Shown in pieces: positions 1 to 64,000 of a DNA stretch of 64,000 nucleotides. The notes under the pieces were generated by a model, which searched no databases, was not told the origin of the DNA, and saw only the letters and a program-made list of their open reading frames with translations. The DNA is taken from assembly GCF_014696715.1 (NCBI RefSeq), contig NZ_JACJQO010000005.1, forward strand, positions 806,001 through 870,000, given 5' to 3'. Each line of letters begins with the position of its first letter. Positions within the stretch are counted from its first letter, which is position 1. This DNA is from Pseudanabaena sp. FACHB-2040 (lineage in GTDB: Bacteria; Cyanobacteriota; Cyanobacteriia; Phormidesmidales; Phormidesmidaceae). The position numbers and the translations under genes were made by a program.

Positions 1-705
1 GAACCGGCCCTGCACCAGGTCTCTTTTCACCTAAAGCCAGGGGAAAAGCTAGCGATCGTTGGCGAAAACGGCTCTGGTAAGACCACTCTAATCAAGCTGC
101 TGACTCGTCTCTATATACCCACAGGCGGGCGGATTCTGCTGGATGGCCGAGACTTGAAGGATTGGGACATTGAGGTTCTGCAGCAGCGGATTGGCGTGAT
201 CTTTCAAGACTTTGTTCGCTACCAGTTCACGGTGGGCGAAAATATCGGCACCGGAGACGTCAGCCACTTTGAAGCCGAAGACCTCTGGCAAACCGCGGCT
301 CACAAAGGCACCGCCACCCCGTTCATCGAATCTCTGCCTCAAGGGTTTCATACCCAGCTAGGCCGCTGGTTTAAGGGTGGTCAAGAGCTGTCGGGCGGTC
401 AGTGGCAAAAAATTGCGCTCTCTCGCGCTTTCATGCGCACCCAGGCGGATGTGCTGGTGCTAGACGAACCCACCTCGGCAATGGATGCCGAAGCCGAAAG
501 CCAGATCTTTGATCACTTTCAAACGGTTACGGAAAAGCAAATGGCGATTCTTATCTCCCACCGCTTTTCCACCGTTCGCCGAGCTGACAAGATTATTGTG
601 CTAGCCAGGGGTGCTCTGATTGAGCAGGGCACCCACGAAGAATTGCTCAGTCAAGATGGCCGCTACGCCCGTCTGTTTTCTATGCAGGCTGCTGGATATC
701 GCTAA
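1..705 (+). CDS. ABC exporter ATPase domain (5' end outside window)
   Basis: This is the C-terminal nucleotide-binding domain of an ABC transporter, open at the left window edge, so the membrane part is not visible. The reading frame runs from base 1 (EPALHQVSFHL) to the stop at 703-705. Visible motifs in order are Walker A GENGSGKTT (about bases 61-87), the ABC signature LSGGQWQKIALSRAF, Walker B VLVLDEPTSAMD, and the H-loop ISHRFSTVRRAD. The D-loop reads SAMDAEAE, and the tail 'LARGALIEQGTHEELL' is typical of MsbA/LmrA-type exporters. All catalytic elements look intact. The substrate cannot be read from this fragment. Confidence 0.93.
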   Translation, partial: EPALHQVSFHLKPGEKLAIVGENGSGKTTLIKLLTRLYIPTGGRILLDGRDLKDWDIEVLQQRIGVIFQDFVRYQFTVGENIGTGDVSHFEAEDLWQTAAHKGTATPFIESLPQGFHTQLGRWFKGGQELSGGQWQKIALSRAFMRTQADVLVLDEPTSAMDAEAESQIFDHFQTVTEKQMAILISHRFSTVRRADKIIVLARGALIEQGTHEELLSQDGRYARLFSMQAAGYR

Positions 706-853
706 CCTCAGAGCATTAATCGCAGGGTGTGTCACCTTAAACGCACCGTACCGATTCCCTGAAGGGAGCTGCTCTTTGCCGAATCTGGTGCATCACAGCT
801 GCAATGACATATCCTACCGATGCTGGACGTAGATCTCTGCGCCCTGAGCAGTC

Positions 854-1486
854 TTAGGGCGCTAATGCTGTCCCCACCAGACAAGCCCCCGTTAGGCTGG
901 CCCCCTCTAAATGGGTACCCTCCAGCTCTGAGCAGAGCAGATTGGCTCCGGTCAGGGTCGCGCCAGACAGATTCGCCTCTCGCAGGTCGGCTTCCTCTAG
1001 ATTGGCATTGTCTAGCCGCGCCCCCTGTAGATCGGCTCGTGACAAGTCAGCCCCCTGTAGGTTTGCCCCGCTCAAGTTGGTGCCGCGCAGGTCAACTCCC
1101 CGCAGGTCAACTCCCTGCAGATTCACGTTCATCAGGTTGGCCCCGCTGAGAAAGGCCCCAGCCAGACTCACCCCGCTGAGGCGAGCCCCCATCAGGTTAG
1201 CGCCGCGCAGGTTGGCCCCGCGCAGGTCGGCCCCAGAGAGGTCGCACTGCATCAGGTTAGCTCCCCAGAGGTTGGCCCGCAGGTCGGCTCCAGCCAAATT
1301 TGCCCCCATCAGGTTGGCTCCCTCTAGGTGAGCGCGGGACAGATTGGTGCGGGACAGGCCAGCTCCAATCAAGTTGGCTCCGGCTAGCTGCATGCCAGAC
1401 AGGTTAGCACCCGTTAAGTCTTCGTCTTCCAGGTCAGCACCGGCTGCATGGCGCAGCTGCCCCGACCGAATTGCCTCAATATCCAT
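854..1486 (-). CDS. Pentapeptide repeat protein
   Basis: A 210-residue protein built almost wholly of A(D/N)LxG pentapeptide repeats (GADLRGANLRGANLMGARL and similar), which in this family fold into a right-handed quadrilateral beta-helix. No enzymatic domain is visible. One coil breaks phase: 'GADLRANLWGANL' lacks one residue compared with ADLRG-ANLWG. The gene starts 10 bases after the stop of the DICT/HD-GYP-like gene upstream on the same strand, so the two are probably co-transcribed. Pentapeptide proteins are numerous in cyanobacteria and mostly of unknown role. The repeat makes antisense frames stay open, but those are not genes. Confidence 0.9.
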   Translation of the reverse strand: MDIEAIRSGQLRHAAGADLEDEDLTGANLSGMQLAGANLIGAGLSRTNLSRAHLEGANLMGANLAGADLRANLWGANLMQCDLSGADLRGANLRGANLMGARLSGVSLAGAFLSGANLMNVNLQGVDLRGVDLRGTNLSGANLQGADLSRADLQGARLDNANLEEADLREANLSGATLTGANLLCSELEGTHLEGASLTGACLVGTALAP

Positions 1487-1496
1487 AGCTCAGCGA

Positions 1497-2885
1497 TTAA
1501 GAGGACAGCGTTTCTGAAGGTAGAACCACAGGTTCTTCGTCATCAATATTGAGCAGGCCCGCGCCCAGGCTCAGCTTGGTTGGAATGCTGGGCAGGCTAA
1601 TCCCCTGCTGCAGCCCTTTCACCATCAGACTGAGAATGTCTACCAGCTTTGGATCCCATCGCTGGGACTGCTCAGCCTGACACGTGCTTAGGGCAGATCC
1701 CAGCAGTTCACTGAGGTCGGCGTCTTGGGGGGCTTGCGATCGCAGCTCCGCCAGCCGTTGCTGGAAGGTGCTCACCAGCCCCAACATACGTGACTCCAGC
1801 GGAATCTCATCACCGGCCAGTCCGGCAGGCAGGCCCTGGCCGTCCCAGCTCTCATCTTGGTGGGTAATAATGGCAGCGACTGCCCGCAATCGGGGCATGA
1901 TTCGCAGGGCCTGAGTACCGGGAACTAGAGGACAGCTGGGGGCATCGTCTGGCGACCCCATGCTCTCAGCAGTGGAGGGGGCAATGCGGTAAAGCAGCCC
2001 CGCCAGCCGCAGCCGCCGCAGCTGCCAGGCAGGCAGATCGAGCAGCTGACCCATCATTTCCAGCAAAGAAGAGACTTCGCTAGCAGCTAGGGGATTGATC
2101 GGATCGCTCAGATCAACTAGCTGCGCCATTCGCAGAAACGCCTGCAGCTCGTTGGAAGTGAGATTATGGTTGAGGTCTTCAACCAGGTCAAAGGCATTGC
2201 TAGAGAGCGTGTCTTGACGGCAGTCTTGCAAATAGCTCACCACTCGGGTGACAGCCTGACCTAGCCCCTCACCAACTGTTGCAATATCTAGATCGGGGTT
2301 TTCCTGGCAGATCTGCTCGAAGTGCTGGCTGAGGCCCTGCTGCAGGTCAGCGTCGTACTTACCGACATGTGCGATCGCAAGCTCCACCGCCTCCTGCACC
2401 AGGGTTGGCTCAAAGGTCCAAAACCCGTAGAACTTGCGCTCTAGATCATGCTCGGGAGGGCCAGAGGGGCCATATTCCTCGGGTCGCAGCTCCTGACACA
2501 GCACCATTGCCGTGTAGCGAGACGACAGGATCATCAGGTGCCACTCTTCGGCGACCGGATCTTCTGGAGTCAGCTCGATGATAGCAACATTGTCTCTCTG
2601 GCTGGTGGGGTGGTTGAGAAAACCAGAATCGGAACCGGCCAGAATGGCAATCTGACGGGCATGATCTGCGATCGCACCATAGCGATCGGCCTCCTGCAGG
2701 TACCACTTGCCCCGCTGAAAAGCCGTCACCACCAAGGGCGCACAGTCAGCGGCCAGAATAAAGTCTTCTAGTGCGTGGCACAGCGCCACCAGCGTATTTT
2801 TGTAATACACCCCAAAGTTGAGAGGTGTTTGGCCCTCAGTTGAATGGCCAGATACCAACTGCTTTAAAATCGAACCCTCAAGCAT
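1497..2885 (-). CDS. DICT sensory domain protein with degenerate HD-GYP-like C-terminus
   Basis: A 462-residue protein. Residues 1-160 resemble the DICT sensory domain found in cyanobacterial signalling proteins (VYYKNTLVALCHALEDFIL near residues 27-44). The C-terminal half resembles HD-GYP phosphodiesterases: residues 341-371 (HQDESWDGQGLPAGLAGDEI and onward) match the HHExWDGxGYPxGLxGxxIP signature. The earlier metal-binding His-Asp of 'LLHDIGK' is replaced by Tyr-Arg ('AGLLYRIAPS', residues 299-300), and GYP reads GLP. I infer a sensor or c-di-GMP-related scaffold without phosphodiesterase activity. The gene lies just upstream of the pentapeptide protein gene. Confidence 0.8.
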   Translation of the reverse strand: MLEGSILKQLVSGHSTEGQTPLNFGVYYKNTLVALCHALEDFILAADCAPLVVTAFQRGKWYLQEADRYGAIADHARQIAILAGSDSGFLNHPTSQRDNVAIIELTPEDPVAEEWHLMILSSRYTAMVLCQELRPEEYGPSGPPEHDLERKFYGFWTFEPTLVQEAVELAIAHVGKYDADLQQGLSQHFEQICQENPDLDIATVGEGLGQAVTRVVSYLQDCRQDTLSSNAFDLVEDLNHNLTSNELQAFLRMAQLVDLSDPINPLAASEVSSLLEMMGQLLDLPAWQLRRLRLAGLLYRIAPSTAESMGSPDDAPSCPLVPGTQALRIMPRLRAVAAIITHQDESWDGQGLPAGLAGDEIPLESRMLGLVSTFQQRLAELRSQAPQDADLSELLGSALSTCQAEQSQRWDPKLVDILSLMVKGLQQGISLPSIPTKLSLGAGLLNIDDEEPVVLPSETLSS

Positions 2886-3011
2886 AGCTCACCCATTGCT
2901 TTAACCCAGCCCTGAAACAGACAAGAGCGGTCGCTAACATCCCTAGCGTTAGCAAACTCCCTTCATCAATGCCGCTTCTTTGGCTCGCGTCGCCCATAGA
3001 CCTATCCGGGA

Positions 3012-4622
3012 TCATACCGCAGCCAAGGGTCTGCGATCAGCCTCGATGGGCGCACTCAATGCTTCTTCCAAGGGCGCGCGGCCTAGGCGTGCCTCTAGAA
3101 TGTCCATCACTTCTCGGCCAAAGTCATTGGGGTTGCGTCGCCAAGCCTCTAAACAAACCTCGCCAAAGAACGAACCCAGCGGTTCCGGGTTCCACAGCAG
3201 CTTTTTAGAGACCCACGGCAAGTGGATAGCGAGCGGGTCGTAGCCTCGCTTGAGGATCTTCTTGTCAAAAGCGTACTCTTCCAAATGGGTGTGGGGCTGC
3301 AGGCCAATAAAGAAAATGGCTGGCTCAACCTGATCACGACCAAAAATCTCTTCCATTGCCCGGTGATAGGCCAGCGTCTGCCGAATTGTTTCAGGCCGCT
3401 CATCGATCACATTAAAGGAATAGTTGATCGACACCAAATCGTTGAAGCCCGCAGCCTTGAGATCGCGGCAGTTCTCCAGCACCGTACGCAGGTTGTAGCC
3501 CATCCGCATTTTGCGGACCAGTTCTTGCGAACCGCTGGTAATGCCAATCTCAAAGTAGTTCATGCCGGTCTGCACCATCAGCTCACAGAGCTCTGGCGTC
3601 AGGTTGTCGGCTCGAATATAGGCCGCCCAGTGAATGTCGGTCATGCCAGAGGCCACAATCTTTTGCAGCAGCTCAACCGCGTCGTTGATATAGCGACGGG
3701 CCGGAATAAACTGAGCATCAGTAAACCAGAAGTTGCGAATGCCCCGGTCGTAGAGCTGGCGCATTTCCTTGACCACTTCATCTGACGGGTTGATCCGCAC
3801 CTGCTTGCCCTCAACCACGGTATAGACGCAGTAACAGCAGTTGTGAGGACAGCCGCGCTTGGTCTGCACCCCTACATAGAAGTCGTTTTCCTGTAGGTAA
3901 TACTCAAATTCGGGCCACATGCTGGCAATGTAGTCGTAGTCGCAGGCGCTTTTTTCAACAGGAGCCGGGGCTTCGTGGATCATGCGATCGCGCGGCTGGG
4001 TTTCGCCCACTACGTAGCAGCGCTGATCAGCAAAGCTCTCGCCCTTGAGCAGTCGCTCCAGCAAGACTTCTCCTTCCCCAACTGAAATGATGGTGCCCTG
4101 CGGCAGCTTTTGCCCCAATTGCTCATAAAAAACGCTGACCGCACCGCCACCGACTACCAGCTTCACGTTGGGATTGAAGCGGCGGGCCTGCTTGAGACCC
4201 CGCTGGATCAGGCCGAGATTCTGCTGCAGTTCGTGCAGGTAGGTCGCCGCCATCCGCAGCCCACCTACGGCTCCCCGCAGCTTGGTCAAAGGGTTACGCG
4301 CATAGAAAAGCTCAAAGGCGTTTTGCAGTGGGTTACCGCCCCTGCCGCCTACCGGCGCATAGATCTGAATGTCCCGCCAGGAGAACACCAGCAGGGTAGG
4401 ACGAAAGTCATTGATGCAGGCATCCAAAGCCCGATTAAAGTCCAGAGGAGGCACTGTCCCCAAATCAAAGATGCGCTGCTGCACCGAAGGAAAAAGCTTG
4501 TGAATATGGTCTGCCAAATAGACAACCCCAATCGGAAAGATGGGATTGCACGGAAGCCGTACGTAGAGGATCCGATCTTCTGAAATGGGTGAGGAGAGGG
4601 TCATCGGGTTGCTCTGTTTCAC
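3012..4622 (-). CDS. B12-binding-type radical SAM protein
   Basis: A 536-residue radical SAM enzyme. The N-terminal ~200 residues have a Rossmann-like B12-binding fold pattern (PNVKLVVGGGAVSVF, ISVGEGEVLLERLL). The radical SAM cluster motif is RGCPHNCCYC, with Cys258, Cys262 and Cys265 in CxxxCxxC spacing. The layout follows the BchE/MiaB-like class that modifies small molecules or proteins. Related cyanobacterial proteins are annotated as radical SAM proteins of photosystem II/high-light acclimation; I remember that name but cannot verify the assignment here. ATG start at 4622, with another Met six residues later. It stands alone with a divergent 433-bp leader shared with the DUF1830 gene. 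Confidence 0.85.
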   Translation of the reverse strand: MKQSNPMTLSSPISEDRILYVRLPCNPIFPIGVVYLADHIHKLFPSVQQRIFDLGTVPPLDFNRALDACINDFRPTLLVFSWRDIQIYAPVGGRGGNPLQNAFELFYARNPLTKLRGAVGGLRMAATYLHELQQNLGLIQRGLKQARRFNPNVKLVVGGGAVSVFYEQLGQKLPQGTIISVGEGEVLLERLLKGESFADQRCYVVGETQPRDRMIHEAPAPVEKSACDYDYIASMWPEFEYYLQENDFYVGVQTKRGCPHNCCYCVYTVVEGKQVRINPSDEVVKEMRQLYDRGIRNFWFTDAQFIPARRYINDAVELLQKIVASGMTDIHWAAYIRADNLTPELCELMVQTGMNYFEIGITSGSQELVRKMRMGYNLRTVLENCRDLKAAGFNDLVSINYSFNVIDERPETIRQTLAYHRAMEEIFGRDQVEPAIFFIGLQPHTHLEEYAFDKKILKRGYDPLAIHLPWVSKKLLWNPEPLGSFFGEVCLEAWRRNPNDFGREVMDILEARLGRAPLEEALSAPIEADRRPLAAV

Positions 4623-4741
4623 ATATCTTTACGATAACACCCGAAATTGCTGCCAAACGGGAGGAGGCCCTGATTGAGTTGATCCCGCAGGGTATCTTCT
4701 CGCCAGCGGAAAGATATTCTCTACACTGAACCCACGCTCAA

Positions 4742-4808
4742 CCACTAGCGCTACAGGCTAAAGCTCTTGTGGGTGAAGAATCAAGCGCCAAGTCAGAGGG
4801 CGTAGTGG
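4742..4808. other. Intergenic region with weak long inverted repeat
   Basis: The 433 bases between the radical SAM and DUF1830 genes contain no gene I can support. An imperfect inverted repeat pairs CCACTAGCGC near 4742 with GCGTAGTGG near 4800-4808. An AT-rich block follows (4820-4865, including TTAATAAATTCTTTATTTT), the likeliest place for promoters of the two divergent genes. No consensus -35/-10 pair is clear enough to call. Confidence 0.3.
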
Positions 4809-5000
4809 ATTGTGATACTATTTCCACAATTAATAAATTCTTTATTTTCTCGCTGTAAACTAAACTGTTCCTTCCTCCCAAAGACTGCAAGAGCCCACAA
4901 CCGCATCCGTCTAACTACTGATTTATAAACATTGCGAAACCTGGCGATACGTTAAGGCTTCTGACGGGTTGGTAGTCGGCTTTACAGCACTTCGGGATCG

Positions 5001-5037
5001 CTGGATGTTACTGTGCTTTGAGTAGTGACATCCGCAG
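5001..5037 (+). promoter_or_regulatory. Hairpin in leader of DUF1830 gene
   Basis: GGATGTTACT (5003-5012) can pair with AGTGACATCC (5024-5033), a 10-bp stem with one T-G wobble and an 11-nt loop; flanking CTG/CAG extends it with a bulge. It ends 18 nt before the ATG at 5056, so it would lie in the 5' untranslated region. No T-tract follows, so a terminator is unlikely. Confidence 0.45.
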
Positions 5038-5055
5038 TTAAGCCGTATCATTCCT

Positions 5056-5427
5056 ATGGCTCAAATTCTTGATCCCTTACCTTCCGATAGCTCAAAAAAT
5101 ATTTTGTGCTGCTATATCAATGCCACGAGCAAGATTCAAATTGCTCGGATTACAAATATTCCAGATTGGTACTTCGAACGGGTTGTTTTTCCGGGCCAGC
5201 GACTCATTTTTGAGACGACACCTCTGGCTATGCTTGAGATTCATACTGGCATGATCGCTAGCTCTATTTTGTCAGATACGATTCTTTGTGAGCGGCTCAT
5301 GATCGACAACGATCCGCTGGGGGAGTCTCCTCTTGATCAAGAGCTGGCTGAAGCAATGTCGCTACATCACCGAACAGCCGAAGACTCCGCGGTTGCGCCG
5401 GTTGCAGTAGTAGCCACTGCCGACTGA
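5056..5427 (+). CDS. DUF1830 domain protein
   Basis: A 123-residue protein containing the cyanobacterial DUF1830 signature: 'ILCCYINATSKIQIARITNI' (residues 16-35), then PDWYFERVVFPGQRLIFE, and LEIHTG. The family is small, soluble and of unknown function. The last 25 residues (HHRTAEDSAVAPVAVVATAD) are low in complexity. ATG start, with a stem-loop 18 nt upstream. The gene is followed after 96 bases by the DUF4079 membrane protein on the same strand. Confidence 0.85.
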   Translation: MAQILDPLPSDSSKNILCCYINATSKIQIARITNIPDWYFERVVFPGQRLIFETTPLAMLEIHTGMIASSILSDTILCERLMIDNDPLGESPLDQELAEAMSLHHRTAEDSAVAPVAVVATAD

Positions 5428-5523
5428 GCTTTCAGGCTATTCCTTTCGCTAGATCGACTGTAATAGTCTTGGGGTGATACAAGAGGAATAGCCTTTCTAG
5501 CTGCTGTCGTTGGCTTTCTAGCG

Positions 5524-5961
5524 TTGGATTTACCGTCTTTTCTATGGTTATGGCGGATTGCCGCCTGGTCGATGGGTTTAACCCTGTCGGCCTATTTCGT
5601 CTTGGCAGGTCTGGGCGGATGGCTCAGGTATGCCCGCACTCATAAAACTGCTCGACCTGGATGGGTGCGGTGGGCGCATATCGCTACTGGGATCGCAATG
5701 GTCGTTCTGGTAGTGCTGCTGCTTAGCGTAGGAGTGATTGGCACGCTGGGGGAGTATGGCACCCTGGGCCACTCAGTCCATCTGCCGGCAGGGCTGACGG
5801 TCGTGGCGCTGGTCATAGCGTCTGCCTGGAGCGCCGCCCGCATTCATCCCACTCGTCCCTGGGCTCGCTCTCTACACCTCTGGCTCAATGGAGTTCTCTT
5901 TCTGGCGCTGTCGGCGGTTTCCTTGAGTGGCTGGTCAGTAGTGCAGAAGTATTTGCCCTAG
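5524..5961 (+). CDS. DUF4079 family membrane protein
   Basis: A 145-residue protein with four hydrophobic segments: about residues 8-32 (LWRIAAWSMGLTLSAYFVLA), 47-70 (IATGIAMVVLVVLLLSVGVI), 84-103 (LPAGLTVVALVIASAWSAA) and 118-138. His residues lie beside membrane segments (WAHIATG, SVHLPAG, SLHLWLN), as in this cyanobacterial and plastid family that resembles cytochrome b-like four-helix proteins. The function is not established. The only available start is TTG at 5524, because no in-frame ATG precedes the first helix. It converges with the TPR gene, 13 bases from stop to stop. Confidence 0.75.
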   Translation: MDLPSFLWLWRIAAWSMGLTLSAYFVLAGLGGWLRYARTHKTARPGWVRWAHIATGIAMVVLVVLLLSVGVIGTLGEYGTLGHSVHLPAGLTVVALVIASAWSAARIHPTRPWARSLHLWLNGVLFLALSAVSLSGWSVVQKYLP

Positions 5962-5974
5962 GGGCGGTGAGCGC

Positions 5975-7063
5975 TTAAAGAGCAGGCTCTGAGAAGATCC
6001 GCTGGTACGGCTCTAGGCGCTTGAAGGCTCCGGCCATCAGGCAGACCTGGCGGAAGGTTTCAAAGACTTGGCGCTGAAGGCTAATGTCTTTCATTTGAAT
6101 CAGCACCTGCAGGCGCTGCTCGAGGTGATCAAGGGCACGAATAGAGTCGCTCATAGCCCGGTAGCTGCTGGCGAGTGCGTCTAGGGTTTGCTCCTCGGTG
6201 CGGGCGTCGCCCAGGCGACGCACAATGGCCAGTCGCTGCTGCAGATAGCCAATGGTGCGGGGGTGGTCTCCGAGAGTTTGGCAGGCGCTGATTAGGTTGC
6301 GGAGCACCCACAGACGCAGGCGCAGGTCGCTAGCGGCGTTGGCCCGGCTGCAGGCTAGCTGCAGCAGCTGGTCGTAGTCATCAATAGCGCGGTAAAGATT
6401 GCCCATCGCCTGATGCGCATTGCCCAAATTTCGCAGCACCTGTTCTTGGGTGGCCATATCCTTCAAGCGTTGGGCCAGAGCCAAGCTGGCTTCGTAGAGA
6501 CTGGCTGCCTGGGCATGATCACCCTGCATCCGGTGGATGATCGCCAGGTTGTTGAGCGATCGCATCTCTGCTGGGGCATCACCTACCTCGCGGGCCATCA
6601 TCAGGCTTTGGGTCATGTGGTCAAGAGCTTTTTTGAGGTCGCCCAGGTGGCGGTAGCTGTTGCCCAGATAGCTCAGGGCCTGTTGGGCCAGGTGGCGATC
6701 GCCGATGCGGTAGGCGATATTGAGGCTCTGGCGCGCATAGTCTACTGACCAAAGGTAATCTGCCAGTTGGTAGTAGAGGCTGGCTAGAGTGAGCAGCACT
6801 TTGCCCTCGCCGCTGTGGTGGGACAAGCTATGGTACGCCTGAAAAGACTGCTGCAAAATGGCTAAGGCTGGGGTGTATTGCCCCTGGCGGTACTGGGCAA
6901 TACCCTGCTTGAGCCACTGATGCGCTTCTGCCAGCAGACACTTGTGCTGCTCGGGGGTGAGCTTGCGGCTGGCCGCTACGGTTTCGACAGCCGGGACAAG
7001 AGTTGCTTGCTCTAGGGGAAGAGAGCTAGGAGCAGCGTATAAAGGGGGGAAGGAAGTATCCAT
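5975..7063 (-). CDS. Tetratricopeptide repeat protein
   Basis: I place the start at ATG 7063 (MDTSFPPLYAAPSS); an upstream TTG at 7177 would add 38 low-complexity residues. The 362-residue product has about seven TPR units, for example 'LGNSYRHLGDLKKALDHMTQ', 'LNNLAIIHRMQGDHAQAASL' and 'LRNLGNAHQAMGNLYRAIDD'. The repeat style is that of the TPR_12/LGN-type proteins common in cyanobacteria, which act as protein-binding scaffolds. No catalytic domain or signal peptide is seen. The partner is unknown. Confidence 0.85.
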   Translation of the reverse strand: MDTSFPPLYAAPSSLPLEQATLVPAVETVAASRKLTPEQHKCLLAEAHQWLKQGIAQYRQGQYTPALAILQQSFQAYHSLSHHSGEGKVLLTLASLYYQLADYLWSVDYARQSLNIAYRIGDRHLAQQALSYLGNSYRHLGDLKKALDHMTQSLMMAREVGDAPAEMRSLNNLAIIHRMQGDHAQAASLYEASLALAQRLKDMATQEQVLRNLGNAHQAMGNLYRAIDDYDQLLQLACSRANAASDLRLRLWVLRNLISACQTLGDHPRTIGYLQQRLAIVRRLGDARTEEQTLDALASSYRAMSDSIRALDHLEQRLQVLIQMKDISLQRQVFETFRQVCLMAGAFKRLEPYQRIFSEPAL

Positions 7064-7413
7064 AGTCGTGCGATCGCACAGCATAATTCGAACGTTGGCA
7101 GAACACTCAGCCCACGGCGCAAGACTCTGGAGAAGCAATGGGTTTGAGGGTAGGGGAAGGCAGGGGGTAGAAGGCAAGAGCAGAGGGAACTGCCAGCTTG
7201 ACCGAGTAGTACTGCTAGACCTGATTTAGCTTCATGCTAGGTTAGTGGGCAGGGCCTTAAAACCGTACTTTCCACGAGATCTGGCGGCGCTTCACAAAAG
7301 GTCTGCGTAATTTCCAGCTCAGATTTAGCAAACTGACCGTGGAAAACCCTGCCAGCGGGGCTAAATAACCGAGCTTTTCCCCTATCCCTTAAAACAACTT
7401 TGTAAGATCAAGA

Positions 7414-9087
7414 TTGCACCTCCGTGAATTACGGATCTACCTGAGCGCCCTCCCCCCTGCTGTGACTGATTCCCCCTTTGCTGCCGAACGGCTCCTCTTC
7501 GACCCGGCAACTCCACAAGCCGGAGCCGTACCGCTGATCTTTGCTTTTCCTAACGAGTACAGTGTCGGCATTACCAGCCTGGGCTATCAGGTCGTTTGGG
7601 CCACCTTTGCCCAGCGTGCCGATGTTGCGGTCAGCCGCCTGTTTACCGACCACCATGAAACCCTGCCAGCTCAGCCTGAGCTGGTGGGCTTTTCGGTTTC
7701 GTGGGAGTTAGATTACATCAACATCTTGGGTCTGCTAGAGTCTCTTCAGATTCCGATCCGGGCGGCAGATCGAGGAGCCGAGCACCCAATTGTTTTTGGC
7801 GGCGGGCCAGTGTTGACTGCCAACCCCGAACCCTTTGCCGACTTCTTTGATGTGATTTTGCTAGGCGATGGGGAGGTGCTGTTAGACAGCTTCATCGACA
7901 GCTATCAGGCCGTTCGCTCCGCCGATCGTGATCTCCGGCTGCGGCATCTAGCCCAAACTCCAGGGCTTTACGTGCCGTCGCTGTATCAGGTCACCTATGC
8001 CGGAGCGGAGGCGGGCGTTGCTGCCATTACCTCCATTCATCCCGACGTGCCAGCGGTGGTGCAGAAGCAGACTTATCGGGGTAACGTACTCTCAGCCTCC
8101 TCGGTGGTGACTGAACTGGCCGCCTGGGAAAACATTTACATGGTCGAGGTGGTGCGGAGCTGTCCAGAAATGTGCCGCTTCTGCCTAGCCAGCTACCTAA
8201 CGCTGCCTTTTCGCACCGCCAGTTTAGAAGCGTCACTGCTGCCCGCGATTGAGCGCGGTCTCAAGGTGACAAATCGGCTGGGGCTACTGGGCGCATCAGT
8301 AACCCAGCACCCTGAGTTTGAAACGCTGCTCGACTACCTCAATCAGCCTCAGTACGACGATGTGCGGCTAAGCATTGCATCAGTCCGCACCAACACAGTG
8401 AATCAAAAGCTGGCCGAAACCTTGACCCGCCACGGCACTCATTCCGTCACCATTGCCGTTGAAAGTGGCTCTGAGCGGGTACGGCAGATAATCAACAAGA
8501 AGCTAGAGACTGACGAGATTGTGGCTGCTGCCGCCAACGCCAAAGCAGGCGGGCTAAGCAGCCTAAAGCTCTACGGCATGGCAGGCATTCCTGGCGAAGA
8601 AATGGCTGACTTAGAGCAGACAGCAACCCTAATGCTGCGCCTCAAAAAAGCCGTGCCTGGCCTCAAGCTCACCCTGGGCTGCAGCACCTTTGTGCCCAAA
8701 GCCCATACCCCCTTTCAGTGGATGGGCGTGAACCGGCAGGCCGAAAAGCGGCTACAGTTTTTGCAGAAGCAGCTCCGGCCCAAGGGCATCGACTTTCGCC
8801 CCGAAAGCTACAACTGGTCGGTAATCCAGACGCTAATTTCTAGGGGCGATCGCAGACTGGCCCCACTGCTGGAGCGGGTGCGACACTACGGCGATACCTT
8901 GGGCAGCTACCGTCGTGCCTTTAAAGACTTTAAGGGCCAGCTGCCGCCGCTGGAGTTCTACGTTCACGAAGATTGGTCCCTCGATCAGCCTCTGCCCTGG
9001 GATCACTTGGCTGGCCCCTTGCCTAAGGAAACGCTGAAGAAGCACCTGGCTCAAGCAATGGCCCAGGGCGAGGCCGTAGCCGTTTAA
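7414..9087 (+). CDS. Radical SAM protein with B12-binding-like N-terminus
   Basis: A 557-residue radical SAM protein. Residues 40-170 look like the B12-binding-type domain (FAFPNEYSVGITSLGYQVVW, IVFGGGPVLTANPEPFADFF, VILLGDGE). The Fe-S motif is VRSCPEMCRFC with Cys250, Cys254 and Cys257. A long C-terminal region (RRAFKDFKGQLPPLEFYVHE) has no assignment I can make. The family is widespread in cyanobacteria and its reaction is not known to me. The apparent start is TTG (7414), as no in-frame ATG precedes the conserved N-terminus. The CPXCG protein starts 12 bases downstream, so the pair is probably one operon. Confidence 0.85.
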   Translation: MHLRELRIYLSALPPAVTDSPFAAERLLFDPATPQAGAVPLIFAFPNEYSVGITSLGYQVVWATFAQRADVAVSRLFTDHHETLPAQPELVGFSVSWELDYINILGLLESLQIPIRAADRGAEHPIVFGGGPVLTANPEPFADFFDVILLGDGEVLLDSFIDSYQAVRSADRDLRLRHLAQTPGLYVPSLYQVTYAGAEAGVAAITSIHPDVPAVVQKQTYRGNVLSASSVVTELAAWENIYMVEVVRSCPEMCRFCLASYLTLPFRTASLEASLLPAIERGLKVTNRLGLLGASVTQHPEFETLLDYLNQPQYDDVRLSIASVRTNTVNQKLAETLTRHGTHSVTIAVESGSERVRQIINKKLETDEIVAAAANAKAGGLSSLKLYGMAGIPGEEMADLEQTATLMLRLKKAVPGLKLTLGCSTFVPKAHTPFQWMGVNRQAEKRLQFLQKQLRPKGIDFRPESYNWSVIQTLISRGDRRLAPLLERVRHYGDTLGSYRRAFKDFKGQLPPLEFYVHEDWSLDQPLPWDHLAGPLPKETLKKHLAQAMAQGEAVAV

Positions 9088-9099
9088 GGGGTTAAATCT

Positions 9100-9288
9100 A
9101 TGCAGTCTACCGCTGAATTTTACTGCGCCTTTTGTGGCGAGCCCAACACGACCTTTGTAGATCTATCGGCTGGGTCTCACCAGTCTTATATCGAGGATTG
9201 TCAGGTCTGCTGTCGCCCCAATCAGCTCTTTGTCAACGTTGACGAAGACACGCTGGATATCGATATCGCTAGCGATTATCAGGGCTAA
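9100..9288 (+). CDS. CPXCG-motif cysteine-rich protein
   Basis: A 62-residue protein with two cysteine pairs, CAFCGEPN (residues 9-16) and CQVCCRPN (35-42), followed by an acidic tail (VDEDTLDIDIASDYQG). This is the layout of the CPXCG zinc-ribbon family, whose members bind one Zn2+ and have no known activity. It sits 12 bases after the radical SAM gene on the same strand, suggesting a partner or metal-site accessory protein, though this is inference only. Confidence 0.8.
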   Translation: MQSTAEFYCAFCGEPNTTFVDLSAGSHQSYIEDCQVCCRPNQLFVNVDEDTLDIDIASDYQG

Positions 9289-9335
9289 GCGCTGTTCTCA
9301 GATGGCAACACTTGAACCGTCAAGCCGGCTCAGGG

Positions 9336-9572
9336 TTAGTCTTTTGGGGCAGGGCGGCCTAGATAAAGCGACAAGAAATCTGTGGCGGCGACTGGGTTGA
9401 GTGTCTCTAGGGCATCAACGATGTCAGGAATGGACTCAGCTAGGGGGTCTCTGGTTTCGTTAAACCATTGATTGACGGTTGCACGGTTGATGCCTATCGT
9501 GACCGCCAACCGATTTTGGCTAATTCCATAGGTTTCAAGTACCTGCCTGAGTGCTTTACCCGCTCTTCCCAT
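9336..9572 (-). CDS. XRE-family helix-turn-helix regulator
   Basis: A 78-residue protein with one HTH: 'KALRQVLETYGISQNRLAVT' continuing into IGINRATVNQWFNETRDP (residues 6-43), the Cro/CI pattern with recognition helix NRATVNQWFN. The C-terminus (IPDIVDALETLNPVAATDFL) matches the style of small cyanobacterial XRE proteins. Start ATG 9572, preceded on its strand by TTAGGGGC as a possible ribosome site. The gene is divergent from the 81-residue gene at 9689, and two near-identical palindromes lie between them, so autoregulation is likely. Confidence 0.85.
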   Translation of the reverse strand: MGRAGKALRQVLETYGISQNRLAVTIGINRATVNQWFNETRDPLAESIPDIVDALETLNPVAATDFLSLYLGRPAPKD

Positions 9573-9608
9573 GCCCCTAATCCTGTCAGAGAGGCATGGC
9601 TAAGTAAA

Positions 9609-9626
9609 TGTTGTCAGTTGCAAACA
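9609..9626. promoter_or_regulatory. Operator-like palindrome 1
   Basis: TGTTGTCAGTTGCAAACA is an imperfect palindrome (GTTGTCA / TGCAAAC around a central GT). It matches the second site at 14 of 16 core positions and lies 37 bases upstream of the XRE start codon. Confidence 0.55.
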
Positions 9627-9642
9627 GAGAAGAGGGATGGTA

Positions 9643-9660
9643 TGTTTTCAGTTGAAAACA
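9643..9660. promoter_or_regulatory. Operator-like palindrome 2
   Basis: TGTTTTCAGTTGAAAACA is a perfect inverted repeat (TGTTTTCA / TGAAAACA) around a central GT. Its centre is 34 bp from that of site 1, a little over three helical turns, which suits cooperative binding by a small XRE repressor controlling both divergent genes. It lies 29 bases before the ATG at 9689. Confidence 0.6.
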
Positions 9661-9688
9661 TTATGACGCATTCTAAAGCGCGAAGCTA

Positions 9689-9934
9689 ATGCTTGATCAG
9701 CAGTCCTCTAGCCCAAGTGAACCGTCGATTGAAGACATGATTATCAGCCTGGCTAACAGCGGCAAGCAGAGAAACCGAATGATTTTGATCGGTGCGCCGA
9801 AATGGGTTGAGAAAATTATTTACCTACTCCACGCTGCCCGAATCACAGAGGTTAGGGACTGGTCGCAGCAAGTGCCCACTCATCACCCAAACGAAGTCAT
9901 CAGCCTCATGCAGCGCCCAAAAGTAGAGAAGTAG
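9689..9934 (+). CDS. Small hypothetical protein divergent from XRE regulator
   Basis: An 81-residue soluble protein with no family I recognise. The N-terminus is polar and disordered (QQSSSPSEPSIED). The middle, 'MILIGAPKWVEKIIYLLHAA' (residues 31-50), looks like an ordered amphipathic helix, followed by RITEVRDWSQQVPTHHPNEV. No signal peptide or membrane segment. The promoter region it shares with the XRE gene holds two operator-like palindromes, which supports it being a real regulated gene. A toxin-antitoxin or stress pair is possible but not shown. Confidence 0.6.
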   Translation: MLDQQSSSPSEPSIEDMIISLANSGKQRNRMILIGAPKWVEKIIYLLHAARITEVRDWSQQVPTHHPNEVISLMQRPKVEK

Positions 9935-10066
9935 GTGCCATACAGCTTTGAGGGGAAATTACGACTGTTGTATCCCGCGCAAGGCTTGAGGCTGATGGCA
10001 GGGGACAGCTTACTCGGTGAAAATCTCCCTAGTTCCCCTCTTTCTACGCCAAGGCTTTTTTAACGC

Positions 10067-10831
10067 CTACTCAAGCCCAATCGAAAACCTGCCGACGTAA
10101 CCTTCCGCTGCTTGCGTAAGCTGAAGCATGAGCTGATTACCGCCGTTTTGAAAAATGCCATCTTGGTTATTTGGTGTGCGCTGCCTTTCCGCACTGTAGG
10201 GAGATTGCCGATAAATTTGATCGGTGACGGCATCGTCAAAGTAAAGCTGGGATGTAAATTCACGAGCAGATTGAGAGGCAGAATTAGTGCGAATCTTAAA
10301 GTGAATATGAACGGCTCTACCGGGGTACCAACCGGGATAGATGGTCACAAACTGGGCAGTTCCATCGGCATCTGTGACTTGATAGCCGCGCAAAAACTTC
10401 TTGCCAACCGTATTGAATCTGCGTTCATTCACATCTGAATAAATGCCTTCTGCATCGCAATGCCAGATATCAACAACTGCATCACTTAAGGGTGTGCAGG
10501 TATCCCTGCTGACTTGAGAAACCTGAAAGACTAACTGCAGCGGCACCCCTGCCTTCACAGACCCATCTGAGGGATCGGAGCGAATATCGGAGCGGTTTAG
10601 CTTTTCATCCACAAAGTATGGACCTTCTGTTTGTTCAGGCTTGACCACACAGTTAGGGAGCGTTGCTGATCCAGCTGACGAATTTGCCGAATTTGTTGAT
10701 TCAGATGAGACTGCCTGCCCACGGACGCATCCCATCAGCGAGACGGCAGCAGTTCCGCCAATGAAGCCCAGTACTTCTCGTCGGTTAAGCCCTGAAACGA
10801 TTGATAGTCTTTTGGCCGAACGTCTTCTCAT
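10067..10831 (-). CDS. Intradiol ring-cleavage dioxygenase-like lipoprotein with Tat signal
   Basis: I start it at ATG 10831 (254 residues); a GTG at 10897 is also possible. The N-terminus has a twin-arginine pattern, LNRREVLGFIGGTAAVSLMG, followed directly by Cys, so it may be both Tat-exported and lipid-modified. The rest is an intradiol dioxygenase fold: 'NCVVKPEQTEGPYFVDEKLN', VVDIWHCDAEGIYSD, and WYPGRAVHIHFKI. The expected Fe(III) ligands (Tyr in GIYSD, Tyr in GWYPG, and the two His of VHIHF) are all present. Exported homologues are known in bacteria and fungi; the natural substrate is unknown. The gene stands alone, with the GAF-EAL gene 149 bases upstream on the same strand. Confidence 0.83.
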   Translation of the reverse strand: MRRRSAKRLSIVSGLNRREVLGFIGGTAAVSLMGCVRGQAVSSESTNSANSSAGSATLPNCVVKPEQTEGPYFVDEKLNRSDIRSDPSDGSVKAGVPLQLVFQVSQVSRDTCTPLSDAVVDIWHCDAEGIYSDVNERRFNTVGKKFLRGYQVTDADGTAQFVTIYPGWYPGRAVHIHFKIRTNSASQSAREFTSQLYFDDAVTDQIYRQSPYSAERQRTPNNQDGIFQNGGNQLMLQLTQAAEGYVGRFSIGLE

Positions 10832-10980
10832 TATTAAAGTCAATCCTTTACCGAGAGAGCTCAAGCATACATTCGTTGAAATAGGAACGCTAAACACACC
10901 AGTGGCTCAACCCCTACAGCGTAAAAACGATTACCGCTTTCCCGCAGGACCCCTCCAAAGCAGTCCTAGCATCCACAGGT

Positions 10981-12330
10981 TTAGAAAAGCTGAAGCCTTT
11001 CGAGGGCATTGGCAATGGGTAGAGGTCGCCCCAGTAGGTACCCTTGCACCTTGTTTACGCCGAGCTTTCGCAAGACATTCAACTCTGCTACGGTTTCTAC
11101 TCCTTCAGCGATAATTTGGCTTCTAGTTTCCTCCGCGAAACGAATGAGTGCCGCTGCCAGCGCACGTCGTTTGCGATCGGTATCAATATTCCGAATGAGA
11201 CCGATATCAAGCTTAATCAAGTCTGGATTAAGTTGAAGAATGTGACGGAAACTCGCGTAGCCAGCCCCAGCATCATCGATAGCCAAAAGTAAACCTTGAT
11301 TGCGCAAAGGATCTAAAACGGCACTCACTTTCGAATAGTCGGGGATGGCGACATGCTCTGTCAATTCGAGCACGATGCGATTGAGCGGAGTATCTTTAAG
11401 CACTTGAGTAATTGCGCCGCTAGAAATGTTTTCTGGCGACACATTGAGTGAAATGTAAATCCCCTCGGGAATATGATCCAGCTTGGCCAGAACTTTTTCA
11501 ATCACAGCCATTTCAAGTTGCTCTCCTAGCCCAACTTTGGCAGCTTCGTTAAACCATATATCAGGGCTGCGAATAGGCTCGGCAGAAAATCGGGTTAACG
11601 TCTCAAATCCGCTAACTTTGCCTTTTACGAGGTCAAAAATGGGTTGATAAACAATCGTAAAAGCTTTGGCTTCTAGCACCGACGTAATCCGCTCAGCTAT
11701 CTCTTCTCGGGCTCGGTTAGCTGCTAGCTGTCGTTCAATGACCTGAGACATAAAGTCTCCAAATAGTCGCATAATGGCAATATCTCGCTCGCCCAGGGTG
11801 AAATCGGGCCTAGAGCTGAAGCAGCAGAAGGTGCCATAGACTCGTCCAGTGCTGAGGCGAATAACGACGCTTAAATGGGCTCCAACGGGCAAAGCCATTG
11901 TAACTGGTAGTTCTAAGGCTGCCGGAACAAGTGAGGCATCTTGAATGAGTTCTGGTAGACGTCCGTCAACAACACGTTGACAATAACTTTCTTCGAGAGG
12001 GCCTGAATCATTTACTGCAATCGGTGGGTTTTCCAACGATGAATCAACGTAGCAGAAGCGGCGCATATCTTCTGAAAATTCGGATATGAATGCAACTTCC
12101 ATGGAGAGGTGCATTCGTATGATCCGCAGGGCGTCTAGCAGGATGTCATCAACGGACTTATCCTTTGTTTTGGAGTCTGACAAAAGGATATTTGATACCG
12201 GTGACGGATTCCCGGATGGAGTGAAGGCAGAAATCGCGTTTGGGTCCATTTGCCAGTACAGATCGCAGCGCTTAACACGATTGGCATTTCTGATGCAAAA
12301 GAGTTGACAGCTAGGGCTGTCGCTCACCAT
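10981..12330 (-). CDS. GAF-EAL c-di-GMP phosphodiesterase candidate
   Basis: A 449-residue protein. Residues ~55-195 form a GAF domain (DDILLDALRIIRMHLSMEVA, CQRVVDGRLPELIQDAS, SVVIRLSTGRVYGTFCCFS). Residues ~215-445 form an EAL domain. The EAL signature reads ETL (GFETLTRF) but keeps the catalytic Glu; other conserved elements are NVSPENIS, ELTEHV, the metal-binding DDAGAGYASF (usually DDFGTGYSS), LIKLD and IAEGVET. The residues needed for c-di-GMP hydrolysis appear present, so an active phosphodiesterase is plausible. No GGDEF domain. ATG start at 12330. Confidence 0.87.
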   Translation of the reverse strand: MVSDSPSCQLFCIRNANRVKRCDLYWQMDPNAISAFTPSGNPSPVSNILLSDSKTKDKSVDDILLDALRIIRMHLSMEVAFISEFSEDMRRFCYVDSSLENPPIAVNDSGPLEESYCQRVVDGRLPELIQDASLVPAALELPVTMALPVGAHLSVVIRLSTGRVYGTFCCFSSRPDFTLGERDIAIMRLFGDFMSQVIERQLAANRAREEIAERITSVLEAKAFTIVYQPIFDLVKGKVSGFETLTRFSAEPIRSPDIWFNEAAKVGLGEQLEMAVIEKVLAKLDHIPEGIYISLNVSPENISSGAITQVLKDTPLNRIVLELTEHVAIPDYSKVSAVLDPLRNQGLLLAIDDAGAGYASFRHILQLNPDLIKLDIGLIRNIDTDRKRRALAAALIRFAEETRSQIIAEGVETVAELNVLRKLGVNKVQGYLLGRPLPIANALERLQLF

Positions 12331-12430
12331 TTTTAAGTCGGCAAGCCGGCCATGATGGATCCAGGTTCCTTACTTGGAGAGTTACCTTTAGGATAACTTG
12401 ATCGGCCTTCTTAAGCGCGCAGACAATTGT

Positions 12431-13921
12431 TTAATCTGTTTCCTCTGACCACTCACCTTGGGGTTCAGCGGCGCGGGGTAAAGGCATCTCCTCCACCTCA
12501 TAAACTGGCTTGACCGGCACGAGTTCTAGCTGCCGCGTTGGAGCGGGCTGAGGTTGGGCTGTTTGACGACGGCGCAGGGAAATGTTTTCTTCCGTGGTTT
12601 CTTCGGCCACGACCTCGTAGAGCAGGGCCAGTTTGCCTTCCTGGCCTTTACGCAGGACGCGCCCTAGCCTCTGAATGTATTCTCGTGTAGAGCCGCTGCC
12701 GGAGAGCAGAATGGCGATGCGGGCCTCGGGCACGTCTACGCCTTCGTTTAGTACGTGGGAGACAACCAGGGTAGGATAGTCGCCGTTGCGGAACTTTTGC
12801 AGAATTTCGTGGCGTTCCTTGACTGGGGTCTGGTGGGTGATGGCGGGAATCAAGAAGTCTTGGGAAATGCGATAAACCGTGGCATTGTCGTTGGTGAAAA
12901 CGAGGCAGCGCTCGGGGTAGTGCTGGCCCAGCAAATCGGCCAGTACTTGGAGTTTGCCTGCGGTGCCGAGGGCGATGGTTTTGGCTTCTCGGTGGGCTAG
13001 CATGGCGCGTCTGCCGGCCTGAGATTGAGCACTGGCCCGCACAAACCGCTGCCAGCCTTCGGTGGAGCCTAGCCAGATATTTGACTCTTGTAAAAAGCGG
13101 TTGCGCCGCTGGATCATCTGCTCATAGCGGCTACGTTCGGAGTCGGAGAGCTGTACCTTGATTTGAATGATCTGATAGGGGGCTAGGGCTGTGCCAGAGA
13201 GGTCGGCAGCGGTTTTGTAGTAGACCACTGGGCCGAGGAGAGCATCAAGGTCGCTGTGGCGGCCATCGGCACGGTCGGGGGTGGCGGTCAGACCCAGGCG
13301 GTAGGGGGCGATGGAGTATTCTGCGATCGCACGGTTAAAGTCACTCGGCAAATGGTGGCACTCATCGCAGATCAGCAGGGCGTAGCAGTTCCCTAAAGTT
13401 TCGGCGTGGATGGCGGCGCTGTCGTAGGTGGCGACTAAAATCGGCGTCCTGTCACGGCTTCCGCCGCCCAATAGCCCCACTGGCACATTGGGAAAAGTCG
13501 CCTCTAGATGGGCATACCACTGGTGCATCAGGTCCAGTGTGGGCACCGTAATTAGGGTGCTGCGAGGGGTAGCCTGCATGGCCATCTGGGCCAGGTAGGT
13601 CTTGCCTGCCGCTGTGGGCAGCACCACCACGCCCCGTCGCTCGGCCTGCTTCCAGGACTGCAGCGCCTCCCGCTGGTGAGGGTAAGGCTCCATTGTGAGC
13701 TGAGGGCTGAGGTCGAGCGGCTCAAAGGCTTTGACCTTGTCCTCAAAGGGGATATCGTGCGATCGCAACGTTTCCACCAGATCCCGATACTGGTTCGCCG
13801 GAATGCGAAACTTCTCAATCCGATCATCCCAGGTAGCAAAGTCAACCCAGACCTTGCCCCGTGGCGGCGGGTGCAGCACCAGAGTGCCCCGATCAAAAGT
13901 CAGCGTTGGCGTTCGCCCCAT
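12431..13921 (-). CDS. Superfamily II DEAD/DEAH helicase (XPB-like)
   Basis: A 496-residue helicase. Motif I is VVVLPTAAGKTYLAQ, motif II is LLICDECHHLP (DECH variant of DEAH), motif III is LGLTATPDR, and the C-terminal helicase domain has 'LVVSHVLNEGVDVPEARIAI' and RLGRVLRKGQ. The family is the bacterial XPB/Rad25-like type. The first ~90 residues (FDRGTLVLHPPPRGK, FRIPANQYRDLVETLRSH) are a damage-recognition-like region. The Pro-rich tail (RRRQTAQPQPAPTRQLELVP) is probably disordered. Role: DNA repair or remodelling, not more precisely known. ATG at 13921. Confidence 0.88.
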   Translation of the reverse strand: MGRTPTLTFDRGTLVLHPPPRGKVWVDFATWDDRIEKFRIPANQYRDLVETLRSHDIPFEDKVKAFEPLDLSPQLTMEPYPHQREALQSWKQAERRGVVVLPTAAGKTYLAQMAMQATPRSTLITVPTLDLMHQWYAHLEATFPNVPVGLLGGGSRDRTPILVATYDSAAIHAETLGNCYALLICDECHHLPSDFNRAIAEYSIAPYRLGLTATPDRADGRHSDLDALLGPVVYYKTAADLSGTALAPYQIIQIKVQLSDSERSRYEQMIQRRNRFLQESNIWLGSTEGWQRFVRASAQSQAGRRAMLAHREAKTIALGTAGKLQVLADLLGQHYPERCLVFTNDNATVYRISQDFLIPAITHQTPVKERHEILQKFRNGDYPTLVVSHVLNEGVDVPEARIAILLSGSGSTREYIQRLGRVLRKGQEGKLALLYEVVAEETTEENISLRRRQTAQPQPAPTRQLELVPVKPVYEVEEMPLPRAAEPQGEWSEETD

Positions 13922-14112
13922 GCCCTTTGTAGATGCTGTGTGTAAATGCCGTGTAGTAACAGCAGCTTAGCCTGTCAGGAGTACTCTAGTACATTCATCC
14001 TGCGACTGCCAATTAGTATCGGTCAGCGGCTGACGCTCTACCAAAGACAGCATCTTACAGTCCTGGCAAAAATTTGCAGCTTAAAAGCATTGCCGCCTGG
14101 AACAGGCAAGGC

Positions 14113-15849
14113 TCACAGCTCACAGAGCGGTGCGCCCATTAAAATCCCTAAACCGCTGGGTGTCCATTCTCCATCATCACAGTCAACATCAATGCCGCAC
14201 ATCCGACGCACCACAAAAAACGGCAGATGGCCAACGGGCGCTGACGTGTTAAAGATAACCTCTGACTCTGCAATGCTCGCGTTTCGGATGCGCCAACCAA
14301 CTTTGGCGGCAAAGCATCTAAACGCATTCTCGTCATAAATGCCGTTTGTGGGGCCGCCACAACCCTCTACATAGAGCTTTCTCTGCACACTAAAGCCAAA
14401 CTTTCCGTTGCTAGCATTGAGCCACAACCGATCGATGCTTTGCAGGACATCACAGGGAAATCTGAGAACGCTCTCAATATCTAAAAAGCCTTGCGCCTCG
14501 CGGTCAGCAATCTTGAGCAGCAGGTTCAAGGTCTCTTGGTCGGCCTGTTTCCACTGTCCTGCTCTCAGAAGGGTTTCTAATCCGGTCAAGTCATCCCGAT
14601 AAGGATTGTTTAAGCTGCTGTCTGACGAGCCAAATCTTTTTAGGGCAGGGCTTGCACCAACAGCAGTAGCCAATCCCAAACTACTGAAACCCAGCCATTT
14701 GAGCATCTGCTGCCGGCTGAGAATAGATTCACCACCAATGCCGCTAGATCTTGGGGGCGGCTCTGGGGCAGTAGCGGGCCGGGTGAATCGCTGAAACAGC
14801 AGACTAAGACGAGAAGCGACTGATTGCGTCAGGGTTGACGGCTCCTCAGCAAATGCTCTAGTTAATGAACGGTCGCCTGAGAGAGAAGCTGGGGCGGTGG
14901 GCCTAGAGATTGCAAATGGGCGTTTGGTCTGAAGCCGTTTAATCTCGGCATGGAGATCTAGCAACTCCTGATCAAGTCCTCTGGCCGCAGCAATGGCTCT
15001 GACGCAAACTTGCTTGGCCAAAAGCAAGTTTCTCTCCACAAAAGCTAGCCGATAGGCATCTTTTTTAAGGGTCGCAATGTCGGTGTCCCAGGCGTGCTGG
15101 GGCATGAGGATAAAGTGATGCTTTTCCGAGGGGTCGGCGCTGATGCGGGGCATTTGCTCAGGCACCTTACCGTACTGGCGGCAAAGCTCAGGAACTCGGT
15201 GTTTTAGATAGTTGCCGAGGCGCTCTACAGTGGCACAGCTTCGCTCTCCCGGCAGATGCAGGGCTTCTAGCAGGGCGTAGGTAAAGGCTCCGTGCCCTAA
15301 ATCCTCGATCTCCCAAGATTTTTGGCTGGGGCTACAGGCGGAAATGGTAATTACGCCCTGCTGCACCTCGCGGCCAATGCCTGAGCCGTCGCGGCTGCCC
15401 TGGCTGCGGCAGGCATCAAGAATCATAATCACGTTGTCAGCGCCGCACCGGCTCAGCCGCTCTCGCACATAGTTAACCTGCAACGCGGCAAAGACTTCGG
15501 TGCCTCTAGAGTTGGCATCGATCGGCATGAGATAGTCGCGATCGCAAACCCGCTCCCCGTGCCCCGCAAAGAAGAACCAGCAGTTATCGCCTGTCGTCAA
15601 AAATGGCTGCTCAAAGCGATCCTGTAAAAATGCCAGCAGATTGCCATACGTTGGCAGCGTAGGTACTGTGTGGCCGCTTGGCAGGGGCAGTGGGGGCGAG
15701 TCGTCTGAGAAATAGCAGACTTCATCAAAACCCAACGCCTCAAACAGGGCTTTGACCTGTTCAGCATCTCGCTTGGCATATTTCAAGGGAGAAAAGTTGA
15801 GGGGGTTGTAGCTGTCAATGCCAATGACTAAGGCCCAGTTTCTTGCCAT
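14113..15849 (-). CDS. Caspase-like protease fused to a GUN4 domain
   Basis: A 578-residue protein starting at ATG 15849 (MARNWALVIGIDSYN); a longer frame would overlap the upstream gene. Residues 1-245 are a caspase/metacaspase p20-like domain with the dyad His97 (FFFAGHGE) and Cys147 (ILDACRSQG). Residues ~375-400 contain a hydrophobic stretch (MLKWLGFSSLGLATAVGASP) that resembles an internal Tat-like anchor. Residues ~420-575 match GUN4: LLRAGQWKQADQETLNLLL, FPCDVLQSIDRLWLNASNGK, FGFSVQRKLY and SAPVGHLPF. GUN4 domains bind (Mg-)protoporphyrin IX. Encoded 16 nt after the Pepco-like gene on the same strand, implying an operon. I infer a tetrapyrrole- or redox-sensing protease; its substrate is unknown. 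Confidence 0.9.
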   Translation of the reverse strand: MARNWALVIGIDSYNPLNFSPLKYAKRDAEQVKALFEALGFDEVCYFSDDSPPLPLPSGHTVPTLPTYGNLLAFLQDRFEQPFLTTGDNCWFFFAGHGERVCDRDYLMPIDANSRGTEVFAALQVNYVRERLSRCGADNVIMILDACRSQGSRDGSGIGREVQQGVITISACSPSQKSWEIEDLGHGAFTYALLEALHLPGERSCATVERLGNYLKHRVPELCRQYGKVPEQMPRISADPSEKHHFILMPQHAWDTDIATLKKDAYRLAFVERNLLLAKQVCVRAIAAARGLDQELLDLHAEIKRLQTKRPFAISRPTAPASLSGDRSLTRAFAEEPSTLTQSVASRLSLLFQRFTRPATAPEPPPRSSGIGGESILSRQQMLKWLGFSSLGLATAVGASPALKRFGSSDSSLNNPYRDDLTGLETLLRAGQWKQADQETLNLLLKIADREAQGFLDIESVLRFPCDVLQSIDRLWLNASNGKFGFSVQRKLYVEGCGGPTNGIYDENAFRCFAAKVGWRIRNASIAESEVIFNTSAPVGHLPFFVVRRMCGIDVDCDDGEWTPSGLGILMGAPLCEL

Positions 15850-15865
15850 CTTGCTACACCGTGCC

Positions 15866-16222
15866 CTAGTTTGAGCTTGCTTTCTTGAAGTGCAGCGTAA
15901 TGCCACCACTACCACCCGCTTTCGCCCCTGATCCTAACAGGCTCAACTGCCCCTCTCCATTGACTTCAACTGAGAGAGTAACTTCGTCTAGCTCCAGGCT
16001 GCCCAGCTCTTCAGCCCTCGCCTGCGCCTGTTTTAAGACGCGGCCCATAGCCTGCATAAAGTCAGCCATACTCTCCTCCAGTCGGGCTGCACTCACCGGC
16101 ACCGATGAACGGGGGGCTGCTACCGGCGGCATGTTCGGAGTGTAAGGATTGGGTAGATTGCCTCCACTGCGCCCGCTCTCAGGGATGTCATCGGTCACAA
16201 CCCAAATGTAGTCTTCTGCCAT
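15866..16222 (-). CDS. Pepco/trypco-like peptidase-associated small protein
   Basis: A 118-residue protein. The N-terminal half is Pro/Ser-rich (NLPNPYTPNMPPVAAPRSS). The C-terminal half has a helix (RLEESMADFMQAMGRVLKQA, residues ~47-66) followed by a beta-rich section 'LDEVTLSVEVNGEGQLSLLG' and a Gly-rich GSGAKAGGSGGITLHFKK. This helix-plus-beta pattern with an ExxxxLxVEVxxEGxxxLLGSGAKA core resembles the small domains (Pepco, trypco) that bacteria encode beside caspase-like or trypsin-like proteases in predicted conflict systems. Its position 16 nt upstream of the caspase-GUN4 gene fits that role. The family call rests on remembered sequence style and should be searched. Confidence 0.7.
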   Translation of the reverse strand: MAEDYIWVVTDDIPESGRSGGNLPNPYTPNMPPVAAPRSSVPVSAARLEESMADFMQAMGRVLKQAQARAEELGSLELDEVTLSVEVNGEGQLSLLGSGAKAGGSGGITLHFKKASSN

Positions 16223-16468
16223 TGTGCTGCTGTTGAGGTGCTGAGTCTGATTGTAGACGCCTATGCGGTAGTTCTAGCAGGGCGGGTGAAGTTGGCAGCC
16301 TAGCAGCTTGGCCAGTCAGTAGAAACGGGTTGACACGGCTGTTTAATCCTGGTCTATCTCTCTAAATCCGGCCAAGTCGTTCCCTCGAAAGAGTACGCCC
16401 TGAGTGAAAACAAGGACGCTAGGGATCAAGACTTTAGTTAAGCCATTAAGCAATCACAGGAGAATGAA

Positions 16469-17353
16469 ATGGGCGCTGCCATTATTGTGCATGGGGGAGC
16501 TAAAACCGTGAAACCGGAGAAAGCAGAGGCTAACCGCGCTGGTTGCCTGGCTGCTGTAGAAGCGGGTTGGACAGTGTTGCGCAGCGGCGGTAGTGCCAGA
16601 GATGCTGTGGTGGCCGCTATCTGCAGGCTCGAAACCGATCCGGTCTTCAATGCCAGTTTAGGGGCCACGCTGGATCAAGATGGGGAGGTCAGCCTAGATG
16701 CTGGCATGATGGAGGGCAATACGCTGCGGTGGGGAGCCGTAGCAGCAGTGCAGTCGGTGCGGCACCCTATCTTTGCCGCTAACAGGCTGTTAGACGAGAA
16801 ACATCTGCTGCTGGTAGGACCCAAAGCAGATGCCTACGCTCGAGACAGCGGCTGCGAAATGTGCGAACCTCCTGAGCTGATTAGCGCCGAGCAGCAGCAC
16901 GAATGGGAGAGCGGAGCCGAGGTGATAGATCGTCCGGCCACCGTGGGCTGTGTGGCCCTAGATAGCAATGGCATTTTGGTGGCAGGCACGTCTACGGGCG
17001 GACTGACCGGTCAGAAGCCGGGACGGGTTGGAGACTCGGCCATTGTCGGGTCAGGTCTATATGCCAATCGGTTTGGGGGCTGCTCTACCACGGGTGATGG
17101 CGAATCGATTATGACGGTGGTACTCGCTAAGACCGCCATCGATTTTCTAGGGCAAAACTACCACCCAAATGAAGCGGCAGAGCGTGCGATCGCATCGCTC
17201 CACGAACAGGTAGAGGGAGAAGCAGGCTGCATTTTGATTGACACCCAGGGACGCATGGGCTGGGCCTACAACTCAGATCACATGCCGGTTGCCTACATGA
17301 ACCTGGATCTGGCCGAACCCATTGTTTGCATCGAGCGGCCTGCCCTGGTCTGA
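16469..17353 (+). CDS. Isoaspartyl peptidase / plant-type L-asparaginase (Ntn hydrolase)
   Basis: A 294-residue enzyme of the plant-type asparaginase family, which hydrolyses isoaspartyl dipeptides and L-asparagine after self-cleavage into two chains. The N-terminal strand IIVHGGAKTV and SARDAVVAAICRLETDPVFN are typical. The predicted autocleavage site and nucleophile is Thr158 in RPATVGCVALD, followed by 'GVLVAGTSTGG'-type sequence (GILVAGTSTGGLTGQKPGRV) and GDSAIVGSGLYAN. The cysteine-rich CEMCEPPE before the cleavage site is unusual. ATG start with upstream CACAGGAGAATGAA as ribosome site. It likely helps turn over damaged proteins or storage polymer dipeptides such as beta-Asp-Arg from cyanophycin. 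Confidence 0.9.
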   Translation: MGAAIIVHGGAKTVKPEKAEANRAGCLAAVEAGWTVLRSGGSARDAVVAAICRLETDPVFNASLGATLDQDGEVSLDAGMMEGNTLRWGAVAAVQSVRHPIFAANRLLDEKHLLLVGPKADAYARDSGCEMCEPPELISAEQQHEWESGAEVIDRPATVGCVALDSNGILVAGTSTGGLTGQKPGRVGDSAIVGSGLYANRFGGCSTTGDGESIMTVVLAKTAIDFLGQNYHPNEAAERAIASLHEQVEGEAGCILIDTQGRMGWAYNSDHMPVAYMNLDLAEPIVCIERPALV

Positions 17354-17387
17354 GGCAGTTTGCGATCGCACGACCGAGCCTAACTCT

Positions 17388-20300
17388 CTAACTCCTAACC
17401 ACCAGTTCTGCAATCAGCTTAATCAGCGCCTGGGGCTCCAACGGTTTTGACATATGCCGTTGAAACCCAGCCTCTAGCGCTTGCTGCTGGTTGTAGTCTC
17501 CGGCATAGGCAGTGAGTGCGATCGCAGGTACCTCCCCACCCAGGTCAGCAGGTAAAGCTCTGACCTGGCGTAGCAGCATATAGCCATCAGTTTTGGGCAT
17601 ACCAATGTCGCTCAGCAGAATATCGGGTTGAGCTTGGGCCAAGGTTGCAAGGGCAGCTTCTGCGTTTGCAGCAGTGGTCACCTCTGCGCCAGACTGCTCC
17701 AGCAAAAAAGCGACAAACTCTCGCGTGTCAGTATCATCATCAACAACCAACACGCGAACGCCCTTTAAACTGAGCGAGACATCCGACAGTGACGGCGATT
17801 CAGCGGGGACGGGTTGCGCGGGCATCAGCGGCAGCCGCACAGTAAAGGTTGCGCCCAACCCCTCCCCTGGGCTGTCTGCCCGAACGCTACCCCCATGCAG
17901 CTCTACCAAATGACGCACAATCGCCAGCCCCAGCCCCAACCCGCCAAACTTACGAGTTGTTGCACTATCACCTTGCCGGAAATAGTCAAATACATGGGGT
18001 AAAAAGTTAGGAGAAATGCCTTTGCCCGTATCACTCACCGTGATTTGGGCAAACTTGCCGCTGGTGCCTTGGCCTAGCTCATTGGGTTCAAGATCTTCTA
18101 CCCGCAGCCCCTCACCAGTGACTAAAGCCAGCTTCACCTCAACTCGACCGCCAACTGGGGTAAATTTAACCGCATTAGAAAGTAAGTTCCACACCACTTG
18201 CTGCAGCCGAGTAGAGTCGCCCAAAACCATGAGCGAGGGAGCGTTTGCCAAATCTAGACTCCTCTCTCCTATCTCCCCAGTCCTTATTTCAATAGCTTTG
18301 GCTTCTGCGGCAAGCCGCACAGTTTCCAGAGCAGCTTTAGTGATTGCCGTCAGATTGACCGGGCTAACCGTGAGGTTGAGCTTGCCCCGCAAAATGCGCG
18401 ACACATCCAGTAAGTCTTCGATCAGTTCGGCCTGCAGCCTGGCATTTCGTTCAATCGTAACCAGGGCTTGCTTGGCTCGCTCTGTGTCTAGCTGGCTGGT
18501 CTGCAGCAGCCTAGACCAGCCCAGAATGGGGTTAAGAGGCGACCTGAGCTCGTGGGAGAGCACGGCTAAAAACTCGTCCTTAATGCGGTTGGCAGCTTCA
18601 GCTTCGGCTCGGGCCGACTGTTCCCGCTCTAGCAACCGTTCTCGCTCCTGTTCAGCCTGCAGGCGCTCAGTGACATCAGTGTTGGTGCCAAACCAGCGCA
18701 CCACCTGGCCCTGCTCATTGTGAATGGGAATAGCCCGCGAAAGAAACCAGCGATACTCTCCGTCCCTGCCTCGCAGGGGAAAGGTATCTTCCCAGGTGCT
18801 GCCAGCCGCTACACAGCTGCGAAACTTAGCGGTTACCGCCTCTACAAAGTCAGGGTGATGCACCTGCTGCCAACCCCAACCTGCCATCTCTTCAAAAGTC
18901 GTGCCCGTATACTCAAACCAGCGTCGGTTGTACCAGAAGATTGCGCCTGTCTCATCAGCCATCCAGGCCAGTTGAGCAATGTTATCGGCTAGATCGCGGA
19001 AGCGCTCTTCGCTTTGACGCAAAATCTCTTCCACGTGTCTGCGCTCAGTGATGTCCATTGAGGTCACGCCCACGCCCAGCACCTGCCCATTTGAGAGGCA
19101 AACCGGAAAGTAGTTCACCAGGCTGTGCCGCACCACGTCAGCAGGATAGGTAACCCCGACAATCTCCTGATTTAGCAGAGGCTCTCTGGTCTGCATCACT
19201 CGCTGTAGAACGGGAGCCAACAACGGTGCCCAGTTTGGCAAAACCTCCCACAGCGTGCGCCCGAAATGATGGCTTAAAGGCAGCCCATTGGTGGTAGCCA
19301 GCGCTTCGTTGGCGTGGACATAGCGTAAGTTCTGATCAAAAAAAGCAATGCCGATTGGTGAGCAGGCAATGAAAGCACTGAGAGTAGTTTGGCTCTGGCG
19401 CAGGGCTTCCTCGGCCTGTTTGCGATCGGTAATATCGAGAAACAGGCCATCCCAGACATCCCCATATTCAGTTTGCTGCGCTCGGGAGCGACCCTGAATC
19501 CACTTTAGATTTCCCGATGGGGTAGTCAGCCGCCCCTCCCACTGCCAAGGCAGTGAATCTTCAACAGCGCTGACGATTGAACTCTCAAATGAAGGCAAGT
19601 CGTCAGGATGAATCAACTCTAGTAGGGAATTGGCATCCTGAAGAATCGTTGCGGGCTCCAGTTCAACCAATTCACGGGAACCCGAACTGATGTATGTAAA
19701 GGACTTCGATCTTCCAAGGCAGGGCGCATAGCGGTAGACCATCCCGGGCATGTTACTGACAAGCAACTGAAATCTAGCTTCGCTTTGGCGCAAGGCGGCT
19801 TCTACCTGCTTGCGCTCAGTAATTTCAGTCACTAAAACAGAAACGCCCGTCTCGGAAGGATAAATATGGTTCTCAAACCAGCGCTGCCAAGGCAGGTACA
19901 GGTAGTCGAGATGAACGATGCTTTGCTCAGCGACTGCTCGATGCACTGCGGTATAAAATTCGCTCCCTACGGTTTCCGGAAAAACCTCCCAGATAGAGCG
20001 GCCCAGCAGGTTTTCTCTAGAAATGCCGACCGTCTCTACAACCCGGTCGTTGACGTAGGTGTAGCGCCACTCCCGATCCAGCACTAAAAACTGATCATTG
20101 ATACTTCCTAGAACAGTTTCTAGCTGGTTCTTGGCAGCTTGAACTTCAACGTGTAGCGATCGCTCTCGGCGGGCTGCTGCTTGCTGTACGGCTTCGCTGC
20201 GTTTACGTTCACTGAGGTCTAAGACAAAGCCTGTAAATGTTTCCGCTCCCGTCATAACAGCGCCGTGCAAAACTGGCACCCGAGAGCCCTCTTTACGAAT

Positions 20301-20957
20301 GTACTCCTTCTCAAAAGGGGTGCAGGCTCCAGTAGTTTTAAGCTCTTGTAATGCCTTTTCACTCGCTTCAAGAAACTCTGGCGGCGTCATTTCGCGCCAA
20401 CGCATTCGCCCCGAACAGAGATCCTCTTTGGTATAGCCAACCATCTGTAAAAAGACGTCGTTGGCTTCTAAAACAGAGCCGCTTAAATCGGCCGCCAGCA
20501 TGCCAATAAAGTTAGATTCTGCTAAACAGCCAAAGCGGGCTTCACTCTGGCGCAGGGCTCGTAGGCTAGCTTCGGCTCTTTGCTGCGCGGCTCGCTGAGC
20601 AGCATTCAGCGAGTTGATCAAAATGGCTGCCATGACAAAAATGCCTAGCTGGATCAGAGTGCCCAAATCAGGAATACTAAGTGAGTAGGCAGGCTCGATC
20701 AAAAAGAAGTTAATGGTCAGTGTAGACAGCGCAATTGCAGCTAATCCTGGCCCTAGGCCGCCGTACCAAGCACTGACCATAATGGCGGCGAAAAAGGGCG
20801 GGCTTGGGGCGGGTTCGAGGTAGGGGCTAAGCAGGAGGTTGGTCCCCAATGCCAGGGCAACGGATAGGGCAGCAACGATGTAGCGCAGTAGACGAGCAGT
20901 CAAAACCGAACCCCTCCCCCAGTCATCCCTGAGAAACTTTGAACTTGATTCACTCAT
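17388..20957 (-). CDS. Multi-PAS hybrid histidine kinase with DUF4118-like membrane region
   Basis: A ~1189-residue membrane-bound hybrid kinase starting at ATG 20957. Residues ~20-125 hold four membrane segments of DUF4118/KdpD type (LLRYIVAALSVALALGTNLL, FFAAIMVSAWYGGLGPG). Five PAS-like modules follow between ~135 and 775, each ending in an ERK/DRK linker (DLSERKRSEA, EITERKQVEA, DITDRKQAEE, DITERRHVEE, DVTERLQAEQ). The kinase core has the H-box LAVLSHELRSPLNPILGWSR, N-box WNLLSNAVKFTP, and GLGLGLAIVRHLVELHGGS. A C-terminal receiver (VRVLVVDDDTDTREFV, LLSDIGMPKTDGY) completes it. No cognate regulator gene is adjacent. The stimulus cannot be inferred. Confidence 0.93.
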   Translation of the reverse strand: MSESSSKFLRDDWGRGSVLTARLLRYIVAALSVALALGTNLLLSPYLEPAPSPPFFAAIMVSAWYGGLGPGLAAIALSTLTINFFLIEPAYSLSIPDLGTLIQLGIFVMAAILINSLNAAQRAAQQRAEASLRALRQSEARFGCLAESNFIGMLAADLSGSVLEANDVFLQMVGYTKEDLCSGRMRWREMTPPEFLEASEKALQELKTTGACTPFEKEYIRKEGSRVPVLHGAVMTGAETFTGFVLDLSERKRSEAVQQAAARRERSLHVEVQAAKNQLETVLGSINDQFLVLDREWRYTYVNDRVVETVGISRENLLGRSIWEVFPETVGSEFYTAVHRAVAEQSIVHLDYLYLPWQRWFENHIYPSETGVSVLVTEITERKQVEAALRQSEARFQLLVSNMPGMVYRYAPCLGRSKSFTYISSGSRELVELEPATILQDANSLLELIHPDDLPSFESSIVSAVEDSLPWQWEGRLTTPSGNLKWIQGRSRAQQTEYGDVWDGLFLDITDRKQAEEALRQSQTTLSAFIACSPIGIAFFDQNLRYVHANEALATTNGLPLSHHFGRTLWEVLPNWAPLLAPVLQRVMQTREPLLNQEIVGVTYPADVVRHSLVNYFPVCLSNGQVLGVGVTSMDITERRHVEEILRQSEERFRDLADNIAQLAWMADETGAIFWYNRRWFEYTGTTFEEMAGWGWQQVHHPDFVEAVTAKFRSCVAAGSTWEDTFPLRGRDGEYRWFLSRAIPIHNEQGQVVRWFGTNTDVTERLQAEQERERLLEREQSARAEAEAANRIKDEFLAVLSHELRSPLNPILGWSRLLQTSQLDTERAKQALVTIERNARLQAELIEDLLDVSRILRGKLNLTVSPVNLTAITKAALETVRLAAEAKAIEIRTGEIGERSLDLANAPSLMVLGDSTRLQQVVWNLLSNAVKFTPVGGRVEVKLALVTGEGLRVEDLEPNELGQGTSGKFAQITVSDTGKGISPNFLPHVFDYFRQGDSATTRKFGGLGLGLAIVRHLVELHGGSVRADSPGEGLGATFTVRLPLMPAQPVPAESPSLSDVSLSLKGVRVLVVDDDTDTREFVAFLLEQSGAEVTTAANAEAALATLAQAQPDILLSDIGMPKTDGYMLLRQVRALPADLGGEVPAIALTAYAGDYNQQQALEAGFQRHMSKPLEPQALIKLIAELVVRS

Positions 20958-21148
20958 CAAACACCCAACTCCTACTTTGGCCCCAACTCTGGCCCCAACT
21001 CTGGGAAGTATTGATCTAATAACTTTGATCTAATCGCTGCTGACTCTGCCCCTAGGGGTAACCGCAATTGAACTTTACTACCTTATGACAGAGGAGACTC
21101 ACGCCTTGGGAGTGATTCAACCGCTGAGCCCGATGCAGTAGAAATAGG
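20958..21148. other. Divergent intergenic region with short direct repeats
   Basis: Between the kinase and the LEA-like gene lie short tandem copies: GGCCCCAACTCT twice (20978-21003 area), TTGATCTAATAAC/TTTGATCTAATCG (21010-21035 area), and a 10-bp palindrome CCCCTAGGGG (about 21050-21059). They could be regulator sites, but no known consensus is matched. Confidence 0.35.
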
Positions 21149-21622
21149 ATGCTAACCGCATGGAGATTGTATACTGTGCAACTAAACTCTTTTACGAAAC
21201 AGATTTCCACTGCAGGCCGCTGGATGGCTAAAGCACTGATGGGCTTTTTGGCCGTTGCCCTGCTCTGGCAAGGTGCATTCCTGGCTAACCTCTCGGCAGT
21301 CGCAGCACCTACCAACACCCTGATTGCAGCCGACTTAGGAACCGAAGCCCAGAGCAAAGTTGGCAAAGACACCGGACGCGCCAAGAATTTCATTCAAGAT
21401 ACCAAAGAGACGGTTGAGAAAGCGGCCCGCGACAATGCCAGCAAGGTCGATGACGCAACTGGCGACGACAGCAACTTCATCGAGCGCAGAGCCCGTCGCG
21501 ATGCATCTCGCATTCACGAGCGTGCCGAGGAAGATGCTAACCGGACTGAAAAGGCCGTTGACAATACCCGTAACGCAGTTGAAGGCGCTATCGACAGCAT
21601 CAAAGATGCTTTTAGCAATTAG
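21149..21622 (+). CDS. Secreted charged LEA-like protein
   Basis: A 157-residue protein. Residues ~26-52 are a signal peptide (MAKALMGFLAVALLWQGAFL, then ANLSAVAA as likely cleavage site), with an N-terminal extension that may be shorter if translation starts at GTG 21176 or ATG 21224. The mature part is a highly charged, Ala/Asp/Arg-rich helical polypeptide with repeating motifs (KDTGRAKNFIQDTKETVEKA, RRARRDASRIHERAEEDANR, AVDNTRNAVEGAIDSIKDAF), reminiscent of late-embryogenesis-abundant or CsbD-like stress proteins. It probably acts in the periplasm or thylakoid lumen. The exact family is not recognised. Confidence 0.75.
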   Translation: MLTAWRLYTVQLNSFTKQISTAGRWMAKALMGFLAVALLWQGAFLANLSAVAAPTNTLIAADLGTEAQSKVGKDTGRAKNFIQDTKETVEKAARDNASKVDDATGDDSNFIERRARRDASRIHERAEEDANRTEKAVDNTRNAVEGAIDSIKDAFSN

Positions 21623-21678
21623 TCAACCTAGCCGTAATCAAGGCTAGACAGCCTCAGATTCCGCAGCATATTCTCTAG

Positions 21679-21736
21679 GATTGCTTCGCTTCGCTCGCAA
21701 TGACTCTCTGTTTTATTGCGAGGCTGCGAGGCAATC
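21679..21736. repeat. Palindromic dispersed element (REP/MITE-like)
   Basis: The left arm GATTGCTTCGCTTCGCTCGC (from 21679) and right arm TATTGCGAGGCTGCGAGGCA (from 21714) are near-complementary, giving an imperfect hairpin of about 22 bp with a 10-base loop. Sequences of the form ATTGCTTCGCT(T/A)CGCTCGCAATGAC are common dispersed repeats in cyanobacteria. It sits between the LEA-like and YdeI genes and may act as a terminator. Confidence 0.7.
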
Positions 21737-21778
21737 TTTATAGTGGCACTAGCGTTGTGCTTAAACTTACTGCCCCAT

Positions 21779-22363
21779 ATGCCTGAGGCTCCTGCCAACT
21801 CGACCCACCCGCTGACACGAGCCGAATGGCGAGCTTGGCTTGAGGGCAACCATACGCGCAAAGAAGGCGTTTGGCTGGTCAGCTATAAAAAAAATACGGG
21901 TAAACCTTGCTTTGAGTATGGCGATGCCGTAGAAGAAGCGCTTTGCTTTGGCTGGATTGATAGTAAACCCAATAAGCTTGATGATGAGCGCTCTTTGCTC
22001 TGGTTTGCTCCACGCAAGTCTGGCACGGGCTGGTCGAAACTGAACAAGGAGCGGGTTGAGAGGCTATTGGCGGCCGGACTCATGGCTCCTGCCGGACTAG
22101 CTAAGGTTGAAGCCGCCAAGAAAGATGGTTCTTGGACAGCTTTAGATGCGGTTGAGGCGTTAGAGATCCCTGACGATCTGGCCGCCGCCTTTGTTCTTTG
22201 CCCCGGCTCAGCAGATAATTTTGAGGCCTTTCCCCGCTCGGCCAAACGCGGCATTTTGGAGTGGATTTCTACTGCCAAAAGGCCGGAAACTCGGGCTAAG
22301 CGCATTGCAGAGACGGCTGAGCTAGCTGCTCAGAATCGCCGTGCTAACCAATGGCGCAAGTGA
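21779..22363 (+). CDS. YdeI/OmpD-associated family protein
   Basis: A 194-residue cytosolic protein. The start ATG at 21779 (MPEAPANSTHPLTRAEWRAW) is preferred because a longer frame would begin inside the dispersed repeat. The sequence follows the YdeI/OmdA family: WLEGNHTRKEGVWLVSYKKN, YGDAVEEALCFGWIDSKPNK, SLLWFAPRKSGTGWSKLNKE, and a C-terminal 'FEAFPRSAKRGILEWISTAK' plus PETRAKRIAETA. Family members have been linked to bacteriocin or peptide resistance in some bacteria, but the biochemical activity is unknown. It converges with the TPR gene, with stop codons 3 bases apart. Confidence 0.87.
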   Translation: MPEAPANSTHPLTRAEWRAWLEGNHTRKEGVWLVSYKKNTGKPCFEYGDAVEEALCFGWIDSKPNKLDDERSLLWFAPRKSGTGWSKLNKERVERLLAAGLMAPAGLAKVEAAKKDGSWTALDAVEALEIPDDLAAAFVLCPGSADNFEAFPRSAKRGILEWISTAKRPETRAKRIAETAELAAQNRRANQWRK

Positions 22364-22366
22364 CTT

Positions 22367-23203
22367 TTAGAGCGCCAGGACAGTTCGCACGGGCTGAGTA
22401 TTGATCACGCTCTGAAAATTATGGTCGCTGCTGGCCATCCAACGGTACTCATCGGGGCTAAGTGCGATCGCTTTTTGCAGGTTTTCAGCGGCCTGCACCG
22501 CATCGCTCTGCAGAGCAAAGGCGGTAGCCCTGCCATACCAGGCGCTAGGGTTAGCGTCTTGAATCTTAAGGGAGCAATTAAAGGAGGTCAGAGCTTCTTC
22601 AAAACGCTCTAGCTTGTTGAGCACCATGCCTCGATAGGTCCAGGCGTAGTAGCAGTCTCGCTTGACAGCTAGAGCGGTATCGAGACTGCTCAGGGCTTCG
22701 CGGTAGCGGCGCAGATTAGCCAAGGCAACAGCTCGGCTGTACCAGGCACGGTAGCTGTTTGGCTCTAGATCAGTGAGCCGATTAAAGCTGTCTACAGCGT
22801 CTTCAAAGCGATTGAGGCGGAGTAGGGTATGGCTGCGGTTGTACCAGACTTTGGCGTTTTCGGGCTGCAGCGCTAGGGCCCGATTGAAGCTCTGGAGTGC
22901 AACCTCAAGTGACCCCATGCCGACCTGGGCAATGCCGCGTCCATACCAGGCTAGGGGGTTTTTAGGCTGCAGTGCAATGGCCCGTTGAAAACTTTCTAAA
23001 GCAGCTTCAAAGGCTTTTAGCTCGCAGAGGGCATATCCCCGATAAATCCAGGCATCGCAATGGCGTGGGTTGGTTTCTAAAGCCCGATTAAATTTGTCGA
23101 CCGCAGCTTCAAATCGACCTGCGTCGAACAGAGCACCTGCCTGACCGTACCAGGTCATGGCATCGGGCGGCTGCTCATTGAGAGATTGGGCCACAGGAAG
23201 CAT
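22367..23203 (-). CDS. Tetratricopeptide repeat protein
   Basis: A 278-residue protein of about six to seven consecutive 34-residue TPRs with a regular W-Y-G/R-x-A pattern: 'AWYGRGIAQVGMGSLEVALQ', 'VWYNRSHTLLRLNRFEDAVD', 'AWTYRGMVLNKLERFEEALT'. The spacing is very regular, typical of cyanobacterial TPR scaffold proteins. The C-terminus has 'SPDEYRWMASSDHNFQSVIN', an end-cap. No signal peptide. It is divergent from aspartase with 140 bases between. Binding partner unknown. Confidence 0.87.
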   Translation of the reverse strand: MLPVAQSLNEQPPDAMTWYGQAGALFDAGRFEAAVDKFNRALETNPRHCDAWIYRGYALCELKAFEAALESFQRAIALQPKNPLAWYGRGIAQVGMGSLEVALQSFNRALALQPENAKVWYNRSHTLLRLNRFEDAVDSFNRLTDLEPNSYRAWYSRAVALANLRRYREALSSLDTALAVKRDCYYAWTYRGMVLNKLERFEEALTSFNCSLKIQDANPSAWYGRATAFALQSDAVQAAENLQKAIALSPDEYRWMASSDHNFQSVINTQPVRTVLAL

Positions 23204-23343
23204 GGTGGTTAAGGTTTAAAAAAAGTGACTGAGAACTCCTGTTTGTCACCTGCTGATGGCAGGCTTCAATCTCGCGTATGCTTCCCGCTGATTGCTTAGA
23301 TGCCAATATTATCCCTTACTCTAGAAGGGATGACTCACTTTGA

Positions 23344-24795
23344 ATGCATTTTGTTTCGGTTATGGTGGCCAACTCAGCGGCGTATCGGATTGAGAAAGAC
23401 TCGATGGGGGAGCGGCAGATCCCAGCGACTGCCTACTACGGCATTCAAACTCTGCGCGCCGTTGAAAACTTTCCCATCAGTGGCCTAACGCCGCTGCCGA
23501 CTTACGTGGATGCCTGTGTGCTGATCAAAAAGGCGGCCGCGATCGCAAATGGCGAACTAGGCTGCATTGCTCCAGAAATCAGCCAGGCTATTGTCAAGGC
23601 CGCCGACGAGGTGCTGCTAGGCCAATTGCGTGACCAGTTTGTGGTCGATGTCTACCAGGCTGGGGCGGGCACGTCGCACCACATGAATGTTAACGAGGTG
23701 CTGGCTAACCGAGCGCTAGAGCTGCTGGGCGAGGAAAAGGGTAGCTACCAGCGGGTCAACCCCAACGATCACGTCAACTACGGCCAGTCCACCAACGACG
23801 TGATTCCCACAGCGATTCGGGTGGGGGGGCTGCTGGCGCTAGAGCGCAGCCTGTTTCCGGCGCTGTCGGATGCGATCGCAACCCTCGACAACAAAGCCGA
23901 GGAATTCCATGATGTAGTTCGCTCGGGCCGCACCCACCTGCAAGATGCCGTGCCTGTGCGTCTGGGCGAAAACTTTCGGGCCTGGGCCCAAATCCTCAGT
24001 GAGCACATGATCCGCATCGAGACGGCATCAGGCGATTTGACCCTGCTAGGCATTGGCGGCAGCGCTGCCGGGACTGGCCTCAATACCCATCCTGACTACC
24101 GCTTTCGGGTCGTGGCGCTACTGGCAGAGCTAATCGATCAGCCGCTGCGGCCCGCCCCTCACCTGATGGCGGCGATGCAGAGCATGGCCCCCTTTGTGGC
24201 GGTTTCTGGCGCTTTGCGCAACCTGGCCCAAGACTGCGTCAAGCTCTCCCACGACCTGCGCCTGCTCGACTCTGGCCCCAAGACGGGCTTCAAAGAAATT
24301 CAGCTGCCCCCCGTACAGCCCGGCTCATCGATCATGCCCGGCAAATACAACCCGGTAATGGCCGAGATGACCTCGATGGTCTGTTTTCAGGTGATGGGCT
24401 ACGACAGTGCGATCGCACTGGCCGCCCAGGCCGGACAGCTAGAGCTGAACGTGATGATGCCGCTGATTGCCTACAACCTGATCCAGAGCATCGAGATTTT
24501 GGGCAATACTCTGGCTGCTCTCACCCATCGCTGTCTCAAAAGCATTGAGGCCAACCGCGACCGCTGCCGCGACTACGCCGAGGGCAGCCTCTCCCTGGTC
24601 ACCGCTCTCAACACGCATATTGGGTACTTGAATGCGGCTGCGATCGCAAAAGAGTCTCTGGAAACCGGCAAGTCCCTGCGGCAGCTAGTGCTAGAGAAAA
24701 ATCTGATGCCCCCCGATCAGCTAGCCGCCGTGCTAGATCTAGAGAAAATGAGCCAGATGCCCCCCGCCCTGCCCCCTATTCCACCTACGCTATGA
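23344..24795 (+). CDS. aspA: Aspartate ammonia-lyase (aspartase)
   Basis: A 483-residue member of the fumarase/aspartase superfamily, which would convert L-aspartate to fumarate plus ammonia. Key motifs are SSHH-type 'AGAGTSHHMNVNEVLANRAL', VNYGQSTNDVIPTA, SGRTHLQDAVP, and the signature loop GSSIMPGKYNPVMAEM with the catalytic Ser. The QSTND block and overall length favour aspartase over fumarase class II, though fumarase cannot be fully excluded. Start ATG 23344; ATG 23365 is an alternative. The SWIM gene overlaps its stop codon by four bases (ATGA), so the two are translationally coupled. Confidence 0.85.
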   Translation: MHFVSVMVANSAAYRIEKDSMGERQIPATAYYGIQTLRAVENFPISGLTPLPTYVDACVLIKKAAAIANGELGCIAPEISQAIVKAADEVLLGQLRDQFVVDVYQAGAGTSHHMNVNEVLANRALELLGEEKGSYQRVNPNDHVNYGQSTNDVIPTAIRVGGLLALERSLFPALSDAIATLDNKAEEFHDVVRSGRTHLQDAVPVRLGENFRAWAQILSEHMIRIETASGDLTLLGIGGSAAGTGLNTHPDYRFRVVALLAELIDQPLRPAPHLMAAMQSMAPFVAVSGALRNLAQDCVKLSHDLRLLDSGPKTGFKEIQLPPVQPGSSIMPGKYNPVMAEMTSMVCFQVMGYDSAIALAAQAGQLELNVMMPLIAYNLIQSIEILGNTLAALTHRCLKSIEANRDRCRDYAEGSLSLVTALNTHIGYLNAAAIAKESLETGKSLRQLVLEKNLMPPDQLAAVLDLEKMSQMPPALPPIPPTL

Positions 24796-25625
24796 CCAGT
24801 TTTTCAGCGACGCCAACCCCTTCAGACTATAACCTGCAGGAAGAAGCCTGGTGGGTGCAGCAGTGGGTAGAGCTGCTCAACACCTACCGCTTCAAAAAGC
24901 GTCTGGAGCGGGGCCGCATCTATGCTCGCGAAGGCAACATCTTAAGTCTGGAATTTAAGGGCACCAAAGTAGTAGCTCTGGTGCAGGGCACCGCTCCCGA
25001 ACCCTACAAGCTCTCGATCTGGATCGATGCTTTTTCCGACGAAGACTGGAGCTACGTGATCGATTCCCTGGCCGAAAAAGCAATTTACTCGGCCCAACTG
25101 CTGGCCGGAGAAATGCCCTCAGATATTGAAGCCGTCTTTACCGGCAGCGGCCTCAACCTGTTTCCCTTCACCCTCTCCGATGTCCACTCCAAGTGCAGCT
25201 GCCCCGACCCCAAAAACCCCTGCAAGCATATTGCGGCAGTGTATTACCAGCTGGGTGACTTTTTCCGCGAAGATCCCTTTGTGCTCTTTCAGCTGCGCGG
25301 CCGCACCCGAGGCCAAATTCTTGAGGCCCTGCGGCAGAAACGACTCAGCGCCACCGAAACATCTCCTAATGAAGCCGCCACAGACGAAAGCGCACCTGCT
25401 GCAGCGCCATCGCCTCCAACAACAGCCCTAAATGTTGACCACTACTGGACCTACGATGCCCCGCTCGATCCTTCCTTGGTAGTGATCACCCCGTCAGAAA
25501 CCACGGTGCTAGACGTGCTCGACACGATTCCGCTTCCGGCAGAAGATGCCCAGTTTGTCACAGCTTATCTAAAGACGCTTTACCAAACCGTCGCTCAACA
25601 GGCCGTTATGACGGCCTTGAGTTAA
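24792..25625 (+). CDS. SWIM zinc-finger protein
   Basis: A 277-residue protein with a SWIM zinc-binding motif, CSCPDPKNPCKHI (CxCx6CxH), in DVHSKCSCPDPKNPCKHIAA near residue 135. The N-terminus (WWVQQWVELLNTYRFKKRLE, RGRIYAREGNILSLEFKG) is the usual partner region of this family. A low-complexity Ala/Pro linker (ESAPAAAPSPPTTA) precedes the C-terminal segment. Such proteins are often encoded beside an SNF2-type helicase; none is visible here, and instead the gene overlaps aspartase by four bases. Role unknown, possibly DNA- or protein-binding. Confidence 0.87.
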   Translation: MTSFSATPTPSDYNLQEEAWWVQQWVELLNTYRFKKRLERGRIYAREGNILSLEFKGTKVVALVQGTAPEPYKLSIWIDAFSDEDWSYVIDSLAEKAIYSAQLLAGEMPSDIEAVFTGSGLNLFPFTLSDVHSKCSCPDPKNPCKHIAAVYYQLGDFFREDPFVLFQLRGRTRGQILEALRQKRLSATETSPNEAATDESAPAAAPSPPTTALNVDHYWTYDAPLDPSLVVITPSETTVLDVLDTIPLPAEDAQFVTAYLKTLYQTVAQQAVMTALS

Positions 25626-25668
25626 GCAGTCTGAGATGCGTATTAGACTAAAAGACTAAAATTCTAGG

Positions 25669-25738
25669 GTAGGTTGAACCTTAGCAAAAGCCAAGAATCC
25701 CCTCCATGTTGGGTTGAACGAGGTGAAACCCAACCTAC
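25669..25738. repeat. Dispersed inverted repeat (GTTGGGTTTCA type)
   Basis: GTAGGTTG (25669-25676) pairs with CAACCTAC (25731-25738), and inside it GTTGGGTT (25708-25715) pairs with AACCCAAC (25727-25734), giving alternative hairpins. The phrase 'TGGGTTGAACGAGGTGAAAC' is a common cyanobacterial intergenic repeat. It follows the SWIM gene and may terminate the aspA-SWIM transcript. Confidence 0.65.
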
Positions 25739-25863
25739 TCAATGCCTACCTATACCAATTCTCTAAACAGCCGCTACTTATCCACCCATCTACTCTCCTA
25801 CCTCCTATCTGCAGCACTTTTTTCCGGGGTTGGTATATCCTCTCGGGCAGCCTTCTTGTCTAT

Positions 25864-26601
25864 TTAGTTTTGTCCCATTTTATTCCTAAGGTTGCTGCCG
25901 AGCAGTTGCTCAAAATCTTTTCTGACAATTTGATAACACTCGCAGCAGCCTGCTTCCAGCCCTTCTCGATCAAGAATTGTCATGTTGCCGCGTCTGTAGC
26001 GAATTAGCCCTGCCTTTTGCAACATGCTAGCCACCACTGAAACCGTAGGCCGACGCACCCCCAGCATTTGAGAGGCAAATTCCTGAGTCATCACAAACTC
26101 GTCTTTTCGAGCCCGGTCGTGGTTCATCAAGATCCAGCGGCAAAAGCGCTCTTCTACCGAGTGAAAGCGGTTGCAAGCAGCTGATTGCGAAACCTGCATT
26201 AACCGGGCTTGAGTATAGCGCTTAAGCAGAGTTTGCAGCGACCCCTGCCGATTTGCCTCCTCCTTAAAATCCGCCGCCTTCATCTTCATGCCCTCCCCCT
26301 CAATTTGCGTAATCGCTAGATTGGTTGTGCTGTCGGCATCTAAAAAGACGGGAAGACCTACAATTCCTTCATAGCCTACAATTCCCACTTCGGCGGTCTC
26401 GCCATTTTCCATCAGGCTGAGTAGTGAGACGACGCTATTTAAAGGGAAATAAATATGCTCGATCGGCTGATCTGGCTCACAAACAGTCTGGTGAAATTCC
26501 ATGTGAACTTTCTCCAGTTTGGGCAGCAGTCGCTCATACTCTTCTTCGGGTAGGGCTGCCAAGATCTGGTTTTCAATATCTGGGCCGAGCTGTTGGGGCA
26601 T
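25864..26601 (-). CDS. Crp/Fnr-family transcription regulator
   Basis: I start this at ATG 26601 (MPQQLGPDIENQILAAL; 245 residues); a GTG at 26649 would extend it. Residues ~20-140 form a cyclic-nucleotide-binding-like beta-roll (VCEPDQPIEHIYFPLNSVVS, EVGIVGYEGIVGLPVFL). Residues ~165-225 are the Crp-type HTH with 'MTQEFASQMLGVRRPTVSVV' as recognition region. The normal cAMP-binding Arg-Ser pocket is not evident, so the ligand is probably not cAMP. A Cys pair in 'EAGCCECYQIV' near the C-terminus could sense redox or metal, which is inference. No adjacent target is obvious. Confidence 0.88.
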   Translation of the reverse strand: MPQQLGPDIENQILAALPEEEYERLLPKLEKVHMEFHQTVCEPDQPIEHIYFPLNSVVSLLSLMENGETAEVGIVGYEGIVGLPVFLDADSTTNLAITQIEGEGMKMKAADFKEEANRQGSLQTLLKRYTQARLMQVSQSAACNRFHSVEERFCRWILMNHDRARKDEFVMTQEFASQMLGVRRPTVSVVASMLQKAGLIRYRRGNMTILDREGLEAGCCECYQIVRKDFEQLLGSNLRNKMGQN

Positions 26602-26857
26602 GAATAGCAGTATCCGTTTGCCTATCTGTGTAGAAATATAATCCAACACACTGCTTTAGCCGCTTCTGACTACCGCCCTAAGAATTTTCCGGGCTTGAGC
26701 GATCGCACAAATTTGCTAAGGGTGCTTATGGCAACCATTTTACAGAGCTACCTGCTCTAGCTTCTCTACACTGAGAACCAACTCGGCTTAAGTTCGCCTG
26801 TACAACAAATACAGATATAGGGTGAAAAGCTATAGCAATCTATCAATCAGAAATCAG

Positions 26858-27076
26858 TCAATCCTCTGTGGCAGGGACGTTCTGCTGATTCAATCGAGCT
26901 CTTGCTACTTTGGAGCGCGCCCTCACTTCTTTTGCCCGTTTAATAAGTGCTTGCGAGTCTTCTCTAAGTGAATGAGAGTAAGCCAGCAGATCGTCGCTTT
27001 CTGCTTTGAGTGGGGCTACGACCGATCTCCAGACATTCTCCTGCTGTAGTTCTTCTTCACGATTAGGCCCATCCAT
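26858..27076 (-). CDS. Small coiled-coil hypothetical protein
   Basis: A 72-residue, highly charged, helix-prone protein (ESDDLLAYSHSLREDSQALI, KRAKEVRARSKVARARLNQQ). It has no membrane segment or cysteine, and its pattern fits a single amphipathic or coiled-coil helix. ATG start at 27076. No family is recognised. It is flanked by the Crp regulator and a single-domain response regulator on the same strand. Confidence 0.55.
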   Translation of the reverse strand: MDGPNREEELQQENVWRSVVAPLKAESDDLLAYSHSLREDSQALIKRAKEVRARSKVARARLNQQNVPATED

Positions 27077-27181
27077 ACGAACTGCTTAATCTATCCTCTA
27101 TCTAGACGCTAACTATATAGGTGATTCTTCTTGTTAAACTTTGTTCAAAAAAATTCACTTAAATAAGATACGGCTACATAC

Positions 27182-27559
27182 TTAAGTCGCTGGCGACACT
27201 ACAAGGTGGCGCTGAAGTATGGCCTCTAGAACTTCGCTAGTGAAAGGCTTCATGAGGTAGTCATCGTACCCTGCTGCCAAAAATCGTTTACGGGTACCTA
27301 TCGCCATTGCCGTCACTGCAACTACAGGAATCGCTGCCGTCTGTGGATTTTGTTTGAGACAACGAAGCACTTCATCCCCATCCATTTTGGGCATGCAGAT
27401 ATCTAGCAGAATGAGGTTGGGCTGGTGACGTTGGGCTAGCTGCAGAGCAGTGCTGCCATCCAAGGCACTCACACACTGGTAACCAAAACTTTCTAAAAAA
27501 GAAGCCATTAATAAGCAATGGTCCTCACAATCATCTATTGCCAGGATCAAAAACTCCAT
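27182..27559 (-). CDS. Single-domain response regulator (REC only)
   Basis: A 125-residue receiver domain without output domain, of the CheY/Spo0F type. The acidic pocket is Asp9-Asp10 (AIDDCED), the phosphoacceptor is Asp53 (LILLDICMPKMDG), the Thr/Ser is in VVAVTAMA, and the conserved Lys is Lys104 (DYLMKPF). All needed residues are present. It would relay phosphate from a hybrid kinase or sequester it; the kinase is not adjacent. ATG start at 27559. Confidence 0.92.
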   Translation of the reverse strand: MEFLILAIDDCEDHCLLMASFLESFGYQCVSALDGSTALQLAQRHQPNLILLDICMPKMDGDEVLRCLKQNPQTAAIPVVAVTAMAIGTRKRFLAAGYDDYLMKPFTSEVLEAILQRHLVVSPAT

Positions 27560-27825
27560 AGGTGCGCAACACGTTCAACGTTGAAGCAGAGCTGGAGAAG
27601 AAGTAGTAATGACATTCATTAACATTCTTTTTCTCTCTATTTCTACCTTAGGTTGTGGTCCAGCAAGTGTCTGTCTGCGGACTGACATAGTGAGACCAAC
27701 TTTCAGCCGTTCTCAACCGTTTATTGCAGTGTCGTTGAGATAGCTTGCCCCTCATCTGCAGTCGTAATCTTTCATCGCAGCTTCAACAAATTCATTTTGA
27801 TCGCTAAGGCCCTGCTTACTAGTAT

Positions 27826-29328
27826 TCATGTTTTCTGGTGAACAGAAAAGTCTGCTTCAATAAATACTTTGGCGCTTCGGGCTGCTTCGAGAATGGTCAG
27901 CAGGCCACTGCCCGGATGCACGGCACCACCAATCCAGTACAGGCCGCCTACATTTTCTGATCGAATGGGAGGACGCAGGGGGCCTAGCTGGTCCCATCCG
28001 TGGGCCAGATTAAAGACGGCTCCTAAATGTACGCGGTAGTCGTCGCGCCAAGTGTGGGCGGTGTAGCAGCGTTCGGTGACAATGTGCGGCTCCACGTTTT
28101 CATAGCCCAGTAGGGGCAGTCGCTGCAGAATGAAGTCACGGTAGGTTTTTTGCTTAGCGGCCCAGTCTACGTCGTGCGCTGTATTGGGAATGGGAACCAG
28201 CACAAACAACGTGCTGTGTCCTGCCGGCGCATTTTCAGGATCGATGAGGCTGGGATTGCAGACGTAAAAGGGGGGGTTGTCTTCGTCTAGGGCAGAGTCG
28301 TCAACCCAGGGCCGTTCGCGTCGTCGCACGTGATCAGACAGGTAGATCTGGTGGTGGGGCAGATCTTCGTAGCGGCGGTTGATGCCCAGATAGAGCATGA
28401 AGGTAGAGCAGGAAAATTTCATCTGGCTCAGCTTGCGATCGCAATACCTCCCCCGCGCCGAAGCAGGCAGCAGATTCTGCATTGCATAACCAAAGTCAGC
28501 ATTTACCACGACTGCGTCGGCAGAGATGCGGTTGCCGTTTTCTAACTCAACTCCTCGCACCTGACCCTGCTCGATCCAGACCTGCCGCACCGGACACTTG
28601 AGATGAATCTGCACCCCCAAATCTTGGGCAGCCCGACCCATCGCCCGAGCCAACGCCCGGAACCCACCAGTGGGATGCCAAACGCCTTCCGAGAATTCCA
28701 AAAACGGAATCAGGCTAAATACGCTGGCAGCAACAGTCGGGTGCATGCCCAAATACTTGGAGGAATAGCTCAGAGCATAGGCCAGCCGCTCATCTTTGAA
28801 GAACCGCCAAAAATGTTGATACAGCGTTTCCCACGGGCGAAACGGCAGCGCTGCCGCAATCTCAGCCGGGCGCAAGTAGCCCAAAATTGAGCGAACCGGC
28901 GAACCCAAATAGGACTGATAGCCCATTTGATTTTTCCGAATGTGCTCGGCATACCAGCGGTCAAAGGCGGCGGGTAGGTCTGGTCGCATCGCCGCTAGCT
29001 GCGACTTAAAGGCCTCTAGATCTGAAGTCAGATCAAGCTGGCTGTCGTCCCAAAACCGTATCCGCGTCATCGGCTCCAGCCGCTTAAAGGAAATGTAATC
29101 GGCGCGATTTAGCCCACACTCGGCAAACAGCTCGTCATACACCCTCGGCACCTGCAAAATAGTCGGCCCCGTATCAAAGGCATAAGGCCCATCTTCAAAG
29201 CCCTGCATGCGCCCCCCAACCCGATCCGCCGCCTCAAAAATCTGCACCTGATATCCCTGGCTCGCCAGCCGCATCGCTGTAGCCAATCCACCCGGCCCCG
29301 CCCCAACAATCGCAATCTGCTTAGACAT
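27826..29328 (-). CDS. CrtI-type phytoene desaturase/carotenoid oxidoreductase family protein
   Basis: A 500-residue FAD-dependent oxidoreductase. The N-terminal dinucleotide-binding motif is IAIVGAGPGGLATAMRLASQ, then EAADRVGGRMQGFEDGPYAFDTGPT. The C-terminal carotenoid-desaturase signature is 'LYWIGGAVHPGSGLLTILEA' followed by ARSAKVF. These are hallmarks of CrtI/CrtN/CrtO-like enzymes that dehydrogenate or oxidise carotenoids. Most cyanobacteria make lycopene with CrtP, CrtQ and CrtH, so this is an extra member, possibly a ketolase, isomerase or desaturase. The TetR gene lies 94 bases upstream on the same strand, suggesting a regulated pair. Confidence 0.82.
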   Translation of the reverse strand: MSKQIAIVGAGPGGLATAMRLASQGYQVQIFEAADRVGGRMQGFEDGPYAFDTGPTILQVPRVYDELFAECGLNRADYISFKRLEPMTRIRFWDDSQLDLTSDLEAFKSQLAAMRPDLPAAFDRWYAEHIRKNQMGYQSYLGSPVRSILGYLRPAEIAAALPFRPWETLYQHFWRFFKDERLAYALSYSSKYLGMHPTVAASVFSLIPFLEFSEGVWHPTGGFRALARAMGRAAQDLGVQIHLKCPVRQVWIEQGQVRGVELENGNRISADAVVVNADFGYAMQNLLPASARGRYCDRKLSQMKFSCSTFMLYLGINRRYEDLPHHQIYLSDHVRRRERPWVDDSALDEDNPPFYVCNPSLIDPENAPAGHSTLFVLVPIPNTAHDVDWAAKQKTYRDFILQRLPLLGYENVEPHIVTERCYTAHTWRDDYRVHLGAVFNLAHGWDQLGPLRPPIRSENVGGLYWIGGAVHPGSGLLTILEAARSAKVFIEADFSVHQKT

Positions 29329-29422
29329 CCTGCTTCCTCAAACATTCCTGCTAATAGCAATAGCCCCACTCCCAAACCCCGTAGGTGGCGTCAAGCGCAG
29401 CGCGACCCAACAACCCCAGCCT

Positions 29423-30061
29423 CTAAAGTGGGTCCGGAAAAAGCGGCCCCAGATAGCCCAGCAAAACCGCCTTAGTTTCAGCCACAATCTGCTGGTGTAG
29501 CTGCTCGTCTTGGGCCAGAGACAAAAGCTGCAGGGCTCCCGCAATCTCAACGCTGACAAAGGCAACCAGCCGCCGCCGCTCAGAGCCCATCTGAGGCTGC
29601 CGCAACGCTAGAAACGTCTCTAGCTGCACAACAATTTCCCGATCGACTCGCATGTTGACCGCCTGTAGCTCCGGTGAAACCCGCGACTGCAGCATGACAG
29701 TGCGGCAACCGGGCTGAGTCGTGTAGAGAGCATCAAAAGCATCCACCGTTTTGCTGATAATCTGGGCCAGCGGCTCCTGCACTGCTGCCGCATTGAAGTG
29801 GGCGGCGAACAGCTCTCGCATTCGCTCTGCAAAGCGCTCCGCCAGCGCCAGCAAAAGGGTGAACTTGTCTGGAAAAAAGCGGTAAAGCGAGCCGATAGAA
29901 GTCCGAGCCCGAGCCGCAATTAGCTCAGTTGAGGCAGCTTCGTAACCTACCTCTGCAAAGATTTGCGCGGCGGCATCCAAAATTTGATTAAACCGCTGCC
30001 GACTGCGGGCCTGTTGAGGCACGCGGCGAAGTGGCTCAGCATTCTGAGAGGGCGGAATCAT
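29423..30061 (-). CDS. TetR/AcrR-family regulator
   Basis: A 212-residue TetR-family protein. The HTH is near the N-terminus: 'RQRFNQILDAAAQIFAEVGY' and EAASTELIAARARTSIGSLYRFFPDK (residues ~20-64). The C-terminal ligand domain is less conserved. It has its own strong promoter (TTGCAA, 17 bp, TATTAT) overlapped by two copies of a GAGAAwTyCTCACGTTT-like site, so it probably represses itself and the CrtI-type gene downstream. Start ATG 30061. Confidence 0.88.
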   Translation of the reverse strand: MIPPSQNAEPLRRVPQQARSRQRFNQILDAAAQIFAEVGYEAASTELIAARARTSIGSLYRFFPDKFTLLLALAERFAERMRELFAAHFNAAAVQEPLAQIISKTVDAFDALYTTQPGCRTVMLQSRVSPELQAVNMRVDREIVVQLETFLALRQPQMGSERRRLVAFVSVEIAGALQLLSLAQDEQLHQQIVAETKAVLLGYLGPLFPDPL

Positions 30062-30080
30062 GGGCAGATTGTCTTCAGAC

Positions 30081-30131
30081 GCGAGAAATTCTCACGTTTG
30101 AGATAATACGAGAATTCCTCACGTTTTGCAA
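30081..30131 (-). promoter_or_regulatory. TetR promoter with two overlapping operator copies
   Basis: On the minus strand a -35 TTGCAA (30126-30131) and -10 TATTAT (30103-30108) are separated by 17 bases, close to consensus. Two 20-base direct repeats, GCGAGAAATTCTCACGTTTG (30081-30100) and CGAGAATTCCTCACGTTTTG (30109-30128), start 28 bp apart. One covers the promoter spacer and the other lies just downstream of the -10. This arrangement is typical of TetR autoregulation. Confidence 0.65.
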
Positions 30132-30289
30132 GGTAGGGGGAGGTGCGATCGCATCAGCAGAGCGACTATCTCAAGCCCGAGCCGAAGTGAGTATTGTCTA
30201 CCAGGCTTCGACACTACTACTTGAAATAAGAGCTTGCAGCAGGATGCAGTAGATTTAGCCAAACGTAGAACTGAATCAAGACAATAGCT

Positions 30290-31456
30290 CTACTCCAAAC
30301 GCAACCCATCTGCTTTTGCTAAACCAGCCAGAATTAAGGCAAGCAACCCCATCATGAGAAAGGGCGTTAGGAAATTGCCGAATCCTGCTAATGCTGCACA
30401 AATGATTGCTGTGAGTCCACGCATCACGACAACTCGGTTGGGAAGCGATCGCGGTGTTGCCCACTGAACCAACGTCAATCCCACCAAAAACAGGCTTGCC
30501 CCACCGCTGAGTACAACTCGCGTTGCAGGAGATAAACTGGTCGCGGCAGCGGCTTCAATGGTGGCTTGAATTCCCACCCCCATTGCCGCAATGCCCATAA
30601 ATACCAATACGTGGCTGTAGCCATACACATAGGAACGCATCAAAGCGAGACGATCACCGTGCAGTGCTGTATTAATAACTGAATCATCGACTCGCTCAAA
30701 GTACATCCACCAAAGACTCACGGCTGCAATAAACCCAGCGCTCGCGGTTAGAATTTCTTGCCACTGCCATTGGAGGTCGGCAACACCGCTTGCTACTGCA
30801 ATAATCGCTTCTCCTAAAACAATAATGACAAATAATCCAAACCGTTCATCCATGTGCGAAACCTGCCTGGGCACAGAACGAATCGTGGCGTAGGTAATGG
30901 GCCCAGTGGTAATTTCAATTAACAGCGCTACACCCCAAAGGAAAAATCGCGTCGGCGGTGGCAGGGCAATCGATACCAGCCAGAACACCAGCGCAATCGA
31001 AAAGCTGATGGTATATCGCTTGGTCAATTCCCGTGACTGAGGAACCAGCCGCCATGCCTGAAAATATAAGCCAACGATGACTAATCGCAGTACTGTGTAA
31101 ACACTAGCAAACAGAGCAGATCCCCCAACCTGCAGCGCCTCTGGAAGCGTTAACGCCAGCACAATCATGCCAAACATAATGCCCAGCATAACGAGACGGT
31201 AAAATCCCTGCTCTACATTGAACTGATCGGCGTAATAGCTAAAATCAATCCACAGCCACCAGATAGGGATAAACAGCACTGCAAAGTTGGCAATGCCCCC
31301 CCAATCCAGATGATCATGAAGCAGATGTGCAAGCTGTGCGATCGCAACAACAAATACAAGGTCAAAGAAGAGTTCTAGCCAGGTCGCATGACGGTCTCTG
31401 TTTGTTTCACTGTCGCCAACGTAAAGTTGCAGCAATTGTCGTGGGATAGGCTTCAT
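30290..31456 (-). CDS. ltrA: Low temperature requirement protein A (LtrA) family membrane protein
   Basis: A 388-residue integral membrane protein with about eleven hydrophobic segments. The N-terminal signature ATWLELFFDLVFVVAIAQLA (residues 24-43) followed by H is diagnostic of the LtrA family, and 'HMDERFGLFVIIVLGEAIIA' with VASGV is the second conserved block. The family is named after a Listeria gene needed for cold growth; the molecular activity remains unclear. ATG start at 31456. It stands alone, 219 bases downstream of the F420-reductase-like gene. Confidence 0.87.
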   Translation of the reverse strand: MKPIPRQLLQLYVGDSETNRDRHATWLELFFDLVFVVAIAQLAHLLHDHLDWGGIANFAVLFIPIWWLWIDFSYYADQFNVEQGFYRLVMLGIMFGMIVLALTLPEALQVGGSALFASVYTVLRLVIVGLYFQAWRLVPQSRELTKRYTISFSIALVFWLVSIALPPPTRFFLWGVALLIEITTGPITYATIRSVPRQVSHMDERFGLFVIIVLGEAIIAVASGVADLQWQWQEILTASAGFIAAVSLWWMYFERVDDSVINTALHGDRLALMRSYVYGYSHVLVFMGIAAMGVGIQATIEAAAATSLSPATRVVLSGGASLFLVGLTLVQWATPRSLPNRVVVMRGLTAIICAALAGFGNFLTPFLMMGLLALILAGLAKADGLRLE

Positions 31457-31675
31457 TTTTTTACCTGGATTTCCCTAAAATTTGCCCAAGGTAATTCAGG
31501 CCATCATCCGGCAGCATTACCCGCTGATCAGCTCTAAGTCTCTTGTTTGTCCCCGTGAATACTGCCACAATCAATATGAAGCAGATTAACGTTTTTAGTC
31601 AGAGGCTACTGACACCTGCAACACCATAAATAGCTTGAGTTAGTTCGCTGCACCGAAGTTGCTGTGTCGCTGGCT

Positions 31676-32320
31676 TTAATAACCAAGCGCTTGCTGCCTT
31701 CGCTCAAGTGCAGCATCCAAGGTAAGGGTATCAGTAGAGGAGAAAATGCCAGGAATCTCCATCAAACTTGAATTATGCAGTGGCCCAAGATCAAGCGGGC
31801 GACCCCCGCTATCTTCTACCAGTTGAGTCACTATTGCTTTTGCTGATTCATCGTCAGATGCGATCGCAACCGCTAGCCGTTGCTCCAAGGGACGTTCTGC
31901 CGATTGCTGCAAAGAGCTAGGCCGAAAACTGCTGTATGCCTTGACCATTCTGGCTCCTGGCATTAGTTTTTGAATGGTTTCGGCACCCGATATGTTCTCA
32001 TCAACCATGCGAACAATGCCGCCCTTATCGTCCCATTGATAAGGGTTAGTTGTGTCGATTACAACTTTTTCAGCAAAAGAACCTGCTTGGTTAATCGCCT
32101 CTTGAGCTAACCAAAAATTAGTCGCAAACAACACAACATCTGCAAAATTTTTGGCTTCTGCGGGGGTTCCACTGGTTGCATTAGCGCCAACTTGAGCTGC
32201 GAGAGTTTGTAGGCGCTCTGGCTCGCGCGAAAAGCTAAACATGACTTGGTGACCAGCTTTTGCCCACAGCTGACCTAATACACTACCGACATTGCCTGAA
32301 CCAATAATCCCAATATTCAT
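31676..32320 (-). CDS. NADPH-dependent F420 reductase-like / NAD(P)-binding protein
   Basis: A 214-residue protein starting at ATG 32320 (MNIGIIGSGNVGSVLGQLWA), which gives a complete Rossmann motif GSGNVG at the N-terminus. Later motifs are ADVVLFATNFWLAQEAINQA, VVIDTTNPYQWDDKG, MVKAYSSFRPSSL and AIASDDESAKAIV. The layout matches the 6-phosphogluconate dehydrogenase-like NAD-binding/F420-dependent oxidoreductase family found in bacteria without F420, where substrates are unknown. The C-terminus is short (PGIFSSTDTLTLDAALERRQ). It is separated from LtrA by 219 bases. Confidence 0.82.
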   Translation of the reverse strand: MNIGIIGSGNVGSVLGQLWAKAGHQVMFSFSREPERLQTLAAQVGANATSGTPAEAKNFADVVLFATNFWLAQEAINQAGSFAEKVVIDTTNPYQWDDKGGIVRMVDENISGAETIQKLMPGARMVKAYSSFRPSSLQQSAERPLEQRLAVAIASDDESAKAIVTQLVEDSGGRPLDLGPLHNSSLMEIPGIFSSTDTLTLDAALERRQQALGY

Positions 32321-32350
32321 AATAATTTCTAAAAGGGCTGAACAAGCCAA

Positions 32351-32871
32351 AAGCTATTAACCTTAAAACTCAAGCAGGCTTTCCTAATGGCTGTCTTGTG
32401 TATTCTTGCTTCTTTGTAATGCTTTGTTTTACCTATTACCTCCAGCCGTATCCAACCCGCTCAAAACGCAGCAGTCGAACGAAGGTTTAACACCAAATCT
32501 GATGAATAACACCTTTACTGACGGTACTGTCCGTCACGTTGAGGATCGGTGGTGATACAGCGAAATGGCTGTAGGCTTGGCGCATTGTTGACGTGCGGGG
32601 GAGTTACTGGCATCCCAACCGCCGCTCAAAAACAAAATTTCTCCGATACGGTTGACGTCTGCTCAGCACACACCGTATTCTCAGTCATTAAGCTGTCAAG
32701 TCCGACAGTTGAGACACAGAACTCATGGACTTAGCGCCGCCTGCAAGTGTTGACCGCACAAACAGGCGACTATTCCCCCGAAGCTGATATAGGCAGTTCG
32801 GAGGCTTGGAGGTTAGTTTACCTCCCCTGCCGCCCCGATTGCACACACCGACGGGGCTGCTAGGAAAGTGA
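32351..32871. other. Long gene-free leader of small hypothetical gene
   Basis: About 520 bases without a credible gene. Hairpin-forming segments are present: TGACGG/CCGTCA (32519-32536), GGAGGT/ACCTCC (32808-32825) and CCCCG/CGGGG (32833-32856). Their clustering toward the 32915 gene suggests a long structured 5' untranslated region or a small RNA. No riboswitch or known ncRNA consensus is recognised. Confidence 0.35.
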
Positions 32872-32910
32872 GTTCTGGTTTCCTAAACACACCACATAGG
32901 AACCCAGAAC
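32872..32910 (+). promoter_or_regulatory. Hairpin overlapping the ribosome site of the 32915 gene
   Basis: GTTCTGG (32872-32878) pairs with CCAGAAC (32904-32910), and after one mismatch TTCCT (32880-32884) pairs with AGGAA (32898-32902), leaving a 13-base loop. The hairpin ends 4 bases before the ATG and its 3' arm contains AGGAA, the only ribosome-site-like sequence. The paralogous gene at 52721-53011 has the same arrangement. Confidence 0.6.
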
Positions 32911-32914
32911 CACC

Positions 32915-33166
32915 ATGTTTCAATCCAATGATCCGGATGCTCAGGCATTCACAAATCCACCTGCCCAACCGCCCAAGAGTCAACGCCAGCCTCGGCGCGA
33001 CAAGATCCGCGTGCTGCTCTATGGCAGCCTCGAAGGCATCGATCGCAACATCAAGCAGCTACACACCCTCAGCTATGCCGACGCTGACAACTGGAGCGAC
33101 CCTATTCCCACAGGCCGCCCCAGCGAGTGGATGGTAATTACCACCAAACATCTGCTGATTGAGTAG
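32915..33166 (+). CDS. Small hypothetical protein (paralogue of 52721-53011 product)
   Basis: An 83-residue protein of no known family. A Pro/Arg-rich N-terminus (NPPAQPPKSQRQPRRDK) precedes a compact domain: 'IRVLLYGSLEGIDRNIKQLH', TLSYADADNWSDPIPTG and SEWMVITTKHLLIE. The 96-residue product of 52721-53011 aligns by eye over this domain (RLRLYLIGTDADTRSAIASLH, LGYAEQFEWSHVIEIPENGL), so the two are paralogues. Both genes carry a hairpin ending 4 bases before the ATG. The shared beta-alpha pattern (RVLLYG ... LH ... WS) could be a small sensor or binding fold, which is inference. Confidence 0.7.
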   Translation: MFQSNDPDAQAFTNPPAQPPKSQRQPRRDKIRVLLYGSLEGIDRNIKQLHTLSYADADNWSDPIPTGRPSEWMVITTKHLLIE

Positions 33167-33220
33167 CGCTTAGGCTTCCCAGAGGCCGCTCAGGGGCGCA
33201 AGGTCTGCGCCCCTGCTGCC

Positions 33221-34165
33221 CTAAGGAATCGGCACTGCATTAAGCACTTGATCAATCAGCGCCATCGCCTGATGATTGCCCGCCGGAATCAGCCGATGAG
33301 CCAAAACGTAAGGAGCTAAATGCTTGGCATCATCAGGAATAGCGTATTCACGGCCCTCGATAAAGGCCAGCGCCTGCACCGCCCGATAAAAAGCAGCTGT
33401 GCCCCTCGGGCTAACGCCAAGCGTGATGGCCTCATGATTGCGGGTAAAGCGAGCCAGGTCCAAAATGTAGTGCTGTAGCGACTCCTCTACTCGCACCTTG
33501 GCACACTGCTGGCGCAGCAGCTTCACCTCTTCCAGCGTGATGCAGGGCTGCAGAGACGACGGGGTAATGCCTGCCTCCATCTGCTGCAGCATTCGCAGTT
33601 CTTCATCTGCCGAGGGGTAGCCCAGGCTAAAAGACAGCGCAAAGCGGTCCATCTGCGCCTCGGGTAAAGGGAAGGTGCCCTGATACTCCACCGGGTTTTG
33701 GGTGGCAACCACAAAGAAGGGGTCGGGAACGGGGCGAGAAATGCCGTCAATCGTCACCTGATGCTCCTCCATCACCTCCAGCAGGGCCGATTGGGTGCGG
33801 GGCGTAGCTCGGTTTATCTCGTCGGCCAGCAGCACGTTGGTAAACACAGGCCCCGGCATAAACTGAAACTCACCCGTACTGGGGTTCCAGATATTAGTGC
33901 CAGTGACGTCGGTGGGCATTAGATCTGGAGTGGACTGGATGCGCTGAAAGGAGCCGTCTAGGCAGCGGGAAAGCGACTTAGCCAGCAGGGTCTTGCCTAC
34001 GCCAGGGACATCCTCCAGCAGGGCATGGCCCCCTGAAAATAGGGCTACGAGAACCAGCCGAATGGCGTCTGACTTGCCAACAACGGTTTTATTGAGGTTC
34101 TGGTAGAGCGTATCAATGCGATCGCGCATAGCACTAGAAGATGCCTGGATTGAAGGTGCGGGCAT
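33221..34165 (-). CDS. MoxR-family AAA+ ATPase
   Basis: A 314-residue AAA+ ATPase. Walker A is EDVPGVGKTLLAKSLSR, Walker B is VLLADEINRATPRTQ, sensor 1 is FFVVATQNPVEYQGTFPLPEAQMDRF, and the C-terminal lid has VSPRGTAAFYRAVQALAFIEG. MoxR proteins act as chaperones that mature metal- or VWA-domain-containing complexes, usually with DUF58 and VWA genes next door. No DUF58 or VWA gene is adjacent here. ATG start at 34165. Confidence 0.92.
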   Translation of the reverse strand: MPAPSIQASSSAMRDRIDTLYQNLNKTVVGKSDAIRLVLVALFSGGHALLEDVPGVGKTLLAKSLSRCLDGSFQRIQSTPDLMPTDVTGTNIWNPSTGEFQFMPGPVFTNVLLADEINRATPRTQSALLEVMEEHQVTIDGISRPVPDPFFVVATQNPVEYQGTFPLPEAQMDRFALSFSLGYPSADEELRMLQQMEAGITPSSLQPCITLEEVKLLRQQCAKVRVEESLQHYILDLARFTRNHEAITLGVSPRGTAAFYRAVQALAFIEGREYAIPDDAKHLAPYVLAHRLIPAGNHQAMALIDQVLNAVPIP

Positions 34166-34265
34166 GAAACTTTACTGCTGAGGTGCCTTTAGGCTTATCA
34201 TGCCCTGCTTCAGGCTGATTTGCCCACTTTGCCCTAGGCTCAGCCTCTACCACCAAGGCTCTAGA

Positions 34266-35366
34266 CTAAGACCCTGTGGGGGCTAAGGCGGCCTCACAGT
34301 CAGCCTTAATCTGGCGCTTGAGGCTATCAAGCGACTCAAAGCGCTGTTCGGGCCGCAGATAGCGATCTAGCGTCACCCTCAGGGTCTGACTGTAGAGATC
34401 GCCCGACCACTGCAGCAGGTGAACCTCAATGGTTTTCGTGGTGCCATCGACAGTAGGACGGCTGCCAATATTCATTACGCCCGCAATAAAGGGCCGAGGG
34501 TCGTCTTTAACGCCAAACACGCGCACGCTATAGACCCCGTTGCAGGGCAAAAACTTTTCGGCAGGCACCTTTAAGTTAGCGGTCGGAAAGCCCAGAGTAC
34601 GGCCTAGTTGCTGCCCCTGCACTACCCGTCCGGTCAGGCCATAGGGCCGCCCTAACAGCTGCTCTGCAGTTGCCAGATCAGCATTTTCAAGAGCAGCACG
34701 AATGCGGGAGCTGCTGATGCGATGGCCGCCTTGACCATCGCAGTTGTCTTCTAGCAGCGGCACAACGGTCACACCGATGCCCTGGCGCTGACCTAGCCTC
34801 TGCAAATCTTCTACCGAACCCGAACGCTTGCAGCCAAAGCGAAAGTCAATGCCTACGCTAATGTGGCGGGCCTGCAGATGCCGCACCAAAATCAGATCGA
34901 CAAACTGTTCTGGGCTAAGGCTGGCTAATTCCTGGTTAAAAGGTAGCAATACCAGCTGGTCTACCCCCATTTCCTTGAGCTGCAGTGCCTTTTCATCAAT
35001 CGGCGTAAGCAGGGGGCGAGAAACACCCGAAAAATATTCTTGGGGATGGGGATAAAAGGTGAGAACGGTCGCAATCGGCGGTGCCCAACTGGGCTGAGGG
35101 GCATCGGCCGGGCCGTCGCTATTGATGATCGAAAACTTGCGATCGCTATAGCCCCTAAACAAAGCCAAAGAGGCCAGATCTAGCACCGAAGCGTCAATAC
35201 CGTCATTGACAGAGCCCGCCACCTGGCTAACAGCGTCTTTTTTAGCCTGAGCCGCCTCCAGAACCGGACGAATTACCTCCCGGTGCCCTAGATGGACCCC
35301 ATCGAAGTTGCCCAGCGCCACGTACGCTGGCCCCTTAGCAGTAGTTGGCGAAGAAGTTATCCACAC
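34266..35366 (-). CDS. ribF: Bifunctional riboflavin kinase / FAD synthetase
   Basis: A 366-residue enzyme that makes FMN and FAD from riboflavin. The FAD synthetase part has 'YVALGNFDGVHLGHREVIRP' (nucleotide-binding HxGH) and a later ISSSRIRAALENADL (the ISSSxxR motif). The riboflavin kinase part has 'GRTLGFPTANLKVPAEKFLP' and 'GVYSVRVFG', then PRPFIAGVMNIGSRPT. Between HREV and VLTFYPHPQEYFSG lies an insertion of about 45-50 residues (AQAKKDAVSQVAGSVNDGID onward) not usual for RibF, probably a flexible loop. Apparent start is GTG at 35366. The protein is otherwise normal and should be active. Confidence 0.92.
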   Translation of the reverse strand: MWITSSPTTAKGPAYVALGNFDGVHLGHREVIRPVLEAAQAKKDAVSQVAGSVNDGIDASVLDLASLALFRGYSDRKFSIINSDGPADAPQPSWAPPIATVLTFYPHPQEYFSGVSRPLLTPIDEKALQLKEMGVDQLVLLPFNQELASLSPEQFVDLILVRHLQARHISVGIDFRFGCKRSGSVEDLQRLGQRQGIGVTVVPLLEDNCDGQGGHRISSSRIRAALENADLATAEQLLGRPYGLTGRVVQGQQLGRTLGFPTANLKVPAEKFLPCNGVYSVRVFGVKDDPRPFIAGVMNIGSRPTVDGTTKTIEVHLLQWSGDLYSQTLRVTLDRYLRPEQRFESLDSLKRQIKADCEAALAPTGS

Positions 35367-35815
35367 GCTTTACATTTTGACACGTTTTCGAGCAGTTCCC
35401 TGGCCCTATCCCAAGGGTAACCTTTGCCAAGACTTCCCCAGCAGAATTACAGAGAGTGTGAAGCTTTATCGGCTGCGGTGAATGCAGTGAAAGCCATCTT
35501 CCTAGCTCACTGGCAAGACCAGAAAAATTGAGCCGTCTCTCCGCAAAAACCGTATATGAAGTTACAAAAATTGCCGCTTTAGCTATGCGTACGATCACAG
35601 GTCTCAGCTCTAGTAGGTTTTGCTCAATCCCTGGCCTACAACCTGCCGCAGACCAGACTTGTTTGAGTCTCGGACAAAGAGTGGGCCAATACCCATGAAG
35701 GATTGATAAGAGGAAAGAAACTTCCGAGAAATTACGGACGTATCCCTACTTGTAATTTTGTTAAGTCTGAACAGAGCGAACACAGGCACACCACCAGGGA
35801 AACAGTTTGACGGCC
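35367..35815. other. Intergenic region upstream of GGDEF-EAL gene
   Basis: About 450 bases between ribF and the GGDEF-EAL gene. I find no gene, RNA or strong hairpin here. The AT-rich part near 35740-35760 (CTTGTAATTTTGTTAAG) is the likeliest promoter area for the downstream gene. Short open frames on the minus strand in this stretch lack homology-like composition and are not called. Confidence 0.3.
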
Positions 35816-38026
35816 ATGACATCTACAGTTGCAGCATCCGGAGCAGGGGTCACCCAAGAGCGGTCCATCCCTCCCAACTTACATTTACAGTCCACCCTCG
35901 ACGCCCTGACTCTCCATCGAGTGGCTCTAGAGATCACAGAGCCAGGACAGTGCGTAATCGAGCTGTTTGATCACTACCCCCTACTGCCCGGCCTGATCTT
36001 AAAACGAGCTGGGCTTTTTTTTGGGGTGTTGTCTCGGCAGCGGTTTTATGAACTGATGGGGCGGCCCTTTAGTCTTGAGCTATTTGCCCGGCGCAGTTTG
36101 GCAACCATTTGTCATTGCGTAGATGTCAGAGCCTGGTCGCTGTCTGTTTCTACCCCAATTGTGGCGGCTGCCCGTCAAGCCCTGCGACGAGAAGCTGAGT
36201 CTTTCTACGAACCGATTGCGGTAGAGGTGCCAGATCAGGGCATCTGCCTGCTCGATATCCATGAGCTGTTTCAGGCCCAGGCCCTAATTCATGAGTTGGC
36301 CGTAGATGCTCTCAAGGAAAGCCAATATGCCCTGATGGCGGAAAAGGAGCTGGCCCAGATTACCCTGCAGTCAATCGGAGACGGGGTCATCACTACCGAT
36401 GCTAGCGGCAAAATCCAGTCTCTCAACCGCATTGCCGAACAGCTCACGGGCTGGACTCAGCAGCAGGCTCGAGGCCTCAACCTGTATCAGGTATTTACCT
36501 GCTTTGACGAGGCCACGGGGCAGACCCAACCCCCTCTACTCAAGGGGTTGCCCCTAATAGACCAGCCCCAAGCGGTAGCCATGACCGGGCGCTTGATCGA
36601 CCGAGAACAGCAGGAGCGCATCATCGACTATTCCACCTCACCGATCTGCGATGCTCAAGGCGGCATTCATGGGGTGGTGCTGGTGCTGCGAGATATCACC
36701 CACCAGCGGCGGCTGGCCCGGCAACTCCACTGGCAGGCTAGCCACGATGCGCTTACAGGTCTGACTAACCGCAACGAGTTTGAGCGACTGCTGCAGGAGA
36801 TCACCCAACAGCCCCCGACCAAAGCTGTTCAGCACACCCTCTGCTATCTAGACCTAGACCGCTTCAAAATTGTCAACGATACCTGCGGTCATCTGGCAGG
36901 AGATGAGCTGCTGCGGCAGATTAGTGCGCTGCTGCAAAGCCAGGTGCGAGGCAGCGACGTGGTGGCTCGCCTAGGGGGCGATGAGTTTGGCATTTTGCTC
37001 TACGACTGCAGCCTCGACCAAGGAACTGCGATTTCAGAAGTCATCCGCCACGAGATCCAGCAGTTCCGCTTTCTGTGGGAGGGGCAGTCTTTTACCATCG
37101 GAGCCAGCATCGGCATTACGACCATAGATGGGGCTTTGCCACCAACGGAGGTGCTGCGCCAAGGCGATCTGGCCTGCTACTGGGCTAAGCACGAGGGCCG
37201 CAACCGGGTCTGCCAGTTTCAGGAGGTAGAAGGCGACCACAGCTCAGAATTTGGCATGGTTTGGGTCTCTCGGCTGACCCAGGCGCTTGATCAGGGCGGG
37301 TTTTGCCTCTATCAGCAAAAGGTGGTTGATCCCTGGGGTAAAGACCAGCCGCTCCACAGTGAACTGCTGCTGCGCCTGGTTGATCGCGACAACACTCTGC
37401 ACCTGCCCAATGCCTTTTTGCCCACAGCAGAGCGCTATAGTCTTATGCCTGACATAGACCGCTGGGTAATTCGCCATGCTTTTAAAGCGTTTGGCCAGCG
37501 CCAGGCCATTTCCGTCGCCAACTTGTCAGAGGGGGCCGCAGACCAGCCTCTCTCTCGCTTTGCCATCAATCTCTCAGGGGCCAGCCTCAACGACAATCGG
37601 CTGGTGGAATTCATTCAAACAGAAATGGCGGCTCGGGCAGTTGCACCGCAGCAGGTTTGCTTTGAGATTACGGAGACAGTTGCGATCGCAAACCTAACTC
37701 GCGCCAGCGCCATCATCCACGCCCTCAAGCAGCTGGGCTGCCACTTTGCCCTCGACGACTTTGGCTGCGGCATGTCAGCCCTGACCTCACTAAAAACGCT
37801 GCCGGTCGATTTTCTCAAGATTGACGGCAGCTTCATTCGAGACATCACAACCGATGCCGTTGCCTTTGTCATGGTCAAATCGATCCACGAGGTCGCGCGG
37901 GTCATGGGGCTAAAGACCATCGCTGAGTGGGTCGATAACGAAGCCACCCTCAATACCCTACGCGGCATCGGCATTGACTATGTGCAGGGCTATTTTATCG
38001 ATCAGCCTCAGTCCATAGAGGCTTGA
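35816..38026 (+). CDS. PAS-GGDEF-EAL c-di-GMP enzyme with CBS-like N-terminus
   Basis: A 736-residue protein starting at ATG 35816. Residues ~15-145 look like a CBS-pair-type module (LILKRAGLFFGVLSRQRFYE). A PAS domain follows (LAQITLQSIGDGVITTDASG). The GGDEF domain is intact (VVARLGGDEFGILLY), with an RGSD inhibitory site five residues upstream. The EAL part reads ELL (SELLLRLVD) with FAINLSG, CFEITETVA, DDFGCGMSALTSL, FLKIDGSFI and TIAEW, keeping the catalytic Glu, Asp and Lys. The enzyme may both make and degrade c-di-GMP. It converges with the next gene, with 12 bases between stops. Confidence 0.92.
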   Translation: MTSTVAASGAGVTQERSIPPNLHLQSTLDALTLHRVALEITEPGQCVIELFDHYPLLPGLILKRAGLFFGVLSRQRFYELMGRPFSLELFARRSLATICHCVDVRAWSLSVSTPIVAAARQALRREAESFYEPIAVEVPDQGICLLDIHELFQAQALIHELAVDALKESQYALMAEKELAQITLQSIGDGVITTDASGKIQSLNRIAEQLTGWTQQQARGLNLYQVFTCFDEATGQTQPPLLKGLPLIDQPQAVAMTGRLIDREQQERIIDYSTSPICDAQGGIHGVVLVLRDITHQRRLARQLHWQASHDALTGLTNRNEFERLLQEITQQPPTKAVQHTLCYLDLDRFKIVNDTCGHLAGDELLRQISALLQSQVRGSDVVARLGGDEFGILLYDCSLDQGTAISEVIRHEIQQFRFLWEGQSFTIGASIGITTIDGALPPTEVLRQGDLACYWAKHEGRNRVCQFQEVEGDHSSEFGMVWVSRLTQALDQGGFCLYQQKVVDPWGKDQPLHSELLLRLVDRDNTLHLPNAFLPTAERYSLMPDIDRWVIRHAFKAFGQRQAISVANLSEGAADQPLSRFAINLSGASLNDNRLVEFIQTEMAARAVAPQQVCFEITETVAIANLTRASAIIHALKQLGCHFALDDFGCGMSALTSLKTLPVDFLKIDGSFIRDITTDAVAFVMVKSIHEVARVMGLKTIAEWVDNEATLNTLRGIGIDYVQGYFIDQPQSIEA

Positions 38027-38038
38027 AATTCAGCCAAG

Positions 38039-40723
38039 CTAAAAGCGGAGGTGAGTAGTTCGATTTTTGCAGCAGATTTTCTCCCCTTCAGGAGCGCAGT
38101 ATTCTTGAATGAACCGCATCATGCCCTGGGCACTGAGGGGACGACTAAACAGATAGCCTTGGGCACAGTGGCACTGCAGCCCTAGCAGGACATGCAGCTG
38201 AGACTCACTTTCAACGCCCTCAGCAATCACCGTCAGGCCCAAGCCCCGGCCCAGCGCCACGATGGTCTGGGCGATGGCCGCATCGCCTGGATTGTCCATC
38301 AGGTCTTGGGTAAAAGCTTTGTCTAGCTTCAGGGTATCCAGCGGAAAATGCTTGATGGCCGTCAGAGAAGAATATCCCGTACCAAAGTCATCTAGAGCAA
38401 TGCGGATACCCATCTGCCGCAGTTGCTTCAGCATGCGAATGGCTGAGTCCATGTCCTGCATGGCCGCACTCTCAGTAATCTCCAGCTCCAGGCAGGCCGG
38501 AGAAACGCTGTAAGTATTCAATGCTTCCCAAATCAACTGAGGCAGATCGGCCCGGTAAAACTGCTTGGGCGACAGGTTTACGCACACCCTCAAGTCAGGA
38601 AAACCAGCCTCTCCCCAGAGCTGCTGCTGCTGGCAGGCCGTCTGCAGGGCCCAGCGACCAATATCGTGGATCAATCCCGTCTCCTCGGCCAGCGGGATAA
38701 ACTCACCAGGCGAAATAAAGCCTAGGGTCGGGTGCTGCCAGCGAATCAACGCTTCTAGCCCAATCAATCGCCCCGTCGCAATCTCCAGCTGAGGCTGGTA
38801 ATAAAGCTCCAGCTGCTGGCTGATTAGGGCGCGCCTGAGATCGCCCTCTAGCGTCAGCGCTTCCAACGCCGCTGGGCCTTTTTCCCGCTGATAGAGCTGA
38901 AAGGTATGAAGCCCCTCCTGCTGTGCCTTTTTCACCGCCACACTGGCGCAGCGGAGCAGGGTATCGGCATCTTCGCCATCGTAGGGAGCTAGCGCCATGC
39001 CCAGACTAGAGGTGATGTAAATTTCCCGGTCATGGAGGTGAAACGGCTCTGCGACATGCCGCATGATCTCTTCGATTAGGGCCAGCACGTCCTCTGCTGA
39101 GTGCAGCCCCGGCAGCAGCAGGGTAAATTCGTCGCTGCCCCAGCGAGCCAAAAAGTCCTGGGGCCGTAGGTTAGCCTGAAGCCGCTCAGCTACCTGCTGC
39201 AGCAAGAGATCGCCCGCTTCTGACCCCAAGCTTTCATTGATGCGCTTAAAGCGGTTGATGTCCAAAATGGCGATGCCGATCATCTCGTTGGACTGGTCGG
39301 CTTCCATTAGCGCCAACGTCAGCCGCTCTGTAAACAGCAGGCGATTGGGTAGGCCGGTTAGGCTGTCGTGGGAGCTTTGGTAGCGCACCATCGCTTCTAT
39401 CCGCCGCTGCAGAATCGACATCGACAGGTGCAGGCCAATGGCCTGCAGCAGCTTCAGCTCTTCAGCACTCCAGCGGTCGGGTTGATCTTGGCGCAGCTCT
39501 CGCCACACCTCAAAAGACAGCTTGGGAAACCGCAGCCGCTGGTTGGAGTCGCACTGACCAGCCCAGGCAATACTGACGTTATAGCCCCGGCGAAACAGCG
39601 TAATGTACCCCAGGTAATGCTCCTGAAAGGCCAGGGGAATTACGAGAAAAGAGCGAATAGGGGTCGGATCAAACAGGGCGACCAGCGGCTTCCACAGGTC
39701 TTGCTGAAGATCAAGCAGGGTTCCAGAAAAGGGCTGGCTGCTGGGGTAAACGGCTGATTGCCCTGAGCCTAGAGACGCTAATTCCTGCCGAGCAAAAGCG
39801 GGATGAATCTCTGGATTGGGCTCTACTACCAAGCCACGGATTTGCTGGTCTACCCATGCCTGCCATAGGGGCAGATCTTCTAGTGCTGGCTCTAGCGGCT
39901 GATCACCAATGGTATAGGTCTGGCTATGGGGGTTGACCCGATCTCCTAGCAAGTGCAGTCGGCCGCCGCTGGCATTGAGTTCTTTTACCAGGGTTTCGAG
40001 TACCTGCTGGCGTAGGCTGGGTAGCGCCAGTGGATAGTGCAAGATCTGGCCGACACGGCTAACAATGGCTTCGTGCTCAGCCTGCTGCTGCGCTTGGAGT
40101 AGGAGAGAGGACTGTGCGATCGCAATTTCTAGCTGGTCTGCCAACAGCTGCAGGATCTGCAGTTCCCGCTCACTAAAGCGACGAGGCGTCGAGTGGTGAA
40201 CCGCCAGCAGCCCCCACAGCCCCTCCTGATGCAGAATAGGCATGACCAGAGAAGAGGCCACTCCCATCGCAGAGAGATACTCCAGGTGGCAAGGATCGAC
40301 CTGTCTGTAGTCGGTTGGCTTTGCAGTTCCGGTATGAAGGGGTAGCTCCTCCCGGCTGCTAACCGTTTTGCGCTGAGCCGACACATCAACAATCACCCGC
40401 AGGCGAGACTTGAGAAACTGGGCCCGAGCTTCAGGCGGAATATCTGCTGCCGGAAAGCGAAGATTGAGCAGGCTTGGCAGAGTCTCCGCATTGACAGCTT
40501 CAGCAATAACTTCTCCGCTCCCATCCAGCTCAAAACGGTAGATTTTAACGCGATCAACTTTAAGAAGTTTGAAGATTTCTTTTACAGCAGACTCTAAGAC
40601 CTCCTTAAGGTCTAGAGACTGACGAATACGACTGGTAATTTGATAAAGCAGATTTTCGTAATCAGACACTTGAATAACCCTGTGAAAGGCAGAGAAACAG
40701 AAGCCACACCTGATCTCTGGCAT
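38039..40723 (-). CDS. GAF-GAF-GGDEF-EAL protein with bilin-like GAF
   Basis: An 894-residue signalling protein. The first GAF (residues ~25-205) is phytochrome-like: FPAADIPPEAR (90-100) and 'VDPCHLEYLSAMGVASSLVM', with Cys145-His146 at the place where phytochromes and cyanobacteriochromes attach bilin. A second GAF spans ~225-440. The GGDEF reads GSDEF (LARWGSDEFTLLL), a variant that may be weak or inactive, with an RPQD inhibitory site. The EAL is standard: GLEALIRWQHP, CVNLSPKQF, ELEITESA, DDFGTGYSSL, LKLDKAF and IAEGVES. The likely net activity is c-di-GMP hydrolysis, possibly light-controlled. Start ATG 40723; a GTG at 40669 (VSDYENLLYQI) matches relatives better. Confidence 0.9.
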   Translation of the reverse strand: MPEIRCGFCFSAFHRVIQVSDYENLLYQITSRIRQSLDLKEVLESAVKEIFKLLKVDRVKIYRFELDGSGEVIAEAVNAETLPSLLNLRFPAADIPPEARAQFLKSRLRVIVDVSAQRKTVSSREELPLHTGTAKPTDYRQVDPCHLEYLSAMGVASSLVMPILHQEGLWGLLAVHHSTPRRFSERELQILQLLADQLEIAIAQSSLLLQAQQQAEHEAIVSRVGQILHYPLALPSLRQQVLETLVKELNASGGRLHLLGDRVNPHSQTYTIGDQPLEPALEDLPLWQAWVDQQIRGLVVEPNPEIHPAFARQELASLGSGQSAVYPSSQPFSGTLLDLQQDLWKPLVALFDPTPIRSFLVIPLAFQEHYLGYITLFRRGYNVSIAWAGQCDSNQRLRFPKLSFEVWRELRQDQPDRWSAEELKLLQAIGLHLSMSILQRRIEAMVRYQSSHDSLTGLPNRLLFTERLTLALMEADQSNEMIGIAILDINRFKRINESLGSEAGDLLLQQVAERLQANLRPQDFLARWGSDEFTLLLPGLHSAEDVLALIEEIMRHVAEPFHLHDREIYITSSLGMALAPYDGEDADTLLRCASVAVKKAQQEGLHTFQLYQREKGPAALEALTLEGDLRRALISQQLELYYQPQLEIATGRLIGLEALIRWQHPTLGFISPGEFIPLAEETGLIHDIGRWALQTACQQQQLWGEAGFPDLRVCVNLSPKQFYRADLPQLIWEALNTYSVSPACLELEITESAAMQDMDSAIRMLKQLRQMGIRIALDDFGTGYSSLTAIKHFPLDTLKLDKAFTQDLMDNPGDAAIAQTIVALGRGLGLTVIAEGVESESQLHVLLGLQCHCAQGYLFSRPLSAQGMMRFIQEYCAPEGEKICCKNRTTHLRF

Positions 40724-40795
40724 TCAGTGTTCCCAGCTACTAATGCTCCCTCACGATGTTTCTTTTGGGCGATCAGGCTGAGCTTGAGCCACGAC

Positions 40796-40829
40796 AAAAA
40801 GGGAGAAACTGAACCAGCTTCTCCCTTTT
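40796..40829 (-). terminator. Rho-independent-like terminator of prk
   Basis: On the minus strand AAAAGGGAGAA (40819-40829) pairs with TTCTCCCTTTT (40797-40807), an 11-bp stem with an 11-base loop, followed by a T. It lies 170 bases downstream of the prk stop, on the prk transcript and before the next gene on the same strand. Confidence 0.65.
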
Positions 40830-40897
40830 CCAATATCTTTTTTGACCGTTTCTACAGGCCGACATCCAGCAAGGGCAGGCCAGTCAGCAAACTAGCA

Positions 40898-40975
40898 GGT
40901 GCGTCACGCGTTGCGATCGCACACCCTACTATTATGAGTCGGTGCGTTGCGCCAAGGTGACAACAAACCCTACTA
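40898..40975. repeat. Tandem pair of GGTGCGT...ACCCTACTA elements
   Basis: Two diverged copies lie side by side: GGTGCGTCACGCG...CACACCCTACTA (40898-40931) and GGTGCGTTGCGCC...CAAACCCTACTA (40941-40975). This is a common cyanobacterial intergenic repeat form. It sits between the prk stop and its terminator-like hairpin. Confidence 0.6.
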
Positions 40976-40998
40976 CCTTTTGCCTACGGCCTTGCCCC

Positions 40999-42003
40999 TT
41001 AAGCTTTAGCAGCCACTTCAGGCGTCTTCGCAATCAGCCGCTCATAGGTCGCCCGCATCTTCAGACCCACCAGCACCTGGAACAAACCACTGCCGTTGTT
41101 AGAGCCAGGATATTCCCGGTGCTTCAACAGCAGCTCGCTCATCTCACCATAGTACTTAGTGGAGGTGTTGCTCAGGTGGCTCTCAATGTAGATCATCTCT
41201 TCGAGCCGATCAAATTGGCCGTCTACCTCCAGAACAGACACCTCATTGCCGTAGTAGGCGTCGGGGCCGTAGTGCATACGGATACCGGGGTATGAGCAGG
41301 TCAGCTTACGACCGCAGGGAATCCAGTCAATGGTGGAACCCTCGTCAAACAGGTAGACTGGGCTAAAGCCTTCAATGCCTTCCCGCTGAATCAGGCGTAC
41401 CCGCAGGACTTTCTTCTCCTGGTCATCAGGAATGAGCTGGGTGGGCAGAATTTGAATAACTACGTCGGCGTACTGCTTTTGCACGTCGATGAAGGCTTCA
41501 AAGTCAGGACGGCGGGCATTGATAGAGGCCAAAACATCTTCGTAGCGGTGACCCCGCTCAGCCATGTCCCGCTGAATCTTCCAGGCAATTTTGACTTCAT
41601 CGCTGATATCGAGGTACACGCTGAAGTCAAGCAGCGCCCGCACGCGCTCATCGTAGAGTGGGTGTAGACCTTCAATCACGACGATGTGGTTGGGGTTTAT
41701 CCGCTCCGGCGGATCGATTTCGCCAGTCTCGTGGTTGTAAATGGGCTTGTCAATAGACTGCCCTTCCTTCAAAGCTTTGATTTGTTCGTACATCAAATCA
41801 AAGTTGTTGGCCTTGGGGTTGAGTGCTGTAACGCCCTGCTCCTTACGCTGCTTGCGGTCAAGGCTGTGATAGTCATCTAGGCAGATGACCGTCATAAACT
41901 CTTCGCCAAACAGGTCTTCAAGACGACGCAAAAAAGTAGATTTGCCGCATCCAGAGTCTCCGGCAACACCGATCAAAACCACGCGGTCTGGCTTACTGGT
42001 CAT
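40999..42003 (-). CDS. prk: Phosphoribulokinase
   Basis: A 334-residue Calvin-cycle enzyme that phosphorylates ribulose 5-phosphate to ribulose 1,5-bisphosphate with ATP. Walker A is GVAGDSGCGKSTF; conserved blocks include ICLDDYHSLDRK, PIYNHETGEIDPPE and VVIEGLHPLYDERVR. The regulatory Cys19 (GDSGCGKS) and Cys41 (VICLDDYH), plus the C-terminal pair in 'DWIPCGRKLTCSYPG', are present, so thioredoxin/CP12 redox control is expected. Length and C-terminus are normal. It is divergent from petH across a 734-base region. ATG at 42003. Confidence 0.98.
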   Translation of the reverse strand: MTSKPDRVVLIGVAGDSGCGKSTFLRRLEDLFGEEFMTVICLDDYHSLDRKQRKEQGVTALNPKANNFDLMYEQIKALKEGQSIDKPIYNHETGEIDPPERINPNHIVVIEGLHPLYDERVRALLDFSVYLDISDEVKIAWKIQRDMAERGHRYEDVLASINARRPDFEAFIDVQKQYADVVIQILPTQLIPDDQEKKVLRVRLIQREGIEGFSPVYLFDEGSTIDWIPCGRKLTCSYPGIRMHYGPDAYYGNEVSVLEVDGQFDRLEEMIYIESHLSNTSTKYYGEMSELLLKHREYPGSNNGSGLFQVLVGLKMRATYERLIAKTPEVAAKA

Positions 42004-42611
42004 AGCTTCCCTCTAAACAACAGACATAAAAACGACGGCAGCTTCCCAGATTCCTCCTCAGGCGTCAGGTGCCTGCCTTAGGAAATCCCCAATCAGGGGA
42101 CAGAATCTTTCTGAACGAGCCCATCGGGCCAGATTTTCCCTGCAATGTTAGTGCCGGTTCGAGGCTCGCAGGCCGACTTTTGTCAGTCCAAACGAAAAAC
42201 AAAACGGATAACATCACCAGTGCCGGAGAAGTCAAGCCCGACCCCTCAGTTCAGACCAACGCCCCAACCTCAAAGAGCTGAAGGCACGGAGGGCGGTAAG
42301 TATTTCATACTAATCGCTAGTAGCATCCTACCAGAAGCCGACACCCCCTACAACTGAGTGATCGCTCTCTCTATAAGAAAGCTAATGGCCCTTTCAAGCT
42401 AGGTTTGGCGGTATCTGGCGACCCTCAACACCCTGCAGGCAGTTACGCTATTCGCCTTTAAAGCAAAAAGCGTCAAAGATCACAATCTTCTTAGAGAAAA
42501 TTCGTTAGCCTCTAACCAGTACATAGCTGTGCCTACATCTATGGTGGCTACTTTTAGGCTGCTCAAGACTCGTGAGCTGCGGCAACTAGGCTGCATTACA
42601 GTGATACGCTA
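42004..42611. other. Long divergent regulatory region between prk and petH
   Basis: The prk-petH intergenic region is 734 bases. I find no convincing gene in it. Several short open frames exist but have no homology-like features. I looked for the NtcA consensus GTA-N8-TAC and found only wrongly spaced forms (GTA-N12-TAC near 42519; GTA-N9-TAC near 42296), so NtcA control is not supported here. The length suggests long leaders for one or both genes. Confidence 0.35.
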
Positions 42612-42675
42612 GGGTAAACATTAGCTTGAACCGTCTTCGAGGGCTTCCTTCGGTTCTGCTCAGGCTGGTTTACCC
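42612..42675 (+). promoter_or_regulatory. Nested long-range stem in petH leader
   Basis: GGGTAAAC (42612-42619) pairs perfectly with GTTTACCC (42668-42675), and inside it GAACCG (42628-42633) pairs with CGGTTC (42651-42656), with AGC/GCT extending the inner stem. The element ends 62 bases before the FNR-L start codon. In Synechocystis, petH leader structure controls whether the long or short FNR is made, so this could be the equivalent, but that is inference. Confidence 0.55.
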
Positions 42676-42710
42676 AAGAAAAAGCTTATTCACTCCATCG
42701 TAGTTGTTAG

Positions 42711-43961
<1,251 letters not shown>

Positions 43962-43999
43962 GGCTCCTTGAGGACAAGGCCAACCAGAACCAGATGAAA

Positions 44000-44033
44000 C
44001 AGATAGAGACGCGATTAATCGCGTCTCTATCTG
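44000..44033. terminator. Perfect 17-bp-arm palindrome after petH
   Basis: A perfect palindrome with arm CAGATAGAGACGCGATT and its exact complement, centred at ATTAAT, starts 38 bases after the petH stop and is followed by TTTTAGG. It most likely ends the petH transcript. AGAGACGCGATTAATCGCGTCTCT-type palindromes are common in cyanobacterial genomes. Confidence 0.65.
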
Positions 44034-44144
44034 TTTTAGGGCACCTTGTGGGGCAGGTCGTGGGAACCGTTGGCCCAATTTGGGTTGATGGCGAGATCCG
44101 CCTACAATTGGGGGGTAGAGAGCGCAGAGATAGGAAGGGTAGCT

Positions 44145-45467
44145 TTGGCGGTTAGGATTGGCCTTCTAGGATTGGGAACGGTGGGGACAGGTACAGCCAA
44201 GATCTTGCTTGATCCGGCTGAGCGGCATCCGCTGGTCAAAGACATTGAAATTGTGCGGGTGGGGGTGCGTTCTCTAGATAAACCCCGCCAAGTCGAGATC
44301 CCGGTCGAGCAGTTGACGACTGACCTAGAGTCGATCGTGACTGATCCTGACGTAGATGCGGTCGTTGAGGTGATGGGCGGACTAGAGCCAGCTCGCTCTT
44401 TGATTCTTAAGGCCATTGACCACGGGAAGCATGTGGTTACGGCTAATAAGGCCGTGATCGCTCGCTATGGCAATGAGATCTTTACGGCGGCTAATGAGGC
44501 TGGGGTGTATGTTTTGCTGGAGGCTGCTGTAGGCGGCGGCATTCCGGTGATTCAGCCGTTGAAGCAGGCGCTGGGGGTAAACCGCATCCACGCTGTGATC
44601 GGCATTGTCAATGGGACAACAAACTACATTTTGACTCGGATGCAGCGGGAGGGGGGCGACTTTGAGCCCATTTTGGCTGATGCTCAGCGGTTGGGCTACG
44701 CCGAGGCAGACCCCAGTGCTGATGTAGATGGTCTAGATGCAGCCGACAAGATTGCCATTCTGGCGTCGCTGGCTTTTGGCGGTCGAATAAAGCTATCTGA
44801 GGTCTATGCAGAGGGGATTCGCAACGTTACGGCAGCCGATATTGCCTACGCGAATCGGTTGGGTTTCGTGATTAAGCTGCTTGCGATCGCACGCCGCGAT
44901 ACCAGCCTAATTTCTCAAGACCCCCTAGAGCAGCTACAGATCCGGGTGCATCCAACCCTGGTGCCCGAAAATCATCCTTTGGCCAGCGTCAACGAGGTTT
45001 ACAACGCTATCTTGGTGGAGGGTGACCCGATTGGGCAAGTCATGTTCTTTGGACCGGGAGCGGGGTCAGGGCCAACGGCCAGCGCCGTGGTTTCTGACCT
45101 GATCAACTTGGCCGCTAACCTAAAGTCTCAAAGCAGTCCTAGGGGCGAGGCAAAAGTAGCAAATCCGCTGCTGGCCTGCTCGCACCAGCACTACTGCAAA
45201 GTTAGCCCGATGGCCGACATCGTTAGTCGCTTTTATGTGCGCCTGCTGGCCAGGGATGAACCTGGCGTAATCGGCAAGTTAGGCACCTGCTTTGGCAACC
45301 ACGACGTCAGCCTGGAATCGGTCGTGCAGATTGGCATGCGAGACAACTGTTCGGAAATTGTGATTGTCAGCCATGAGGTGAAGGAAGCTAACTTCCAAAC
45401 TGCACTGGATGAGCTGCGCGGCACGACGGCTATTGACAGCATCGCTAGTGTCCTGCGAGTGCTCTAG
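44145..45467 (+). CDS. hom: Homoserine dehydrogenase
   Basis: A 440-residue enzyme reducing aspartate semialdehyde to homoserine for threonine and methionine synthesis. The N-terminal Rossmann motif is IGLLGLGTVGTGTA, followed by HVVTANKAVIA, 'GGGIPVIQPLKQALGVNRIH', VNGTTNYILTRM and YAEADPSADVDGLDAADK. A C-terminal ACT domain (YVRLLARDEPGVIGKLGTCF, NDCSEI-type RDNCSEIVIVSH) suggests feedback by threonine. I choose TTG 44145 as start because AGGAAGG lies 9 bases before it and it yields the usual N-terminus; ATG 44088 is in frame too. Confidence 0.93.
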   Translation: MAVRIGLLGLGTVGTGTAKILLDPAERHPLVKDIEIVRVGVRSLDKPRQVEIPVEQLTTDLESIVTDPDVDAVVEVMGGLEPARSLILKAIDHGKHVVTANKAVIARYGNEIFTAANEAGVYVLLEAAVGGGIPVIQPLKQALGVNRIHAVIGIVNGTTNYILTRMQREGGDFEPILADAQRLGYAEADPSADVDGLDAADKIAILASLAFGGRIKLSEVYAEGIRNVTAADIAYANRLGFVIKLLAIARRDTSLISQDPLEQLQIRVHPTLVPENHPLASVNEVYNAILVEGDPIGQVMFFGPGAGSGPTASAVVSDLINLAANLKSQSSPRGEAKVANPLLACSHQHYCKVSPMADIVSRFYVRLLARDEPGVIGKLGTCFGNHDVSLESVVQIGMRDNCSEIVIVSHEVKEANFQTALDELRGTTAIDSIASVLRVL

Positions 45468-45511
45468 TGTGGGGGCTGTTTAAGCGGTATGGCTCGTTGG
45501 CTAACCCCCTG

Positions 45512-45532
45512 CTCCCCTTAATAAGCGGGGGA
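45512..45532. terminator. Hairpin between hom and prmC
   Basis: CTCCCC (45512-45517) pairs with GGGGAG (45527-45532) around TTAATAAGC, preceded and followed by CCCCCT and ACCCCTTATTT. It looks like the CCCCCTTAATAAGGGGG dispersed repeat and may attenuate transcription from hom into prmC. Confidence 0.5.
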
Positions 45533-45553
45533 GAAAGACCCCTTATTTAAGAC

Positions 45554-46483
45554 ATGAATCTTGGTTCTGACAGTCTTGCTCCAAAACATACGGTTGCAGG
45601 CAAAGACCTGTGGCAATGGTGGCAGGCTGCCAGGCAGCAGGCTCAGAGTACAGCCATTGACTCGGCTGAGGTGGATTGGCTGCTGAGGGCAGTCAGCAAT
45701 GTAGACAGCCTTGCGCTGAGACTAGGGACATTTAAGCAGCATCCTGTGACTCTAGTTGGGGTCTCTCTAGAGGGCCTGACTGAGTTATGGCAGCAGCGAG
45801 TTGAGCAGCGGGTGCCGGTGCAGTACCTAGTCGGCTGGACAAGCTGGCGCGACCTAACGCTAAAGGTATCTCCGGCGGTGCTGATTCCTCGGCCTGAGAC
45901 AGAGCTGATTATTGATCTGGCGCTTGACGCAATTCACCTGAGCCCCCAAGCAGAGCAGCTGCAGCAGGGCATTTGGGTAGACATGGGAACGGGGAGTGGT
46001 GCGATCGCATTAGCCCTAGCCAAAGCTCTACCAAAGGCCCAAATTTATGCCGTTGATGTCAGTGCAGTTGCCCTAGCAACCGCCCGTGAAAACGCGCGCC
46101 TAAATGGGTTGGAGCCACGCATCACCTTCTGCGAAGGTGCCTGGTTTGCCCCCTTAGCTGAGCTCAAGGGCCAGGTGGCAGGGTTGGTTTCTAATCCCCC
46201 TTACATTCCAACCGCGACCGTCCAAGGGCTAGAGCCAGAGGTAGTGAACCATGAACCGACGCTGGCGCTAGATGGCGGGCCAGATGGCTTAGATGCCATG
46301 CGGGAGCTGATTAAGACAGCACCGGATTACCTATGCTCGGGCGGGTTTTGGCTAGCTGAGATGATGTCAGGACAGTCCCCTGCTGTCAGGGCGTTGCTGG
46401 AACAGCAGGGGACTTATAGAGCGATTCAGGTTCACTCAGATCTAGCTGGAATTGAGCGATTTAGCTCAGCGTTTCGCATTTAG
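45554..46483 (+). CDS. prmC: Peptide chain release factor N5-glutamine methyltransferase
   Basis: A 309-residue SAM-dependent methyltransferase that methylates the GGQ glutamine of release factors. Diagnostic motifs are 'PVLIPRPETELIIDLALDAI'-type sequence (AVLIPRPETELIIDLA), VDMGTGSGAIALALAKALPK, and the catalytic NPPYIP (VSNPPYIPTATVQGLEPEV). The C-terminus GGFWLAEMM is normal. An N-terminal extension (NLGSDSLAPKHTVAGKD) precedes the usual five-helix domain. ATG start at 45554, 86 bases after hom on the same strand. Confidence 0.94.
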   Translation: MNLGSDSLAPKHTVAGKDLWQWWQAARQQAQSTAIDSAEVDWLLRAVSNVDSLALRLGTFKQHPVTLVGVSLEGLTELWQQRVEQRVPVQYLVGWTSWRDLTLKVSPAVLIPRPETELIIDLALDAIHLSPQAEQLQQGIWVDMGTGSGAIALALAKALPKAQIYAVDVSAVALATARENARLNGLEPRITFCEGAWFAPLAELKGQVAGLVSNPPYIPTATVQGLEPEVVNHEPTLALDGGPDGLDAMRELIKTAPDYLCSGGFWLAEMMSGQSPAVRALLEQQGTYRAIQVHSDLAGIERFSSAFRI

Positions 46484-46643
46484 AGATTTGGCGAGGGTTC
46501 TTCACACAGGCATAGAGAGGCAGCCGGTAACGTCTCTACAAGGTGGCCTTGCGCTGTCATGCGGCTCTACCGTTCCGCCCGCTGTTTCACTGGCATTCGC
46601 CACCCATTTACCCATTCACTCATCCACCCCAACGCGCAGCTTA

Positions 46644-47309
46644 TTAAGCTGAAAGTCGCTGCAGAGAGACACAAGCGGCTTCAGAAACCTGGAAATGAGC
46701 GTCTTTTTCTAAATACCGCAACGCCGACTCACTCTTGGGCGAGGGCAGGTTACCAAGGGCTTCGGCTAGGCGCTGGCGTACTAGCCAATCGCTGGCCTGA
46801 GCAAACTCCAGAATGTTGTCTAGGGCTTCTAGATCTCCGATTTCGCCGATGGCTGCGATCGCAGCTTGCTGAATCACTACTTCATCGCTCTTGAGGGCCT
46901 GCACCAGCACATCATGGGCGCGAGGATCTTTGAGGTTACCCAGAGAAACTGCGGCACTGAAGCGCACCAGCCAGTCAGTATCTTCGTAGAAAACGTGGAC
47001 TAGGGTTTCAAAGGCTCTGGGATCTTCTAGGTAGCCCAGTGCGCCTGCGGCATCAGCCCGGATGCCGTAATCAGGATCGGATATGAGCAGCTTAATAAGA
47101 ATGTCGAAGGACTCGGCATCAGGCTTGAGCCCCATTGCAAAGACAGCCATAGAGCGAATCTGCAGGTTTTTATCGTGAATCGCCTGCCGGATTAAGGGGG
47201 CTGCCTGCTCTGCCGGGACATTTTTTAAGGAAGCTAGAGCCAGCATCCGGTCTCTTGAGTTTTCACTATGAAGCTGGACGGCAATGGATTCCAGATTGAC
47301 TTGGCTCAT
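46644..47309 (-). CDS. HEAT-repeat protein, NblB/CpcE-F-like
   Basis: A 221-residue protein made of about six HEAT/PBS-lyase repeats: APLIRQAIHDKNLQIRSMAV, DYGIRADAAGALGYLEDPRA, DWLVRFSAAVSLGNLKDPRA, VVIQQAAIAAIGEIGDLEAL and DWLVRQRLAEALGNLP. The length and repeat style match NblB, which helps phycobilisome disassembly under nutrient starvation, and the CpcE/F bilin lyases. NblB is the closer guess because of the lone gene and the length, but similar HEAT proteins have other roles, so no symbol is assigned. ATG at 47309. Confidence 0.8.
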   Translation of the reverse strand: MSQVNLESIAVQLHSENSRDRMLALASLKNVPAEQAAPLIRQAIHDKNLQIRSMAVFAMGLKPDAESFDILIKLLISDPDYGIRADAAGALGYLEDPRAFETLVHVFYEDTDWLVRFSAAVSLGNLKDPRAHDVLVQALKSDEVVIQQAAIAAIGEIGDLEALDNILEFAQASDWLVRQRLAEALGNLPSPKSESALRYLEKDAHFQVSEAACVSLQRLSA

Positions 47310-47443
47310 AGGATTCCTGAGAAATAGTTACAAAGGTTTACAACCTGTCCTCATTATAGGGAGGTTTTGAGAGGGGCCAAATACGGCTTCCCCCCTACAG
47401 GTCACCGGGAAATCCCTCACTCCCAATCGCTATCTCTAAGACG

Positions 47444-48076
47444 CTAACCCCCTGCCTTGAGACGAAGCTGGCCGATGTGTTCTTCGCCCCGCCGAGCCTC
47501 CACAGAATTTGTGACAGGCTCAAGACTCATGACCGTAAACCGGGGTTCAAAGAGCTGCCGGATTTGCTCGGGAGTTGAGCCAAAGGGCGGCCCGCCAGGA
47601 CGGCTGTGGGTGAAGAAGATGGCCAGCAGTTCTCCACCGGGCTTGAGCAGTTCTGTGACCAGATCGATGTAAGCCGTTCGCAGAGACGGATCAATGGCGC
47701 AAAAGCAGGTGTGCTCAATGACGTAATCGAACTGGCCGGCAAACTCTGGCACCAGATCAAAAATGTCTCGCTGGAGAAACTGGATAACTAGGTCTCGTTC
47801 AGCCGCCGCTTGGGAAGCTTCTGAGATCGCAGAGGGGGCAAAATCAACCGCTGTCACCTCAAAACCCTGCTCGGCAAACAGCATCGCCTCATAGCCTCGA
47901 CCACTACCGAGGACAATGGCTTTGCCCGGTGGCGGTGCTTTTGCAGACTGAAACCAGCTGACAAAAGGCGGGGCGGGCTGGCCCAAATCCCAACGGGTGC
48001 GGCCCTCTTGGTAATGCTGCTCCCAAAAGTTGACGTTAAGCGGCGGCTGAGCGCCGGTTTGGGCGGGAGTCTCCAT
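47444..48076 (-). CDS. Thiopurine methyltransferase-family SAM-dependent methyltransferase
   Basis: A 210-residue methyltransferase. The SAM motif is AIVLGSGRGYEAMLFAEQGF, followed by VTAVDFAPSAI and 'QFDYVIEHTCFCAIDPSLRT'. The N-terminal FWEQHYQEGRTRWDLGQPAP and the EHTCFCAI block are typical of the TPMT-like family (TMT-1/tellurite- or thiol-methyltransferases). The substrate is unknown; small thiol or halide methylation is possible. ATG at 48076, divergent from the LD-carboxypeptidase with only 43 bases between, so the promoters must overlap. Confidence 0.88.
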   Translation of the reverse strand: METPAQTGAQPPLNVNFWEQHYQEGRTRWDLGQPAPPFVSWFQSAKAPPPGKAIVLGSGRGYEAMLFAEQGFEVTAVDFAPSAISEASQAAAERDLVIQFLQRDIFDLVPEFAGQFDYVIEHTCFCAIDPSLRTAYIDLVTELLKPGGELLAIFFTHSRPGGPPFGSTPEQIRQLFEPRFTVMSLEPVTNSVEARRGEEHIGQLRLKAGG

Positions 48077-48119
48077 AGTATGCTCGGAAAGTTCGGGCTT
48101 GCTTTATTGTGCTGAGCTT

Positions 48120-49163
48120 ATGCGTCGTCGTCAATTTTTGGGTTCGGGTGCGATCGCAGGAATTACCGTTGGCCTCACCCATTCGCCGCCCCAGGCCAGA
48201 GCCAACCCAACCTTGCTTAAACCTGCTCCCCTCAGACCGGGCGACACTCTCGGCATCATCAGTCCAGCGGGTGCAACCTTTCAGCAGGAGGAACTCGACA
48301 TTGTTGTAGATGCGGTCAGAGGGTTAGGTCTAGTGCCTCGGGTTGCGCCCCATGCGATGAGTCGCTATGGCTACTTAGCAGGTACCGATGAGGAACGGGC
48401 CGCCGATCTCAATGCCTTTTTTGCTGACCCAACCATCACGGCCCTGATGCCCATTCGAGGCGACTGGGGCAGTGCCCGTATCCTACCCTACTTGAACTAC
48501 GACCTGATCCGGCAAAACCCCAAGGTTCTAGTCGGCTTTAGCGATATCACGGCGCTGCTTCTGGGCATTCACGCTCAAACGGGGCTGGTGACGTTTCACG
48601 GTCCCCACGGGTTGACCGCCTGGCGGCCAGACCAGACTCAGCCCTTCCGCCAACTCCTGTTTGAGGGAGCAGCCCAGCGCTTTGAGAATCCTCGGTTGGG
48701 AGAAGACGCAGATCGGCTGATGCAGACTAGAGGCCGGATTCAAACCATTACCCCAGGCCAGGCAACGGGGAAGCTGTTGGGCGGCAATCTGTCGGTGGTT
48801 TCTGGGATTGTCGGCTCTCCCTACATGCCGGAGACAGCCGGGGCCATTCTCTTTTTAGAAGATCTGGGTGAATCGCTCTACCGAGTTGATCGAATGCTGA
48901 CCCAGCTCAAGCTGGCAGGCGTTTTCGACGGCTTAGCAGGTTTTATTTTTGGCCAGTGTGCCCGCTGCGGCCCCGGTCAGGACTACGGCTCGCTCACTCT
49001 AGAGGAGATTTTGCAAGACCACGTTCAGCCGCTGAGCATTCCCGCCTGGTCAGGAGCCTGGATTGGCCATGTCGAGCCAATGTGGACTTTGCCGTTGGGC
49101 AGCCCAGTTAGAGTAGATGCTACAGCGGGGACGATTCAAATGATGGAACCGGCAGTGGGTTAA
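48120..49163 (+). CDS. LD-carboxypeptidase (peptidase S66) with Tat-like signal
   Basis: A 347-residue serine peptidase of family S66, which removes D-Ala from tetrapeptide stems of peptidoglycan for recycling. Start ATG 48120 gives a twin-arginine signal, MRRRQFLGSGAIAGITVGLT, with a likely cleavage at ARAN. The catalytic region is 'MPIRGDWGSARILPYLNYDL', with the expected nucleophile Ser before ARIL, then 'PKVLVGFSDITALLLGIHAQ' and FHGPHG; the C-terminal part has ILFLEDLGESLYRVDRML and GHVEPMWTLPLG, bearing the His and Glu. It is exported by sequence, whereas LdcA of E. coli is cytosolic. Confidence 0.9.
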   Translation: MRRRQFLGSGAIAGITVGLTHSPPQARANPTLLKPAPLRPGDTLGIISPAGATFQQEELDIVVDAVRGLGLVPRVAPHAMSRYGYLAGTDEERAADLNAFFADPTITALMPIRGDWGSARILPYLNYDLIRQNPKVLVGFSDITALLLGIHAQTGLVTFHGPHGLTAWRPDQTQPFRQLLFEGAAQRFENPRLGEDADRLMQTRGRIQTITPGQATGKLLGGNLSVVSGIVGSPYMPETAGAILFLEDLGESLYRVDRMLTQLKLAGVFDGLAGFIFGQCARCGPGQDYGSLTLEEILQDHVQPLSIPAWSGAWIGHVEPMWTLPLGSPVRVDATAGTIQMMEPAVG

Positions 49164-49166
49164 GAG

Positions 49167-50870
49167 TTATCCCAATGATGACTCCTTGCCAAATTCCCAG
49201 GGATTCAGCTCACTCAAGATTCTGAAGCGGACATGGTTGATCGCCAGGTTGCCCAATCTCACTTCCGGGTTGTCTTGGGGCATCGTCAGCTTTTCAAAAG
49301 ACACGTCTTTGCCCATTTCCACGTGCCACCAGGGCAACCCCATGAAAAAGCGGGTGGGATAAGGGCCGCCATCATCAATATCATCAGGGTTTGACTCCAT
49401 CGGCACCCAGCCGTAGCCGGGAATATAGAACTCGATCCAAACATGGTTGAAGTCGGGTTCCAGAAAAATATTGAGCTGATCGGCCTGGGGTGGGCATTTA
49501 TAGCGGCCTACAGTGCGGCAGGCGATACCATTGAGCCTCAGCAAAGCCAGCAGCAGCCCTACATACTCACCGCAGGAGCCTTGACCCCGTTCTAGCACCA
49601 CGTCGGGGGTGTCAATCGCCGGAGTGACTGCGTAGGTTAGCTGGTCGTAGACATAGTCACGGATGCTTAGGACTTTACGCAGCAGGTTAGTTTCACTGCG
49701 CACAGCTGATTCAGCCGCTGCCTGAATCAGCGGCTGATCCATTGACAGGTCATCGTCGTCAACCAGGTACTTTTCGTGGAAGGATGCGGGCAGGGGTGGG
49801 CATTGCTCGACGTGGCGGGGCGTCAGCAGGTATTTGATGCCATAAACCTCAATTAGAGCCTTCCAGCCAAACAGGTGACGTTCGTTGGGCTGGAGGGTGT
49901 CGAAGCTAAAACGGGCCACTCGCTGGCCGTTGATCGAGACTTCTTCAAAGGGAATGCCGACGGGTTCGACTGAGCGAACGGTTTGTCGATCGGTATTGGT
50001 CGGTAGGGCCATGTGCCACTTTAGGCCAGAGAGTTGAACCGCTTCTAGCGCATCGATTTCTTCGACGTAGGCCATCTCCAGCAGGTAGCCGTTAGACAGA
50101 CAGAAGTTTTCTTGGGCGCGGCGGTGGAACTTGAGCGGGTGGATGAAGGTGCGATCGCGAAAAGTCAGCTCGAAGGTTACTTCGGCATTGGGATTGTCTC
50201 GCACGTAGGGTTCTTCGTTGGCGTAGGCTACCCAGACAGTGCCCTGCTCTGGCGTAGTTCCCGGCAAAACAGCGATACCCGTAGGCGTGGGGAAGGGCGT
50301 TAGCACCTTCATCAGCAGATCGCCAGTGGCCCGATCTAGGCAGTAAACACTCTGCTCGGTCTGGTCGCAGACCCACAGGTACTCGCCCCACACGGCTACA
50401 TCCTCGGTGCCGATGCCCGGGGCAGAAAACTGGGTGATGCGCTTGCCAGAAGTGCCGTCGTGGATAAAGATTTGGCTGGCTTTGCGGCAGGTAATGTAGA
50501 GCGTGTTTTCCCAAACGGCAACGCCATCAAGGGTGTAGGGCAACGTCACCACCGGCTGGGGCGTAAGGTCATCTAGACGGCAGCGGAATACGCTGTTGTC
50601 TCGGGTAAACCAAAGGGTATCTTCCCAGACTGCTACGCCTGTAGCGCTCTCGAAGGTATCTACCTGCTGCGAGTTCAAGATGGTGGCATTGTCGGTTTTA
50701 GGATCGATTCTGAGCAGGTAGCCCCGGTAAGGATCGACGGCCAATAGCGAAGAACCCTCAATCGCCAGACCGTGCAGGGCCTTTGCTCCAATGGGCTGGA
50801 TCAGGCGCTGGGGCAGGGTCTCAGTTGAATGGGAGGTCGAAGCGGGAGCAGGCGAGGAAGTTTCTAGCAT
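49167..50870 (-). CDS. Beta-propeller plus transglutaminase-like domain protein
   Basis: A 567-residue protein. Residues ~30-250 contain repeating blades of NHL/SMP-30-like propeller type (LHGLAIEGSSLLAVDPYRGY, GVAVWEDTLWFTRDNSVFRC, DVAVWGEYLWVCDQTEQSVY). Residues ~380-515 hold a transglutaminase-like/papain-fold domain: GQGSCGEYVGLLLALLRLNG (Cys), FNHVWIEFYIPGYGWVPMES (His and nearby Asp region). The Cys-His-Asp triad seems complete, so protease or cross-linking activity is possible. No signal peptide. It ends 3 bases from the LD-carboxypeptidase stop, convergent. ATG at 50870. Confidence 0.87.
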   Translation of the reverse strand: MLETSSPAPASTSHSTETLPQRLIQPIGAKALHGLAIEGSSLLAVDPYRGYLLRIDPKTDNATILNSQQVDTFESATGVAVWEDTLWFTRDNSVFRCRLDDLTPQPVVTLPYTLDGVAVWENTLYITCRKASQIFIHDGTSGKRITQFSAPGIGTEDVAVWGEYLWVCDQTEQSVYCLDRATGDLLMKVLTPFPTPTGIAVLPGTTPEQGTVWVAYANEEPYVRDNPNAEVTFELTFRDRTFIHPLKFHRRAQENFCLSNGYLLEMAYVEEIDALEAVQLSGLKWHMALPTNTDRQTVRSVEPVGIPFEEVSINGQRVARFSFDTLQPNERHLFGWKALIEVYGIKYLLTPRHVEQCPPLPASFHEKYLVDDDDLSMDQPLIQAAAESAVRSETNLLRKVLSIRDYVYDQLTYAVTPAIDTPDVVLERGQGSCGEYVGLLLALLRLNGIACRTVGRYKCPPQADQLNIFLEPDFNHVWIEFYIPGYGWVPMESNPDDIDDGGPYPTRFFMGLPWWHVEMGKDVSFEKLTMPQDNPEVRLGNLAINHVRFRILSELNPWEFGKESSLG

Positions 50871-50977
50871 GGAATCAGGTGGCAGCGATAGAAGGGAACA
50901 TCAGCAGGTGGCATTAGGCCCAGCACCTTATCTTAGGCAGAGATGCTCTTCAACGCTGTATATCAATCAGCAGAGCG

Positions 50978-51721
50978 TTAGGCCCATTCTTCTTGTTCTA
51001 ACTGTTCTGCGGTGACAATGGCCTGGCGCAGGTCGGCCCAGTTAACCTCGTGGGACTGCCAGTCGCCAACGAGATGGCCTTGTTGGAGGTGGAGAATGCG
51101 ATCGCAAAACTGCTCCACCCACTCCAGCTGATGGTTTGCCATCAGCAGCACCCCCTGTTGCTGCCGAATTAACCCTATCAGCTCTCGCAGCATCCGCTCC
51201 CCCTGCCCCACATCCTGGGCTGAGGTAGGCTCATCTAGCAGCAGAGCCGTGGGTTGAATTAAAGCGGCCCTAGCAATGGCTACCCGCTGCCGCTGCCCCA
51301 AAGACAGCTCCAGCTCCCGCCGCTCTAGCCACTCAGCCGGCATCTGTAGCCGCTCCATCCAGATCTTTAGGCGAGACTCAATTTCGGCCAGAGGCAGACG
51401 ACGCAGCTGGAGGGGATACTGCAAAGCCTCCTGCACCGTCATATCCAGCAGCCGAGACTCCTGGTTAACCAGCGTTACCTGCTGCCGCAGCTGGATTACC
51501 GGCAGTTGCTCAATCGGCTGGCCCTGAAACTCTAGCCGTCCGGTGCTGCGTTCCTGCAGACGGTTGAGCAGCCGCAGCAGAGAAGATTTTCCTGCCCCCG
51601 ATGGGCCAACCAACCCTACAATTTCCCCCGGCTCCAGGTTAAAGGACAGGTCTGAAAGAATGCGGCTCTTGCCAATGCCAGCCTCAAAGCCGACCCCACG
51701 CAAACTAAAAATCGGTGCCAA
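50978..51721 (-). CDS. ABC transporter ATP-binding protein (FetA/YbbL-like)
   Basis: A 247-residue ATPase. Walker A is GLVGPSGAGKSSLLRLLNRL, the Q-loop is VTLVNQESRLLDMTVQEAL, the signature is LSLGQRQRVAIARAALIQ (LSLGQ), Walker B is ALLLDEPTSAQD, and the switch His is in LLMANHQLEW. The overall size resembles FetA/YbbL and phosphate-type import ATPases. No permease gene is adjacent. The gene is 5 bases downstream of the PH-like membrane protein gene, so the two are likely co-transcribed and may work together. Confidence 0.9.
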   Translation of the reverse strand: MAPIFSLRGVGFEAGIGKSRILSDLSFNLEPGEIVGLVGPSGAGKSSLLRLLNRLQERSTGRLEFQGQPIEQLPVIQLRQQVTLVNQESRLLDMTVQEALQYPLQLRRLPLAEIESRLKIWMERLQMPAEWLERRELELSLGQRQRVAIARAALIQPTALLLDEPTSAQDVGQGERMLRELIGLIRQQQGVLLMANHQLEWVEQFCDRILHLQQGHLVGDWQSHEVNWADLRQAIVTAEQLEQEEWA

Positions 51722-51726
51722 TCGCG

Positions 51727-52302
51727 CTACCCCAACTGCACAGCAGTCCAGATCGTCCAGCCATCAATCAGCAGCAAAAACAGGGTAAACAGCAGCAGAA
51801 TGCCATACATCCAGGGCTGGGCCAAGGGCCTCACATCCTGAGTATCGATCCCGGTGCGGCTTTGAACTATTCCTACTAGCCGAGCAAAGCCTGCCACTCG
51901 CATAGGCAGCAAATAAGCCTGCTGGTCGCTGCCAACAAAGTAATAGACCAGACCTCCCTGGCCAGTAGTGCGAGGTTTGAGCGCCTGAATCTGATTCCAA
52001 GAGAGCCGCCACTGTGTTCGCAGCAACCACCGCATCCACTGAGGGTAGGTGACCTCGATGCCCTCCTGATCTAGGATGACTTGCTGGCTAAGGGCTCCGT
52101 GTAGGGCCACTGCACCCAAGGCAATGCCGAGAGTAAGTAGCCAGGGAGGCACAGGCGCTTGGGTTGCCGCCGCGAGGAAAGGCAGAGGCAAGGTTAGCGC
52201 CCCGTAGAGGCTCACTAGAGTGATGCGGATCAGGGGAGAGATGTGGAAGATATCCAGAGACGAGTTCGGGGCTGAATTGGCTGCGCTGGGGGCAGAGCTC
52301 AT
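51727..52302 (-). CDS. PH-like (bPH) membrane protein
   Basis: A 191-residue protein starting at ATG 52302. It has two hydrophobic segments near the N-terminal side (LIRITLVSLYGALTLPLPFL, PPWLLTLGIALGAVALHGAL), then a soluble domain 'QQVILDQEGIEVTYPQWMRW' and 'SWNQIQALKPR' that follows the pattern of bacterial pleckstrin-homology-like proteins, and a C-terminal helix (WMYGILLLFTLFLLLIDGWT). The likely role is membrane-associated; its exact function is unknown. It overlaps nothing and precedes the ABC ATPase by 5 bases. Confidence 0.75.
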   Translation of the reverse strand: MSSAPSAANSAPNSSLDIFHISPLIRITLVSLYGALTLPLPFLAAATQAPVPPWLLTLGIALGAVALHGALSQQVILDQEGIEVTYPQWMRWLLRTQWRLSWNQIQALKPRTTGQGGLVYYFVGSDQQAYLLPMRVAGFARLVGIVQSRTGIDTQDVRPLAQPWMYGILLLFTLFLLLIDGWTIWTAVQLG

Positions 52303-52425
52303 GAAGGGTTCGCCTAGAGAGACTACAGAGGGCTGCGAGTTCAATCTATTACAAGTTGGTGGCTGATGCCACTTTGCTTTGATCGGCCCCAAGTTTGCAG
52401 GTTTACAGCAAATGCTTACTCATGA

Positions 52426-52636
52426 GCTGCTTTTGCTTGAGCAGTTGTCGTAATTGAGTAAGCATTTGCTGCTTTTGCTGAAGCAGTTGCCGTAATTGCT
52501 TAAGGCGTTGCTGCTTTTGCTTAAACGTTTGCCGTTAACAAGTAAGCGTTTGCTGCTTTTGCTTAAACGTTTGCTACTTTTGCTTATGTGCAAGCTGCTT
52601 TTGCTTGAACAGTTGCAGCAATGGTTTAAGCAGCGA
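52426..52636. repeat. 21/42-bp tandem minisatellite
   Basis: Repeat units start at 52426, 52468, 52510, 52552, 52573 and 52594, giving exact spacings of 42, 42, 42, 21 and 21 bases. The consensus 21-base unit is about GCTGCTTTTGCTTAAACGTTT. Because the unit is a multiple of 3, all frames stay open, giving a Leu-rich heptad series on + and a Lys-Ser heptad series (SKSSKRL) on -. I do not call either as a gene. It lies between the PH-like gene and the small gene at 52721. Confidence 0.8.
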
Positions 52637-52720
52637 AAAGCTTGTCTGCACCTGTTCAAGCAATGGCCATCTCTAAACGGCTGCGTGGCCAATACCGCAC
52701 CCTACACAATCTTGATGAAA

Positions 52721-53011
52721 CTATGCCGGGGGTCTGGGGGCAGGATAGCGCTGGAGATAGCGGAGTACGTCGCCAGGGTCGGGCTGCACAAACAGGCCGT
52801 TTTCGGGAATTTCAATCACGTGGCTCCACTCGAACTGTTCTGCATAGCCAAGGTGGTGAAGGCTAGCAATGGCGCTGCGGGTATCGGCATCAGTCCCGAT
52901 TAGGTACAGCCGCAGCCGTCTACGCCGAGGCTGCACCAGGGGAACTTGAGGCGCAGCAGGCCGGGTCGTCTCCGTGTAGGGAGACGACAGGAAGTATTGA
53001 ATTTGAAGCAT
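52721..53011 (-). CDS. Small hypothetical protein (paralogue of 32915-33166 product)
   Basis: A 96-residue protein of no known family. An N-terminal YFLSSPYTETTRPAAPQVPL and an Arg cluster (QPRRRRLRL) precede 'YLIGTDADTRSAIASLHHLG', YAEQFEWSHVIEIPENGLFV and QPDPGDVLRYLQRYPAPRPP. It resembles the 83-residue product of 32915-33166 over the core (RLRLYLIG/KIRVLLYG; SLHHLGY/QLHTLSY; WSHVI/WSDPI). Both genes have a hairpin ending 4 bases before their ATG. The domain looks like a small alpha/beta unit; function unknown. ATG at 53011. Confidence 0.75.
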   Translation of the reverse strand: MLQIQYFLSSPYTETTRPAAPQVPLVQPRRRRLRLYLIGTDADTRSAIASLHHLGYAEQFEWSHVIEIPENGLFVQPDPGDVLRYLQRYPAPRPPA

Positions 53012-53015
53012 TCCA

Positions 53016-53048
53016 GGGATTCCTTTGAATTTAACGGGTAGGAATCCC
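53016..53048 (-). promoter_or_regulatory. Hairpin overlapping the ribosome site of the 52721-53011 gene
   Basis: On the minus strand GGGATTCCT (53040-53048) pairs perfectly with AGGAATCCC (53016-53024), a 9-bp stem with a 15-base loop, ending 4 bases (TGGA) before the ATG. AGGAA in the 3' arm is the ribosome-site candidate. This matches the leader of the paralogue at 32872-32910 in layout and in the TTCCT/AGGAA core. Confidence 0.65.
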
Positions 53049-53274
53049 CGAAAAAATGGCAGCCCTTGACATTACTGAATTAACAGAGCGACCTAAAATA
53101 GGCAAAGCCCTGAGACAGGATGGATCTGTCAACGGGTTAGGCGCTGGTTGATGTTGGTAGCATTTGCCAGTGCCGCAGACCAAGTTTTCGGGGGAAGACA
53201 AGCTGCTCTCTCACAGCTATGAAAAAAGATACTAGCCGATCTGATCCTCGATTTCAAGTAAAAACTGATACACC

Positions 53275-53307
53275 AGAAAGCGGGTTTCTTAAAGAAACCC
53301 GCTTTCT
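53275..53307. repeat. Perfect 16-bp inverted repeat (orphan hairpin)
   Basis: AGAAAGCGGGTTTCTT (53275-53290) and its exact complement AAGAAACCCGCTTTCT (53292-53307) are separated by one base. The two flanking genes both start here, diverging outward, so this hairpin terminates neither. It lies in a 675-base gene-free region, 53012-53686, in which I see only this hairpin and the leader hairpin at 53016-53048. Confidence 0.6.
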
Positions 53308-53686
53308 TAAGTTAATGCTGTCAGGCAGAAACAAATGAGGAGCGCAGACTGGCAAATCAGCGTCTGTGTTACTGCACGTAAAAATAGTCTGAAGGTTTCT
53401 TAATCCCCCTCTTGTCGCGGAATACTATGCAGAAAGCTCCCACCTAATTGCTCTTAGAAGAGTATTAGGCTGACAAAACTCCACCTGATCATCTCAGTTG
53501 ACGTACTGAGTGGAAAATTTCTCTCTAAGTTGTTGTTCGACCGCTGATTTGGGTAGAGGCGCAGATAAAATTTCTTATAAGTGATTCTGACCTTTCTCCG
53601 ACTTTTTCCTGACCCTCTTAGGCTGACAAAGGCAAGGTATGGCGGTTAGAGTAGGCGCAATAAAATGAATCCTCGAGATAGAAACT

Positions 53687-54772
53687 ATGTCCTCTTCACC
53701 CGCCCCATACCAATTAGCAGACAGAGTAATTGTTTCCCAACTGAATACCTATCCCTCAGGGTTTGATCCCTCTGTGGCTCGAAAGTTAGCAGAACTAACT
53801 CAGCGAGCATATGATCAGTTCAGTTTATTTGAACAGAAAGACAAGTCTCAAATCTTTAACCTTAAGAAGCCGTACCTGCTAGATACTGAATTTGCCGAAA
53901 AGGATATTCCCTTTGGATATGTTGCTTCTGAAGTTGACAGTGACAATGTATATGTAATTTTTCGCGGTACCAGACGGTTTGTTGAGTGGTTTAAGGATGC
54001 GAATATTCAGCTTGTCTCCTTAAACAGGAGTACAGATAGAAACAGGCAGAGAGTCGAGATCAAGGGTGACATTGCCGAGGGAGTTGTTCAGGAGAATCAA
54101 AGTTCGATTGAGATTCCCGGAATTGACGATGATTTCGGATATGTAACAGCAGGCTTTAGAGGCATTTATGTAAGCCTACGACAGAAACTTATTGATGCAC
54201 TTAGTAAAAAGCCATCAAATGCCAAAATTTTTGTGGCAGGACACAGTTTAGGCGGAGCGTTGGCAACATTGGCAATCCCAGACATCCTTAGAAACACTCA
54301 CTTCAAACATCCTGAAAGTGTTGTATTGTACACCTTTGCTAGCCCTCGGTGTGGAGATAGAACTTTTGCACTGAATTTTGAAAAGTTGGGTGTTCGACAC
54401 TGGCGGATTGCCAACACAGAAGATTTTGTCACCATGCTGCCCTTTCCAACGGGGAACGTTTTCAAGCCAGCACCAATCGAGGCATTACCAGAATCAGAAC
54501 TTGGAACTGGTGGAGTAGCTGGAGTAGACAAGAACCCAAATCCAATTTTTGGATTCTTCAAAGCAATGCATGACAGAAATAAAAGAAGAATGCCCGATTA
54601 TGTACATACTGGTACACCTCTTTACTTTACTATTCATGAAGCCGCTTTGGAGAAGCACCACAATCTAGATGAGGTGTATATGCTTGGAATCTCACAAGAC
54701 CCGCTTACTACGGCTGTAAACGTGGTCAACAAAGCCGCTACGGATATCAAAGACAACGTTAGTGGTAGGTGA
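53687..54772 (+). CDS. Class 3 lipase family protein
   Basis: A 361-residue alpha/beta hydrolase of the fungal lipase-like class 3 family. The nucleophile elbow is FVAGHSLGGALATLAIP with Ser187. The oxyanion/lid part includes VYVIFRGTRRFVEWFKDANI, and TFASPRCGDRTFALNFEKLG follows, with the catalytic Asp expected in NTEDFVTMLPFP and the His near FTIHEAALEKHHN. No signal peptide is seen, so it is probably cytosolic or exported in an unusual way. Codon and base use are AT-richer than upstream genes. ATG at 53687. Confidence 0.88.
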   Translation: MSSSPAPYQLADRVIVSQLNTYPSGFDPSVARKLAELTQRAYDQFSLFEQKDKSQIFNLKKPYLLDTEFAEKDIPFGYVASEVDSDNVYVIFRGTRRFVEWFKDANIQLVSLNRSTDRNRQRVEIKGDIAEGVVQENQSSIEIPGIDDDFGYVTAGFRGIYVSLRQKLIDALSKKPSNAKIFVAGHSLGGALATLAIPDILRNTHFKHPESVVLYTFASPRCGDRTFALNFEKLGVRHWRIANTEDFVTMLPFPTGNVFKPAPIEALPESELGTGGVAGVDKNPNPIFGFFKAMHDRNKRRMPDYVHTGTPLYFTIHEAALEKHHNLDEVYMLGISQDPLTTAVNVVNKAATDIKDNVSGR

Positions 54773-54794
54773 TTGAGGTTTCGTACCACCTCAA
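54773..54794 (+). terminator. Hairpin just after lipase stop
   Basis: TTGAGGT (54773-54779) pairs with ACCTCAA (54788-54794) with an 8-base loop, followed by GACTTTGTTTG. It could end or attenuate the lipase transcript. Confidence 0.5.
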
Positions 54795-54834
54795 GACTTT
54801 GTTTGCCAAATGAATTCATTTAGTAAGGGACACT

Positions 54835-55203
54835 ATGAAAACTGCTTCTACCGTCGCTATTGTAATTGTTGGTATTATCCACATCGTCATTGCGATGGTA
54901 GAAATGTTTTTCTGGCAAACTCCGCTCATTTATCAAAGGCTTGGATTCACGGCTGACACCGCAGGGCAAGTCGCACCCATTGTTAAAAATGCAGGTTTAT
55001 ATAATGCATTTATTGCTGCTGGATTACTCTGGGGAGCGCTTAACCAAAACAGACCAGTACGGCTATTTTTTCTGATCTGCGTTGTTATCGCTGGTTTTTA
55101 TGGTGCAGTTACACTTAAACCAACAACACTTCTACTGCAAACACTTCCAGCATCCATTGCTCTCGTTGCTATTTGGTTAACACATTCTCGTCCTAAGCTG
55201 TGA
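54835..55203 (+). CDS. DUF1304 family membrane protein
   Basis: A 122-residue, four-helix membrane protein. 'GIIHIVIAMVEMFFWQTPLI' (residues 13-32), NAGLYNAFIAAGLLWGAL (52-69) and two more hydrophobic segments (LFFLICVVIAGFYGAVTL, ALVAIWLTHSRPKL) match DUF1304, in which an H-x3-E-M and NxGLYNxFLAxG core recur. Function is unknown. ATG start at 54835, 62 bases after lipase on the same strand in the AT-richer cluster. Confidence 0.85.
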   Translation: MKTASTVAIVIVGIIHIVIAMVEMFFWQTPLIYQRLGFTADTAGQVAPIVKNAGLYNAFIAAGLLWGALNQNRPVRLFFLICVVIAGFYGAVTLKPTTLLLQTLPASIALVAIWLTHSRPKL

Positions 55204-55269
55204 AGCTAACAAAAAACAAGTACAAACTTGCTCGAAAACCCGCACAACGAACAATCCTAAATTTTGTAT

Positions 55270-55345
55270 GATGGGCAAAGCAAAGCGTGCCCACCACAGC
55301 ATAGATACTTAAAAGATGGGCACGGACTGTCGTCCTTTGCCCATC
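55270..55345. repeat. Dispersed inverted repeat, GATGGGCAAAG type (copy 1)
   Basis: GATGGGCAAAG (55270-55280) pairs with CTTTGCCCATC (55335-55345), and inside it GTGCCCA (55287-55293) pairs with TGGGCAC (55317-55323). Bases 55272-55304 match 57713-57745 at 31 of 33 positions. This is a common cyanobacterial intergenic element. The rest of 55204-55515 has no gene that I can support. Confidence 0.7.
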
Positions 55346-55515
55346 CTACAAATACTGACGAAATTTCACACAATCACCCTGCTAACATATTAGGCGGAAA
55401 ACTTTTCTCTAAGTAATTATTAGCCGCTTACCCTTCAGTAAGGATTACAGTTGCAAATCCATCTCAAGCATTTTTGTCTGATTCTAGTCAGCGCAAATTT
55501 ATTTGTGAGATTAAG

Positions 55516-56001
55516 ATGTCTACTATTACAATTCGTCCACTACTAACTAAAGACATTGCTCTTTGTGCCCAAATGATGTCACAGTCCGATCCTTGGCTTA
55601 CTTTTGGGCGCGACTACAAAGCGTCGTACCAAACAATCAGTGACCCGATTAAGGAGGTCTATCTAGCCGTTACCGAGGAAACAATCGCAGGATTTATCAT
55701 TATCAATATGACAGGAGCATTTATTGGTTATATCCAAAGTGTATGTGTAGATACAGCATGGCGTGGGCGAGGTATTGGAACCCAGTTAATCAATTATGCT
55801 GAGGAGCGAATCTTCCGGAGTACTCCCAATGTTTTTATCTGTGTTTCGTCTTTTAATAAGGGCGCGCGTAAGTTGTATGAGCGGCTAGGATACAGCATTG
55901 TTGGTGAGTTGCAGGATTACGTTATCCCAGGAGCCTCTGAAATATTACTTCGCAAAACGATTGCGCCTCTGGCGGTATTTTCTCCTTCAATTAGTAAATA
56001 G
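55516..56001 (+). CDS. GNAT-family N-acetyltransferase
   Basis: A 161-residue acetyltransferase. Start ATG 55516 (MSTITIRPLLTKDIALCAQM) is preferred over the upstream TTG at 55474. The acetyl-CoA-binding motif A is IQSVCVDTAWRGRGIGTQLI (R/Q-x-x-G-x-G/A pattern), then NYAEERIF, and motif B is VSSFNKGARKLYERLGYSIV. The substrate could be an amino group of a small molecule, peptide or antibiotic; nothing in the sequence narrows it. It is a single gene between two repeats in the AT-richer cluster. Confidence 0.9.
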   Translation: MSTITIRPLLTKDIALCAQMMSQSDPWLTFGRDYKASYQTISDPIKEVYLAVTEETIAGFIIINMTGAFIGYIQSVCVDTAWRGRGIGTQLINYAEERIFRSTPNVFICVSSFNKGARKLYERLGYSIVGELQDYVIPGASEILLRKTIAPLAVFSPSISK

Positions 56002-56167
56002 CAAGCTAATTAGCTCAGTGCAGCGCATTGTGAGGCAGCACTGACTAAGTTTCAAAGATAACCGCAACCGCTGACCGAAATGGTTATCTTGTTTCGTTTC
56101 TGGTTGGGACGGTACAGTTAAACTATTTCGTGAGGCGTTCAGCGTTGAGTAAGCATTAATCGAGATT
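56002..56167. other. Spacer with hairpins between GNAT and ComB-like genes
   Basis: AGATAACC near 56056 pairs with GGTTATCT near 56083, an 8-bp stem. CAGTGC/GCACTG inverted pieces near 56018 and 56037 give a second weak hairpin. A GTTAAAC occurs near 56117. The spacer vaguely resembles an integron attachment site, but core sites do not fit cleanly. Confidence 0.3.
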
Positions 56168-56884
56168 ATGAATTTCGATCAGGCTGATTTTGAGGTGCGG
56201 TGTGAATGGGGCAAGCAGGGAGTCTTGCAGTTAGCTCCTATCAGTGATGTAGTTGTTATTATCGATGTCCTCTCATTTTCAACTTGCATTGATATTGCCA
56301 ACAGTCGTGGAGCGATCGTTTTTCCCTATCAGTGGAGGGATAAATCTGCCAGAGCTTTTGCTCAATGTGTTAATGCGGAAGTAGCAGAGAAGCGTGGTGA
56401 TAGCCGTTATTCGTTATCTCCAGCTTCATTACTTATCATCGATTCAGGAACTCGCTTAGTGATGCCCTCGCCCAACGGATCCTCTCTAAGTTTGGCAACG
56501 ACCGGAACTCCAACTTTAACCGGATGTTTGAGAAATTGTAGAGCCATTGCTTTAGCTGCGATGAATTACGGGCAGCGCATTGCCGTAATTCCAGCTGGGG
56601 AGAAGTGGGATGACGGCAGCCTTCGCCCTTCGTTTGAGGATTTTATTGGGGCAGGAGCGGTGATCAGCTATCTTGAAGGGAAATTGTCACCGGAAGCACA
56701 ATTAGCAAGAGAAGCATACCAAAGTGTTCGTCAATCCCTAAAACATTTGATAAAGCAATGTGGTTCTGGTCAAGAATTGATAGAGCGAGGCTTTAAGCAA
56801 GATGTTGATTTAGCATCTGAAATGAACGTCAGTGATTGTGTTCCTACATTAGTTAATGGAGCTTACGCAAATCACGCAAGATAA
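56168..56884 (+). CDS. comB: 2-phosphosulfolactate phosphatase-like (ComB) family protein
   Basis: A 238-residue protein of the ComB family. In archaea ComB removes phosphate from 2-phosphosulfolactate in coenzyme M synthesis; in cyanobacteria the physiological substrate is unclear. Family blocks visible are VVIIDVLSFSTCIDIANSRG, LVMPSPNGSSLSLATTG, LTGCLRNCRAIAL, 'AVIPAGEKWDDGSLRPSFED' and FIGAGAVISYL. The acid residues for Mg2+ binding (DVL, GEKWDDGSLRPSFED) are present. ATG at 56168. Confidence 0.85.
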   Translation: MNFDQADFEVRCEWGKQGVLQLAPISDVVVIIDVLSFSTCIDIANSRGAIVFPYQWRDKSARAFAQCVNAEVAEKRGDSRYSLSPASLLIIDSGTRLVMPSPNGSSLSLATTGTPTLTGCLRNCRAIALAAMNYGQRIAVIPAGEKWDDGSLRPSFEDFIGAGAVISYLEGKLSPEAQLAREAYQSVRQSLKHLIKQCGSGQELIERGFKQDVDLASEMNVSDCVPTLVNGAYANHAR

Positions 56885-57022
56885 AAAGTCGATGAAGCGA
56901 GCAGTTGGGAGATCTCGGTGAGGTTGCCAAAGTTATCTGCTGCCGCTTATCTTGGTCGTTAGGTCGACGCGCGAGGCATTTCGGCAATTGCGGTATGCTT
57001 AAGTGACAGGAAAGGAGTCCTC

Positions 57023-57316
57023 ATGCGAGTACTAATCATTTTATTGGCGGTTGTTTGAGGCGATATGACTAACCCGCATACGCTGCCATCAGCCTCCGAA
57101 GGCATGGATGCAGCTGTGAGCAGCGCCATGAACTCCCAACAAACTGGCTACTGAACTTTCACAGACTTTAGGGCATAAACTGGAGCCATAACTCTATCTG
57201 GGTGCAATGGATGACGCTGACTTCAACGCTTTTATCACTCACATAAACTAGGGCAATACGTGTCGGATGTCGAAAAGCAAGTGAAATTCTTCAGCCCCAT
57301 GCTGACCACCTGGTGA
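57023..57316 (+). pseudogene. Decayed gene of unrecognised product
   Basis: A strong ribosome-site sequence AGGAAAGGAG precedes ATG 57023 (MRVLIILLAVV then stop). Downstream, different frames continue to look coding: 'MTNPHTLPSASEGMDAAVSS', then 'TELSQTLGHKLEP', 'LYLGAMDDADFNAFITHIN' and, after a frameshift, GQYVSDVEKQVKFFSPMLTTW before a stop. Several stops and at least one frameshift break it. The source may have been an NAD(P)-binding (NmrA-like) protein, but this is a guess. The gap 56885-57364 has nothing else. Confidence 0.45.
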
Positions 57317-57364
57317 TTCAGTAAACCGCTGGCTTACAGGCGCAAACCTTAATAGAGGCTAAAC

Positions 57365-57709
57365 GTGGCAACTATCGAAAAATTTCAACCGCTGGTGACT
57401 CTCATCAATGTTCACGTCTGCAAGCCGGAAGACCAACAACAACTTGCTGATTTGTTAGTGGAAGGCGTGAACACTATTTATCGACACGTGCCGGGCTTCA
57501 TCTCAGCGAGCATACACAAAAGCTTGGACGGCGTGCGAGTAACCAACTACGCGCAGTATCGCAGCCGCGAGGATATTGACGCAGTTTGGTCAAATCCGGA
57601 TGTCGGCGCATTCGCGCAAAAGGTCGGCAAATTCGTGGAATCTTTTGATGCTCATTTATATGAAGTGATTGAAGTTGCAACGCCTGACCCTGAGCAGCAG
57701 ATTTCGTAG
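57365..57709 (+). CDS. Antibiotic biosynthesis monooxygenase (ABM) family protein
   Basis: A 114-residue ferredoxin-like-fold protein. Motifs match the ABM family: VTLINVHVCKPEDQQQLADL, 'VPGFISASIHKSLDGVRVTN', YAQYRSREDIDAVWSNPDVG. ABM enzymes are cofactor-free quinol/anthrone monooxygenases or act as small stress proteins. Start is GTG at 57365 with GAGGC upstream. It is a lone gene after the decayed gene on the same strand. Confidence 0.87.
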   Translation: MATIEKFQPLVTLINVHVCKPEDQQQLADLLVEGVNTIYRHVPGFISASIHKSLDGVRVTNYAQYRSREDIDAVWSNPDVGAFAQKVGKFVESFDAHLYEVIEVATPDPEQQIS

Positions 57710-57712
57710 CGC

Positions 57713-57745
57713 TGGGCAAAGCAAAGCGTGCCTATCACAGCATAG
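57713..57745. repeat. Dispersed repeat, GGGCAAAGCAAAGCGTGCC type (copy 2)
   Basis: Starts with TGGGCAAAGCAAAGCGTGCC and matches 55272-55304 at 31 of 33 bases, but lacks the second half of the inverted repeat. It sits 3 bases after the ABM stop. Confidence 0.6.
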
Positions 57746-57790
57746 GCCTCTGGAGGCTGAGTAAGCTTATCCTCAAATAGCTTTGGAACT

Positions 57791-58462
57791 ATGGCATTTG
57801 AATTTGATCATCTCTTTATCTGTACTGATATTGGTGCTTGCGAGGCTGACCGTTTAGTATCCTTTGGTTTAGTAGAAGGGACATCTAATACACATCCTGG
57901 ACAAGGCACGACCAATCGCCGTTTCTTTTTCCACAACGCGATGTTGGAACTGTTGTGGGTTCACGATATAGAAGAGGCAACATCAGAGCTAATTCGCCCT
58001 ACACGTCTTTGGGAGCGATGGGTAAATCGGAAAGATAACACATGTCCATTTGGAGTTGGTTTGCGTCCAGGGACAAGTGGTGGTGACACCGTTGCGTTTT
58101 CCAGTTGGGCATATCGTCCACCTTATCTGTCTGACACACTAAGTATCGCAGTAGGTACAAATAGTAATGTGCTAACAGAGCCGATGCTCTTTCAGATTCC
58201 ATTTGGCAAACGTCCAGATCAATACCCTACTGAAAAGGCAGAGCCTCTAAATCATCCTGCTGGTTTTCGCGAAATAACTCGTATAGAGTTGGTCAGTCCG
58301 ACCGCAGATAATCCATCACCAGAATTTCAGGCGGTGATTGACATCAACCAGGTCAAGGTACGAGTTGGAGTAGAGTATTGCGTGGAGCTTGGCTTTGATT
58401 GGGAGGTGCAGGGGCATCAAGTAGATTTTCGACCTGGGTTGCCCCTTATCCTGAGTTGGTAG
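57791..58462 (+). CDS. VOC/glyoxalase-like family protein
   Basis: A 223-residue protein of the glyoxalase-like type. The N-terminus FDHLFICTDIGACEADRLVS continues into FGLVEGTSNTHPGQGTTNRR and FFFHNAMLELLWVHD; these match the PF13468-like glyoxalase superfamily, in which His of FDHLF and Glu of LELLW bind metal. The middle WERWVNRKDNTCPFGVGLRP and C-terminal DWEVQGHQVDFRPGLPLILS are family-like too. Function is unknown. ATG at 57791. It is the last gene of the AT-richer cluster; downstream 58463-58689 is gene-free and includes TCCGCTA/TAGCGGA. Confidence 0.8.
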   Translation: MAFEFDHLFICTDIGACEADRLVSFGLVEGTSNTHPGQGTTNRRFFFHNAMLELLWVHDIEEATSELIRPTRLWERWVNRKDNTCPFGVGLRPGTSGGDTVAFSSWAYRPPYLSDTLSIAVGTNSNVLTEPMLFQIPFGKRPDQYPTEKAEPLNHPAGFREITRIELVSPTADNPSPEFQAVIDINQVKVRVGVEYCVELGFDWEVQGHQVDFRPGLPLILSW

Positions 58463-58689
58463 CTCAAATCCGCTACCTGACAAGCGCCATTAGCGGACTC
58501 ATTCCCTTAGAGAAGATGCTAACCAGATTGAAGCGACCTGAGGGGCTGACGAGAGTAGCGGTTGAATTGTAGTCGCTGACGAAATATGCATGCGTAGGGA
58601 AAGTTAAGCTTCAGCTTTTGGTAAGCTTTGCCGAGTTTAATCTGCCTAAAGCCCCTTGCATTGGTTCTGGTGCAGCGATGACCACTAGG

Positions 58690-59244
58690 CTAAGCCTCTT
58701 TTTGTTCGACGCCGAAGCCGACTAGCGCCAGAGTATCGAGGGGTTCGCCTTCGGCAGGCCTCTGATAGTTTAAAATGCGGCGGATTCGCATTTTAGGATT
58801 GACCAAGATGATTGAGTCTACCGATACAACCCGCGTGTAGCGAGTAGTCATCAGCAGTTCGCGGGTCTCATTATTGAACCGAAACTCGGAGATAATCGGG
58901 CGCGACTCTTCGTAGGCGCGATCGCGCAGGTAGTCGCCTTCCAGAAAATTGCCGTCCTGCTGCTTGGGCACAAACAGCATCCGCAGTTCTTGAGAGACTT
59001 CCTCACCTTTTTCAGAAACGGTGTGAAAGCCTAGCCGAAAGCCGGGCAGATCTTCTAGATGGCTGACCTCGCCGTATTCATTGTCGGTCAACACCTTCTG
59101 CTTCAGATCAGGGGTGATGGCATCGACGCGGAACTCGGTGTGTGATCGCTCCACCTCCTGGTGGGTCAAGTAGTGGTAGGTTCGCTCTGTGACCCAGTTG
59201 CCCACACAGCATTCAAAGAAATACTTAAATACCGAAAGATCCAT
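58690..59244 (-). CDS. CpcS/CpeS-family phycobiliprotein lyase
   Basis: A 184-residue lipocalin-like bilin lyase. 'FFECCVGNWVTERTYHYLTH' (residues 9-28) followed by QEVERSHTEFRV and 'RLGFHTVSEKGEEVSQELRM' and RDRAYEESRPIISEFRF match the CpeS/CpcS and CpeU/CpcU subfamily. Such lyases attach phycocyanobilin to Cys of phycocyanin beta or allophycocyanin subunits. The exact paralogue (S, U, V) cannot be told by eye, so no symbol is given. ATG at 59244. It indicates an organism with phycobilisomes. Confidence 0.85.
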   Translation of the reverse strand: MDLSVFKYFFECCVGNWVTERTYHYLTHQEVERSHTEFRVDAITPDLKQKVLTDNEYGEVSHLEDLPGFRLGFHTVSEKGEEVSQELRMLFVPKQQDGNFLEGDYLRDRAYEESRPIISEFRFNNETRELLMTTRYTRVVSVDSIILVNPKMRIRRILNYQRPAEGEPLDTLALVGFGVEQKEA

Positions 59245-59392
59245 TGCATCAGACCCCTACAACTCTGAGCTATTTTCTGAGCGTGTTTACAGAGTAGCAG
59301 CCAACAATCCGCAGTGGGGCAGTGACCTCACTAGCTGTAGGGGAGCGCGGATTTGACCTAAGCTCGAGCCTGAAGTGCGTGGCAGTTGCTTC

Positions 59393-59490
59393 TCAGCCCA
59401 GTAGCTGCCCGTGACTGCCGACTTTGACAATGCAGCCTTTGTCAATCACCACAATGCGGCCAACATGCGAATAGTAGAGCTGAAACAGCT
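59393..59490 (-). pseudogene. Remnant of an ABC exporter ATPase C-terminus
   Basis: On the minus strand an open frame ending at the stop 59393-59395 reads HVGRIVVIDKGCIVKVGSHGQLLG, the characteristic end of ABC exporter ATPases (DRIVVIDKGxIVExGTHxxLL). The signature and Walker motifs are absent upstream, and the preceding LYKLFQLYYS is out of place, so this is a truncated remnant. PpiC-type foldase genes often sit beside peptidase-containing ABC exporters, so an exporter was probably lost here. The gap 59245-59594 holds only this and the hairpin at 59501-59550. Confidence 0.55.
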
Positions 59491-59500
59491 TATAGAGGGG

Positions 59501-59550
59501 CGCGTCGCTGCCGTAAGACTGCTACAACAAGGCAGGACTGCAGCGACGCG
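59501..59550. terminator. Hairpin after PpiC-type gene
   Basis: CGCGTCGCTGC (59501-59511) pairs perfectly with GCAGCGACGCG (59540-59550), 11 bp with a 28-base loop. It lies 45 bases downstream of the foldase gene stop on the minus strand and may end its transcript. No T-tract follows. Confidence 0.5.
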
Positions 59551-59594
59551 GCTCAGACTTACGAAGCATAGACAGATTTCTCAAAAATTCTCAA

Positions 59595-60338
59595 TCAGAG
59601 GCTGTCTTTCGTCTGGCTGAGAATCCCCATATTCTTTTCGATCTCTTCCTTTAGCCAAACGCTAAACAGCTCATCTAGCAGCCTTTGCAGCGTGGCATCG
59701 TCCATTTTGGCCGGTAAAAACTTTTCCAGCCGCACCACCACAAACCACTCCCCAACCCGCGTCGGGGGCCACAGCTGGCCGGGCTGACTGATCGACAAAA
59801 TGCGGGCCAGCGACGGATGAGGCACTGATAGCTCTACGGGGCCAATTAGCCCGCCCGTCTGGGCTTCCTGTCCTTCAGAATATTCTCGCGCTAAATCGGC
59901 AAAGGGCTGACCGTCATCGTTGATGCGAAAGTACAGCTCTTGAGCCAGCCCCGGCTCCTGGGTGCGAATTAGAGAGTAAAGCACCCGGTCTAGGCTGCTC
60001 TTGCGCTGGAGAAAGTAAGACTCTAGCTTGGCTCCCCAAGTCTCTAGCTTAAATTTGGTTAGCTTTTCCTCCCGCAGCATCAGCTGGGCAAACGCCTCTG
60101 GAGAGAGCTGCCGCTGGGCTGCAAACGACTGCCGCTGTTCGTCAGACTGAATATTAAAGGTCTGGTCAAAGCGAGCCTGGGCGCGGGCCTGCTCCTCCTC
60201 GGTCAGCTCAATCGCTGCGATCGCATGATCAATCACCAGCTCCCGAATCAGCTGAGGCATCAGGCCGTACTGGCGCAGTAGGGGGATGATGTCCTCGGCG
60301 CTGTAATTGCGATCGCCCACAGTTAAGCTGTCGGTCAT
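59595..60338 (-). CDS. PpiC-type peptidylprolyl isomerase (foldase)
   Basis: A 247-residue protein starting at ATG 60338. The N-terminal half is SurA-like helical (LLRQYGLMPQLIRELVIDHA, IELTEEEQARAQARFDQTFN). The parvulin domain follows: 'AQELYFRINDDGQPFADLAR' and EYSEGQEAQTGGLIGPVELS, then 'ISQPGQLWPPTRVGEWFVVV'. No signal peptide is visible. Such cyanobacterial PpiC proteins are often encoded with HlyD and bacteriocin-type ABC exporters; an ABC remnant sits downstream here. Function: probable folding helper for an exported peptide or protein. Confidence 0.87.
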   Translation of the reverse strand: MTDSLTVGDRNYSAEDIIPLLRQYGLMPQLIRELVIDHAIAAIELTEEEQARAQARFDQTFNIQSDEQRQSFAAQRQLSPEAFAQLMLREEKLTKFKLETWGAKLESYFLQRKSSLDRVLYSLIRTQEPGLAQELYFRINDDGQPFADLAREYSEGQEAQTGGLIGPVELSVPHPSLARILSISQPGQLWPPTRVGEWFVVVRLEKFLPAKMDDATLQRLLDELFSVWLKEEIEKNMGILSQTKDSL

Positions 60339-60468
60339 GGGAATTGGCAGGAGAGAAGTTTTCATAGATGCTGCAAGCATATTCCATTAAACCTAAACAC
60401 AAGCATGGTTCCCACAACCGGGCAAAAATTAAGAGTATTTAACCGAAATTCACCCTCTTTTGCTGGGT

Positions 60469-60690
60469 TTACTCTAGTAACCAATCAAACAAATTTTTAA
60501 CTGTGAGCCCTAGATCACCGGCAAACGACGGCACCGGCAAAAGTACCTCTGCCTCGTCAAAGACCTCGGTTTCCTGTTTGGGATGATAAATGAATACCGT
60601 TTGCTCGGCTGGGTCGATCAGCCAGCCCATCTGAGTTCCATTGGAGGGCCGCCTCTGACGAGCCAAGTAACACATCTCCGATTCTACCAA
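60469..60690 (-). pseudogene. C-terminal fragment of an Uma2-family endonuclease-like protein
   Basis: About 73 codons resembling the C-terminal third of Uma2/DUF820 proteins: NGTQMGWLIDPAEQTVFIYH, PKQETEVFDEAEVLLPV and FAGDLGLTVKNLFDWLLE. Full Uma2 proteins are about 190 residues and include catalytic residues in the missing N-terminal part. A junk insertion 'CYLARQRRPS' precedes NGTQ. The only start is TTG, and upstream no proper beginning exists. It is a relic. Confidence 0.6.
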
Positions 60691-60733
60691 GGCCCATTTG
60701 CTCGTATTTAACAGACACCCTTAAACTGAGGAA

Positions 60734-61675
60734 ATGACTAGCTCAATTTCTCAACCACTCATTCCTACCCTTGACCTGCAAACTTTTCTGACAGGGGAGC
60801 CCAAGGAGCAGACACAATTCATTGATGCTGTTGGGCTGGCGTTGGAGCGAATTGGTTTCTTTGTACTGAGCAACTCTGACGTTGATCCGGCCAGTATTGC
60901 CAAGGCCTACGGCACAGCCGAACGCTTTTTTTCTCTAGATACCGCCACCAAATTTCAGTACGAATATCCCCACCTGAAAGGTCAGGCAGGCTTTACTCGA
61001 TTTGGCCGGGAACAGGCAAAGGATGCAGCCCTCCCCGATCTAAAAGAGTTTTGGCACGTCAATCGCAGCAGCCTACAGCAGCCCGATCACTTCTGGCCTC
61101 AGGAAGTGCCTGAGTTTCGCTCAGCCATGATCCGTCTCTTTGCTCAGCTTGAGACCTGCGCCGGAATCTTGCTAGAAGCCTGCGCTCTGTACTTGGATCA
61201 GCCACGCACTTGGCTCAGTGAGCAAGTGATCGAAGGCAACACGGTGTTGCGTATTGCCCACTATCCGCCCATTCCTGCTGATGCGCCTGCCGGTAGCTTG
61301 CGAGCGGCTGCCCATGAAGACATTAACTTCATTACGCTGCTTTGCGAAGCGACGGCTCCAGGGCTAGAAGTTCTCACTCACACAGGCGACTGGCTGCCGC
61401 TGCAGGCAGAGCCGGGGCAGATTATTGTCGATACGGGCGATATGCTGCAAAACTTGACCAACGGTCTGTTCAAAAGCACCACCCATCGAGTGGTCAATCC
61501 GGTCAATCCCCGAGGTGGCAGGCTGTCGCTGCCCTTTTTTGTGCACCCTCGATCGGAAGTCGATCTCAGTCCTTACCCAGCTTGCGTAGCAAGAACTGGT
61601 GGCACTGCTCACTATCCCAACCTGACTGCTGGCGAATACTTGGCCCAGCGGTTGCAAGAAATTGGGCTGGCCTAG
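60734..61675 (+). CDS. 2-oxoglutarate/Fe(II) oxygenase (isopenicillin N synthase family)
   Basis: A 313-residue non-haem iron oxygenase. The Fe-binding triad is His-x-Asp in RAAAHEDINFITLL and His in FKSTTHRVVNP; the 2-oxoglutarate Arg is in RGGRLSLPFFVHP (RxS). N-terminal DIOX_N-like part 'IPTLDLQTFLTGEPKEQTQF' and GFFVLSNSDVDP also match. Typical members hydroxylate or desaturate small molecules such as flavonoids, amino acids or gibberellin-like compounds; the substrate is unknown. ATG at 60734, divergent from the Uma2 relic. Confidence 0.9.
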   Translation: MTSSISQPLIPTLDLQTFLTGEPKEQTQFIDAVGLALERIGFFVLSNSDVDPASIAKAYGTAERFFSLDTATKFQYEYPHLKGQAGFTRFGREQAKDAALPDLKEFWHVNRSSLQQPDHFWPQEVPEFRSAMIRLFAQLETCAGILLEACALYLDQPRTWLSEQVIEGNTVLRIAHYPPIPADAPAGSLRAAAHEDINFITLLCEATAPGLEVLTHTGDWLPLQAEPGQIIVDTGDMLQNLTNGLFKSTTHRVVNPVNPRGGRLSLPFFVHPRSEVDLSPYPACVARTGGTAHYPNLTAGEYLAQRLQEIGLA

Positions 61676-61769
61676 GGTGGGCGGCTCCGAAAACCAGTGT
61701 TCTCTGACACAATGCTATTAAAGAACATCCAGTTTTTGCCCTTTTTTGGCGTTTGCCCCTTCCGCCAGT

Positions 61770-62696
61770 ATGGATTTCACTGCAGCTCTACCCACGTTTC
61801 TAATCACCCTGCGAGAAGGGGTGGAGGCAGCCCTAGTCGTCGGCATCGTGCTGGCCTGTCTGAGTAAGGCCAATCAGCCTCAGCTCAACCGCTGGGCCTA
61901 TTTAGGCGTGCTGGCGGGACTGGTGGGCAGCATCATGATCGGCATTGCCTTGGGATCGGGGCTGCAGCAGCTCCAGCTAGTGCTGCCGAATCTAGAATCG
62001 GTGGTTAAGCCGCTGCTGAATGTGTTGTTTTGTGCGATCGCAATTATCCTCCTGAGCTGGATGCTGGTATGGATGACTCAACAGTCTCGTTCACTCAAGT
62101 CCGAGATCGAAGGTAACGTCACCACTGCTCTGAAAAACTCTGATACGGCCGCCTGGAGCGTCTTTAGCCTGATCTGCATTGCCGTGCTGCGAGAAGGCTT
62201 TGAAACGGTGCTGTTTCTCTTTACTACGGTGCAGCAGGGGTCGACAGCGGCTGCGGTGGGAGGTGCGATCGCAGGTCTGTTCAGCGCCGCCCTGATCGGT
62301 CTGGCCCTCTTCCGCTGGGGCATTCGCATCAACCTAAAGCAGTTCTTTCAGGTGATGGGTGTGCTGCTGCTGCTGATCGTCGGCGGCCTAGTGCTCTCTG
62401 CATTTAAGAACCTGGATGCGGCTCTAGCTGCCATCAGCCAGCTCGACCTGCGCAACTCCGATCTCTGCTTTTCCCAGACTTCCTGCATCTTAGGGCCAGA
62501 GGTTTGGAATGGCACTCACTTTCTGCCTGAGAAAAAGTTTCCCGGCATTCTGCTCAAAACCCTCTTCGGCTACCGCGAACACCTCTACCTGCTTCAGGTT
62601 CTGGCCTATCTAGGCTTCCTCTTCACCATCGGTGGCACCTATTTCCGCAGCCTAAACCCACACACATCAGCAGGGAAGACGGCTGTTAGTCAGTAA
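61770..62696 (+). CDS. FTR1/EfeU-family iron permease
   Basis: A 308-residue membrane protein with seven hydrophobic segments. Two REGxE motifs are present: TLREGVEAALVVGIVLACLS (residues 13-32) and AVLREGFETVLFLFTTVQQG, which bind iron in FTR1 and EfeU permeases. Start ATG 61770; a TTG at 61746 is in frame. It would import ferrous or ferric iron at low concentration. EfeO and EfeB are not adjacent. The Crp-type gene follows 330 bases later; a hairpin near 62743-62758 probably ends the mRNA. Confidence 0.9.
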   Translation: MDFTAALPTFLITLREGVEAALVVGIVLACLSKANQPQLNRWAYLGVLAGLVGSIMIGIALGSGLQQLQLVLPNLESVVKPLLNVLFCAIAIILLSWMLVWMTQQSRSLKSEIEGNVTTALKNSDTAAWSVFSLICIAVLREGFETVLFLFTTVQQGSTAAAVGGAIAGLFSAALIGLALFRWGIRINLKQFFQVMGVLLLLIVGGLVLSAFKNLDAALAAISQLDLRNSDLCFSQTSCILGPEVWNGTHFLPEKKFPGILLKTLFGYREHLYLLQVLAYLGFLFTIGGTYFRSLNPHTSAGKTAVSQ

Positions 62697-62742
62697 GAAC
62701 TAAGCCGCCTAGCAACCAGACCCTGCCTAGGCAGCCATCCTA

Positions 62743-62758
62743 GCGGCAGTGCTGCCGC
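62743..62758 (+). terminator. Hairpin after FTR1 gene
   Basis: GCGGCAG and CTGCCGC form a perfect inverted repeat separated by two bases, 46 bases after the FTR1 stop, with larger flanking complementarity (GCCGCCTAG to CTAGCGGC). The 62697-63026 gap has no gene, but an ACTCCTCACC-like string near 62819 and hairpins TTCCA/TGGAA near 62790-62811 are present. Confidence 0.45.
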
Positions 62759-62924
62759 TGCCTTGAGGAGACAACCCCCTCCAAGGCACCTTCCAGCGCG
62801 AAGCATTGGAAAGAAAAGACTCCTCACCCCCAATCGCAATACCCCTTCTTGAACAACAGACCTAAGGGAACCCCTAGCACGCCGTCTTCGCGTCCCCACG
62901 CCTACACAATCACGCGAAGTTCGA

Positions 62925-62975
62925 TTGTATTCAAATTCATTTAGATCCAATTCTCATTTCACTTTGCTTTAAGCT
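62925..62975. promoter_or_regulatory. AT-rich region with Fur-box-like sequence
   Basis: GTATTCAAATTCATTTAGAT followed by CCAATTCTCATTTC is AT-rich and recalls the AATGAGAAT/ATTCTCATT-like modules of Fur boxes. Its position upstream of a Crp-type gene and after an iron permease fits iron control, but the match is loose. Confidence 0.25.
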
Positions 62976-63026
62976 GTGATATCGTAAGCGAAGTATTTCA
63001 GCCTAATTAGCGTGGGTCTAAGCAAA

Positions 63027-63629
63027 ATGAGCACGTTGACTCAACTTCAAGCCAAGCTTCAAATGTCCGTGCCCGTTGCAGCACCCAGTCGCACCTTCCC
63101 CAGTCGCACCTCATTACCGACTAAGAAGGGGCTGTACTGGCTTTTAAAGTCAGGTGTTGCCCGCACGCTGTGCTATTTGGAAGATGGGAGCGTCATTACC
63201 CTAGGAATTTGGGGAGCCGGCGATGTAGTGGGCGAACCGCTCTCCAAGGCCCAACCCTTCGTTATCGAAACCCTCTCCAAAGTAGACGCCGAGCCAATTC
63301 TGGCAGCTAACTGGCAACCCCCTGCTGAAGTTTTGCTCAGCTACTGGCAGCAGACCGAGGCGCTGCTGTTAACCCGCGCCAACCGTCGAGCAGATGCTGT
63401 TCTGCTAGGTGTTTTAGGATGGCTGGCCCGTCGTTTTGGACAACAGATTGACCGGGGTTGTTTAATTGGCTTACGGCTGACCCACCAGGACTTAGCTGAG
63501 CTGAGCGGCCTAACTCGCGTCACTGTCACCCGTCTCCTCGGCCAGCTTGAAGATCAGGGCCTTATCTATCGGCCCTCGCGTCAACTAATCTTGGCCCAAG
63601 AGACTGAGCACTGGCACTACGAGATCTAG
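63027..63629 (+). CDS. Crp-family HTH transcription regulator
   Basis: A 200-residue regulator starting at ATG 63027; a GTG at 63012 is an alternative. Residues ~35-85 form the cyclic-nucleotide-binding-like beta-roll (LKSGVARTLCYLEDGSVITL, GIWGAGDVVGEPLS), without the cAMP-contacting Glu/Arg-Ser set. The HTH is 'LTHQDLAELSGLTRVTVTRL' (residues ~153-172), then LGQLEDQGLIYRPSRQL. The N-terminal 30 residues are Pro/Thr/Ser-rich. Proximity to an iron permease suggests metal or redox control, by position only. Confidence 0.87.
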   Translation: MSTLTQLQAKLQMSVPVAAPSRTFPSRTSLPTKKGLYWLLKSGVARTLCYLEDGSVITLGIWGAGDVVGEPLSKAQPFVIETLSKVDAEPILAANWQPPAEVLLSYWQQTEALLLTRANRRADAVLLGVLGWLARRFGQQIDRGCLIGLRLTHQDLAELSGLTRVTVTRLLGQLEDQGLIYRPSRQLILAQETEHWHYEI

Positions 63630-63810
63630 CCTCCGTAAAACTACGGCAATGAGCAGAAACAAGCTCAGGAGCCCGTAAATTCTCTGTGCCTAGCCTAAAT
63701 TGCTTGCCCTAGAATGAGCAGGTTGAGAAGGTTCTTTCTGTAAAGCTTCTAATTGTTCTTATTCTCAATCCTTTCTTCACAGTTACTGTTTTTTCATCCG
63801 CACTTTTCCG

Positions 63811-63843
63811 TTTATTTGTTTACCAAATAAGTAAACAAATAAA
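63811..63843. promoter_or_regulatory. Perfect 13-bp inverted repeat, operator-like
   Basis: TTTATTTGTTTAC (63811-63823) and GTAAACAAATAAA (63831-63843) are exact inverted complements with a 7-base spacer CAAATAA. The AT-rich palindrome is more like a regulator binding site than a terminator. It is in a 371-base gene-free end of the window. Its target gene would be past the right edge. Confidence 0.5.
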
Positions 63844-63874
63844 ACTAAACTTACTTACGTAAAAAATTGGCTTG

Positions 63875-63926
63875 CATGCGAAAGAGGGTCGGTGTCTTTT
63901 AAGAGATGTCGACCCTCTCTTGCGTG
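63875..63926. other. Long hairpin near right edge
   Basis: CATGCGAAAGAGGGTCG (63875-63891) can pair with CGACCCTCTCTTGCGTG (63910-63926), 14 Watson-Crick pairs plus two G-T pairs, with an 18-base loop that itself includes TCTTTTAAGA. No T-run follows. It could be a structured leader or a small RNA. Confidence 0.4.
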
Positions 63927-64000
63927 AAACTACAGGCTTTGTATTGATAAATATAGCTTTTCTAAAGCAGCCAGATTTAGCGTTACTTACTCCAGATCTT

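Follow-up and report, generated by a model that had tools for sequence, protein, structure and literature searches.

A Pepco-caspase gene pair in a cyanobacterium with a C-terminal GUN4 domain from a hypervariable paralog family

What does a GUN4 domain, known in its canonical form as a cofactor of Mg-chelatase, recognize when it is fused to a caspase? This question is raised by a gene pair in Pseudanabaena sp. FACHB-2040, located in a window of 64,000 nucleotides (the whole stretch of DNA that was analyzed). Cyanobacterial caspase-GUN4 fusions are already in print (PMC2853523, 2010; PMC8283722), and the available part of PMC8283722 counts GUN4 in 29 of 473 cases, 27 of which are regarded as true orthocaspases. 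The available part of PMC7159879 proposes tetrapyrrole sensing for GUN4 fusions in general, and lists partners of the kinase, caspase, trypsin, TIR and NACHT kind for predicted conflict systems. The features of the locus are as follows (positions in the window).

15866..16222, minus strand: Pepco gene P0002, 118 aa, the small 5' partner, with a Pfam Pepco match
14113..15849, minus strand: caspase-GUN4 gene P0001, 578 aa, with start codon ATG at 15849 and stop codon at 14113-14115
15130..15843, minus strand: Peptidase_C14 caspase domain of P0001, residues 3-240 (Pfam, E 2.5e-24)
15559-15561, minus strand: His97 codon of P0001
15409-15411, minus strand: Cys147 codon of P0001
14641..14697, minus strand: weak hydrophobic stretch in the P0001 linker, residues 385-403 (Kyte-Doolittle)
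14215..14595, minus strand: GUN4 domain of P0001, residues 419-545 (Pfam, E 3.1e-30)
14116..14220, minus strand: C-terminal tail of P0001 following GHLP (residues 544-578), where canonical GUN4 has its LxNxLR ligand motif and where the family has its variable loop

Among the genes annotated in the window (P0001-P0005), the initial annotation had described P0001 as a caspase-type protein with His97/Cys147 motifs and a C-terminal GUN4 domain, and both parts of this description were confirmed: the two residues lie at these positions within the Peptidase_C14 match, and the 14 best PDB matches of an AlphaFold2 model of the GUN4 part (mean pLDDT 78.0) are all solved GUN4 structures, 13 of them at E <= 0.001. 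The PADLOC "caspase" model also matches residues 3-233 (E 2e-14), and the PADLOC model PD-T4-6 (E 4e-33) matches the GUN4 part only (model 304-426). The description of P0002 as a Pepco/trypco-style protein encoded 16 nt away holds for Pepco (PF24393, E 1.5e-30, 106.4 bits, curated cut-off 27) and for the gap, with P0002 on the 5' side; the Trypco1 match is below the Trypco1 cut-off. EACC1 was not matched by P0002 up to E 1. The internal hydrophobic anchor that had been suggested for P0001 is not established, because the best 19-residue Kyte-Doolittle mean (residues 385-403) is just 1.19. Neither P0001 nor P0002 nor the Y1 protein described below had a match in PHROGs.

A survey of Pepco yielded 44 genes in 34 of 291 genomes. 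By the profiles built in this analysis, a full caspase gene is the next gene 3' of Pepco in 34 of the 44 loci (gap at most 476 nt), and 10 of these 34 caspases carry a C-terminal GUN4 domain; a caspase fragment follows Pepco in 3 loci. FGE-sulfatase occupies the same C-terminal slot in 19 of the 34, and DnaJ_C, nSTAND5, RDD and iHD-CE in one each, the Pfam scan having covered all but one of them (L068). From the 44 Pepco neighborhoods, 36 caspase domains were aligned, and all 36 keep the His/Cys dyad, whose conservation had been named as a check. GUN4 is one among several exchangeable C-terminal domains behind Pepco-caspase. Conserved adjacency of the small gene is supported, as Pepco is regularly followed by a caspase. 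Of the 7 caspase-GUN4 genes in 21 surveyed genomes, 3 have no Pepco. Two caspase-GUN4 genes (L094 and L124) have a different small overlapping 5' gene, with an EACC1 match below cut-off in one case. All of the 102 planned regions were included except two with weak matches (G054:C18 and G033:C9).

GUN4 paralogs are also fused to kinase, trypsin, TIR and NACHT domains besides caspases. The classes "kinase", "alone" and "other" were assigned by a motif and length rule, and a Pkinase match was found in 5 of 49 scanned "other" proteins (52 in all). The bilin motif LxNxLR, counted by regular expression and hence independently of any alignment, occurs in 19/21 canonical GUN4s but in none of the 131 paralog domains, among them that of P0001, which has GHLPFFVVRR at this place. 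The equivalent of Asn211 is found in 21/21 canonical GUN4s versus 1/131 paralogs (31 of the 131 gapped there), that of Arg214 in 5/131 paralogs (25 gaps), and the position equivalent to plant Arg211, a residue whose part in porphyrin binding has been examined in plants, is occupied by R or K in 10/131 (13 gaps). Together with the variability of the motif segment reported below, these counts speak against the idea of a protease switched by porphyrin or bilin bound to the fused GUN4, and the porphyrin sensing proposed by the initial annotation is not supported. The same idea is favored by the GUN4 fold kept in P0001, by the canonical-level copy found in each of the 53 genomes whose GUN4 matches pass the cut-off (116-genome sample), and by an engineered Chlamydomonas GUN4 that still bound porphyrin without the Asn, as reported in the available part of PMC10156173. 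On balance, we consider it quite unlikely.

The most variable part of the paralog GUN4 domain is the segment at the place of the motif. Column entropies of loop and scaffold are 0.65 and 0.97 bits in canonical GUN4, versus 3.27 and 1.50 bits in paralogs with the DNA element described below (n=42), 3.66 and 2.22 bits in paralogs without it (n=89), and 2.75 and 1.24 bits in caspase-fused paralogs (n=14), where the loop values come from columns of low alignment confidence. In 18 paralog pairs with 70-80% identical scaffolds, mean loop identity is 8% (maximum 30%), and in 7 pairs at 80-90% the loops are 11-28% identical, these pairs being not independent because 5 of the 7 are among L041, L042 and L043. 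For closer pairs, scaffold and loop identities are 98% and 100% (L041/L042) and 94% and 87% (L103/L080); L201 and L095/L223 (the latter a single place fetched twice) have 97% scaffold identity and an identical insert. Three sets of strains with the gene on plasmids, all without the element (three Tolypothrix, two Stanieria and two of four listed L. boryana), showed no tail turnover, the tails being identical. Gly140 is kept in 105 of 107 cases. In the P0001 model, confidence of the tail is low for residues 549-566, with pLDDT <50 at model residues 145-154 and 156-162. As judged from comparison among GUN4 paralogs, loop hypervariability is a family-level property.

A conserved DNA element carrying stops in all three frames lies 3' of 42 of the 131 GUN4 paralogs, including 7 of the 14 caspase-fused ones. 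Between the GUN4 scaffold and the element is an insert of variable length and frame, mostly GT-rich. From 160 element occurrences, 128 usable inserts were obtained, and 124 after removal of duplicates; insert length includes one base of the Pro codon, and loci carrying the element twice account for the three longest inserts. G+T is at least 0.6 in 104/124 inserts versus 0/124 scaffolds. A stop in the frame of the gene occurs in 4/124 inserts, whereas the two alternative frames have stops in 67 and 78, indicating that the inserts are kept open. A 22-mer of the element has 27 of its 28 copies in 21 genomes at GUN4 loci (coordinates compared by eye), no match at <= 3 mismatches in the genome of the window, and no exact copy in viral contigs. 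Rfam searches of 15 element loci (gathering thresholds) and of one 601-base stretch (E <= 5) returned just a tRNA and a chance match, and RNAalifold on 43 elements gave 3 pairs with zero compensatory changes. For one candidate hairpin (CTGTAAC/GTTACAG), 70.1% of cells are paired, against 30-47% at slid positions; this percentage was reached by 74/500 shuffles, and its covariation score by 9/500. On this basis, the element is treated as a conserved sequence and not as an RNA.

The element is followed in some genomes by a Y1 transposase gene of the IS200/TnpA_REP-like type in convergent orientation, as viewed in flanks of at most 1.5 kb, some ended by contig ends. All three Y1 proteins scanned match Y1_Tnp; the genome of the window has no match at E <= 1e-20. 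Among 39 Y1 loci, element presence is by construction in 28, because these were fetched by the element; the remaining 11 were fetched through GUN4 or Pepco, and 8 of them have it. Across 21 genomes, the joint presence of element and Y1 is not significant alone (Fisher p = 0.063, strict pattern), and the Y1 counts are lower bounds since at most 6 candidates per genome were scored. A related Y1 adjoins Nif11/prochlorosin-type genes in small-genome cyanobacteria, where upstream genes were labeled by eye, 4/4 scanned upstream proteins contain Nif11, and 0/3 scanned RDVRVHD proteins match a family; the motif ATACCTGGCAC is shared with the TnpA_REP / RAYT type. The labels "prochlorosin-type", "porin-like" and "HUH" are ones that we take to apply here. 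Besides Y1, one recurrent neighbor cluster was seen in 16/110 neighborhoods, and its first residues resemble common signaling genes.

We favor, with somewhat more confidence than doubt, the reading of P0002-P0001 as a Pepco-caspase conflict or regulated-death module with a variable, non-tetrapyrrole GUN4 recognition domain in its C-terminal slot. The domains, the dyad, the adjacency, the exchangeable slot, the absence of the motif and the family-level hypervariable loop are its observed part. The caspase would be the effector, Pepco presumably the constant small partner, and the slot an exchangeable input domain, filled in P0001 by a paralogous GUN4 fold. Since the tetrapyrrole motif seems to have been replaced by a hypervariable loop, which may bind the ligand, the GUN4 input most likely recognizes something besides tetrapyrroles, such as a protein or invader-derived ligand; binding would release or cluster the caspase, probably leading to cell death or defense. 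Comparison of the paralogs thus points to a part that varies and serves recognition, and not to a sensor of pigment. Counting against this module are the canonical-level GUN4 in every GUN4 genome, which fits a tetrapyrrole link, the porphyrin binding that survives loss of the Asn alone, the identical plasmid tails, and the caspase-GUN4 genes without Pepco.

GUN4 might instead serve as a homotypic, EAD-like adaptor by which one GUN4 protein recruits another. The Hpt-GUN4-like gene that comes after Pepco-GUN4 fusions (L076 and L077), the stand-alone GUN4 gene that comes after a caspase-DnaJ_C gene (L063), tandem GUN4 domains within one protein and loci with at least two GUN4 genes would fit; such loci number just 5 of 110, however, and from a constant interface one would not expect an invariant scaffold bearing a hypervariable loop, making this idea very unlikely. 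The tail could also be degenerate, a REP/IS-type element at the 3' end of the gene leaving composition-biased junk after GHLP that does no harm since every frame runs into a stop downstream. The GT-rich inserts, those stops and the low model confidence of the tail agree with it, but the scarcity of in-frame stops, the retention of Gly140 and the variable loops of paralogs without the element do not, and we regard it as unlikely. A diversity-generating retroelement, with its reverse transcriptase and template repeat, could also be what varies the loop. In its favor, FGE-sulfatase, the commonest alternative in the slot, is related to cyanobacterial variable domains of such elements according to the available parts of PMC7159879 and PMC7517822. 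Insert length and frame vary widely, however, and no separate template copy was seen, because nearly all 22-mer copies in the 21 genomes are at GUN4 loci; this origin is highly improbable.

More tentatively, and on the whole doubtfully, the GUN4 paralogs may form a variable receptor repertoire on caspases, kinases, TIR, trypsin and NACHT proteins, with loops rebuilt by a template-less single-strand-DNA mechanism of the TnpA_REP (HUH/Y1) type that also diversifies prochlorosin-type peptides in small-genome cyanobacteria. GT-rich inserts of random length would be left between the conserved coding flank and the conserved element, whose stops in all three frames would let any insert frame work.

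The results weigh against the published view of fused GUN4 domains as reporters of photosynthetic status, and offer instead a variable recognition domain on cyanobacterial death and signaling enzymes. If the Y1 link is causal, cyanobacteria would possess a protein-diversifying system that differs from diversity-generating retroelements and varies both immune-like receptors and secreted peptides, and this would amount to V(D)J-like junctional diversification in bacteria without a reverse transcriptase.

In a preprint by Laurenceau et al. (bioRxiv 2020.03.09.984088), TnpA_REP / RAYT transposases are reportedly associated with lanthipeptide genes. That case likewise has Y1 convergent to genes with variable 3' ends, and the shared motif is common to both, but here Y1 lies beside GUN4 paralog genes, and it was not found in the genome of the window. 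The domain of P0001 has the fold of canonical GUN4, and differs in lacking LxNxLR, in being fused and in its variable loop. The fusion itself is that of the cyanobacterial caspase-GUN4 orthocaspases, whose published accounts, in their available parts, mention no Pepco partner, ligand-motif loss or hypervariable loop (PMC2853523, PMC8283722). Compared to the EACC1-caspase system, P0001 has Pepco and not EACC1 as its small partner, and its score of 61.6 bits against NCBIfam caspase_w_EACC1 (cut-off 140) places it outside the EACC1-associated subfamily. Both nevertheless have the same arrangement, as System 4 in the available part of PMC7159879 likewise consists of a constant small 5' gene and a caspase with an exchangeable C-terminal domain.

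Profile searches confirmed the core of the initial annotation, a caspase with a C-terminal GUN4 domain encoded 16 nt after a Pepco gene, through the following features:

16222-15866, minus strand: P0002, the Pepco protein (E 1.5e-30, profile search)
15849-14113, minus strand: P0001, the caspase-GUN4 protein, beginning 16 nt after P0002
Residues 3-240 of P0001, minus strand: Peptidase_C14 caspase domain (E 2.5e-24)
Residues 419-545 of P0001, minus strand: C-terminal GUN4 domain (E 3.1e-30)

The proposed His97/Cys147 dyad is present in P0001 and invariant in 36/36 aligned caspase domains from Pepco neighbourhoods; the suggested hydrophobic anchor is represented by an internal hydrophobic stretch, but a weak one. 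In the AlphaFold2 model of the window's GUN4 domain, the scaffold is confident, and pLDDT falls below 50 in tail residues 549-566 and at the first four positions. Of the other genes scanned, the three nearest encode an XPB-like helicase, an EAL-GAF protein and an Asparaginase_2 protein, with no evident link to the unit. The genome contains five GUN4 domains and one Pepco gene (P0002); two adjoining GUN4-paralog genes were found at G000:C18:62366-63333 (locus L171) and a GUN4-WD40 protein at G000:C15:130640 (L174). In addition, the PADLOC model PD-T4-6 matches P0001 at 4e-33 over residues 414-546 only, with the GUN4-like part of the model (304-426), and this model may over-call PD-T4-6 in cyanobacteria.

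Both the fusion and the proposal of tetrapyrrole-level regulation by fused GUN4 have precedents in the literature. Caspase-GUN4 fusions have been published since 2010 (PMC2853523), GUN4 fusions account for 29/473 orthocaspases (PMC8283722), and fused GUN4 domains are proposed to regulate enzymes by tetrapyrrole level (PMC7159879). A census of 21 genomes yielded 143 GUN4 matches (21 canonical and 122 others), nearly all fetched with their neighbourhoods; with the Pepco loci, the compared set comprised 21 canonical and 131 paralog domains. The paralogs are fused to kinase, caspase, trypsin, TIR, NACHT and other domains. They also match 29 plasmid records, 18 of which are predicted to be conjugative or mobilizable. 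The bilin motif was not found in the paralogs: LxNxLR occurs in 19/21 canonical domains vs 0/131 paralogs, the window's domain included. The Asn211 equivalent is kept in 21/21 canonical domains vs 1/131 paralogs (31 gaps), the Arg214 equivalent in 21/21 vs 5/131 (25 gaps), and the equivalent of plant Arg211, placed at alignment column 116 by our own reading, is R or K in 21/21 vs 10/131 (13 gaps). In the cyanobacterial paralog clade of GUN4, the Asn of this bilin motif is reported to be retained by none of the members, although a GUN4 Asn mutant still bound porphyrin (PMC10156173); in plant GUN4, Arg211 matters for porphyrin binding (PMC8967248).

In the paralogs, the place of the ligand motif is occupied by a hypervariable loop. 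Scaffold positions are kept (W75 126/126, P133 123/124), and columns 134-146 show entropies of 3.5-4.05 bits except at Gly140 (105/107), the loops being far less conserved than their scaffold by column entropy. In canonical GUN4, the loop is the better conserved part (0.65 vs 0.97 bits), and pairs with 60-80% scaffold identity retain 54-100% of it. Among paralog pairs, the two with scaffolds >90% identical have loop identities of 87 and 100%; seven with 80-90% identical scaffolds (five of them among loci L041, L042 and L043) have loops 11-28% identical; and 18 at 70-80% have a mean loop identity of 8% (maximum 30%). For instance, the tandem GUN4 pair inside the L043 caspase shares 88% of its scaffold and 16% of its loop. 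No loop turnover was seen in the strain sets compared, all of which lack the DNA element described below.

In this element, the 22-mer TTCTCTCGCRTCNAGACTTGTR is found (<=5 mismatches) after the loop in 42/131 paralogs, including 7/14 caspase-fused GUN4 domains, the window's not among them; the window's genome has neither the element nor the Y1 transposase gene treated below. The 22-mer is read in frames 0, 1 and 2 in 21, 9 and 12 cases. At <=3 mismatches, 28 copies (backward-pattern control, 1) are spread over 10 of the 21 genomes, 27/28 at GUN4 loci by visual comparison of coordinates. At least 80 loci in a collection of 84,980 species carry it; among the matches listed, all are cyanobacterial and 71/82 copies lie in or just past a GUN4 reading frame. 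Copies without GUN4 found beside them (L245, L254, L258, L259 and L354), near frames judged by eye as WD40-like, membrane-protein or kinase-like, are possibly remnants. The conserved DNA is ~120 nt long, and the end motif TACCTGGCA occurs in 52/116 copies; in 43 of these it lies at a distance of 105-109 nt from the start. Stops in all three frames fall within 40 nt in 106/116 copies vs 431/2320 shuffles. The first stop place holds TAA 76, TAG 31, TGA 8 and TGG 1 times, two of its bases being part of the search pattern; the second (TAA 95, TAG 18) and third (TAA 97, TAG 2) have no bases in the pattern. Since different stop codons stand at the same places, the stop function seems to be preserved beyond the mere sequence letters.

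The inserts between scaffold and element (124 distinct, median 65 nt, range 27-348) fall into every length class modulo 3 (34, 52 and 38), have G+T >=0.6 in 104/124 cases, and are open in frame, with stops in 4/124 vs 67 and 78 for the other two frames. In the pairs L308/L256 and L302/L239, the flanks on either side share 87-96% identity, insert lengths differ (53/106 and 79/119 nt), and insert likeness (0.37 and 0.39) is not above that of random pairs (0.47, s.d. 0.09). L201 and L304 differ at 3/200 scaffold bases, and their inserts of 60 vs 65 nt amount to a frame change.

A Y1_Tnp gene (IS200-like, PF01797; Y1) is present in 11/144 loci fetched by GUN4 or Pepco. It is opposite in strand to the GUN4 gene at all 11, ends no more than ~140 nt from the GUN4 stop, or overlaps it, at 10/11 (283 nt off in L143), and is accompanied by the element at 8/11. 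Y1 was also found in 28/115 loci fetched by the element itself, and the distance between the two is <=170 nt in 24/32 measured cases (39 Y1 loci). Across the 21 genomes, they co-occur only suggestively (p 0.063), and 5/10 element-bearing genomes have no Y1 at E <=1e-20. Genome G046 has Y1 with a variant element only, TTCCCTCCTGTCAAGACATGTA, which is shared by L322 (Cylindrospermopsis curvispora plasmid p-r.curvispora1, 8598-23893); it looks as if Y1 and the element change together. On the L322 island, several GUN4 genes lie close to annotated HicA toxin, AbiEii toxin and serine protease genes, and one GUN4 gene has a Y1-type transposase convergent to it.

Relatives of Y1 (E <=1e-40) occur in at least 39/386 genomes. 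Among 30 loci listed, they adjoin a GUN4 gene in 16/17 cases at >=64% identity, 1/6 at 55-62% and 0/7 at <=51%. The last group comes from small-genome cyanobacteria, 3' of Nif11-leader genes (4/4 scanned), which we take to be prochlorosin-type, and of genes for proteins in which a conserved RDVRVHD end motif precedes variable tails, with no Pfam family found in 3/3 scanned. Similar ends with short variable tails and a convergent 3' Y1 were observed at L346-L348, L351, L355, L358-L364 and L366. ATACCTGGCAC (<=1 mismatch) is found close to the 3' end of Y1 in 24/29 small-genome copies and in 18/27 of the GUN4-type set, some not beside GUN4; the reversed control gave 0 in both. TnpA_REP has reportedly been associated with lanthipeptide genes in a preprint. 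PMC6006769 describes such transposases as low-copy, behaving more like housekeeping genes than like insertion sequences.

In the most likely working model, Pepco and the GUN4 fold would keep the caspase inactive; the variable loop, presumably the part under change, would recognise a ligand that alters or clusters the protein, and the caspase would then cleave targets or itself. In some lineages, loop change may be tied to the Y1 element. The data leave room for GUN4 domains acting as adaptors, as tandem and clustered GUN4 genes are seen. Among the papers listed by full-text searches (preprints and most subscription papers outside their scope), none describes the hypervariable loop or a transposase link, judging by titles, opening lines of abstracts and, for PMC7517822, PMC7159879 and PMC8195603, text passages.

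Pepco-caspase adjacency is conserved at most Pepco loci in the genomes of the phylum examined. Pepco occurs in 34/291 genomes (44 genes); all 44 loci were surveyed, and a full caspase gene is next 3' at 34, with gaps of <=476 nt, mostly a few bases. The remainder comprise three loci with a caspase fragment, two Pepco-GUN4 fusions and five with neither. At L076:3998-5894 and L077:3957-5865, a Pepco-GUN4 fusion precedes a gene encoding an Hpt domain and a GUN4-like tail, and no caspase was found there. The 34 caspases end in FGE-sulfatase (19), GUN4 (10) or, in single cases, DnaJ_C, nSTAND5, RDD or iHD-CE, one caspase being outside the scan. Of the seven caspase-GUN4 genes in the 21-genome census, four are preceded by Pepco, two by another small gene that overlaps them (in one case with a sub-threshold EACC1 match), and the seventh by no such partner. 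PMC7159879 is the source of the definitions of the Trypco domains and of the two-gene EACC1-caspase system. The Pepco-caspase module shares with that system a design with an exchangeable caspase C-terminus, whereas the small partner differs, being Pepco here and EACC1 there.
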